Position numbers and translations under genes: made by a program. From Lysobacter sp. (lineage in GTDB: Bacteria; Pseudomonadota; Gammaproteobacteria; Burkholderiales; Usitatibacteraceae): a stretch of 32,799 nt of DNA. This document shows positions 1 through 32,799 of this stretch, piece by piece. Under the pieces are notes generated by a model, which ran no database searches, was not told the origin of the DNA, and was given only the letters and a program-made list of their open reading frames with translations. Numbering within the stretch: position 1 is the first letter of the stretch; the number at the start of each line of letters is the position of its first letter. The stretch spans positions 1 through 32,799 of the forward strand of contig JAMPXV010000009.1 in NCBI GenBank assembly GCA_023700985.1. The letters run 5' to 3'.

Positions 1-375
1 CAGCTCCTGCGCGTGCCGTACTCGTTCATGGCGCCGATGATCATGGTGCTGACCCTCGTCGGCGTGTACAGCGTCAACAACAACGTCTTCGACATCTGGG
101 TCATGCTGGTCATGGGGGTCTTCGGCTACGTCGCGCGCAAGCTCAAGTTCGACCTGGGACCCCTGCTGCTCGCCTTCGTGCTCGGGCCGATCATGGAGCG
201 CTCGCTGCGCCAGGCCCTGCTCATCAGCAACGGCGACGGCAGCGTGTTCTTCACGCGGCCGATTTCCGGCTCGCTGATGGCCATCGCGATCGCGTTCGTG
301 CTCTACAACCTCTGGGCCGCGTGGAAGAAGAGGCGCGCGGACCGGGCTGCCGCATCATCCGAGGCTGCGAAGTAG
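1..375 (+). CDS. tctA: Tripartite tricarboxylate transporter large permease TctA, C-terminal part (5' truncated by window)
   Basis: The frame is open from base 1 and ends at TAG 373-375, so only the last ~124 residues are present. TctA is the large membrane permease of the tripartite tricarboxylate transporters, which take up citrate-like and other carboxylates using a periplasmic TctC protein. The fragment has hydrophobic membrane segments separated by short loops, a typical TctA stretch reading DLGPLLLAFVLGPIMERSLR, and a final helix followed by a basic tail (WKKRRADRAA). A TctC gene follows 69 bases later on the same strand, the usual order in this family. The small TctB subunit would lie upstream, outside the window. 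Family assignment is firm; the substrate is unknown. Confidence 0.9.
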   Translation, partial: QLLRVPYSFMAPMIMVLTLVGVYSVNNNVFDIWVMLVMGVFGYVARKLKFDLGPLLLAFVLGPIMERSLRQALLISNGDGSVFFTRPISGSLMAIAIAFVLYNLWAAWKKRRADRAAASSEAAK

Positions 376-444
376 GGAGGAATCGGTTTCCGGCTCCCGC
401 GCATGCCACCCGCAAGTCGTCTCAACGTCAGGAAGGAGTCACGC

Positions 445-1413
445 ATGCATAAGCGAATCTGGTCGGTGCTCGCCACCGCCCTCGGGTTGTTTGTCGCATC
501 GACGAGCGGCCTCGCCGCCTATCCGGAGAAGCCGATCCAGCTCATCGTGCCGTACGGCGCGGGGGGCTCGACGGACCTGCTGGCGCGCGCGATCGCGACG
601 GTGGCGCCGAAGTACTTCCCGCAGCCGGTGGTCGTGGTCAACAAGGGCGGCGGCGGCGGGATCCCGGGACGCGTGGAGGTCGTGCGCGCCAAGCCCGACG
701 GCTACACGCTGCTCTTCGGCTGGGGCTCGGGCGAGGATCTGGTCGTCCCGCACCAGCGCAAGCTGCCCTATGACCTGTTCACGGACCTGGAGACCGTGTG
801 CCGGATGTCGATCCACTCGATCGCCCTCGCGGTGCCGGCCTCGTCGCCCTACAAGTCGCTTGGCGACCTCGTGAAGGCGGGCAAGAGCAAGGAGTACCTC
901 ACCGCATCCGTCTCGACCAAGGGCGCCTCGGTGGACGTCACGTTCCTCCTCTTCGGCAAGGCGGCCGGCATCAAGGTCACGACGATCCCCGGTGCGGGCG
1001 GCGCGGACGCGATCACCAAGCTCGTCGGCGGCCACGTCGACTTCGGCGGCGGCCACCCGAGCGAGATCCTGCCGCACATGAAGGCGGGGCGCCTGCGCGC
1101 GCTGGCGGTGGCGCTTGAAAATCGCGACGGGGCGATTCCCGACGTGCCGACCTTCAAGGAACAGGGTTACGACGTGGTGACCGCGGGCTCGGTGAAGGGT
1201 GTGGCCGCGCCCAAGGGCACGCCCCCGGAGGTCATCGCCTACCTGGAGAAGAAGTTCAAGGAGATCTCGGAAGACGCCGAGTTCAAGAAGATCATGGGCG
1301 ACCTCGGCCAGCCGGTGGACTACATGAACGCGGCCGACTACAAGGTCTGGTTCAAGAAGTCCTACGACCAGTTCGGCGCCCTCTACAAGACGCTGGGCAT
1401 CGAAACCAAGTAA
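445..1413 (+). CDS. tctC: Tripartite tricarboxylate transporter substrate-binding protein (Bug/TctC family)
   Basis: A 322-residue periplasmic solute-binding protein that should deliver a carboxylate to the TctA/TctB permease encoded just upstream. The start is set at ATG 445 because GGAAGGAG lies at 431-438 with good spacing. An in-frame ATG at 403 would add 14 residues before the signal peptide and has no such site. Residues 1-24 form a classic Sec signal (MHKR, a hydrophobic core, then GLAA). The mature start YPEKPIQLIVPYGAGGSTD is the Bug-family signature, and the length fits the family (~320). Later family motifs include PDGYTLLFG and DVPTFKEQGYDV. It probably shares a transcript with tctA. 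The ligand cannot be predicted from sequence; Bug proteins bind many carboxylates and amino acids. Confidence 0.93.
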   Translation: MHKRIWSVLATALGLFVASTSGLAAYPEKPIQLIVPYGAGGSTDLLARAIATVAPKYFPQPVVVVNKGGGGGIPGRVEVVRAKPDGYTLLFGWGSGEDLVVPHQRKLPYDLFTDLETVCRMSIHSIALAVPASSPYKSLGDLVKAGKSKEYLTASVSTKGASVDVTFLLFGKAAGIKVTTIPGAGGADAITKLVGGHVDFGGGHPSEILPHMKAGRLRALAVALENRDGAIPDVPTFKEQGYDVVTAGSVKGVAAPKGTPPEVIAYLEKKFKEISEDAEFKKIMGDLGQPVDYMNAADYKVWFKKSYDQFGALYKTLGIETK

Positions 1414-1426
1414 CCCGCACGACGCG

Positions 1427-1468
1427 ATCCCGCCGCGGGGCAGGGCTCGAGCCCCGCGGGCGGGATTT
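1427..1468 (+). terminator. Intrinsic terminator-like hairpin after tctC
   Basis: Bases 1427-1441 pair with 1451-1466, an almost perfect GC-rich stem of about 15 base pairs with a single-base bulge and a 9-base loop, followed by a short T run (TTT at 1466-1468). It begins 13 bases after the tctC stop and fits the end of the tctAC transcript. The T tract is short, so termination may be only partly intrinsic. Confidence 0.7.
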
Positions 1469-1536
1469 CGCCTTCCGGTACCATCACCGGTGCCCGCGCG
1501 ATGGCGGGCGCTTCGATCCCCGGGGGTGTCGCGCGC

Positions 1537-1689
1537 ATGAAACTGAAGAACGTCCTGTTCCCGTCGCCGGCGTTGCCGGCGTTCGCGCGGCTCCTCCTCG
1601 GCTGGATCATGGGCTTCCTGTCCGCGCCCATCATCCTCGACCGGTTCAGCTCCGAGATCGCGGAGATCCTCGAGGTGCTGTTCCGCTGA
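1537..1689 (+). CDS. Small hypothetical membrane peptide (50 residues)
   Basis: I do not recognise a family. From ATG 1537 the frame encodes 50 residues with one clear hydrophobic segment (about residues 12-32, ALPAFARLLLGWIMGFLSAP), a basic N-terminus (MKLKN) and an acidic C-terminal helix (SSEIAEILEVLFR), which suggests a single-pass membrane protein. Almost every codon ends in G or C, as in the true genes around it. The same frame is open back to ATG 1501, but the extra 12 residues look less convincing. Ribosome-binding evidence is weak (a G run about 10 bases upstream). It sits between the tctC terminator and a second hairpin, so it would need its own promoter. It could be a non-coding remnant. 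Confidence 0.5.
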   Translation: MKLKNVLFPSPALPAFARLLLGWIMGFLSAPIILDRFSSEIAEILEVLFR

Positions 1690-1691
1690 CG

Positions 1692-1733
1692 GCGCGGGCG
1701 TCTTGCGGCTGCCGGCCGTTGCCACGCCCGCGC
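1692..1733. terminator. Hairpin between convergent genes, possible bidirectional terminator
   Basis: Bases 1692-1701 (GCGCGGGCGT) are perfectly complementary to 1724-1733, giving a 10-bp stem around a 22-base loop that can itself fold. It lies exactly between the end of the small + strand gene (1689) and the end of the - strand ACP/GNAT gene (1738). There is no clear T tract on either side, so the terminator role rests on position and stem strength. Confidence 0.4.
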
Positions 1734-1737
1734 TCGT

Positions 1738-2559
1738 TCAGAGGGCCCTCACGACACGCAGCGTCTGCCGGTCCTCCGGGTCGCGCTCGATGCTGAACCC
1801 CAGCTGGCGCGTGAAGTGCAGCATGCGGGAATTGGCCGCGAGCACGATGCCCTCCATGGAGGCGATGCCCCGCGAGCGGGCCACGCCCATCAGCGCGTGC
1901 ATGAGGATGCCGGCGAGCCCGGACCCCTGCCACGCATCGTCGACCGTGATCGCGAACTCGCAGCCGGTGCCCACGGGATCGACGATGTAGCGGGCAACGC
2001 CCACCTCGACCTGCCGCCCGCCGATGTCGGCGGTCGCCACCAGCGCCACGTGGCGGACCTGGTCCACGTCGGTCAGGTACCTGAGCTTCGCGTCCGACAA
2101 CTCGCGCATCGTGGCCATGAAGCGCTTGTAGCGGGCGTCGCCCGACAGGTGCCGCACGAACTCCGCCTCGAGGTCACTGTCGTCCGCGCGCATCGGCCGG
2201 AGCCGGACGCGCGTGTCGTTGATCACGTGGGTCGCATCGGGCAAAGGCGCTGTCGGCACGGCTGCCCGGGGCGCCGGTCCGGCGGCAGGCTCCCTGCGGC
2301 GGGCCTCGACGTAGGCGACGATGTCGTCCAGGGTGGAAAGCCGGCCGTAGTCGGACTCGGGAATGTCGACGCCGAGCCGCTCGTGCAGGGCCGCGACGAC
2401 GTTGAGCCAGTCCAGCGAGTCCAGCTCCACCTGCCCGCGCAAGGGTCGGCCGGGCTCGAGCGGTTTTCCGGCGCATTCGGGCGCGATCGACTCGACGGTC
2501 GCCGTCACGGCGTTGCGGATTTCCGAGGTGTCCACGAAGCTCCCCGTGTGCCCTGGCAT
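1738..2559 (-). CDS. Acyl carrier protein domain fused to a GNAT N-acetyltransferase domain
   Basis: A 273-residue two-domain protein. Residues ~10-88 are an acyl carrier protein: helix I, then VELDSLDWLNVV with Ser48 in the DSL phosphopantetheine-attachment motif, then the usual helix III region LSTLDDIVAYV. A Pro/Ala linker (~90-110) leads to a GNAT domain (~115-273) with RLRPMRADDSDLE at its start and the acetyl-CoA loop WQGSGLAGILM near 210-220. The GNAT part resembles the domain found at the C-terminus of Pat-type protein acetyltransferases (inference from pattern). The first ATG (2559) has no clear ribosome site. GTG at 2535, preceded by GGGGAG four bases away, is a good alternative start and would give 265 residues. 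It is the last gene of the long - strand operon, downstream of the MBL-fold gene. It may move or recognise an acyl group; substrate unknown. Confidence 0.85.
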   Translation of the reverse strand: MPGHTGSFVDTSEIRNAVTATVESIAPECAGKPLEPGRPLRGQVELDSLDWLNVVAALHERLGVDIPESDYGRLSTLDDIVAYVEARRREPAAGPAPRAAVPTAPLPDATHVINDTRVRLRPMRADDSDLEAEFVRHLSGDARYKRFMATMRELSDAKLRYLTDVDQVRHVALVATADIGGRQVEVGVARYIVDPVGTGCEFAITVDDAWQGSGLAGILMHALMGVARSRGIASMEGIVLAANSRMLHFTRQLGFSIERDPEDRQTLRVVRAL

Positions 2560-2581
2560 GCGGTCGTGCCGCCCGGCAGGA

Positions 2582-3580
2582 TCAGAAGACGAACTTCCGG
2601 CCCACGGCAGACGGCATCAGCACGCCCGGCTCGCAGGCGCCCGCCAGCGCCGTGAACGCGCGCCACCCGGTGCAGTGCGCCGGCACGATGCGCTTCAGCC
2701 CGAACTTCATGAGGTCCAGGATCGTTTCGGGAATCGCCGCCTCCACCGTCGGGCCGGCGAGGTGGAAGCCGCCCATCACGGCGTGCAGCGGCACCCCGGC
2801 GAAGGCGTCGCGCGCGTCGGTGAGCACGTTCACCACGCCCGCGTGCGAGCACATCGAGAAGACCACCATGCCCTTCGCCTTCACGCGGACGGCGAGGTAG
2901 CGCTCGTCCATGAGCCAGGGGTCCGGCTCCCAGGTGGTGCCGTCGGCCGCGAGCCTCAGGTGGCCCGGGAAGCCCTTCTCGTAGGAGGTGACGCGGGGAA
3001 TCTCGCCGCTCAGGTAGAAGTGCCCGCCGGCGAGCAGGCGCGCGTCGGGCGACTTGACCACCTCGGCCCCGGCGGCGACCAGTTCCTCCTCGGAAGGGAT
3101 GCTGGCGGAGGGCAGGACCTTTCCGTTCGGAAGCGTGTTGCCGCGCTTCGCGAACATGCCCTCGTTGAGGTGCATGGGCACGCGCCGGCCGCCGTTGGCT
3201 CCGTGGATGAGGCGGATGGCTTCCGTGAGCCCGCCGCCGTGGTCCCAGTGGCCGTGGGAGAGCGCCACGGCCTCGATGTCCTTGAACGGGACGCCGAGCC
3301 GCGAGCCGTTGCGCGTGACCGTGTAGGCCTCGGGGCCCGCGTCGAACATCACGAACCGGGTCCGGTCGCCCGCGCGCGCCGCGAGCACCACCGACAGGCC
3401 GTGGTGGGCGCAGCAGCGCGCCTCGCCCGATCCTTCGGTCATGCCGGCCTGGATGAGGTTGGGCACCTCGTTCACCACGCCGGGCGGCACGGTGGAGAGC
3501 GAATCGGAAACGTTGTCCACGAGGACCAGGACTTCCAGGGCATCGACCTCGACGAGACCTGCGCTTGCCAGCCCGGCCAT
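2582..3580 (-). CDS. Metallo-beta-lactamase-fold metal-dependent hydrolase
   Basis: A 332-residue cytoplasmic protein with the MBL-fold metal-binding motif SHGHWDHGGG (His109, His111, Asp113, His114) and further conserved histidines in GGFHLAG and VPAHCTGW. The pattern matches the family of MBL hydrolases often labelled dihydropterin-ribofuranosyl-aminobenzene phosphate synthase-like (COG1237-type); that name does not establish its reaction. The start is placed at ATG 3580 because AAAGGAA lies six bases upstream. The open frame extends to 3658, but those 26 extra residues are low-complexity and follow directly on the GMC gene stop. A 78-base gap separates it from the upstream GMC gene, and it is followed closely by the ACP/GNAT gene. 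In this operon it may hydrolyse a thioester or lactone intermediate (inference). Confidence 0.87.
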   Translation of the reverse strand: MAGLASAGLVEVDALEVLVLVDNVSDSLSTVPPGVVNEVPNLIQAGMTEGSGEARCCAHHGLSVVLAARAGDRTRFVMFDAGPEAYTVTRNGSRLGVPFKDIEAVALSHGHWDHGGGLTEAIRLIHGANGGRRVPMHLNEGMFAKRGNTLPNGKVLPSASIPSEEELVAAGAEVVKSPDARLLAGGHFYLSGEIPRVTSYEKGFPGHLRLAADGTTWEPDPWLMDERYLAVRVKAKGMVVFSMCSHAGVVNVLTDARDAFAGVPLHAVMGGFHLAGPTVEAAIPETILDLMKFGLKRIVPAHCTGWRAFTALAGACEPGVLMPSAVGRKFVF

Positions 3581-3658
3581 GACCGGTTTCCTTTCGCGAT
3601 GAGGGATGGGGCTCGGGGAATCATAGCCCAATGCAGGCGCCCGGCCGGGCCCGCCCAC

Positions 3659-5275
3659 TCACCCGTCAGCGCGCACCAGGTCCGCGGCCTTCTCGCCGAT
3701 CATGATGGACGGCGCGTTGGTGTTGGACGACGGGATCGTCGGCATCACCGAGGCGTCGGCGACACGCAGCCGCCCGACCCCGTGCACGCGGAGCCGCGCG
3801 TCCACGACGGAGTCGGACGCGCTCCCCATGCGGCAGGTTCCCACGGTGTGCCAGGCGGTCTGGCCGCATCCGCGGGCGTAATCGAGGAGCGCCTCGTCGC
3901 TGTCGACCTCCGGGCCCGGTCGCGTCTCGCGCACGATGCCTTCCTGCATCGCGGGCTGTGCGGCCACCTCGCGGATGAGCCGCAGCATCGCGAGCCCCGT
4001 CGCCCGGTCGCGCTCGTCGGTGAAGTAGTTGGGCTCGATGCGCGGATGCTCGAGCGGGTCGCGCGAGCGCGCGTGGATGGAGCCGCGCGACCAGGGGTGC
4101 AGCTGGAAGCCGCCGAGGGAAAAGCCGGGGAAGGGGTCGATGCCGGCGCCCGGCGAGCGCGAGTACCGGTCCTTCCCGCTGATGTGGTAGATGCGGATCA
4201 TCACGTCGGGCCGGTCGGTGGCGCGCGCGGTGCGCGTGATCGCGTGCGCGGTGGACGAGGTGCCCGCCATGAGCCCGCGGCGCGTGAAGACGTACTGCAG
4301 GCCCACGGCCAGGCGCCTCAGCGGGCTGCGTATCACGTCGTTGATGGTGATCGGCAGCCGCGCCTCGTAGGTGCAGCGCAACTGCAGGTGGTCGATGAGG
4401 TTCTCGCCCACGGCGGGCCGGTGCGCGACCACGGGGATGCCGAGCTCTCCCAGGCGCCGGGCGTCGCCGATGCCCGAGAGTTCCAGCAGCTGCGGCGACT
4501 GGATCGCGCCGGCGCAGAGGATCACCTCGCGCGCCGCGAACGCCTGCTGCATCCGCCCGCCGATGCGGTACTCGATGCCGCTCGCCGCCTTGCCCTCGAA
4601 GAGCACCCGCGAAACCACCGCGCCGGTCTCGATGCGCAGGTTCGGGCGCTTGCCCGCCTCGCGCAGGTACGCGACCGCGGTGCTCCAGCGACGGCCGAGG
4701 TGCGCCGTCTGCTCGAGGTAGCGCACGCCCTCGTAGCTCGTCACGTTGTAGTCGGGCGTCTCCGCGATCCCGAAGCCCCGGCACGCCGCCACGAAGCCGT
4801 CGGAGAGCGCGTCGCGATCGCGCAGCTTGCGGTCGGTGATGCGCACCGGGCCGGCGTGACCGCGCGCGGCATCCTGCGAGTAGGGATTGTTCTCCAGGCG
4901 CTGGAAGTAGGGCAGCAGGTCCGCGAAGCCCCAGCCGGCCAGCCCCGCCTCGCGCCAGGCGTCGTACTCGCGCGGGTCGCCCCACACGTAGGCCATGCCG
5001 TTCAGCGCGCTCGAGCCGCCCAGCACCTTGCCGCGCGGCCAGTACACCTGCTGGCCCTTGAGCTCGGGCTGCGGCTCGGTCTCGAACTTCCACGCGAAGC
5101 GCTCGTTGGTGAGGAGCTTGCCCACGCCCAGCGGGATGTGGATCCACGGGTTGCGGTCCGGGCCGCCGGCCTCGAGGAGCAGCACGCGAAAGCGCCCGCC
5201 TTCGCTCAGGCGCGCGGCGAGCGCCGCGCCCGCCGAGCCCGCCCCGACCACGATGTAGTCGTGCCTTGCTTCCAT
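3659..5275 (-). CDS. GMC-family FAD-dependent alcohol/choline dehydrogenase-like oxidoreductase
   Basis: A 538-residue flavoprotein of the glucose-methanol-choline family, which oxidises primary or secondary alcohols using FAD. It has the N-terminal dinucleotide motif YIVVGAGSAGAALAARL (glycines 11, 13, 16), the first GMC signature around GKVLGGSSALNGMAYVWG, the second around GAIQSPQLLELSGIG, and the catalytic His476 in AWHTVGTCRMG, with the second active-site position in IPSSNTN. The length is normal for choline dehydrogenase-type members. ATG 5275 lies three bases after the stop of the ThDP enzyme, so the two are probably translationally coupled. Physiological substrate unknown; as no betaine aldehyde dehydrogenase is nearby, choline is not particularly supported. 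It may oxidise an alcohol made or released by its operon partners. Confidence 0.92.
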   Translation of the reverse strand: MEARHDYIVVGAGSAGAALAARLSEGGRFRVLLLEAGGPDRNPWIHIPLGVGKLLTNERFAWKFETEPQPELKGQQVYWPRGKVLGGSSALNGMAYVWGDPREYDAWREAGLAGWGFADLLPYFQRLENNPYSQDAARGHAGPVRITDRKLRDRDALSDGFVAACRGFGIAETPDYNVTSYEGVRYLEQTAHLGRRWSTAVAYLREAGKRPNLRIETGAVVSRVLFEGKAASGIEYRIGGRMQQAFAAREVILCAGAIQSPQLLELSGIGDARRLGELGIPVVAHRPAVGENLIDHLQLRCTYEARLPITINDVIRSPLRRLAVGLQYVFTRRGLMAGTSSTAHAITRTARATDRPDVMIRIYHISGKDRYSRSPGAGIDPFPGFSLGGFQLHPWSRGSIHARSRDPLEHPRIEPNYFTDERDRATGLAMLRLIREVAAQPAMQEGIVRETRPGPEVDSDEALLDYARGCGQTAWHTVGTCRMGSASDSVVDARLRVHGVGRLRVADASVMPTIPSSNTNAPSIMIGEKAADLVRADG

Positions 5276-5278
5276 GGC

Positions 5279-6976
5279 CTACTTCGCGGCCTTGTCGCGG
5301 TGCTTGAAGGAATCGCGGCGGAAGCTGTAGAGCGCCGCGGGGTCGACCTGCACGTCCACGATGGCCGGCCTGCCGCAGGCGAGCGCCTCGCGCAGCGTCG
5401 CGTCGAGCTGCGCCGCCCGGTCCACGCGGAAGCCGGCGGCGCCGTAGAGCTCCGCCAGCTTGTCGTAGGGCGGGTTGGGCACGTCGGCGCCGATGTAGCG
5501 GCCATCGAAGAAGTCGCGCTGGTAGGCCTTCTCCGCGCCCCAGCAGCCGTTGTTCATCACCACGCACACGGTGTTGATGCCGTGCGCCACCGCGGTGCCG
5601 ATCTCGCTCACCGTCATGCCGAAGCCGCCGTCGCCCATGAGGCTCACCACCGTCCTTTCCGGACAGGCGAGCTTGATCCCCAGGCCCGCGGCGTAGGAGA
5701 AGCCCACGAGCCCGAAGTCGAGCGGCGTGAAGAGCGACGGGGGCTCGCGGTAGGGCATCTGGTCGGTGGCCTGCAGGCAGAGCGTTCCCGCGTCCATGGT
5801 GAACATCGCATCCGCCGGCACGGTCGCGCGCAGCGCGTGGTAGAGCATGGCGGGCTGGATCGGGTCGGCGCGCGCGGCACCCGTGGCGTCGCGTTCGGCG
5901 AGGAGCCTGCGGCGCTCCTCGCGGAAGCCGGCCGTCCAGGCGGCGGCCTCGGCACCCGGCCGGTGGCCGGCCAGTTCCGCGGCGAGTTGCGCGGCTATCC
6001 CGCCGGCGTCGCCGACGAGCCCCAGGGCGATGGGGAAGAAGCGGCCGACCGCGGCGTGGTCCTGGTCGACCTGGACGATCCTCGCCTCGGGGTTGAGGTT
6101 GTCGTAGGTGTAGAAGGTGGTGTTGAACCCCAGGCGCGTGCCGAGCGCCAGGATCACGTCCGCTTCGCGGGCCAGGCGGGAGGCCACGGCATTGCCGCGC
6201 GGGCCGACCTGGCCTGCGTAGAGCGCGTGCTCGCAGGGGATGGCGTCGCCGTGGCCCGGCGAGAGCGCCACGGGGGCACCGAGCAGCTCCGCGAGCGCCA
6301 GGGCGCGCGCGTGTTCGCGGGCATTCTTGATGCCGCCGCCGGCGATGATCAGGGGGCGCTTCGCCCCCGAGAGGAGCTGCGCGGCCTGGCGCACGAGCGC
6401 GGTGTCGCCCACGGCCGGCGCACTGGCGCGGAAGCCCGCCGGCGGCGGCGCCTCCGGGATCTCGGTGACCTCGGCGAGAAGGTCGCGCGGCAGGTTCAGG
6501 GCGACGGGCCCGCGCCGCGGCGAGAGCGCCGTCGTGAAGGCCTCGCGCACCATCTCCGGGATGCGCGCGGCCTGCGTCACGGTCCAGGTCTTCTTGGTCA
6601 CCGGCTTGAAGAGGGCCTGCTGGTCGACCTCCTGGAAGGCGTCGCGGTAGACGTGGGCGGAGGAGAGCGAGCCCGCCAGCGCCACGACAGGCGAATACGC
6701 GGCATTGGCCTGCGCGAGCCCGGTGACCAGGTTCGTGGCGCCGGGCCCGTTCTGGCCGGCGAGGAAGACGCCCGCGCGACCCGAGGCCCGCGCGTAGCCG
6801 TCGGCCATGTGCACGCCGGTGCGCTCGTCGCGCACGCCGATGAAGCGGATCGCCTTCGAGTCGTGCAGCGCGTCGAAGATCTCCATCCCGGCCGACCCGA
6901 TGAGGCCGAAGACGTGCTGCACGCCCTCCGCTTCCAGTGCCGCCACCACCGCCTTGCCACCGCTCGTCTTCGCCAT
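5279..6976 (-). CDS. Thiamine diphosphate-dependent enzyme, acetolactate synthase/sulfoacetaldehyde acetyltransferase-like
   Basis: A 565-residue ThDP enzyme with the usual three domains: an N-terminal Pyr domain (GVQHVFGLIGSAG; catalytic Glu51 in VRDERTGVHMADGYAR), a central domain with KRPLIIAGGGI, and a C-terminal PP domain with the cofactor motif GDG 448-450 through NN 475-476. Features such as FQEVDQQALF and NNGCWGAEK recall sulfoacetaldehyde acetyltransferase (Xsc) and related uncharacterised enzymes more than true acetolactate synthases. No phosphotransacetylase or regulatory acetolactate synthase subunit is nearby, so neither role is supported. AAGGAG eight bases before ATG 6976 confirms the start. 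It probably decarboxylates or cleaves a 2-oxo acid or aldehyde in the pathway of this operon; reaction unknown. Confidence 0.88.
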   Translation of the reverse strand: MAKTSGGKAVVAALEAEGVQHVFGLIGSAGMEIFDALHDSKAIRFIGVRDERTGVHMADGYARASGRAGVFLAGQNGPGATNLVTGLAQANAAYSPVVALAGSLSSAHVYRDAFQEVDQQALFKPVTKKTWTVTQAARIPEMVREAFTTALSPRRGPVALNLPRDLLAEVTEIPEAPPPAGFRASAPAVGDTALVRQAAQLLSGAKRPLIIAGGGIKNAREHARALALAELLGAPVALSPGHGDAIPCEHALYAGQVGPRGNAVASRLAREADVILALGTRLGFNTTFYTYDNLNPEARIVQVDQDHAAVGRFFPIALGLVGDAGGIAAQLAAELAGHRPGAEAAAWTAGFREERRRLLAERDATGAARADPIQPAMLYHALRATVPADAMFTMDAGTLCLQATDQMPYREPPSLFTPLDFGLVGFSYAAGLGIKLACPERTVVSLMGDGGFGMTVSEIGTAVAHGINTVCVVMNNGCWGAEKAYQRDFFDGRYIGADVPNPPYDKLAELYGAAGFRVDRAAQLDATLREALACGRPAIVDVQVDPAALYSFRRDSFKHRDKAAK

Positions 6977-6998
6977 TCCCGTTTCTCCTTGTTGGAAC

Positions 6999-7388
6999 TC
7001 AGCCGGCCCTGGCCGGCGTGCTCGCCGCGGCGAACTTCTCGTACTCCTCGACCAGGATGGGAATGGCGAGGTTGCAGGAGTGGATGCCCATCACCGTCAC
7101 GAGCTGGATCGTCTCCAGCACCTCCTCGCGCGTGGCGCCGGCCTTGAAGGCGTTGGCGATGTGCCGGCGCACGCCCGGCGCGTAGAGGTGCGTGGTGGCG
7201 GCGTTGATCGCCACGAGGACCAGCTCCTTGAACTTGGGCGGCAGCGGCCCGTTCAAGTGCGGCACGTCGCGGAAGCGCAGGTAGGCCTCCATGAACTGCG
7301 GGTCCAGCGCGCGCATCTGCTCCCAGAGCGGATTGAAGTCGCCGCGGCGGATGTACTCGTCGGTCACGGGCGTGGGGGATTCGTTCAT
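6999..7388 (-). CDS. Carboxymuconolactone decarboxylase (CMD)-family protein
   Basis: A 129-residue all-helical CMD-domain protein. The core spans ~45-120 and shows the family pattern LVLVAINAATTHLYAPGVRRHIANAFKAGATREEVLETIQLV. It lacks a CxxC pair (only HSCN is present), so it is not an AhpD-type peroxidase; it belongs with the decarboxylase-like or uncharacterised CMD proteins. AGGAG six bases upstream of ATG 7388 supports the start. It lies 22 bases upstream of the ThDP gene and 34 bases downstream of the membrane-protein gene, within the operon. CMD proteins often accompany ring-cleavage or organic-acid catabolic genes; here the substrate is unknown. Confidence 0.9.
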   Translation of the reverse strand: MNESPTPVTDEYIRRGDFNPLWEQMRALDPQFMEAYLRFRDVPHLNGPLPPKFKELVLVAINAATTHLYAPGVRRHIANAFKAGATREEVLETIQLVTVMGIHSCNLAIPILVEEYEKFAAASTPARAG

Positions 7389-7422
7389 TGCGGCTCCTGT
7401 GTGTTCGAAGGGGAAGGCGGGG

Positions 7423-8802
7423 CTAGGGGCAGCCGAGCCGGATGAGGACCGCGTTCACGGCGCCCAGGTAGAGCAGCCCGGCCACGGCGTGCAGGGCGGC
7501 GTACTGCAGCGAGCGCCGCGACAGCATCTGCGCGGCCGGGACGCCGAAGGCGCCCGAGGCCACGGCCACGGGCAACGTCCAGATCGAGACGCTCGCGTTG
7601 AGGGCCCAGGCGAAGACGCCCGCCGCCACGAGCACCACGCCGCAAAGGCCGAAGTCCCCGGCGGCGACCACCGGGAGAACGATGCTCGCGCCGATCATCG
7701 GGTGCAGCCCGAGCTGGCCCAGGACCAGCAGCACGACCACGATGGCGGCCAGCAGCGCGGGGCCGGCGATCATGTCCGGCGTCATGCCGGCGCCGAACTC
7801 GCGAACCGCCGGCATGGCGGCCACGGCCGCGCCGAGGAGCGTCGCCCCGACCACGATGAGCACCTCGTCGGAAAGGCGCCCGAAGTTCGAGAACGTGCGC
7901 CGCGTGACGCCGCGCGCCCCGGTCGCGCCGAGCGTGGCCATGTAACCGAGGCAGAGCGCCGGCACGACGATGGCGACCGCCTGCAGGCCCGTCAGCCCGA
8001 AGGCGAGGGTGGAGCCCACGACCGCGCCGATCACGAGGAGCATGGGCATGGCCAGCGGGGCTAGCCGCCCGACGCTCGCCACGAACCCGGCCCGGCCGAG
8101 CGACGGCGTGAAGAGGAGCCAGGAAAGCGCCAGCCCGATCAAGGCCATCCCGACGCCTACCGCCATCGATTGCCACAGGGGCACGCGCGGGATGAGCTGG
8201 CTCGTGAAGGCGAGCGAGAGAAAGAACGGCGACCACAGCACCGCGCCGCCGACGCCGCGGGCCGAGCTGCGCGCGAGGTCCAGGCGCCGTTCGCGATCCG
8301 TTTCGGCCGCCACGACGGGCGCCAGGATCGACTGGGCGCCGACGTTCAGGACCGCGCCGAGGGAATGCGAGCCGTACTGCATCCAGTTCGTCCTCGCCTC
8401 GTGTCCCAGCCGGCCCAGGTCGCCGCTCAGGAGCGCAATGCGCGGGCTCGCCTCCACCGTCGCGCGCAGCATCACCACCGAGGGCAGGAAGGCGCCGAAG
8501 ATCTGCGCCTTGGCGAAGCCTGCCACGAGCGCGGCCGTCGAGCCGATCCACCACGCGGACGCGACCGATGCGCCGATGGCGACCAGGAAGAGGCCGCGGA
8601 TGTGCGCGCTCGAGCTCGCGAGCGCCAGGACCACGTAGGCCGCCAGGCACGCGCCCGCCAGGTGGCCCAGCGCCGCCGAGGGGTGGAAGATGCGCGTCAT
8701 CTCGGCCACCCACACGATGCCCAGCAGCGGGGCGGAGGCCGGCTCGAGGAACGCAGCCGCGCGCCCGCCCAGGTCCGTTCTCCGCGTCGTTGCAGGAACC
8801 AA
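7423..8802 (-). CDS. Multi-pass membrane protein, probable secondary transporter of unknown family
   Basis: A 459-residue hydrophobic protein with about 11-12 membrane segments and few charged residues outside loops. A short acidic/basic loop (ETDRERRLDLARSS) near the middle separates two halves that look like a repeated fold. The motif LGLHPMIGASIVLPV in the second half is of the kind seen in ion-transporter superfamily carriers (ArsB/NhaD/CitT-like), but I cannot name a family. The start is a TTG at 8802, twelve bases after the carboxyltransferase stop; no ATG upstream of the first membrane segment fits, so non-ATG initiation is likely. Its place inside the catabolic operon suggests import of the pathway's substrate or export of a product. 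Confidence 0.75.
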   Translation of the reverse strand: MVPATTRRTDLGGRAAAFLEPASAPLLGIVWVAEMTRIFHPSAALGHLAGACLAAYVVLALASSSAHIRGLFLVAIGASVASAWWIGSTAALVAGFAKAQIFGAFLPSVVMLRATVEASPRIALLSGDLGRLGHEARTNWMQYGSHSLGAVLNVGAQSILAPVVAAETDRERRLDLARSSARGVGGAVLWSPFFLSLAFTSQLIPRVPLWQSMAVGVGMALIGLALSWLLFTPSLGRAGFVASVGRLAPLAMPMLLVIGAVVGSTLAFGLTGLQAVAIVVPALCLGYMATLGATGARGVTRRTFSNFGRLSDEVLIVVGATLLGAAVAAMPAVREFGAGMTPDMIAGPALLAAIVVVLLVLGQLGLHPMIGASIVLPVVAAGDFGLCGVVLVAAGVFAWALNASVSIWTLPVAVASGAFGVPAAQMLSRRSLQYAALHAVAGLLYLGAVNAVLIRLGCP

Positions 8803-8814
8803 AGCTCGCCGGAC

Positions 8815-10425
8815 CTAGGGTCTTACGCCGAACTTGGGCTTGGGGCCGACCGTCGTCGCGAGGCGGCCCGCAGCCGCGTCGATGAACCGGCACAGGTACG
8901 GCCGGGTCTCGCGCGGGTCGATGATCTCCTCCACGCCGAAGGCCTCGGCGGTCTTGAACGGGGAGGCATCGGCGCGCAACGATGCCTCTATCTCGGCCTC
9001 CCGTGCGCGGGGGTCGGGGGCGGCGGCGATCTCCTTGCGGAAGGCCGCGGCCACGCCGCCCTCGATGGGCAGCGACCCCCACTCGGCCGACGGCCAGGCG
9101 ATCTTGAGGTCGAGCCCGTTCTTGTCAGTGGCCCCCATGCCGGCCATGCCGTAGCACTTGCGGATCACCACCGTGTACATCGGCACCGTGGCCTGCAGGC
9201 TCACGTAGACGCTCCTCATGCCCTCGCGCAGCGTGGCCGCCGCCTCGGCGTCGCGCCCGACCATGAAGCCGGGGACGTCCACGAGGAAGATGATCGGGAT
9301 GTGGAAGCAGTCGCACAGCTCGACGAAGTGGGTCTGCTTGCGCGCGCCCTTCACGTCGATCGCGCCGCCGTAGACCATCGGGTTGTTGGCGATGATGCCC
9401 ACGACGCGCCCGTTCATGCGCGCGAGGCTCGTGATGACCGCCTTGCCGAAGGAGGGCTGCAGCTCGAAGACGGAATCGCGGTCGGCGATCCAGCGCACGA
9501 CCTTGCGCATGTCGTAGGGCCGGCGGCGGTTGCGCGGCACGATGTCCAGAAGGCCGTCCTCGCAGCGGTCGACGGGGTCGCCGGTGCGCACGACGGGGGG
9601 CAGTTCCCAGACGTTCTGCGGCATGTAGCTCAGGTACCGGCGGATGAGCTCGAAGCACTCCTGCTCGTCCTTCGCGACCTGGTCGATCGTGCCCGCGAGG
9701 TCGGCCGCCAGCGCCGCGCCCCCGAGGTCCTCCTTGTGGATCTTCTGGCCGAGCGAACGCTCCACGACGGGCGGCCCGGCGGCGAACACCTGGCTCGTGC
9801 CCTTCACCATGACCGACCAGTGCGCGAGGATCGCGCGGCCGGCCGGCCCGCCGGCGGCCGTGCCCATCACGGCGCACACCACCGGCACCTCGCCCATCAG
9901 ACGCACCGACTGCTCGAAGCCGTGCACGCCCGGGAAGACCGAGTGCCCGCGGCGCGTGATGGAGGTGACGCTGCCGCCCGCGCCGTCGATGAGGTTCACC
10001 AGCGGGATGCGGTACTCGTGGGCGAGGTCCTCGACGAAGCCGCCCTGGCCGCCCTTCTTGCGGTCGCCGCTCCAGCTCGTCCCGCCGCGGATGGTGAAGT
10101 CCTCGCCGCCCACGGCGACGGGGCGCCCGCCGATCGTCGAAAGACCCATCACGTACGGCGCCGGGACCACGCCGGCGAGCTTGCCGCCGTCGTAGGCGCC
10201 CTTGCCCGTGAGCCGGCCCACTTCCTGGAAGGAGCCGGGGTCGACGAGCCCCTCGATGCGCTCGCGGATCGTGAGGCGCCCCTGGTCGTGGTGGCGCTGG
10301 ATGGCCTCCGGCCCGCCGAGCGCGGCCGACTGCTCGCGGCGGAAGCGAAGCTCCTCGAGCTCGGGCTCCCAGCCCGTCGGCTCCGGCGGCGCGCCCGCGC
10401 CGGGGGCCTGCGGATTGGCGCTCAT
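8815..10425 (-). CDS. Acyl-CoA carboxylase carboxyltransferase (beta) subunit, copy 1
   Basis: A 536-residue carboxyltransferase of the propionyl-CoA/methylcrotonyl-CoA carboxylase beta type: two crotonase-like domains that transfer CO2 from biotin to an acyl-CoA. Typical elements are RLTIRERIEGLVDPGSF near residue 50, GGSVTSITRRGHSVFPG in the N-domain, and GRVVGIIANNP and FLVDVPGFMVG in the C-domain. The open frame continues upstream to 10734, but that part lies over the biotin-carrier gene and is not coding. ATG 10425 overlaps the carrier's TGA in an ATGA junction, so translation is coupled. A second, divergent carboxyltransferase lies two genes upstream, and both presumably use the same biotin carboxylase and carrier. 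The acyl-CoA substrate cannot be fixed from sequence. Confidence 0.93.
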   Translation of the reverse strand: MSANPQAPGAGAPPEPTGWEPELEELRFRREQSAALGGPEAIQRHHDQGRLTIRERIEGLVDPGSFQEVGRLTGKGAYDGGKLAGVVPAPYVMGLSTIGGRPVAVGGEDFTIRGGTSWSGDRKKGGQGGFVEDLAHEYRIPLVNLIDGAGGSVTSITRRGHSVFPGVHGFEQSVRLMGEVPVVCAVMGTAAGGPAGRAILAHWSVMVKGTSQVFAAGPPVVERSLGQKIHKEDLGGAALAADLAGTIDQVAKDEQECFELIRRYLSYMPQNVWELPPVVRTGDPVDRCEDGLLDIVPRNRRRPYDMRKVVRWIADRDSVFELQPSFGKAVITSLARMNGRVVGIIANNPMVYGGAIDVKGARKQTHFVELCDCFHIPIIFLVDVPGFMVGRDAEAAATLREGMRSVYVSLQATVPMYTVVIRKCYGMAGMGATDKNGLDLKIAWPSAEWGSLPIEGGVAAAFRKEIAAAPDPRAREAEIEASLRADASPFKTAEAFGVEEIIDPRETRPYLCRFIDAAAGRLATTVGPKPKFGVRP

Positions 10426-10643
10426 TCCTCGACGACCGCCACGACCTGGCCCTCGGCCACCGGGACGCCCTCGGTCACGCGCAGCTCGCGCAGCACGCCG
10501 CCGTCCTCGGCGATCACCGGGATCTCCATCTTCATGGACTCCAGGATCATGATGACGTCGCCGGGCTCGAGCTTCTGGCCGACGCTCGCCTCGATCTTCC
10601 AGACCGAGCCGGTTACCACGGATTCCACATCGATCATTGCCAA
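10422..10643 (-). CDS. Stand-alone biotin carboxyl carrier protein (73 residues)
   Basis: A minimal biotinyl/lipoyl domain protein. It has the biotinylation motif ESMKMEIP with the target lysine near residue 38 and the usual two-fold beta pattern (SVGQKLEPGDVIMIL, then RVTEGVPVAEGQVVAVVEE). It has no N-terminal extension of the AccB kind. The likely start is TTG at 10643: GAAGGAG lies six bases before it, whereas the in-frame ATG at 10637 would have a spacing of twelve. It sits 11 bases downstream of the biotin carboxylase and overlaps the carboxyltransferase by ATGA. It carries the carboxyl group between the two active sites. In most proteobacterial propionyl- or methylcrotonyl-CoA carboxylases this domain is fused to the carboxylase subunit, so the split form is notable. 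Confidence 0.92.
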   Translation of the reverse strand: MAMIDVESVVTGSVWKIEASVGQKLEPGDVIMILESMKMEIPVIAEDGGVLRELRVTEGVPVAEGQVVAVVEE

Positions 10644-10654
10644 GGCTTGCTCCT

Positions 10655-12025
10655 TCAGGTGACGGGTTGCGGGCTGGGGCGGCCGACCACCTCGGCCGCG
10701 AGCCCTGTGTGGACGTGGCCAGCGCGGAATTCATCGGACGCGAGGATCGCGACCAGCGCCGGGATGTTGTGCTTGACGCCGTCGATGCGGAAGGCCCCGA
10801 GGGCTTCCACGAGCCGGTCGATGGCCTCGGCGCGGCTCGCCCCGCGCGCGATCACCTTCGCGAGCAGCGGGTCGTAGTGCGGCGTGACGTCGCGCCCGGC
10901 CGCGTAGCCGGTCTCCACGCGGATCGCGCGCGCGACGGGCGGGGCGAACTCGCGCAGCGTGCCGGGGGAGGGCAGGAAGCGCTTCGGGTCCTCGGCGTAG
11001 ACGCGCGCCTGGATGGCGTGGCCGGTCACCCGGGGCGCATCGGGCAGGATCTCGCCGAGCGGGACGCCTGCCGCGGAGCGCACCTGGGCGGCCACGAGGT
11101 CGACCCCCGTCACTTCCTCCGTCACGCCGTGCTCGACCTGCAGGCGCGTGTTCATCTCGAGGAAGCGGAACTCGCCGTCGGGCGCGAGGAGCATCTCGAC
11201 GGTGCCGAGGTTGTCGTAGCCCAGGCGCCCGAAGGTCCCGGCGACGCGCTCGAGGAGCGGCATCATCACTTCCCGCGGGATGCCGGGGGCGGTGGCCTCC
11301 TCGATGATCTTCTGGTGCCGGCGCTGCACCGAGCAGTCGCGCTCGAAGAGGTGCGCCACGCGGCCGTGGCGGTCGCCGAGGAGCTGGATCTCCACGTGGC
11401 GCGGCTTGTCCACGAGGCGCTCGAGGTAGACCTCGCGGCTCGCGAAGCCGCGCTCGGCCATGGAGGCCGCCCGCTCGACCGCCGCGAGGAGCTGCTCGGC
11501 ATTGCGCGCCGGCAGCATGCCGATGCCGCCGCCGCCCGCCGCGGGCTTCACCAGCACCGGGTAGCCGATGTCCTCGGCCGCGCGCAGGATCGCATCGTTG
11601 TCGACCGGCAGCACGCCCGAGCCGCGGCCGATGGGCAGGCCGTGCTCTCCGGCCATCTCCCGCGCGCGCGTCTTGTGGCCCATGGCGTCGATCCAGCGCG
11701 GCGACGGGCCGATGAAGCGCATGCCGGCGTCCTCGACGCGCTGCGCGAACGCGGCGTTCTCCGAGAGGAATCCGTAGCCCGGGTGCAGCGCGTCGGCGTG
11801 GGCGCGGCGCGCGGCCTCGAGCACCGCGTCCTGGTTCAGGTAGCTCTCGCGCGCGGGCGACCCGCCGATGTGCGCGGTCTCGCCGGCGAGCTCGAGCCAC
11901 GGCGCGCCCCGATCGGCGTCCGAGTACAGCGCGAGGGAGGGCACGCCCAGGGCGTCGAGGGCGCGCAGCACCCGCGCGGCCACCGCACCGCGGTTCGCGA
12001 CGACGACCTTTGCGAAGGCCGCCAT
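10655..12025 (-). CDS. Biotin carboxylase subunit of an acyl-CoA carboxylase (AccC-like)
   Basis: A 456-residue ATP-grasp enzyme that carboxylates biotin using ATP and bicarbonate. The N-terminal domain starts KVVVANRGAVAARVLRAL. The ATP-grasp domain has the glycine-rich loop KPAAGGGGIGM, then ERDCSVQRRHQKIIEEA and FLEMNTRLQVEHGVTEE; the C-terminal domain has GHAIQARVYAEDPKRFLPSPG. The length equals that of free AccC (~450), so no carrier domain is attached; the carrier is the next gene. Two positions differ from the usual consensus: Ile where the loop normally has Arg or Lys (GGGGxGM), and Gly for Pro after VEH. It starts at ATG 12025, one base after the stop of carboxyltransferase copy 2, and the spacing indicates one transcript. 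Confidence 0.93.
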   Translation of the reverse strand: MAAFAKVVVANRGAVAARVLRALDALGVPSLALYSDADRGAPWLELAGETAHIGGSPARESYLNQDAVLEAARRAHADALHPGYGFLSENAAFAQRVEDAGMRFIGPSPRWIDAMGHKTRAREMAGEHGLPIGRGSGVLPVDNDAILRAAEDIGYPVLVKPAAGGGGIGMLPARNAEQLLAAVERAASMAERGFASREVYLERLVDKPRHVEIQLLGDRHGRVAHLFERDCSVQRRHQKIIEEATAPGIPREVMMPLLERVAGTFGRLGYDNLGTVEMLLAPDGEFRFLEMNTRLQVEHGVTEEVTGVDLVAAQVRSAAGVPLGEILPDAPRVTGHAIQARVYAEDPKRFLPSPGTLREFAPPVARAIRVETGYAAGRDVTPHYDPLLAKVIARGASRAEAIDRLVEALGAFRIDGVKHNIPALVAILASDEFRAGHVHTGLAAEVVGRPSPQPVT

Positions 12026-12026
12026 G

Positions 12027-13607
12027 TCAGTAGCTGGTCGGCCAGGCGCGCATCAGGCGCTGGCCCACGCCATTGGTGAGGCGCAGCCGGTGCACGTCGA
12101 GCATGCGGATCAGGTAGTCGCGCGTCTCCTCGGGCCGGATCACGGACTGGGCGGCGTAGATGGAGGCGAAGTCCCAGGCCTCGCTGTCGCGCTTCATGCG
12201 CTCGAGGGCCTCGTCGAAGCCGGGGTCGCCGGGATCCAGCCCGTGCACGATCTTCACGGCGAAGGTCGCGTCCATGAAGCTCACCTCCGCGGTGGGCCAG
12301 GCGGCGACCTCGTCGGAGTTCCTGCCGCCGCCCATGTTGAGGTAGGCCTGGCCGTAGCTCTTGCGCAGGATCACCGAGAGCTTGGGCACGGTGGTGAGCG
12401 CCAGCGCGTTCATGTGGTTCATGATCTTGCCGGGCGCGCGCCGGCGCTCCGCCTCGGTGCCGATCACGAAGCCCGGCGTGTCGACGAACATCACCAGCGG
12501 GATGTTGAACGAGTCGCACAGCACGATGAAGCTGGTGATCTTCTCGCACGCCTCGGCATCGAGCGCGCCGCCCTTGTAGAGCGGGTTGTTGGCGACGATG
12601 CCGACGGTGCGCCCGTCCAGGCGCGCGAGCCCGGTGACGGCGACCTTTCCGAAGCGCGCCTTGAGCTCGAAGAAGCTGTCGGCGTCGACCACCGTGCGCA
12701 CGACCTTGCGCACGTCGTAGACCTGCGTGCGGCTGAGCGGCAGCAGGTCGAGGATGTTCGGCATCTGCGCGCCCGAGCCGGCCGGCACCGGGCGCACGGG
12801 CGGCGCCTCGTTGTGGTGGCCGGGGAGGTAGTCGAGGAAGCGCTGGATCGCCGCGAGCGCCTCCTCGTCGGTGTCGACGACGAGATCGGCGAAGCCCGTC
12901 ACCTCGGCGTGCAGCCGCCAGCCGCCCAGTTCCTCGGGGTCGACTTCCTCCTTGATGGCGAGCGAGGCGAGGAGGGCGCTGGAGACGGCGAGCACGGCAC
13001 CCTTGCGCATGACGCAGAAGTCGGAGAGCACCGAGTACCAGGAAGCCGAGCCGTAGGAGGCACCGAGCGTGGCCGAGACCCAGGGCGTCTCGCGCGTGCG
13101 CTGGTACTGCGCCCCGTCGTTGCCCAGCAGCGTTCCCATGCCGCGCGAGCCCATGTGGTCGGGCATGCGCGCGCCGGAGGACTCCCCGAGGAAGACGATC
13201 GGGAGCCCCCGCTGCGTGGCCACGCGCTTCATGTGCGCGATCTTGCGGCCGTTGGTCGCGCCGCTCGAGGCCCCGAACACGGTGAAGTCGTTGGAGACGA
13301 CGGCGACCTCGCGGCCGGCGATCCTGCCGAATCCGGCGACCTTGCCGTCGCAAGGCGACTTGTCGCGGTCCGCCGGATTCGCGGATGTGGAGAAGAGGCC
13401 CGACTCGATGAAGGTGCCGGCGTCGAGCAGCAGGTCGAGGCGCTCGCGCGCGTTGCGCATGTTCGCTGCCGCGCGGCGGGCGAGCTTCTCCGGGCCTCCC
13501 ATGCGTTTCGCCGCCGCTTCGCGACGCTGGAATTCCTGCTCGAGGCGCGCGCGGCGCTCGTCGAGCGGATTGGCGGGGGGCGCGGCGGGGTCGGCGGAAG
13601 TGCTCAT
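12027..13607 (-). CDS. Acyl-CoA carboxylase carboxyltransferase (beta) subunit, copy 2
   Basis: A 526-residue carboxyltransferase, clearly a paralogue of the one at 8815-10425 but divergent from it. It shows ARERLDLLLDAGTFIE near residue 55, VAVVSNDFTVFGASSG, FLGESSGARMPDHM and, in the C-domain, GRTVGIVANNPLYKGGALD and MFVDTPGFVIG. ATG 13607 overlaps the CoA-transferase TGA (ATGA), which fixes the start; the frame is open further upstream to 14261 only as an antisense-type artefact of high GC. Two carboxyltransferases in one operon could form a mixed hexamer, or act separately on two acyl-CoAs with the shared carboxylase and carrier. Sequence alone does not decide. Confidence 0.93.
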   Translation of the reverse strand: MSTSADPAAPPANPLDERRARLEQEFQRREAAAKRMGGPEKLARRAAANMRNARERLDLLLDAGTFIESGLFSTSANPADRDKSPCDGKVAGFGRIAGREVAVVSNDFTVFGASSGATNGRKIAHMKRVATQRGLPIVFLGESSGARMPDHMGSRGMGTLLGNDGAQYQRTRETPWVSATLGASYGSASWYSVLSDFCVMRKGAVLAVSSALLASLAIKEEVDPEELGGWRLHAEVTGFADLVVDTDEEALAAIQRFLDYLPGHHNEAPPVRPVPAGSGAQMPNILDLLPLSRTQVYDVRKVVRTVVDADSFFELKARFGKVAVTGLARLDGRTVGIVANNPLYKGGALDAEACEKITSFIVLCDSFNIPLVMFVDTPGFVIGTEAERRRAPGKIMNHMNALALTTVPKLSVILRKSYGQAYLNMGGGRNSDEVAAWPTAEVSFMDATFAVKIVHGLDPGDPGFDEALERMKRDSEAWDFASIYAAQSVIRPEETRDYLIRMLDVHRLRLTNGVGQRLMRAWPTSY

Positions 13608-14872
13608 GGGGCGGTGGCGGCCTTGGCTTCGGCGCGGGGGTTGGCGCAGCCGATCACGCCCTGCGCCTGCAGCGTGTCGATCTGCTCGGCGGGCAGGCCG
13701 AGGACTTCCTGGAGGACGCGCCGCGTGTCGCCGCCGATGTCGTGGCCGGCGTGGTTCACGCGCCCGGGTGTCGCCGACAGGCGCGGCACGGGGACCGCCA
13801 TGGCCACGCCGTCGAGGTCCGGGTCCGGCGCGCGCACGATGGAGCCGCGCGCCCGGTAGTGCGGGTCGCCGAAGATGTCGGCGATGGTGAAGATGCGCGT
13901 GGCGGGCACGCCCGCCTGCGCGAGCGTCTTCTCGAGGGTTTCCAGCGGCAGGCCGGAGGTCCAGCGGCCGATGAGGTCGTCGAGATCCTCGAAGTTCGCC
14001 GAGCGCGCGGTGGCGGCGCGGAAGCGCTCGTCCTGCGCGAGGCCGGGCTGGCCCATGACCTCGACGAGCCGCCCGAACACCGTGTCGCCCATCGCCGTGA
14101 TGTGGATGAAGTTGCCGTCGCCCGTGGCGTAGAGATTGTTGGGCGTGCTCTCCGGGAGGCGCGAGCCGCAGCGGTTGGCCACGTGCCCCAGCTTCTCGAA
14201 GGCGGGGATCCACGGCTCCATGAAGCTGAAGGCGCACTCGTAGAGCGCGGCGTCGATGCACTGCCCGCGCCCGGTCTTGCCGCGGGCGAGGAGGGCGAGG
14301 GTGGCGCCGAAGGCGGCGTAGAGCCCCGTGATGTAGTCCGTCATGGACACGGCGACCCGCGCAGGAGGCCGGTCCGGGTCGCCGGTGAGGTGGCGAAGCC
14401 CGCTCACCGCCTCGCCGATCACGCCGTAGCCCGCGCGCTGGCTGTACGGCCCGTCCTGGCCGAAGCCGCTTATGCGCACCATCACGAGCCCCGGGTTGCG
14501 CGCGGAAAGCGCGTCGTAGCCCAGGCCCCAGCGCTCGAGCGCGCCGGGCCGGAAGTTCTCGATGAGCACGTCGCTCTTCGCCGCCAGGCCCGCCACGATC
14601 TCCTGGCCCTCGGGCCGGCGCAGGTCCACGACGATGAGCGACTTGTTGCGGAAGATGCTCGCCGCATAAAGCGACTTGCCGTGGAAGCGCTTGCCCATGG
14701 TGCGCACCGGGTCGCCCTCGGCGGTCTCCACCTTGATGACCTCGGCGCCGAAGTCGGCGAGCAGGCGCCCGCAGAAGGGGCCGGCCACGGTCGTGCCCAG
14801 CTCGACGACGCGGTAGCCGGCGAGCGGGCCCGCGGGGGCGGCGGCGTCCTGGTCTGCCTTCGGTTTGTCCAT
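13604..14872 (-). CDS. CaiB/BaiF-type (class III) CoA-transferase
   Basis: A 422-residue class III CoA-transferase, which moves CoA from a donor such as succinyl-CoA to a free acid through an aspartyl-CoA thioester. It opens with LAGYRVVELGTTVAGPFCGRLLADFGAEVIKVE, continues with the nucleotide-binding NKSLIVVDLRRPEGQE and LIENFRPGALERWGLG, and has the catalytic Asp179 in SMTDYITGLYAAFG. The length is normal. The start is ATG 14872, 14 bases after the gntR stop; ribosome-site evidence is weak, so translation may be coupled. The frame remains open to 15271 over gntR but is not coding there. As the first enzyme gene after the regulator it probably activates the acid that the carboxylase then uses (inference). 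The donor and acceptor are unknown. Confidence 0.93.
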   Translation of the reverse strand: MDKPKADQDAAAPAGPLAGYRVVELGTTVAGPFCGRLLADFGAEVIKVETAEGDPVRTMGKRFHGKSLYAASIFRNKSLIVVDLRRPEGQEIVAGLAAKSDVLIENFRPGALERWGLGYDALSARNPGLVMVRISGFGQDGPYSQRAGYGVIGEAVSGLRHLTGDPDRPPARVAVSMTDYITGLYAAFGATLALLARGKTGRGQCIDAALYECAFSFMEPWIPAFEKLGHVANRCGSRLPESTPNNLYATGDGNFIHITAMGDTVFGRLVEVMGQPGLAQDERFRAATARSANFEDLDDLIGRWTSGLPLETLEKTLAQAGVPATRIFTIADIFGDPHYRARGSIVRAPDPDLDGVAMAVPVPRLSATPGRVNHAGHDIGGDTRRVLQEVLGLPAEQIDTLQAQGVIGCANPRAEAKAATAP

Positions 14873-14886
14873 GGATATCGCGCGGG

Positions 14887-15606
14887 TCAGAGGATGTACT
14901 TCTGGAACTTCTCGAGGTGCGCCCGGGCGCTCTTCAGGCCCTCGCGCCGGCGCAGCTCGGCCAGCTCCGCCTTGCCGCGGACCATCGCCTCCAGCATGGC
15001 GACGTGCTGCTGCCGGCCGATCTCGGCGCGCCCGGGCAGGATGAGGATGCGGCGGATGAGTACCTGGGTCTTCTCGTAGATGGTGTCGAGCATCTCGGCG
15101 AGCAGGGGGTTGCCGGCCGCCTCGATGAGGGCGCGGCGCAGCGCCTCGTAGCGCTCGATGTAGAGGTCGAGCTCGTTGCTCGCGATGAGCTCCTTCATCG
15201 GGCCCTGGAAGAGCTCCAGCTCCCGCTGCCAGCGCTCGGGTTGCGTGCGCTCCGTGGCGAGCCGCGCGCACAGGCCCTCGAGCACCTCGCGCAGCTCGTA
15301 GATGTGGAAGACCTGCGACAGGTCCAGCCGCGTGACGACGGCGCCCCGGTTGGGGATGCGCTCCACCAGCCCGCGCTGCTCGAGCGCGGCCAGCGAGTCG
15401 CGGATGCGCGTGCGCGCGACGCCGAACTCCTCGGCGAGGTCCGTCTCGCGCAGTTTCGCTCCCGGCGGGATGTCCTGGCGGGCGATGCGCGCGCGCAGGA
15501 CGCCCACGATCTGCGCCACCGTCGCGGGCTTGCGCGAGGCGCGCGGCGAGGGGGTGCGCCGGGGGCTGGCGGCGGCACGGGTCTTCGGGCGGGCACTGGC
15601 AGGCAC
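14887..15606 (-). CDS. GntR-family transcriptional regulator, FCD (FadR-type) subfamily
   Basis: A 239-residue regulator. A basic, low-complexity N-terminus (~1-28) is followed by a GntR winged helix (~30-98: GAKLRETDLAEEFGVARTRIRDSLAALEQRGLVERIPNRGAVV) and an all-helical FCD ligand-binding domain (~105-230). The FCD pattern usually written FHRALIEAAGN is here LRRALIEAAGN, so one metal-binding histidine appears replaced; a later His is kept in RQQHVAML. It starts at GTG 15606 with AGGAG five bases upstream. It heads the 14-kb operon and faces the SDH-like operon; the palindrome at 15655-15674 lies in the region between them and is the probable binding site. It probably represses both directions until a carboxylate or CoA-ester ligand binds; activation instead is possible. 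Confidence 0.92.
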   Translation of the reverse strand: MPASARPKTRAAASPRRTPSPRASRKPATVAQIVGVLRARIARQDIPPGAKLRETDLAEEFGVARTRIRDSLAALEQRGLVERIPNRGAVVTRLDLSQVFHIYELREVLEGLCARLATERTQPERWQRELELFQGPMKELIASNELDLYIERYEALRRALIEAAGNPLLAEMLDTIYEKTQVLIRRILILPGRAEIGRQQHVAMLEAMVRGKAELAELRRREGLKSARAHLEKFQKYIL

Positions 15607-15630
15607 GGCTTCTCCTGGGGGGTATGCGTG

Positions 15631-15660
15631 AAGCTACCGGGTCTGTCGCCGGAGTGTCAA
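15631..15660 (-). promoter_or_regulatory. Predicted promoter of the gntR operon
   Basis: On the - strand, TTGACA (complement of 15655-15660) is a perfect -35 hexamer. A poor -10 (TAGCTT or GTAGCT) lies 17-18 bases further at 15631-15637. It would start transcription just ahead of the gntR ribosome site AGGAG. The weak -10 makes this less certain than the + strand promoter. Confidence 0.4.
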
Positions 15661-15674
15661 CACTTTTGTTGACA
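15655..15674. promoter_or_regulatory. Perfect palindromic operator, probable GntR-regulator site 1
   Basis: The sequence TGTCAACA-CTTT-TGTTGACA is a perfect 8-4-8 inverted repeat. It is strikingly AT-rich for this window and sits 48 bases upstream of the gntR start. Each arm contains TTGACA reading outward on its own strand, so a protein bound here would cover the -35 elements of both divergent promoters. Binding by the adjacent GntR protein is inferred from position and symmetry. Confidence 0.8.
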
Positions 15675-15701
15675 AAATTCCTGCACCTTTCCGGATATAA
15701 A
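15669..15701 (+). promoter_or_regulatory. Predicted promoter of the SDH/fumarase-like operon
   Basis: TTGACA at 15669-15674 is a perfect -35 hexamer. GATATA (15694-15699, spacer 19) or TATAAA (15696-15701, spacer 21) could serve as the -10. The spacing is longer than the ideal 17, which suits a regulated promoter. Transcription would begin near 15706-15709, inside the second operator-like site. Confidence 0.55.
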
Positions 15702-15704
15702 GAA

Positions 15705-15720
15705 GTACACTTTTGTCGAC
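15705..15720. promoter_or_regulatory. Second operator-like site near the + strand transcription start
   Basis: GTACACTTTTGTCGAC matches 15658-15673 of the first palindrome at 13 of 16 positions, in the same orientation, and keeps partial dyad symmetry. Its centre is 48 bases from that of site 1. It overlaps the predicted + strand start point, so binding there would favour repression of the SDH-like operon. Confidence 0.6.
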
Positions 15721-15722
15721 GG

Positions 15723-15773
15723 CCCTTTCCCTCGCCGGCCGCGGCTGCAACAATGGCTGCGGCCCGGGAAGGG
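15723..15773 (+). promoter_or_regulatory. Imperfect leader hairpin in the SDH-like operon mRNA
   Basis: Bases 15737-15742 (GGCCGC) pair with 15759-15764, and the outer 15723-15731 pairs with 15766-15773 (CCCTTTCCC with GGGAAGGG, one bulged T). The in-frame ATG at 15753 falls in the loop without any ribosome site. The better ribosome site GGGGAG (15783-15788) lies just beyond the hairpin. This may be chance pairing in GC-rich sequence; no T tract follows. Confidence 0.35.
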
Positions 15774-15794
15774 CGGGTACACGGGGAGCCGCGA

Positions 15795-16511
15795 TTGTCG
15801 GAAGAGCTGGTCGTGAAGGTCTGGCGGGGGAGGGAGGACGGCGCCTTCGTCGCCTATCGCGTGCCGCGGCGCGAGAACCAGACGGTGCTCGACGTGGTCA
15901 CCTGGATCCAGCGCCACCTCGATCCCTCGCTCGCCTACCGCTACGCCTGCCGCGTGGGCATGTGCGGGTCGTGCGCGATGACGGTCAACGGGGTCGCGCG
16001 CTGGACCTGCCGCACGCACGTCTCGCGGGTGGCGAAGGGCGAGGCGCTGGAGATCGCGCCGCTCGCGAACCTGCCGATCGTGCGCGACCTGGCGACGGAC
16101 ATGCGCGACTTCTTCGACCGCTGGGCGCGGGCCCGGGGGCAGTTCACCGGGGCGGCCACGCGCCACGACGACTTCGCGCGCGTCGACCCGGCCTCGCCGG
16201 CCCGGGTCGCGGCCGACGCGGGGATCGAGTGCATCGGCTGCGGCGTCTGCCACGCCTCCTGCGACGTCGTCGCCTGGCGGCCCGCCTTCGTCGGCCCCGC
16301 GGCGCTCAACCGCGCGTGGACGCTCGTGAACGACGAGCGCGACACGGCCGGGCGCGAGCGCCTGCGGGCCGTGGCCGGGGACGCCGGCTGCCACGCCTGC
16401 CACACGCAGGGCGCGTGCACCGAGCGCTGCCCGAAGGGGATCGCGCCCACGGCCGGCATCGCGGGGCTCAAGCGGCTGGTGGCCAGGGCCGCGGTGCGGG
16501 GCGAACTGTGA
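15795..16511 (+). CDS. sdhB: Succinate dehydrogenase/fumarate reductase-like iron-sulfur subunit
   Basis: The 238-residue electron-transfer subunit of a complex II-type enzyme. It has a plant-ferredoxin-type [2Fe-2S] domain (Cys52, 57, 60, 72 in CRVGMCGSC and WTC). A bacterial-ferredoxin-type domain carries [4Fe-4S] ligands (Cys146, 149, 152 and 212) and [3Fe-4S] ligands (Cys156, 202, 208); the spacing matches E. coli SdhB. An extra Cys199 precedes the third group. I place the start at TTG 15795 because GGGGAG lies six bases upstream and the product begins like other SdhB proteins. ATG 15753 (252 residues) lacks a ribosome site and sits in a hairpin loop. It is the first gene of the divergent operon and overlaps the next start by GTGA. 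B-first order is unusual for sdh operons. Confidence 0.9.
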   Translation: MSEELVVKVWRGREDGAFVAYRVPRRENQTVLDVVTWIQRHLDPSLAYRYACRVGMCGSCAMTVNGVARWTCRTHVSRVAKGEALEIAPLANLPIVRDLATDMRDFFDRWARARGQFTGAATRHDDFARVDPASPARVAADAGIECIGCGVCHASCDVVAWRPAFVGPAALNRAWTLVNDERDTAGRERLRAVAGDAGCHACHTQGACTERCPKGIAPTAGIAGLKRLVARAAVRGEL

Positions 16512-16852
16512 GCGGCCCGGTCACCGAGGCGAAGCTCTGGTACTGGCAGCGCGTGAGCGCGATGGCGCTGGCGCTCTTCGTGCTCGTGCACCTGGCCACC
16601 ATGGCCTGGGCCGTGCGCGGCGGGTTGAGCGCGGCGGAGATCCTCGGGCGCACGCGCGGCAGCTGGGTGGCCGGCGCGTTCTACGGCGTCTTCGTGATGG
16701 CGGCGGCCGTGCACGCCTCGATCGGCCTCGCGACCATCGCGCAGGAGTGGCTGGGGCTCCGGGCCGGGCCCGCCCGGGCGCTCGCCGCGGCCTTCGCGCT
16801 CGCGCTCGCGGTGCTGGGCCTGCGCGCCGTGTACGCGCTGGTCGCCGCATGA
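16508..16852 (+). CDS. SDH/fumarate reductase-like membrane anchor subunit, first
   Basis: A 114-residue protein with three predicted membrane helices. It begins near WYWQRVSAMALALFVLVHLATM, the usual start of a cytochrome b-type anchor. His28 in helix 1 and His69 in helix 2 are candidate haem ligands. It starts at GTG 16508, overlapping the sdhB TGA (GTGA), and its own TGA overlaps the next ATG, so B, this anchor and the next are translationally coupled. It should hold the SdhA/B-like head on the membrane and pass electrons to or from quinone. Anchor sequences diverge fast, so the assignment relies on context and helix pattern. Confidence 0.85.
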   Translation: MSGPVTEAKLWYWQRVSAMALALFVLVHLATMAWAVRGGLSAAEILGRTRGSWVAGAFYGVFVMAAAVHASIGLATIAQEWLGLRAGPARALAAAFALALAVLGLRAVYALVAA

Positions 16853-17205
16853 CGCGCCGCCCCGACTTCCGCTCGCGCGCGCACCCGGCGTGGTGGGCGT
16901 TCCTCGTGCACCGGCTGTCGGGCCTCGCCCTGGCGCTCTTCCTGCCGCTGCACTTCTGGGCGCTGGGGCAGGCGCTGCACGGGGCGGCCGCGCTGGACGC
17001 CTTCCTGCGCTTCGCCGACCAGCCGCTCTTCAAGTTCGGCGAGTGGGGTCTCGTGCTCCTCCTCGCCCTTCACGCGGCCGGCGGCGTGCGCCTGCTGCTC
17101 ATCGAGTTCGGCGCGTGGTCGGGGCTGCGCAAGAACCTCATCGCCGTCACGGCGGGCTTCGGCGTCGTCGCGGGCCTCGGCTTCGCGCTGGCGCTCTTTT
17201 CATAG
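16849..17205 (+). CDS. sdhC: SDH/fumarate reductase-like membrane anchor subunit, second (SdhC-like)
   Basis: A 118-residue protein with three membrane helices. WWAFLVHRLSGLALALFLPLHFW contains the SdhC-type HRxSG motif (His21, Arg22, Ser24), which in related complexes contributes to the quinone site. His35 and His75 (LALHAAGGVRLLLIE) are candidate haem ligands. ATG 16849 overlaps the previous TGA (ATGA). With the preceding gene it forms the two-protein anchor of the complex. The fumarase-like alpha gene follows nine bases after its stop, so the transcript continues. Confidence 0.88.
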   Translation: MTRRPDFRSRAHPAWWAFLVHRLSGLALALFLPLHFWALGQALHGAAALDAFLRFADQPLFKFGEWGLVLLLALHAAGGVRLLLIEFGAWSGLRKNLIAVTAGFGVVAGLGFALALFS

Positions 17206-17214
17206 GACGGGGGC

Positions 17215-18093
17215 ATGCGGGTCGACCTGGCAACGGTGGAGGAAGTCGCGAAGGATCTCTACATCCGCGCGGTGAAGATCCTTCCCGACGACGTGAAGCA
17301 GGGCTTCGAGCGCCTGTCGCGGTCCGAGACCAACCCGCGCGCGCGGCAGATGCTGGGCACGATGGTGGCCAACATCGCGGTGGCGGAGGCGCAGCGCAAC
17401 CTCACCTGCCAGGACACCGGCATCCCCATCTACAACGTCACCATCGGCAGGAACGTCCAGGTCGACGGCGTGGACCTCGAGGCGGCGATCGCGCGCGGCT
17501 GCGCGCGCGCGACGGTCGAGCATCCCCTGCGTTCGTCCGTGGTGCATCCGATCACGCGCCGCAACGAGCACACGTCCTGCGGCATCCGCGTCCCGGTGGT
17601 GAACGTCGCGTTCTCCGAGGCGCCGGAGGAGCTCGCGATCGAGATGGTGCCCAAGGGCAGCGGCTCGGAGAACAACACCTTCCTGCGCATGGCGGTGCCG
17701 GCCGACGGGCTGGACGCCGTGAAGACCTTCGTGATCGACAGCGTCCTCGCCGCGGGCGGCAAGACCTGCCCGCCGACCATCGTGGGCGTGGGCATCGGCG
17801 GTTCCGCGGACCTGTGCGTGCACCTCGCGAAGCTCGCCGCCACGTCGCGCCCGCTGGGCAGCCGCTGCGCGGACGAGGAGGGCGCGAAGCTCGAGGCGGA
17901 GCTCACGCGGGCGGTCAACCAGCTGGGCGTGGGGCCGCAGGGCCTCGGCGGCGATTCCACCGCCTTCGCCGTGCACGTGGAGATCGCCGCGACCCACATC
18001 ACCATGAACCCGGTGGCGGTGAACATGCAGTGCCACGCGGCGCGGCGCGCGACGGCCACCCTCACCCCCGCCGGCGTCCGCCACGAGGCCTGA
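17215..18093 (+). CDS. Class I fumarase/tartrate dehydratase-type hydro-lyase, alpha subunit
   Basis: A 292-residue alpha subunit of an iron-sulfur hydro-lyase (fumarate hydratase class I, TtdA or mesaconase relatives). Three cysteines with the spacing expected for the [4Fe-4S] cluster are Cys65 (TCQDTGIP), Cys185 (GGKTCPPTIVGVGIGG) and Cys273 (NMQCHA); KGSGSENNTF is also conserved. In one-chain class I fumarases this part is fused to the beta part; here they are separate genes. A purine-rich AGGACGGGGG precedes ATG 17215. It should add water to a trans-unsaturated dicarboxylate, most likely fumarate to malate. L-tartrate dehydration or mesaconate hydration cannot be excluded. Sitting between the SDH-like anchors and the flavoprotein, it would use the product of that enzyme. 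Confidence 0.92.
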   Translation: MRVDLATVEEVAKDLYIRAVKILPDDVKQGFERLSRSETNPRARQMLGTMVANIAVAEAQRNLTCQDTGIPIYNVTIGRNVQVDGVDLEAAIARGCARATVEHPLRSSVVHPITRRNEHTSCGIRVPVVNVAFSEAPEELAIEMVPKGSGSENNTFLRMAVPADGLDAVKTFVIDSVLAAGGKTCPPTIVGVGIGGSADLCVHLAKLAATSRPLGSRCADEEGAKLEAELTRAVNQLGVGPQGLGGDSTAFAVHVEIAATHITMNPVAVNMQCHAARRATATLTPAGVRHEA

Positions 18094-18128
18094 CCCGTGG
18101 TCGAGGAACGAGCCGGAAACCAACCAAA

Positions 18129-18743
18129 ATGACTCACCACGACTTCACGATGCCGGTCACCGAGGAAGCGGCGCGCAGCCTGCGCGTCGGCGACACCGTC
18201 ACGCTCGACGGCACGCTCTTCGGCATCCGCGACCGGACGCAGATCGAGATGTTCGATCGCGGCCGCGCGACGCGCTTCGACCTCGCCGGCCACGCGGTCA
18301 TCCACACCGCGCCCAACGTGCGCAAGGTCGCGCCCAGCGAGCGCTTCCCGGCGGGCTACGAGCCGGTGTGCATCGGGACGACCACCTCGGCGCGCATGGA
18401 GCGCTTCACGCGGCCCCTCATGACGCAGTGCGGCGTGCGGCTCGTCATCGGCAAGGGCGGGCTGCAGGAGGACTCGCAGGCGGCCTTCCGCGAGCTGGGC
18501 GGCGCGTACCTCGCGATCGTGGGCGGCGCCGCGGCCCTGGAGACGACCTGGATCGAGGCCATCGAGGACGTGGACCTGGACGACGTGAATCCCGAGTCGC
18601 TGTGGAAGTTCCGCGTCCGCGGCTTCGGCCCGCTGCTGGTCGGCATGGATGCCCACGGCGGCAACCTCTTCCGCGACGTGGCGGGCGAGGCCCAGTCGCG
18701 CCGGGCCGCCGTGCTCGCCTCCCTGGGCGTGACGGCGCGATGA
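18129..18743 (+). CDS. Class I fumarase/tartrate dehydratase-type hydro-lyase, beta subunit
   Basis: A 204-residue beta subunit (FumA C-terminal or TtdB-like). It shows LRVGDTVTLDGTLFGIRDR near the start, then GHAVIHTAPNV, IGTTTSARMERFT and GKGGL, and VGGAAAL, which contribute the substrate-binding loop of the hydro-lyase. The length matches two-subunit enzymes. ATG 18129 has only a weak ribosome site (GGAAA about ten bases upstream). The stop overlaps the start of the flavoprotein gene (ATGA). It pairs with the alpha subunit 35 bases upstream to make one active site. Confidence 0.9.
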   Translation: MTHHDFTMPVTEEAARSLRVGDTVTLDGTLFGIRDRTQIEMFDRGRATRFDLAGHAVIHTAPNVRKVAPSERFPAGYEPVCIGTTTSARMERFTRPLMTQCGVRLVIGKGGLQEDSQAAFRELGGAYLAIVGGAAALETTWIEAIEDVDLDDVNPESLWKFRVRGFGPLLVGMDAHGGNLFRDVAGEAQSRRAAVLASLGVTAR

Positions 18744-20467
18744 TCCGGCGCATCGACACCGACGTCCTGATCCTCGGCTCGGGCGGCGCGGGGCTCTTCG
18801 CCGCGCTGCACGCGCAGCAGGCCAACCCGGCGCTCTCGATCACCGTGGCGGTCAAGGGCCTGCTCGGCAAGTGCGGCTGCACGCGCATGGTGCAGGGCGG
18901 CTACAACGTGGCCCTCGCGCCCGGGGACTCCATCGAGCGCCACTTCATGGACACGATCGAGGGCGGCCAGTGGCTCCCGGACCAGGACCTGGCGTGGACG
19001 CTCGTCACCCGGGCGGTCGAGCGCATCCGCGAGCTCGAGAACGAGCTGGGCTGCTTCTTCGACCGCAACCCCGACGGCAGCGTCCACCAGAAGGCCTTCG
19101 CGGGCCAGACCTTCGACCGCACGGTGCACAAGGGCGACCTCACCGGCATCGAGATCATCAACCGCCTGGCCGAGCAGGTGTGGGCGCGCGGCATCGGGCG
19201 CCTCGAGGAGCACCGCGCGGTGGAGCTGGTGCGCACGCCGGCCGGCGACGCCATCGCCGGCGTGCTCATGATCGACATGCGCACGGGCGAGTTCGTGTTC
19301 GTGCGCGCGCGCGCCGTGCTGCTCGCCACCGGCGGCGGGCCCACGATGTACCGCTACCACACGCCCTCGGGCGACAAGAGCTGCGACGGGCTGGCGATGG
19401 CGCTCAGGGCCGGGCTCGGGCTGCGCGACATGGAGATGGTGCAGTTCCATCCCACGGGGCTCCTGGCGGGGCCGGACACGCGGATGACGGGCACGGTGCT
19501 CGAGGAGGGCCTGCGCGGCTCGGGCGGCTGGCTCCTCGACGGCGAGCGCAACCGCTTCATGGAGAAGTACGACCACCGCCTCGAGCGCGCCACGCGCGAC
19601 GTGGTGTCGCGGTCGATCTTCCGCGAGATGCGCGCCGGGCGCACCACGCCCAACGGCGGCGTCTACATCCAGATGCACCACCTGGGCCCCGACAAGGTCC
19701 GGCGCCAGTTCAAGGGCATGGTCGATCGCTGCGCCGACTGCGGCTTCGACCTCGCCGGGGGGCTGGTGGAGGTGGTGCCCACGGCGCACTACATGATGGG
19801 CGGCGTCGTGTTCCGCCCGGACTGCACCACGCACATTGAGGGGCTCTTCGCCGCGGGCGAGGACACCGGCGGCGTGCACGGGGCCAACCGCCTCGGCGGC
19901 AACGGGGTGGCCAACTCGACGGTCTTCGGCGGCATCGCGGGCGAGTCGATGGCCGCCTGGCTGGCGGGGCAGGGCGGCGCGCGCGAGCCCGACGAGGAAG
20001 CGATCCGCGCGAGCGTGGCGGCCCACGAGGCGCCGTTCTCGCGAAAGCCCGGCAACCTGGAGGCGATCCGGGAGGAGCTCTACGCCTGCATGTGGGACGA
20101 CGTGGGGATCCTGCGCACCGCCGAGGGCCTGCGCCGCGGGCTCGCGCGCCTGGACGCGCTGGGCGACGAGCTCGCGCGCTGCGGCGTGGCCGACGGCGAC
20201 CGTGTCTTCAACCTGACCTGGCACGACTGGATCAACCTGGAAAGCCTCGTGTCCGTGAGCCGCGCCATCGCCGTGGCGGCGCTGGCCCGCGAGGACTCCC
20301 GCGGCGCGCACTTCCGCGAGGACTTCCCGGAGGCGAGCCCGCCCGCGCAATCCGATTACACGGTCGTGAGGAGCGGCGCGGCGGGGCTCGCGCTCGCGCG
20401 CGAGCCGGTGCGCTTCACGCGCGTGCGGCCCGGCGAGTCGCTGCTGGACGAGGCCCCGAAAGCCTGA
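18740..20467 (+). CDS. sdhA: Succinate dehydrogenase/fumarate reductase-like flavoprotein lacking the FAD-linking histidine
   Basis: A 575-residue FAD subunit. The dinucleotide motif is LILGSGGAGLFAALHA (glycines 13, 15, 18). Active-site elements are kept: QFHPTG, EEGLRGSGGWL (Glu, Arg), VPTAHYMMGGV (His), and GVHGANRLGGNGVANSTVFGG (Arg). At the place of the histidine that covalently binds FAD in SdhA/FrdA (SHTVxAxGG) this protein has CTRMVQGG, so Cys47 replaces His. Non-covalent FAD, as in L-aspartate oxidase or soluble fumarate reductases, is therefore likely. It starts at ATG 18740, overlapping the beta-subunit TGA. Together with the B subunit and two anchors it makes a membrane complex oxidising succinate or a related dicarboxylate, or running in reverse. 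The lost FAD bond would be expected to lower the flavin potential (known for E. coli mutants), hinting at reductase use or another substrate. Confidence 0.9.
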   Translation: MIRRIDTDVLILGSGGAGLFAALHAQQANPALSITVAVKGLLGKCGCTRMVQGGYNVALAPGDSIERHFMDTIEGGQWLPDQDLAWTLVTRAVERIRELENELGCFFDRNPDGSVHQKAFAGQTFDRTVHKGDLTGIEIINRLAEQVWARGIGRLEEHRAVELVRTPAGDAIAGVLMIDMRTGEFVFVRARAVLLATGGGPTMYRYHTPSGDKSCDGLAMALRAGLGLRDMEMVQFHPTGLLAGPDTRMTGTVLEEGLRGSGGWLLDGERNRFMEKYDHRLERATRDVVSRSIFREMRAGRTTPNGGVYIQMHHLGPDKVRRQFKGMVDRCADCGFDLAGGLVEVVPTAHYMMGGVVFRPDCTTHIEGLFAAGEDTGGVHGANRLGGNGVANSTVFGGIAGESMAAWLAGQGGAREPDEEAIRASVAAHEAPFSRKPGNLEAIREELYACMWDDVGILRTAEGLRRGLARLDALGDELARCGVADGDRVFNLTWHDWINLESLVSVSRAIAVAALAREDSRGAHFREDFPEASPPAQSDYTVVRSGAAGLALAREPVRFTRVRPGESLLDEAPKA

Positions 20468-20495
20468 CCCCCGCCGCACCCCTTACAATGGGGGA

Positions 20496-21281
20496 ATGGC
20501 TGCCAGGAATGACAGGATCGAGGAATTCCGCGCGTTCGCCGGCCGGCTGGCCGACGCCGCCGCGGTCGCCATCCAGCCTTACTTCCGCGCTTCGCTCGAC
20601 GTGGAGAACAAGGGCGGCGCGCGCTACGACCCCGTCACGGAAGGCGACCGCGCGGCCGAGCGCGCCATGCGCGCCCTCATCCGCCGCCACTACCCCGACC
20701 ACGGCATCCTGGGCGAGGAGGAAGAGTCCTTTGCCGGCGCGGGCGAGTACACCTGGGTCCTCGACCCGATCGACGGCACGCGCGCCTTCATCACCGGGCT
20801 GCCCCTCTGGGGGACGCTCATCGCGTTGAACGACGGCACGCGCCCGGTGCTGGGGGTGATGAACCAGCCCTTCACCGGCGAGCGCTACGAGGGCATGGCG
20901 TCCGGCGCGTGGCGCAACGGCGTGCGGCTCAGGACGCGCCCCTGCGCGGGTCTCGCCGAGGCGCGCGTGATGTGCACCAGCCCGCAACTCTTCGACACGC
21001 CGCAGGAACTCGCGGCCTTCCAGGCCATCGCCGCCGAGGCCCAGCTCGTCCGCTACGGGGGCGACTGCTACGCCTACTGCATGGTGGCCTCGGGCTTCGT
21101 GGACGTGGTGATCGAGTCCGGGCTCAAGCCCTACGACACGCAGGCGCTGATCCCGATCCTCGAGGGCGCGGGCGGGCGCATGACCTCCTGGGAAGGCGGC
21201 AGCGCCCAGCACGGCGGCGCCGTGATCGCGTGCGGCGACCCCGCGCTGCACGACCGCCTGGTGGCGCGCCTGTCGCGATGA
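20496..21281 (+). CDS. hisN: Inositol monophosphatase-family histidinol-phosphatase (HisN-like)
   Basis: A 261-residue Mg2+-dependent phosphatase. It has the family metal motifs GEEE (~73-76) and DPIDGTRAF (Asp90, Asp93), and the C-terminal metal-binding GLKPYD. The wording around these motifs (ITGLPLWGTLIAL; RYGGDCYAYCMVASGFVDVVIESGLKPYDTQALIPILEGAGG) matches histidinol-phosphatases of the HisN type more than true inositol monophosphatases. It would dephosphorylate histidinol phosphate in the cytoplasm. No other his genes are nearby, so the role rests on sequence pattern. ATG 20496 follows a G-rich ribosome site, 28 bases after the sdhA stop. It may lie on the same transcript or have its own promoter. 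Its TGA overlaps the next ATG. Confidence 0.85.
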   Translation: MAARNDRIEEFRAFAGRLADAAAVAIQPYFRASLDVENKGGARYDPVTEGDRAAERAMRALIRRHYPDHGILGEEEESFAGAGEYTWVLDPIDGTRAFITGLPLWGTLIALNDGTRPVLGVMNQPFTGERYEGMASGAWRNGVRLRTRPCAGLAEARVMCTSPQLFDTPQELAAFQAIAAEAQLVRYGGDCYAYCMVASGFVDVVIESGLKPYDTQALIPILEGAGGRMTSWEGGSAQHGGAVIACGDPALHDRLVARLSR

Positions 21282-21889
21282 TCGCCTCGATCGTGGTCCA
21301 AAGGCCCGCCGGGGGCGCGCGGCAGCTCTTCGTGCTCTTCCACGGCGCGGACGACGACGCGGTGGTGCTGGCCCCGCTGGGCCGGCGGCTGGCCGCGGCG
21401 TTCCCGGAAGGCTTCGTGGTGGTGCTGCCGGCACCGGCGCAGGCGGCGGATTTCCTCGCCGCCATCGCGAGCTGGCAGGCGCAGTCGGGCGTGGCCGCCG
21501 AGGCGACCGCCGTGCTGGGCTTCGCGCGCGGCGCCGCGATGGCCCTCGAGGCGACCAGGGCCGTGCCGCCCTGCGCGGCGCGGGTGGTGGCGGTGGCGGG
21601 CTGGTTCGACGCGCTGCCCACGGAACCGGCCCGCGAAACGACGGTGCACCTCTTCCACGGCAAGGAGGACGCCGTCACGCCCTACTCGCGGACGATCGCC
21701 GCGGCGCAGTGCCTGCTGGACCTGGGCACCGACGTCACCGCCGACGTGGTCCCGTTCGTGGGTCACGGGATTCCCGACGAAATGGCCGGGCTGGTGCTGG
21801 AGCGCCTGCGCGGCTACCTTCCGCAACGACGCTGGCGCGAGGCCCTGGAAGCCGCCGAGGCCGCCCAACTCCCTGGAAAGCAGGAATGA
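21278..21889 (+). CDS. ypfH: YpfH-like alpha/beta-hydrolase fold protein with the nucleophile serine replaced
   Basis: A 203-residue alpha/beta-hydrolase similar along its length to the E. coli esterase YpfH (LFVLFHGADDDAVVLAPLG; WQAQSGVAAEATAVLGF; TVHLFHGKEDAVTPYS; VGHGIPDEM). The expected nucleophile elbow GFSQG reads GFARG: the codon GCG gives Ala in place of Ser. The Asp (HGKED) and His (VGHG) of the triad are present. It is therefore probably inactive as a classical serine esterase, or has another function; a single base error cannot explain Ser to Ala and Gln to Arg together. It is translationally coupled to the hisN-like gene before it and to dcp after it (ATGA overlaps on both sides). 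Confidence 0.85.
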   Translation: MIASIVVQRPAGGARQLFVLFHGADDDAVVLAPLGRRLAAAFPEGFVVVLPAPAQAADFLAAIASWQAQSGVAAEATAVLGFARGAAMALEATRAVPPCAARVVAVAGWFDALPTEPARETTVHLFHGKEDAVTPYSRTIAAAQCLLDLGTDVTADVVPFVGHGIPDEMAGLVLERLRGYLPQRRWREALEAAEAAQLPGKQE

Positions 21890-23952
21890 ACGACCTGGAA
21901 GCCAACCTGCTGCTGCAACCCTGGGACACGCCCTTCGGCGTCGCGCCCTTCGAACGCATCCGGCCGGAGCACTTCGCGCCCGCCCTCGAGGAGGCCATGC
22001 GCCGCCACCGCGGCGAGCTCGACGCCATCGCGGGCAGCGCGCAGGCCCCCACCTTCGCGAACACCGTGGCGGCCTTCGACGCGAGCGGCCGCGATTTCAC
22101 GCGCGCCGCGTTCGTTTTCGCGAACCTCACCAAGTCCGAGACCTCGCCGGCGCTGCAGGCGGTGGAGCGCGAGATGGCGCCGCGCCTTGCCGCGCACCAG
22201 AGCGCCGTGCACCTGCACGAGGGTCTCTTCCGCCGCATCGACGGGCTGCACGCGCGGCGCGACGAGCTGGGGCTCGCGCCGGAAGAGCGCCGGCTCCTCG
22301 AGCGCGTGCACCTCGACTTCGTGCTCGAGGGCGCGAGGCTCTCCGGCGATGCCCGGGCGCGCTACGCGCAGATCGCCGAGCGGCTGGCGGGGCTCATGAC
22401 GCGCTTCAGCCAGAACGTGCTCGCCGACGAGGCGGGCTACCGCCTTCCCCTGCGCGACGAGCGCGACCTCGCGGGGCTGCCCGCGTGGCTGCGCGCGGCG
22501 CTGGGCGAGGCGGCGCGGGCGAGCGGGGAGGCGCACCCGGGTGTCGTCACGCTGTCGCGCTCGCTCATCGTTCCCTTCCTCACCTTCTCCAGCCGTCGCG
22601 ACCTGCGCGAGGAGGCCTTCAAGGCCTGGGTGCGGCGCGGCGGCAACGCGGGCGAGCGCGACAACCATCCCGTGGCCCGCGAGATCCTGGCGCTGCGCAA
22701 CGAGCAGGCGCGGCTGCACGGCTACGCCAACTACGCGGATTTCGCGCTTCTCGACCGCATGGCCGGCACGCCCGATGCGGTGGCCAGGCTACTGAAGCAG
22801 GTGTGGGAACCGGCCAGGGCGAAGGCGGCCGAGGAATGCCGCGCGCTCGCCGAAATGGCGCGCTCGCTGGGCGAGACGCACGCGATCGAGCCGTGGGACT
22901 GGCGCCACTACGCCGAGAAGGTGCGCTCGGCCCGCTACGGCTTCGACGACGCGCAGCTCAAGCCCTACTTCTCGCTGGACCGCATGCTCGCCGCGGCCTT
23001 CGACACCGCGCAGCGCCTGTTCGGGATCTCCTTCGTCGAGCGCCCCGACATCCGCGCCTACCACCCGGACGTGCGCGCGTTCGAGGTGCGCGGGCGCGAC
23101 GCGAAGCCCGTGGGCCTCTTCCTCAGCGACAACTTCGCGCGCCCCTCCAAGCGCGGCGGGGCGTGGATGAGCGCCTACCGCTGGCAGTCGCGGGCGCACG
23201 GCGAGTCGCTGCCGGTGATCGTCAACAACAACAACTTCGCCAAGGCGCCGGCGGGGGAGCCCACGCTCCTTTCCGCCGACGACGTGCGGACCCTCTTCCA
23301 CGAGTTCGGGCACGGGCTGCACGGGCTCCTCTCGCAGGTGACCTACGAGCGCCTGTCGGGCACGCAGGTGCTGCGCGACTTCGTCGAGCTGCCCTCGCAG
23401 ATCTTCGAGCACTGGGCCTTCGAGCCCGAGGTGCTGGCCCGCCACGCGCGGCACCACGCGACGGGCGAGCCGATCCCCGCGGAACTGGTGGAGCGGCTGG
23501 CGCGGGCGCGGCGCTTCAACCAGGGGTTCGACGCCGTGGAGTACACCGCCTGCGCGCTGGTGGACATGGCGCTGCACGCCCGCACGGATCCGGACGGCGT
23601 GGACATCGACGCGTTCGAGAAGGAGGAACTCGCGCGCATCGGCATGCCGCGCGAGATCGTGATGCGCCACCGCCTGCCGCACTTCGGGCACCTGTTCGCG
23701 AGCGCGGGATACGCCGCCGGCTACTACGTGTACATGTGGGCCGAGGTGCTGGACGCCGACGGCTACGGCGCCTTCGTCGAGGCCGGCAACCCCTTCGACC
23801 CGGCGGTGGCCGAGCGGCTGCTGCGCTACGTGTATTCCTCGGGCGGCTCGCGCGACCCGTCGGAAGCCTACCGGGCGTTCCGCGGCCGCGACCCCAGCGT
23901 CACGCCGATGCTCGCCAAGCGCGGGCTCCTGGCGGAGGGGCAGCCGGCCTGA
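21886..23952 (+). CDS. dcp: M3-family metallopeptidase, peptidyl-dipeptidase Dcp-like
   Basis: A 688-residue zinc peptidase. The HEXXH motif is His472-Glu473-Phe-Gly-His476, and the third ligand Glu501 lies in RDFVELPSQIFEHWAF. The N-terminal wording (PEHFAPALEEAMRRHRGELDAIA and FANTVAAFDASG) and the SGTxxxRDFVELPSQ block are closer to Dcp than to oligopeptidase A (PrlC). It would remove C-terminal dipeptides from peptides in the cytoplasm. It has no signal peptide and is of normal length (E. coli Dcp ~681). ATG 21886 overlaps the preceding TGA and has AGCAGGA upstream. Its stop lies inside an inverted repeat shared with the convergent putA gene. Confidence 0.93.
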   Translation: MNDLEANLLLQPWDTPFGVAPFERIRPEHFAPALEEAMRRHRGELDAIAGSAQAPTFANTVAAFDASGRDFTRAAFVFANLTKSETSPALQAVEREMAPRLAAHQSAVHLHEGLFRRIDGLHARRDELGLAPEERRLLERVHLDFVLEGARLSGDARARYAQIAERLAGLMTRFSQNVLADEAGYRLPLRDERDLAGLPAWLRAALGEAARASGEAHPGVVTLSRSLIVPFLTFSSRRDLREEAFKAWVRRGGNAGERDNHPVAREILALRNEQARLHGYANYADFALLDRMAGTPDAVARLLKQVWEPARAKAAEECRALAEMARSLGETHAIEPWDWRHYAEKVRSARYGFDDAQLKPYFSLDRMLAAAFDTAQRLFGISFVERPDIRAYHPDVRAFEVRGRDAKPVGLFLSDNFARPSKRGGAWMSAYRWQSRAHGESLPVIVNNNNFAKAPAGEPTLLSADDVRTLFHEFGHGLHGLLSQVTYERLSGTQVLRDFVELPSQIFEHWAFEPEVLARHARHHATGEPIPAELVERLARARRFNQGFDAVEYTACALVDMALHARTDPDGVDIDAFEKEELARIGMPREIVMRHRLPHFGHLFASAGYAAGYYVYMWAEVLDADGYGAFVEAGNPFDPAVAERLLRYVYSSGGSRDPSEAYRAFRGRDPSVTPMLAKRGLLAEGQPA

Positions 23953-23977
23953 TTGAAGGGTAGCGTTCCCTTCAATC
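23951..23977. terminator. Perfect inverted repeat spanning both stop codons of dcp and putA
   Basis: GATTGAAGGG (23951-23960) and CCCTTCAATC (23968-23977) are perfect 10-bp arms around a 7-base loop. The left arm overlaps the dcp TGA (23950-23952) and the right arm overlaps the putA TGA (23972-23974). It probably works as a shared end signal for both transcripts. There is no T tract, so it may mainly protect 3' ends. Confidence 0.55.
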
Positions 23978-26900
23978 CATCTGCGCGAGGAGGCTCGCGT
24001 TGCCGCCCGCGGCGACGGTGTTCACGGACACGCTGCGCTCGGCCTGCAGGCGCCACACGGGATAGCGCGCCGGCGAGCCGCAGGGCTCGACGACGGGGAT
24101 GCGCGCGCCGGACCGGGCCGCCACGGCCACGGCCGCGGAAGCCGCCTGGTCGCGATCACCCGCCATGACCGCCGCGAGCGCCGGCAACGCTGCCCACTCG
24201 GCCGTCGCGGCAGCCGCTGCCGCGATGGCGGGCCAGCCCGCCTTGCGCACCCAGGCCGCCACGCGCGCCGCGTCTGTGATTTCGCCATCGGTCACGAGGA
24301 GCACGGGGTTGCCCGCGGCGACCGCCGCCATGGCCTGCGCGAGCCACGCCGCGGGGCGGCCGTTCCCGTCGCCCAGTGCCACCGTCAGGCCGCGCGGGTG
24401 CGTCCGCCAGCCGTTGCGCTCGCCCGTGGGCCCGGCGAGCTCGCGTTCGCGTCCTTCCTCGATGGCCCGGCACGCCTCGTTCGCGATGGCCTCGAAGGGA
24501 AGGCCGGCCTCGCGTCCGAGGGCGACGAGGATCGCCTGCCGGTCGACGGCCTCGGGCGCCGGGCAGGACTGCGCCACGCGGTCGGCCGCGCCGGCGAGAT
24601 CCTCCGTGGCTTGCGGTTCGCAGGGCGGGGGCTGGACGTCGGGCAGCAGCTCGCCGCCGGACGGTTCCCGCGCCAGCGCGCGCAGGGAAAACGGGCCTCC
24701 TGCCTTGGGCCCGGTGCCGGACTTTCCCTCGCCGCCGAAGGGCTGCACGCCCACCACGGCGCCCACGACGTTGCGGTTCACGTAGACGTTGCCCGCGCGG
24801 ATGCGCCCGACGAGGAAGTCGATGGTGGAGTCGAGGCGGCTGTGGATGCCGAAGGTGAGGCCGTAGCCGGTGGCGTTGATGTCGTCGGCCACGCGCGCGA
24901 GCTCCCCGCCCTTGAAGCGCACCACGTGCAGGACCGGGCCGAAGACCTCGCGCTCCAGGCTCGAGATCGAGCCGATCTCGTAGGCGACGGGAGCGACGAA
25001 GTAGCCGTGCGGGGCCTGCGGCGCAGGGGCGCGCGCGACGAACTTCGCCGTCTCGTCCAGCCGCGCGACGTGGGACTCGATCGCCGCCTTGGCCGGGCCG
25101 TCGATGATGGGGCCGACGTCGTTGGCGAGGCGCGAGGGGTCGCCCACGGTGAGTTCGCGCATCGCGCCGGCGAGCATCGCCAGCACGCGGTCGGCGATCT
25201 CCTCCTGCAGGTAGAGCACGCGCAGCGCCGAGCAGCGCTGGCCGGCGCTGTCGAACGCGGAGGAGAGCACGTCGGCCACGACCTGCTCCGGCAGCGCCGA
25301 CGAGTCGACCACCATCGCGTTCTGCCCGCCCGTCTCCGCGACGAGCGGCACGTTGCCGCGCGCGGCGAGGGTGCGGTGGATGATCTCGGCCACCTCCGTC
25401 GAGCCGGTGAAGACCACGCCGTTCACGCGCGCGTCGGCCACGAGGCGCGCGCCGACGGTCTCGCCGGGGCCGGGCAGGAGCTGGACGGCGTCGGCGGGGA
25501 ACCCGGCCTCGCGCAGCAGCCGGACGGCCTCGGCCGCGATGAGCGGCGTCTGCTCCGCGGGCTTCGCGACGACGGCGTTGCCGGCCGCCAGCGCCGCGGC
25601 CACCTGCCCGAGGAAGATCGCCAGCGGGAAGTTCCACGGGCTGATGCAGGCCACCACGCCGAGCGCGGCGCCGGGGTGCTCCGTGCGCGCGCGCACCGCG
25701 TAGTAGCGGCAGAAGTCGACGGCCTCGCGCACCTCGCCCACGGCGTTGGGCAGGGTCTTGCCCGCCTCGTGGACCGCGAGGTGGATGAGGCGGGCGGCGT
25801 TTTCCTCCAGCCGGTCCGCGGCGTGCTCGAGGAGTTGCGCGCGGCCTTCCGGCGGCGTGGCCCGCCACGCGTCGGCGCGGCTCGCGATCTCGAGGGCCCG
25901 GTCCACGTCGGCCGCGGTGGCGTCGGCCGCGCGGCCCACCACGATGCGCGTGTCGGCGGGGCTGCGAACGGGCACGGCATCTCCCCCCGGCGCTGCGCCA
26001 TCGCCGAGGAGCGGGGCGGCGGTCCAGCGCTCCCGCGCGGCGGCGGCGAGTGCCGACTCGAGCGCGGCCAGGTCACGCTCGTCGGCGAGGTCGATGCCCG
26101 CGGAGTTGCGGCGGCCGGGGTAGAGGGCGGGCGGCACCGGCACGCGCGGGTGCGGGCTGCCGCCGAAGGGCCGGGCGGTCGACACCGGGTCCTCCAGCAG
26201 GCGCTCGAGCGGCACCGCCGGGTCGACGATCTGGTTCACGAAGGATGAGTTGGCGCCGTTCTCCAGGAGCCGGCGCACCAGGTAGGCGAGCAGCGTCTCG
26301 TGCGTGCCGACGGGCGCGTAGATGCGGCAGGGGAGCCCGAACTCCGGCGAGCCCACGACCTGGTCGTAGAGGGTCTCGCCCATGCCGTGCAGGCACTGGA
26401 ACTCGAAGTCGCGGTGCTCCCCGGCGATCTCCGCGACCTGGCACAGGGTGGCGGCATTGTGGGTGGCGAACTGAGCGTAGGCGAGGCCCGGCTCCGCGAG
26501 CAGCTTCGCGGCGCAGGCGAGGTAGGCGATGTCGGTGTGGCTCTTGCGCGTGAACACCGGGTAGTCGGCGTGGCCGGCCACCTGCGCGCGCTTCACCTCC
26601 GAATCCCAGTAGGCGCCCTTCACGAGGCGCACCATGAGGCGCCGGGAACTGCGCCGCGCGAGGTCGAGCACCCAGTCGGTCACCGGAGCGCAGCGCTTCT
26701 GCACCGTCTGGATCACGAAGCCCAGCCCGTTCCAGCCGGCGAGGTCGGGGTCGAGCGCCAGGGCCTCCAGCAGGTCGAGGGAGATCTCCAGCCGGTCGGC
26801 TTCCTCGGCGTCGATGGTGAGGCCGATGTCGCGCGCCTTGGCGCGCACCGCCAGCTCCTTCACGCAGGGCAGGAGCTCGCTCATCACGCGCTCGTGCTTG

Positions 26901-27703
26901 GCGCGCGAATAGCGCGGGTGCAGCGCCGAGAGCTTCACCGACACCCCGGGTCCGGCGTAGATGCCGCGCCCGGCCGAGGAGCGCCCCACGGCGTCGATGG
27001 CCGCGAGGTAGATCTCCCGGTAGCGCGCGGCGTCGGCGCGCGTCATCGACGCTTCCCCCAGCATGTCGAAGGAGTAGCGGTAGCCGCGCGCCTCCTTGCG
27101 GCGGGCGCGGCCCAGCGCCTCGTCGATCGTCTCGCCCAGCACGAACTGCGAGCCGAGGTAGCCCATGGCGGCCTTCGTCGCCGCGCGGATCACCGGCTCG
27201 CCCACGCGGCCGAGGAGGGAGGTGAGGGCGCCGTCGAGCCCCTTGGGCTGCGGCTCGGCGCGCGCCAGCGCCCCGGAGACGACGAGGCCCCAGCAGGCGG
27301 CGTTCACGAAGAGCGATTCGCTCGCGCCGACGTGGGACCGCCAGTCGCCGCGCGAGAGCTTGTCGCGGATGAGACGGTCCGCGGTGCCGGCGTCCGGGAT
27401 GCGCAGCAGCGCCTCCGCGAGGCACATGAGCGCGATGCCTTCCTCCGAGGACAGGTCGAACTCGCTCATCAGCGCGTCCACGCCCGAGGCGCCGGAGCGC
27501 TCGGCGCGCACGCGGGCCACCAGGGCGCCGGCGCGGGCGTGGATGCGCGCGGCGGCGGCCGCGTCGAAGGTGGCGGCGGCGCGCAGGGGCGCGACCGCGT
27601 CCGCCTCGGGAAGCCGGCAGGCGGCAGTGATGGCCTCGCGCAGCGGCGAGCCGGGGCGGGCGAGGCGGGGGGCGGGCGGAGGGGCGTCGTTTGCGGTCGT
27701 CAT
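23972..27703 (-). CDS. putA: Bifunctional proline dehydrogenase/L-glutamate-gamma-semialdehyde dehydrogenase PutA, without DNA-binding domain
   Basis: A 1243-residue enzyme that oxidises proline to glutamate in two steps with channelling between active sites. The FAD-dependent proline dehydrogenase barrel covers roughly residues 130-490 (KLSALHPRYS, GLTIDAEEADRLE, MVRLVKGAYWDSE, ENGANSSFVNQIVD). The NAD-dependent aldehyde dehydrogenase part spans about 530-1000 with catalytic Glu790 (ETGGQNA) and Cys824 (GQRCSA). The C-terminal domain of long PutA proteins follows, ending NTVAAGGNASLLAQMD. The N-terminus lacks the ribbon-helix-helix repressor domain of E. coli PutA (1320 residues), so it should not regulate itself. 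A divergent Lrp-type gene 97 bases away probably does. ATG 27703 has no strong ribosome site. Its stop lies in the inverted repeat shared with dcp. Confidence 0.96.
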   Translation of the reverse strand: MTTANDAPPPAPRLARPGSPLREAITAACRLPEADAVAPLRAAATFDAAAAARIHARAGALVARVRAERSGASGVDALMSEFDLSSEEGIALMCLAEALLRIPDAGTADRLIRDKLSRGDWRSHVGASESLFVNAACWGLVVSGALARAEPQPKGLDGALTSLLGRVGEPVIRAATKAAMGYLGSQFVLGETIDEALGRARRKEARGYRYSFDMLGEASMTRADAARYREIYLAAIDAVGRSSAGRGIYAGPGVSVKLSALHPRYSRAKHERVMSELLPCVKELAVRAKARDIGLTIDAEEADRLEISLDLLEALALDPDLAGWNGLGFVIQTVQKRCAPVTDWVLDLARRSSRRLMVRLVKGAYWDSEVKRAQVAGHADYPVFTRKSHTDIAYLACAAKLLAEPGLAYAQFATHNAATLCQVAEIAGEHRDFEFQCLHGMGETLYDQVVGSPEFGLPCRIYAPVGTHETLLAYLVRRLLENGANSSFVNQIVDPAVPLERLLEDPVSTARPFGGSPHPRVPVPPALYPGRRNSAGIDLADERDLAALESALAAAARERWTAAPLLGDGAAPGGDAVPVRSPADTRIVVGRAADATAADVDRALEIASRADAWRATPPEGRAQLLEHAADRLEENAARLIHLAVHEAGKTLPNAVGEVREAVDFCRYYAVRARTEHPGAALGVVACISPWNFPLAIFLGQVAAALAAGNAVVAKPAEQTPLIAAEAVRLLREAGFPADAVQLLPGPGETVGARLVADARVNGVVFTGSTEVAEIIHRTLAARGNVPLVAETGGQNAMVVDSSALPEQVVADVLSSAFDSAGQRCSALRVLYLQEEIADRVLAMLAGAMRELTVGDPSRLANDVGPIIDGPAKAAIESHVARLDETAKFVARAPAPQAPHGYFVAPVAYEIGSISSLEREVFGPVLHVVRFKGGELARVADDINATGYGLTFGIHSRLDSTIDFLVGRIRAGNVYVNRNVVGAVVGVQPFGGEGKSGTGPKAGGPFSLRALAREPSGGELLPDVQPPPCEPQATEDLAGAADRVAQSCPAPEAVDRQAILVALGREAGLPFEAIANEACRAIEEGRERELAGPTGERNGWRTHPRGLTVALGDGNGRPAAWLAQAMAAVAAGNPVLLVTDGEITDAARVAAWVRKAGWPAIAAAAAATAEWAALPALAAVMAGDRDQAASAAVAVAARSGARIPVVEPCGSPARYPVWRLQAERSVSVNTVAAGGNASLLAQMD

Positions 27704-27744
27704 GGGGCGAAAAGCCTACCATGCACCCCGCGGGATGTCGTCTC

Positions 27745-27800
27745 GTATTCGACCCCGCTGGGCATAGAATAGTCGGCCGGCGAATACATGGAACGAATAT
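27745..27800. promoter_or_regulatory. putA/lrp divergent control region with CGAATA repeats
   Basis: In the 97-base gap, GTATTCG (27745-27751) is the inverted match of CGAATAC (27781-27787), and CGAATA recurs at 27794-27799, 13 bases after the second copy. TAGAAT at 27765-27770 is a plausible -10 for the Lrp-type gene. Multiple half-sites with roughly helical spacing suit an Lrp/AsnC protein acting on itself and on putA (inference). Confidence 0.45.
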
Positions 27801-28310
27801 ATGACTGCAAAAGCAATGCAGGACCGAACGATCGATTCCACCGATCGCCGCATCATGGCGGAACTGCAGAGGAACGGGCGCATCACCAACGTGGAACTGG
27901 CCGGCCGCTGCCACCTGAGCCCGGCGGCCTGCCTGGTGCGCGTGCGCGGCCTGGAGCAGGCCGGCTACATCCAGGGCTACCGGGCCATCCTCGACCCCGC
28001 GCGCCTGGGGCAGGCCATGGTCGTCTTCGTCGAGATCAAGCTCGACCGGACCACGAGCGACGCCTTCAAGCGCTTCGCAACCGCGGTGGCCGGCATTCCC
28101 GAGATCGTCGAGTGCCACATGGTCGCGGGAGGATTCGACTACCTCATCAAGGTGCGCGTCGAGAACATGGCGGTCTACCGCGACGTGCTCACCAAGGTGC
28201 TGGTGGAACTGCCCGCGGTGCGCGAGACGCACACCTTCGCCGTGATCGAGGAGGTCAAGAACGACCCCACCATCCACCTGCCGGTGACGCGCGCCGGGAA
28301 GCGGCGCTAG
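27801..28310 (+). CDS. Lrp/AsnC-family transcriptional regulator, probable proline-responsive activator of putA
   Basis: A 169-residue regulator. The N-terminal helix-turn-helix (about 12-70) includes DSTDRRIMAELQRNGRITNVELAGRCHLSPAACLVRVRGLEQAGYI. The C-terminal RAM ligand/oligomer domain (about 78-155) includes AMVVFVEIKL, VECHMVAGGFDYLIKVRV and VRETHTFAVIEEVK. The length is typical. Lrp-type genes divergent from putA (PutR or BkdR-like) activate proline use in response to proline in other proteobacteria; that function is inferred here from position. ATG 27801 is the first start, and ATG 27816 (MQDRTIDS) is possible and closer to the conserved region. The stop overlaps the stop of the convergent OGFr-domain gene in the four bases CTAG. 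Confidence 0.93.
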   Translation: MTAKAMQDRTIDSTDRRIMAELQRNGRITNVELAGRCHLSPAACLVRVRGLEQAGYIQGYRAILDPARLGQAMVVFVEIKLDRTTSDAFKRFATAVAGIPEIVECHMVAGGFDYLIKVRVENMAVYRDVLTKVLVELPAVRETHTFAVIEEVKNDPTIHLPVTRAGKRR

Positions 28311-28825
28311 GACGCGGCGGCCCTTCGCCAGTAGCCGAGGGTGTCCGAGCCGACGGCCCACCCGTTCTCGCGGACGATCTCCTCGAGGCAGGCGAGGAAG
28401 GCCCGCGCTTCCGGCCCGCACCCCAGCAGCGCCAGGCAGCGCAGGATGCGGCTGATGCGCAGGAAATTGTGCGAGCGGTCCAGCCATTCGGCGCTGCGCG
28501 CGGCGTAGCCGGGTCCGCGGGCGATCGCGACGGCTTCCCCCGCGCCGGGGCGCCGCAGGCCGTAGAAGGCGAGCATCGTGTCCAGGGAGCGCAGGAGTTC
28601 CTCGCGCAGCGCCGGCTCGGCGGCGAACGCGTCGATGTCCTCGCGCGCGAGGATCGGCGCGTGGGCGCTGGCGCCGCTCGGCTCGGGCAGGGGGAAGAGC
28701 CACTGGATGAAGTCGTGCGTGCCCTCGAGCCGGCCGGTGTCGAAGGCGCGGATGTCGCGAAGGCTCCGGCCGCGATGGTCGGGCCCCTCGTGCCTGTAGA
28801 AGCGAAGCAGCGCGCTCGCGGCCAT
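28307..28825 (-). CDS. Opioid growth factor receptor (OGFr) conserved-region family protein
   Basis: A 172-residue cytoplasmic protein matching the OGFr conserved region named after a vertebrate receptor and also found in bacteria. The family pattern is visible: LEGTHDFIQWLFPLPEPS, then APIL, then a helix with MLAFYGLRR, then SHNFLRISRILRCLALLG. Its function in bacteria is unknown and the receptor name should not be taken as a role. The start is ATG 28825, nine bases after the stop of the Bug-type binding protein, so the two may be cotranscribed, although no strong ribosome site is seen. The frame stays open further upstream through that gene, which is an artefact. It ends in CTAG shared with the Lrp gene. 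Confidence 0.85.
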   Translation of the reverse strand: MAASALLRFYRHEGPDHRGRSLRDIRAFDTGRLEGTHDFIQWLFPLPEPSGASAHAPILAREDIDAFAAEPALREELLRSLDTMLAFYGLRRPGAGEAVAIARGPGYAARSAEWLDRSHNFLRISRILRCLALLGCGPEARAFLACLEEIVRENGWAVGSDTLGYWRRAAAS

Positions 28826-28833
28826 GGTCGGCG

Positions 28834-29751
28834 CTACCGGCGCTTGCGCAGGCCGACGGTGCCGGCGAGGAACCCGGCGCTGCGCGATTCCTCGTCCAGG
28901 AAGCGCGCGTAGTCCGAGCCGTGCATGTACACCGGCGTCCAGCCGCGCTGCGCGAGCAGCGCCTGCCAGGCGGGCGCGGCGGTGGCGGCCTTCACGCGCG
29001 ACAGCAACTCGTCGCGCTGCGAGGGGCGAAGGCCCGGCGCGGCGAAGAGCCCGTGCCAGTTGCCGAACACCAGGTCGATGCCCTGTTCCTTGAGGGCGGG
29101 GATGCCGGAAACCGCCTTGGGAGCGGAAACCGCGAGCGCGCGCACGCGGCCGGCCTTGATGGCGGGCGCCAGTTCGTGCAGCTTGCCGATTCCCGCCGCG
29201 GCCCCCGCCCCGCCCGGCGCCAGGCGGATGCGCGAGGCGTCGGCGCCCAGGGTCCGCGCCAGGTAGGCGACGAGCAGGTGTTGCGCGCTGCCCGGGGTGC
29301 CCGCGTCCCAGGCGACCGAGCCGGGGTCGGCCTTGAAGGCGCGCGCGAGGTCGGCCATCGACTTGTGCGGCGAGCCCGCCGGCACGAACACGGCGAAGTA
29401 CCCCACCGCGAGCCGCGCGAGCGGCGTGCCGTCCTGCGGGCGCGGCGAAGCGGGGTCGAGCTCGGCGGCGACCAGCAGGTCCTGGCCGCCCACGAGGAAG
29501 GTCATCGGGTCGCCCTTCGACGACTTCAGGAACTCCGCAAGTGCCCTCGTGCCCCCGGCGTCCCCGTGGTTGGCGTACTCCACCGTCGTCGCGGCCCCCA
29601 CCGAGAGCATCGCGGCGCCGAGCGCCCGTCCGGCGCGGTCCCAATCCGACCCCGCCTCCGCGGGGATGACCACGCGCATCGGCGACTGCGCGAGGCTGGC
29701 GGCGGACAGGGCGAGGGCGGCAAGGGTGCCGAGGATGCGCTTGCGCAGCAT
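28834..29751 (-). CDS. Bug-family (TctC-like) periplasmic substrate-binding protein, second copy
   Basis: A 305-residue secreted binding protein. The signal peptide is MLRKRILGTLAALALSAAS with a cleavage site near SLAQ. The mature part follows Bug order: RVVIPAEAGSDWDRAGRALG, LVGGQDLL, FVPAGSPHKSMADLARAFK, KLHELAPAIKAGRVRALAVSAP and IPALKEQGIDLVFGNWHGLFA. It is divergent from the tctC product at 445-1413 and has no TctA/TctB partner nearby, which is common for orphan Bug proteins. The start is ATG 29751; the frame is open much further upstream (to 31536) only as an antisense artefact of the prpF region. Its divergent neighbour is the PrpF fusion, suggesting a carboxylate ligand (inference). 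Confidence 0.9.
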   Translation of the reverse strand: MLRKRILGTLAALALSAASLAQSPMRVVIPAEAGSDWDRAGRALGAAMLSVGAATTVEYANHGDAGGTRALAEFLKSSKGDPMTFLVGGQDLLVAAELDPASPRPQDGTPLARLAVGYFAVFVPAGSPHKSMADLARAFKADPGSVAWDAGTPGSAQHLLVAYLARTLGADASRIRLAPGGAGAAAGIGKLHELAPAIKAGRVRALAVSAPKAVSGIPALKEQGIDLVFGNWHGLFAAPGLRPSQRDELLSRVKAATAAPAWQALLAQRGWTPVYMHGSDYARFLDEESRSAGFLAGTVGLRKRR

Positions 29752-29856
29752 GGACAAGGAAGGCCTCCGGGGATCGGGACGGCGGCCACCCGGGCCGCCT
29801 CGAGTCGCAAAGGCTATCATTGCAGGCTGGACAGCGCCCGCATTGAACCCGATCCC

Positions 29857-31725
29857 ATGACCCAGATGCGCATTCCCGCCGTGTACATGCGCGGCGGCAC
29901 CAGCAAGGGCGTGTTCTTCCACGAACGCGACCTCCCCGTCGACCCCCGCGAGCGCGACCGAGTGCTGTTGCGCGTCATCGGCAGCCCCGACCCCTACGGA
30001 AAGCAGATCGACGGCATGGGGGCGGCGACCTCGAGCACGAGCAAGATCGTGATCATCGCCAGGTCGTCGCGGCCGGACTGCGACGTGGACTACCTCTTCG
30101 GGCAGGTCGCCATCGACCGGGCGGCGATCGACTGGTCGGGCAACTGCGGCAACCTCACCGGCGCCGTCGGCCCGTTCGCCGTCTCGGAGCGGCTCGTCGA
30201 GGCGCCGCGCGACGGCACGGCGGTCGTGCGCATCTGGCAGGCCAACGTCGGCGCGCGCATCGTCTCGCACGTGCCCGTGCGTGGCGGCGAGGTGGTGGAG
30301 GAAGGCGAGTTCGAACTGGACGGCGTCACCTTTCCCTCGGCCGAGATCCGCCTGGAGTTCATGGACCCGGGTGGGGACGGCGGCGAGGAAGCCGGCAGGG
30401 CGATGTTCCCGACACGGCGCGTGCTGGACCGGCTCGAGGTGCCGGGCGTGGGCCGCATCGAGGCCACGCTCATCAACGCCGGCAACCCCACGGTGTTCGT
30501 GGACGCCGCCTCGCTGGGGCTCACGGGGACGGAGCGGCAGGACGACGTGAACGGCGACGCGGCGCTCCTCGCGCGCTGCGAGGCGGTGCGGGCGCACGCG
30601 GCGGTCGCCATGGGCCTCGCGGCGTCGGCCGGGGAAGCCACCCGCAGCCGCCCCGCCACGCCCAAGCTCGCGTTCGTCGCGCCGCCTATGTCCTATCGCG
30701 CCGCCAGCGGCAAGGACGTCGACGCAGGAGAGATAGCGCTCACCGCGCGCATCGTCTCCATGGGCAAGCTGCACCACGCGATGACGGGCACCGGGGCGGT
30801 GGCCATCGCCGCGGCGGGCGCGGTGCCGGGCACGGTCGTGCACCGCGCGCTGCGTCCCGGCACGGACCCGTCGCGGCTTTGCTTCGGCCACGCCTCCGGA
30901 ACCCTTTGCGTCGGCGCCGAGGCGAGCGAGAGCCACGGCCAGTGGACCGTCACGAAGGCGGTGGTGAGCCGCAGCGCGCGCCGGCTCATGGAAGGCTGGG
31001 TGCGCGTGCCGCCCCCGGAGATCGCGCCCGGCGGCGTGCTGCGCGTCGGCGTGAACTTCGGCAACCCGGTGATCGCGCAGCGCGACCCGGCGAGCGGCGA
31101 GCCGCGCGGCGTGGGCCCCGCGCTGGGGCGTGAGGTCGCGCGGCGCTACGGCGTGCCGGTGACTTTCGTCCCCTACGAAACCGCCGGCAAGATGGCCGAC
31201 GGCGCGAAGGCCGGCGCGTGGGACGTGGCCTTCCTCGCCGTGGATCCGGCGCGCGCCACCGACATCGACTTCACGGCGCCCTACGTGCACATCGAGGGCA
31301 ACTGCCTCGTGCCCGACGGCTCCGCATTCCGTCGGCTGGCCGACCTCGATCGCGAGGGCGTGCGCATTTCCGTGGGCAACAAGACGGCCTACGACCTCTT
31401 CCTCACCCGCGAGGTGCGCCGGGCGCAGCTCGTGCGCGCGCCGTCGTCGACTGCCGCGCTGGATGCCTTCCTCGAGCAGGGCCTGGAGGCCGCCGCGGGC
31501 GTGCGCCAGCCGCTCGAGAAGTTCGCCGCCGCCCACCCGGGGCTGCGCCTGCTCGACGAGCCCTACATGGTGATCGGCCAGGCGTCCGGCGTCCCGAAGG
31601 GCCGGCCTGCGGCCGCGGCCTGGCTCGCCGCCTTCATCGAGGAGGCCAAGCGCAGCGGGCTGGTGAAGGCGGCGCTGGCCGAAAGCGGGCAGGGCGACGT
31701 CACCGTCGCGCCCCCGGCAACCTGA
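29857..31725 (+). CDS. prpF: PrpF-family isomerase fused to a periplasmic-binding-protein-like (SBP_bac_3) domain
   Basis: A 622-residue two-domain protein. Residues ~1-386 are a complete PrpF-type isomerase (diaminopimelate epimerase fold; 2-methylaconitate cis-trans isomerase and oxalomesaconate tautomerase relatives). It shows YMRGGTSKGVFF, Lys63 in SSTSKIVI, Cys97 in SGNCGNLTGAVGPFA (the Lys/Cys spacing of 34 equals that in LigU, as I recall it), FGHASGTLCVGAE and the usual ending RRLMEGWVRVP. Residues ~392-622 form a second domain resembling family 3 solute-binding proteins: GVLRVGVNFGNPV, GVGPALGREVARRYGVPVTFVPYETAGKM, DFTAPYVHIEGNCLVP. No signal peptide or membrane segment exists, so the whole protein should be cytoplasmic. 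The join (nt ~31010-31035) is continuous, with no stop or good internal ribosome site. The start ATG 29857 is divergent from the Bug-type gene. The binding domain may sense or present a dicarboxylate; unproven. Confidence 0.9.
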   Translation: MTQMRIPAVYMRGGTSKGVFFHERDLPVDPRERDRVLLRVIGSPDPYGKQIDGMGAATSSTSKIVIIARSSRPDCDVDYLFGQVAIDRAAIDWSGNCGNLTGAVGPFAVSERLVEAPRDGTAVVRIWQANVGARIVSHVPVRGGEVVEEGEFELDGVTFPSAEIRLEFMDPGGDGGEEAGRAMFPTRRVLDRLEVPGVGRIEATLINAGNPTVFVDAASLGLTGTERQDDVNGDAALLARCEAVRAHAAVAMGLAASAGEATRSRPATPKLAFVAPPMSYRAASGKDVDAGEIALTARIVSMGKLHHAMTGTGAVAIAAAGAVPGTVVHRALRPGTDPSRLCFGHASGTLCVGAEASESHGQWTVTKAVVSRSARRLMEGWVRVPPPEIAPGGVLRVGVNFGNPVIAQRDPASGEPRGVGPALGREVARRYGVPVTFVPYETAGKMADGAKAGAWDVAFLAVDPARATDIDFTAPYVHIEGNCLVPDGSAFRRLADLDREGVRISVGNKTAYDLFLTREVRRAQLVRAPSSTAALDAFLEQGLEAAAGVRQPLEKFAAAHPGLRLLDEPYMVIGQASGVPKGRPAAAAWLAAFIEEAKRSGLVKAALAESGQGDVTVAPPAT

Positions 31726-31756
31726 TCACGAAACCCCCGAGACCCCTGCAATCCCC

Positions 31757-32799
31757 ATGAACGCAAAACCCGCCGTTCCCGCGCGCCTGCGCGACATCCT
31801 TTCCCTCGACGACTTCGAGGAGGCCGCGCGCCGCCACCTGCCGCGCCCCGTCTTCGCCTACCTTTCCGGCGGCGTGGAGGACAACGCCGCCCGCGAGGAC
31901 AACCGCGCCGTCTTCCGCGAGTGGAGCTTCGTGCCGCGGGTGCTCAAGGGCGTGGCCAGGCGCTCGCAGGCGACGACGCTCTTCGGGCACGAGTACGCGG
32001 CACCCTTCGGCATCGCGCCCATCGGCGTCGCGGCGCTCTACGCCTACCGCGGCGACCTGGTCCTGGCGACGGCGGCGCGCGCGGCCAACATCCCCTTCGC
32101 CATGAGCGGCTCCTCCCTCATCCGCCTGGAGGACGTGGCCGCGGCGGCGCCCGACTCGTGGTTCCAGGCCTACCTCACGGGCGACGAGGCGCGCTTCGTG
32201 CCGCTCATCGAGCGCATCGCCGCCGCCGGCTACCGGACGCTGGTGGTGACGGTGGACGTGCCCATGGCGGGCAACCGCGAGAACAACGTGCGCGCCGGCT
32301 TCTCGACGCCCCTTCGCCCCACGCTGCGCCTGGCCTGGGACGGGATGGTGCGCCCGCGCTGGACCGTCGGCACGTTCCTGCGCACGATGTTCCGGCACGG
32401 CATGCCGCACTTCGAGAACAACTTCGCCACCCGCGGCGCGCCCATCCTCTCGCCCAACGTGCTGCGCGACTACTCCGACCGCGGCGACCTCGACTGGGAC
32501 CACTTCTCGAAGATCCGCGCGATGTGGAAGGGGCGCATCGTCGTGAAGGGCGTCCTTGACGCCCGCGACGCGCGCATCGCCGTCGACCGCGGCGCCGACG
32601 CGCTCATCGTCTCCAACCACGGCGGCCGGCAGCTCGACGGCTCGATCGCCCCGCTGCGCGTGCTGCCGGAGATCGTGGCCGCCTGCCCGGAGGTCCCGGT
32701 GATGCTCGACAGCGGCATCCGCCGCGGCACCGACATCCTCAAGGCGCTCGCGCTGGGCGCGAAGTTCGTCTTCCTGGGCCGCTCCTTCGGCTACGCCGC
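31757..32799 (+). CDS. lldD: FMN-dependent alpha-hydroxy acid (L-lactate) dehydrogenase, LldD-like, 3' truncated by window
   Basis: The frame opens at ATG 31757 and runs without a stop to the window end (347 codons), so about the last 30-40 residues of a ~380-residue protein are missing. Family features are LRDILSLDDFEEAARRHLPRPVFAYLSGGVEDNAA at the start, FGIAPIGVAALYAYRGD, AMSGSSLIRLEDVAA, WFQAY, VTVDVPMAGNRENN, and the active-site block SNHGGRQLDG (catalytic His288) followed by the FMN-phosphate loop MLDSGIRRGTDILKALALGA. It oxidises a 2-hydroxy acid to the 2-oxo acid and passes electrons to the respiratory chain or oxygen. Lactate is the usual but not the only substrate. It follows the PrpF fusion by 31 bases and is likely in its operon. 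Confidence 0.92.
   Translation, partial: MNAKPAVPARLRDILSLDDFEEAARRHLPRPVFAYLSGGVEDNAAREDNRAVFREWSFVPRVLKGVARRSQATTLFGHEYAAPFGIAPIGVAALYAYRGDLVLATAARAANIPFAMSGSSLIRLEDVAAAAPDSWFQAYLTGDEARFVPLIERIAAAGYRTLVVTVDVPMAGNRENNVRAGFSTPLRPTLRLAWDGMVRPRWTVGTFLRTMFRHGMPHFENNFATRGAPILSPNVLRDYSDRGDLDWDHFSKIRAMWKGRIVVKGVLDARDARIAVDRGADALIVSNHGGRQLDGSIAPLRVLPEIVAACPEVPVMLDSGIRRGTDILKALALGAKFVFLGRSFGYA

Follow-up and report, generated by a model that had tools for sequence, protein, structure and literature searches.

Within the window (the whole 32,799-nt stretch of DNA that we analysed), a single gene on the forward strand runs as one uninterrupted frame from an ATG at 29857 to a TGA ending at 31725 and encodes a 622-residue protein built of two parts, a PrpF-type isomerase and, directly after it, a family-3 solute-binding-protein (SBP) domain (Table 1). 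The PrpF half is complete: Pfam PF04303 covers residues 3–385 over profile positions 1–371 of 371 (E = 2e-144), and the NCBIfam prpF model TIGR02334 matches at full length, over positions 1–387 of 390, with 555 bits against a cut-off of 440.55. Against the sister family of 4-oxalomesaconate tautomerases in NCBIfam, the same half scores 288.6, well under the cut-off of 440. Both members of the catalytic Lys/Cys pair of PrpF are kept, at exactly the residues (63 and 97) that the initial annotation of this DNA had named. The second half passes the gathering cut-off of the SBP_bac_3 family PF00497 over residues 395–605 (E = 9.3e-13; 48.5 bits against 26.4). By sequence, the closest relatives in the PDB are the PrpF structures 2pvz and 5k87 for the first half and ancestral and extant cyclohexadienyl dehydratases (CDT) for the second, among which AncCDT-5 (6wup) matches at E = 1.9e-12 with the whole protein as query.

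The first half closes with the natural PrpF ending, MEGWVRVP, and four residues later (PPEI) the SBP motif AP-x-G begins, in agreement with the proposal that the binding domain starts within about ten residues of that ending. The fused protein has the N terminus of PrpF itself, and no export signal precedes the SBP half: over the 60 residues that lead up to it, no 11-residue stretch has a mean Kyte–Doolittle value above 1.1. Judged by its sequence, the fused SBP half is predicted to be cytoplasmic, and the earlier statement that the fusion carries no signal peptide is borne out by both hydrophobicity and the N terminus.

The fused gene is present in five of the eight genomes available for the genus, namely the window's own (G000) and four others, in which it is 94% (G007), 78% (G003), 77% (G001) and 76% (G006) identical to the window's copy over at least 620 residues. 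Two further genomes, G002 and G004, have prpF next to an SBP gene that lacks an export signal, with both genes on the same strand and 11 and 5 nt apart, respectively, and G005 has prpF and lacks that SBP gene. As five species-level genomes of a single genus have the fusion and two others the adjacent gene pair, this is a true gene fusion. The initial annotation had read two normally separate protein types in one frame and had asked whether close relatives always encode two genes; Pfam, NCBIfam and the five fused genomes agree with the former, and the same five genomes answer the latter in the negative.

Table 1. Features of the fused gene and its flanking genes, in window coordinates.
Feature	Position	Strand	Evidence or remark
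Bug/TctC protein, divergent (context only)	28834..29751	-	PF03401, E 1e-19
Fused prpF–SBP gene	29857..31725	+	Open frame; architecture common to 5/8 genus genomes
PrpF isomerase domain, residues 1–385	29857..31011	+	PF04303, TIGR02334, PDB 2pvz E 4e-145
Lys63, equivalent to K73 of Shewanella PrpF	30043..30045	+	Alignment; role of K73 from the available part of PMC5690661
Cys97, equivalent to C107 of Shewanella PrpF	30145..30147	+	Alignment; role of C107 from the available part of PMC5690661
12-nt junction (PPEI)	31012..31023	+	53 nt at the same place in split relatives
SBP_bac_3-like domain, residues 390–622, without signal peptide	31024..31722	+	PF00497; AncCDT-5 6wup
N400 and N403, invariant; aligned with first-strand Asp and Tyr of AncCDT-1; N403 at Tyr22 of PaCDT	31054..31065	+	90/90
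R466, invariant; aligned with conserved Arg of SBP_3 proteins	31252..31254	+	90/90
Y512, invariant; aligned with active-site Asn133 of PaCDT	31390..31392	+	90/90
V549–R550; amine-binding Asp replaced by L/V/I, then K/R	31501..31506	+	L/V/I 90/90, K/R 86/90
FMN-dependent 2-hydroxyacid dehydrogenase, truncated by contig end	31757..32797	+	PF01070, E 1.1e-109; 31 nt after fused gene

Ligand pocket and export signals in the SBP subfamily

Relatives of the SBP half at E 1e-20 or better occur in 95 of the 399 genomes of the order. We aligned 90 SBP sequences, drawn from 80 regions in the stronger part of the order's list together with the loci of the window's own family; 91 loci were screened, and one of them, the lone prpF of G005 (L036), is without an SBP. 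Ten residues are invariant across all 90 rows, the five fused ones included: R396, N400, N403, G418, R466, I479, D498, Y512, L516 and K598. The arginine aligned with R466 is the one that binds the ligand carboxylate in SBP_3 proteins. The column of V549 is the place of the aspartate that holds the amino group in amino-acid-binding members, and here the residue is aliphatic throughout. The Arg–Asp pair that binds alpha-amino acids is therefore incomplete, with Arg in 90 of 90 rows and Asp in none. The change from Asp to an aliphatic residue argues against amino acids as ligands, and it does not by itself prove a tricarboxylate.

Two of the invariant residues, N403 and Y512, likely face the ligand, to judge from the positions of Tyr22 and Asn133 in PaCDT. 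Nine active-site residues of PaCDT, Glu173 among them, are given in the available part of PMC10520331; in the 90-row alignment not one of the nine matches the family consensus, and the window retains none of them. At the Glu173 column, Glu appears in 3 of 90 rows and the window has Pro. CDT activity of the SBP half is rejected on these residues. The pocket as a whole, placed by sequence alignment, points to a ligand other than an alpha-amino acid or prephenate, and a carboxylate without an amino group would be the natural guess. An AlphaFold model of the fusion, made from a 4-row alignment, has a mean pLDDT of 36.8, too low to be of use here.

Export signals are the exception in this group. 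Apart from the five fused rows, there are 26 among the 90 in which the domain begins no more than 25 codons after an upstream stop and is preceded by no hydrophobic stretch, and another 42, both split partners included, have a longer open frame in which no hydrophobic stretch exceeds the threshold. The remaining 17 have a stretch that resembles a signal, accompanied by a lipobox in 13; all these calls use our own hydrophobicity threshold rather than a trained predictor. Most of the SBP_3 subfamily thus lacks a signal and some members are exported; the genus has a second SBP paralogue (G000:C6, 48% identity), which is of the lipoprotein type. In the order of G900, from a different class of the phylum, open frames of exactly 244 codons hold 49 of the 71 SBP rows listed, so that about ten codons precede the SBP domain. 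Stand-alone relatives without signal peptides, which the initial annotation had placed in related bacteria, do exist, both in the 90-row screen and among plasmid-borne SBPs. One of the 42 sequences with a longer open frame, L174, looks signal-bearing by eye.

Gene neighbourhoods in the genus and elsewhere

The FMN-dependent 2-hydroxyacid dehydrogenase, possibly co-transcribed with the fused gene, lies directly downstream in four of the five fused loci and 1 kb off in G001; it was not found in G002 and is located elsewhere in G004, G005, G012 and G014. In genus g16 of another family (f13), an SBP gene sits within about 80 nt after the same kind of dehydrogenase in six of seven loci, and in four of those loci MmgE/PrpD-type and TctC-type genes precede on the same strand, as assigned by BLAST clusters with representatives scanned. 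We count this dehydrogenase–SBP adjacency as two lineages and not as twelve independent cases.

The Bug/TctC gene on the other side had initially been taken as meaningful context, a view that now looks weak. Such a gene flanks the fusion in three of the five fused loci (G000, G003 and, as a truncated gene, G007) and is not directly adjacent in G001 and G006. TctC genes are also common: the window's own genome has 31, first-look candidates number 241 to 454 in 8 of 18 genomes and zero in two, and such genes lie near 29 of the 90 SBP loci. On these frequencies only, we judge this neighbour to be weak functional evidence, and the FMN dehydrogenase (4/5) is the more constant companion. Among the five window neighbours scanned, from PutA to the FMN dehydrogenase, there is no ABC permease or ATPase partner; in the other four fused loci, neighbours were compared by cluster only.

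Pairing of prpF with such an SBP gene is also found on plasmids. Two of the 390 matching plasmid records cover at least 80% of the fused protein in one place, and in both the match is to adjacent separate genes. On the Cupriavidus taiwanensis plasmid, prpF and then the SBP gene follow one another on one strand, 51 nt apart and behind a TctC gene, and on the Agrobacterium larrymoorei plasmid the same order on one strand has a spacing of 4 nt. Their SBPs, which begin MSNLEIIANDLAPTGKLRASIN and MSNIVELAEQIAPTGRLRVAIN, respectively, have no signal peptide and are not part of the 100/98 clade in which the SBPs of the genus group. The partnership therefore occurs beyond the window's lineage, and the pairing probably arose more than once.

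Within the window's order, the PrpF partnership is rare in the SBP family. Across 80 further SBP regions, each taken with about 6 kb on either side (less at contig ends), none has an adjacent PrpF relative and one (L156, in G044) has a PrpF relative at all, a distant one at 27% identity on the same strand, 3.7 kb from the SBP gene. A comparable distance is seen in Paracoccus alcaliphilus, where genes for Ldh, an isopropylmalate-type dehydrogenase, the SBP, TctC, TctA and a 4-oxalomesaconate tautomerase stand in a row; the PrpF-superfamily genes of P. alcaliphilus (the tautomerase) and G044 thus lie 3.5–3.7 kb from the SBP gene. A frame in Paracoccus marcusii KGP (L196) that joins an isopropylmalate dehydrogenase to an SBP was considered as a second fusion and rejected, since its upstream gene is broken and the stretch contains ambiguous letters.

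Aconitase genes recur in several of these neighbourhoods. Both G012 and G014 have an aconitase gene immediately beside a prpF-like gene, and the SBP gene is 1.4 kb from that aconitase gene in G012 and a few kb from it in G014; the prpF-like gene of G012 scores under both the PrpF and the tautomerase cut-offs. On the Cupriavidus and A. larrymoorei plasmids acnA is 6–8 kb from the prpF–SBP pair, and on a Pantoea plasmid it adjoins the SBP gene. A plasmid region of Comamonas endophytica has tcuB about 4 kb from the SBP gene, and one of Agrobacterium fabrum has a 2-oxo-heptenedioate hydratase near it; by annotation, the Variovorax, Octadecabacter and A. tumefaciens plasmid regions contain no PrpF relative or aconitase. 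The ten plasmid regions were picked by hand and serve as examples, not as rates.

Possible functions of the two halves

PrpF is expected to work with AcnD in place of PrpD, and the window's own genome does not present that setting. It carries prpB-prpC-prpD-acnA in a row (L202; PrpD at 873 bits against a cut-off of 458), which is the PrpD form of the methylcitrate cycle. No AcnD over the cut-off was found in the ten genomes searched, but none was found in 14 control genomes either, and in an own genome that is 86% complete AcnD could be missing. Given the PrpD operon and no AcnD over the cut-off, PrpF should not be needed for the methylcitrate cycle, and a methylcitrate-cycle role together with AcnD is thereby made unlikely. 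PrpF-superfamily proteins are documented as aconitate isomerases in the available parts of PMC5690661 and PMC11495376. The PrpF half probably acts on another aconitate-like substrate, and an aconitate-like tricarboxylate is our best guess.

Our overall reading, which we think could about equally well prove right or wrong, is that a one-time deletion fusion coupled a tricarboxylate isomerase to a carboxylate-binding module in the cytosol. The PrpF half would isomerise an aconitate-like tricarboxylate, by a cis/trans or an allylic shift, and this would not be, or not only be, an intermediate of the methylcitrate cycle. The SBP half may form a cytosolic module that binds a carboxylate, either substrate or product of the PrpF pathway, in a cleft with N400, N403, R466, Y512 and K/R550. 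Once tethered, it could sense, hold or hand over the acid beside the isomerase, and the tether would set either the bound acid or a ligand-driven open/closed switch next to that enzyme, with the isomerase product perhaps passing on to an aconitase or a hydroxyacid dehydrogenase. Sensing, gating or buffering by the SBP half, all suggested when the gene was first described, are possible.

The main rival is a second catalytic activity, in which the SBP half is itself an enzyme and the bifunctional fusion performs two steps on an aconitate-like or hydroxy acid. We consider this somewhat unlikely, and the present evidence does not separate it from a binding module. SBP-fold proteins have become enzymes before, as in cyclohexadienyl dehydratase; CDT enzymes and their ancestors are the closest solved structures by sequence; and exported CDT–chorismate mutase fusions are published, according to the available part of PMC10520331. 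Yet the family consensus departs from PaCDT at all nine active-site positions. The pocket does contain invariant residues, including a Tyr at a CDT active-site position, but no obvious invariant acid–base pair is seen beyond Tyr512 with Lys/Arg550. In the loci that we read, the signal-less genes often sit among catabolic enzymes (the FMN dehydrogenase, MmgE/PrpD clusters, Ldh, isopropylmalate-type dehydrogenases, acnA, otnK and the 2-oxo-heptenedioate hydratase), which favors an enzyme, whereas the 17 of 90 members with signal-like N termini, 13 of them with a lipobox, fit binding better.

Comparison with known systems sets the fusion apart at several points. The 2-methylaconitate isomerase PrpF of Shewanella oneidensis (2pvz/5k87) shares the whole domain, TIGR02334 and the Lys/Cys pair; the fusion differs in its added C-terminal SBP domain and in a genome with a PrpD operon and no AcnD over the cut-off. 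TarA and TbrA, aconitate isomerases of Bacillus from the same superfamily for which a reaction on aconitate is proposed, are described in the available part of PMC11495376 with a membrane transporter as operon partner and with no mention there of an SBP domain. In the Advenella cluster, as far as the available part of PMC5373536 describes it, prpF occurs with acnD and two TctC genes, a setting unlike the window's. The CDT–chorismate mutase fusions (PDB 8cq4) and cyclohexadienyl dehydratase likewise involve an SBP-fold domain joined to an enzyme; as described in the part of the source available, those fusions are exported and keep the CDT residues, whereas the window's is predicted to be cytosolic and is without them. 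The amino-acid-binding SBP_bac_3 proteins belong to the same family (PF00497) and share the carboxylate Arg, and the fusion differs from them in having no signal peptide, no amine-binding Asp (0/90) and, among the neighbours scanned in the window, no gene of an ABC transporter. The aconitate isomerase of Pseudomonas sp. WU-0701 is said to resemble a binding protein.

Both domains belong to known families. We recognised no PrpF–SBP fusion, no such gene pair and no cytosolic signal-less SBPs in the literature covered, which consisted, besides the cited papers, of titles and abstract openings, with most subscription journals outside the coverage. The wider signal-less subfamily is the part that could prove to be more than a variant. 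SBPs are usually read as parts of importers; here, a group that mostly lacks export signals and has a remodelled ligand site often sits among carboxylate-degrading enzymes and, in one lineage, is joined to an isomerase. This points to a little-known intracellular role of SBPs in organic-acid breakdown. We tentatively propose, with rather less confidence than the reading of the fusion itself, that members with the N-x-x-N, Arg, Tyr and Lys/Arg pocket, which occur next to organic-acid genes in alpha-, beta- and gammaproteobacteria, could be an uncharacterised class of SBP-fold proteins of the cytosol that act as enzymes on, or as metabolite receptors for, aconitate-like carboxylates, the fusion being the clue that names the pathway. 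As a natural pointer to the ligand class, the fusion makes the function of the whole group testable with one protein.

Origin and retention of the fusion

With fused and unfused states in one genus, the locus offers a clean case of gene fusion. The distance from VRVP at the PrpF end to AP-x-G is 12 nt, in the same frame, in all five fused genomes and 53 nt in both split genomes, where it contains a stop codon, a purine-rich stretch, a start and the first SBP codons. A net deletion of 41 nt therefore accounts for the fusion and brings the frames together. On our reading, a single deletion would have joined prpF to a neighbouring SBP gene that was already signal-less. The recruitment of a binding domain, as the initial annotation had framed the event, fares less well: there is no sign of a periplasmic origin, and the split genomes already have the partner beside prpF and without a signal.

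Trees of the two halves were built from 26 hand-chosen rows for PrpF and 27 for the SBP. The six fused rows, a partial copy from another MAG (L048) included, form one clade in both (88/85 for PrpF, 80/85 for the SBP), so that a single origin is the simplest reading, though not a strongly forced one. The SBP tree places the split, fused and G012/G014 rows in one 100/98 clade. In the PrpF tree, rooted on a single distant outgroup sequence, the split and lone copies from the genus join 12 rows of other genera (89/81) and not the fused rows, and we therefore do not claim the present-day split genes as the direct ancestor of the fusion.

Purifying selection acts on both halves: dN/dS for PrpF and the SBP, respectively, is 0.04 and 0.10 between G000 and G007, the closest fused pair, and 0.02 and 0.05 between the split genomes G002 and G004; more distant pairs (NG86) have dN of 0.13–0.24 and dS of 0.40–0.98. 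Outside the genus, no fusion was found in a class sample of 369 genomes or in a phylum sample of 398, each including the window's own and scored on the best three candidates per genome (in the phylum sample, a fusion would rank top among the matches listed), nor among 76 genomes of the order of G900.

This narrow range, together with the adjacent separate genes of G002 and G004, is what an incidental fusion would predict, in which a neutral deletion joined two halves that keep independent jobs and are coupled by nothing beyond a fixed stoichiometry. We nevertheless think it improbable, because the fusion has been kept through divergence to about 76% identity with the junction length unchanged, and the unfused pairing in other lineages suggests a benefit from proximity. 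Far less probable still is an internal start that also releases a free SBP domain and so yields a mixture of products. A GTG does follow the junction (at V394), and G006 has an ATG within it, but the window's nearest GGAG lies 15 nt before that GTG, which would be beyond the usual spacing; translation from it would start the free product only at the first strand; and the start of the split genes, along with its upstream sequence, is missing from the fused copies.

An assembly or sequencing artefact, such as the missing base or contig join that the initial annotation had thought of and that a window consisting of one contig of a 319-contig assembly at 86% completeness might invite, is refuted by independent fused copies, as the junction has identical length and frame in five species-level genomes and recurs in another MAG. 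That further copy (L048), one of four loci that a scan of deposited contigs with the SBP domain gave, lies in a MAG filed under Eisenbacteria and has its 5′ end missing, and its contig is perhaps a stray there. In a MAG filed under Steroidobacter (L049), the junction alone is present, following unrelated sequence at a contig end.

Enzyme genes near signal-less binding-protein genes

Genus g16 is a second lineage in which a 2-hydroxyacid dehydrogenase pairs with the signal-less solute-binding protein (SBP) subfamily. Around four of its SBP genes (regions L146, L165, L172 and L185), the genes run on one strand in the series TctC, MmgE/PrpD, FMN-dependent 2-hydroxyacid dehydrogenase and signal-less SBP. 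In genus g529, from another class of the phylum, genes that we name carboxylesterase-like and enolase-superfamily-like solely from their first residues adjoin the signal-less SBP gene in four regions (L208–L211), and neither neighbor is present in L212, from genus g600. A genome of the window's order (G044) encodes a distant PrpF relative (27% identity) on the same strand as its signal-less SBP gene, 3.7 kb away.

In Paracoccus marcusii KGP, where the gene for an isopropylmalate-type dehydrogenase is broken, its C-terminal portion and an SBP domain are annotated as a single frame, which is doubtful because of ambiguous letters; in P. alcaliphilus, the corresponding genes are separated by 1 nt.

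Paralogues and tandem copies

The window's own genome (G000) carries a second SBP_3 paralogue, 48% identical and with a lipoprotein-type signal, and thus holds both exported and fused cytosolic versions of one SBP subfamily. Two genomes sharing the SBP-tree clade of the genus, G012 and G014, each carry a tandem pair made up of a lipoprotein-like full-length family member and a shorter gene that also matches.

The fused gene and its surroundings

Residue 574 of the fused protein is Gly in 2 of the 90 aligned SBP sequences, solely those of the window and genus genome G007, and Gln or Arg in 60. Pieces of the fused gene also lie on contigs assigned to Eisenbacteria and Steroidobacter MAGs (L048 and L049), perhaps as contamination. 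The small protein encoded beside the divergent Bug gene contains the conserved region of the opioid growth factor receptor (OGFr_N domain; E = 2e-22), and a relative of this protein occupies the equivalent location in genus genome G003.

Coordinates of the features described
Feature	Source	Position
Second SBP_3 paralogue	G000	C6:8179-8880 (= L130 5965-6702)
SBP tandem	G012	L106 5103-6427
SBP tandem	G014	L115 6019-7220
Distant PrpF relative	G044	L156 10341-11474
Dehydrogenase–SBP frame	P. marcusii KGP	L196 4134-5693
OGFr_N protein	Window	28307-28825
Residue 574 codon	Window	31576-31578
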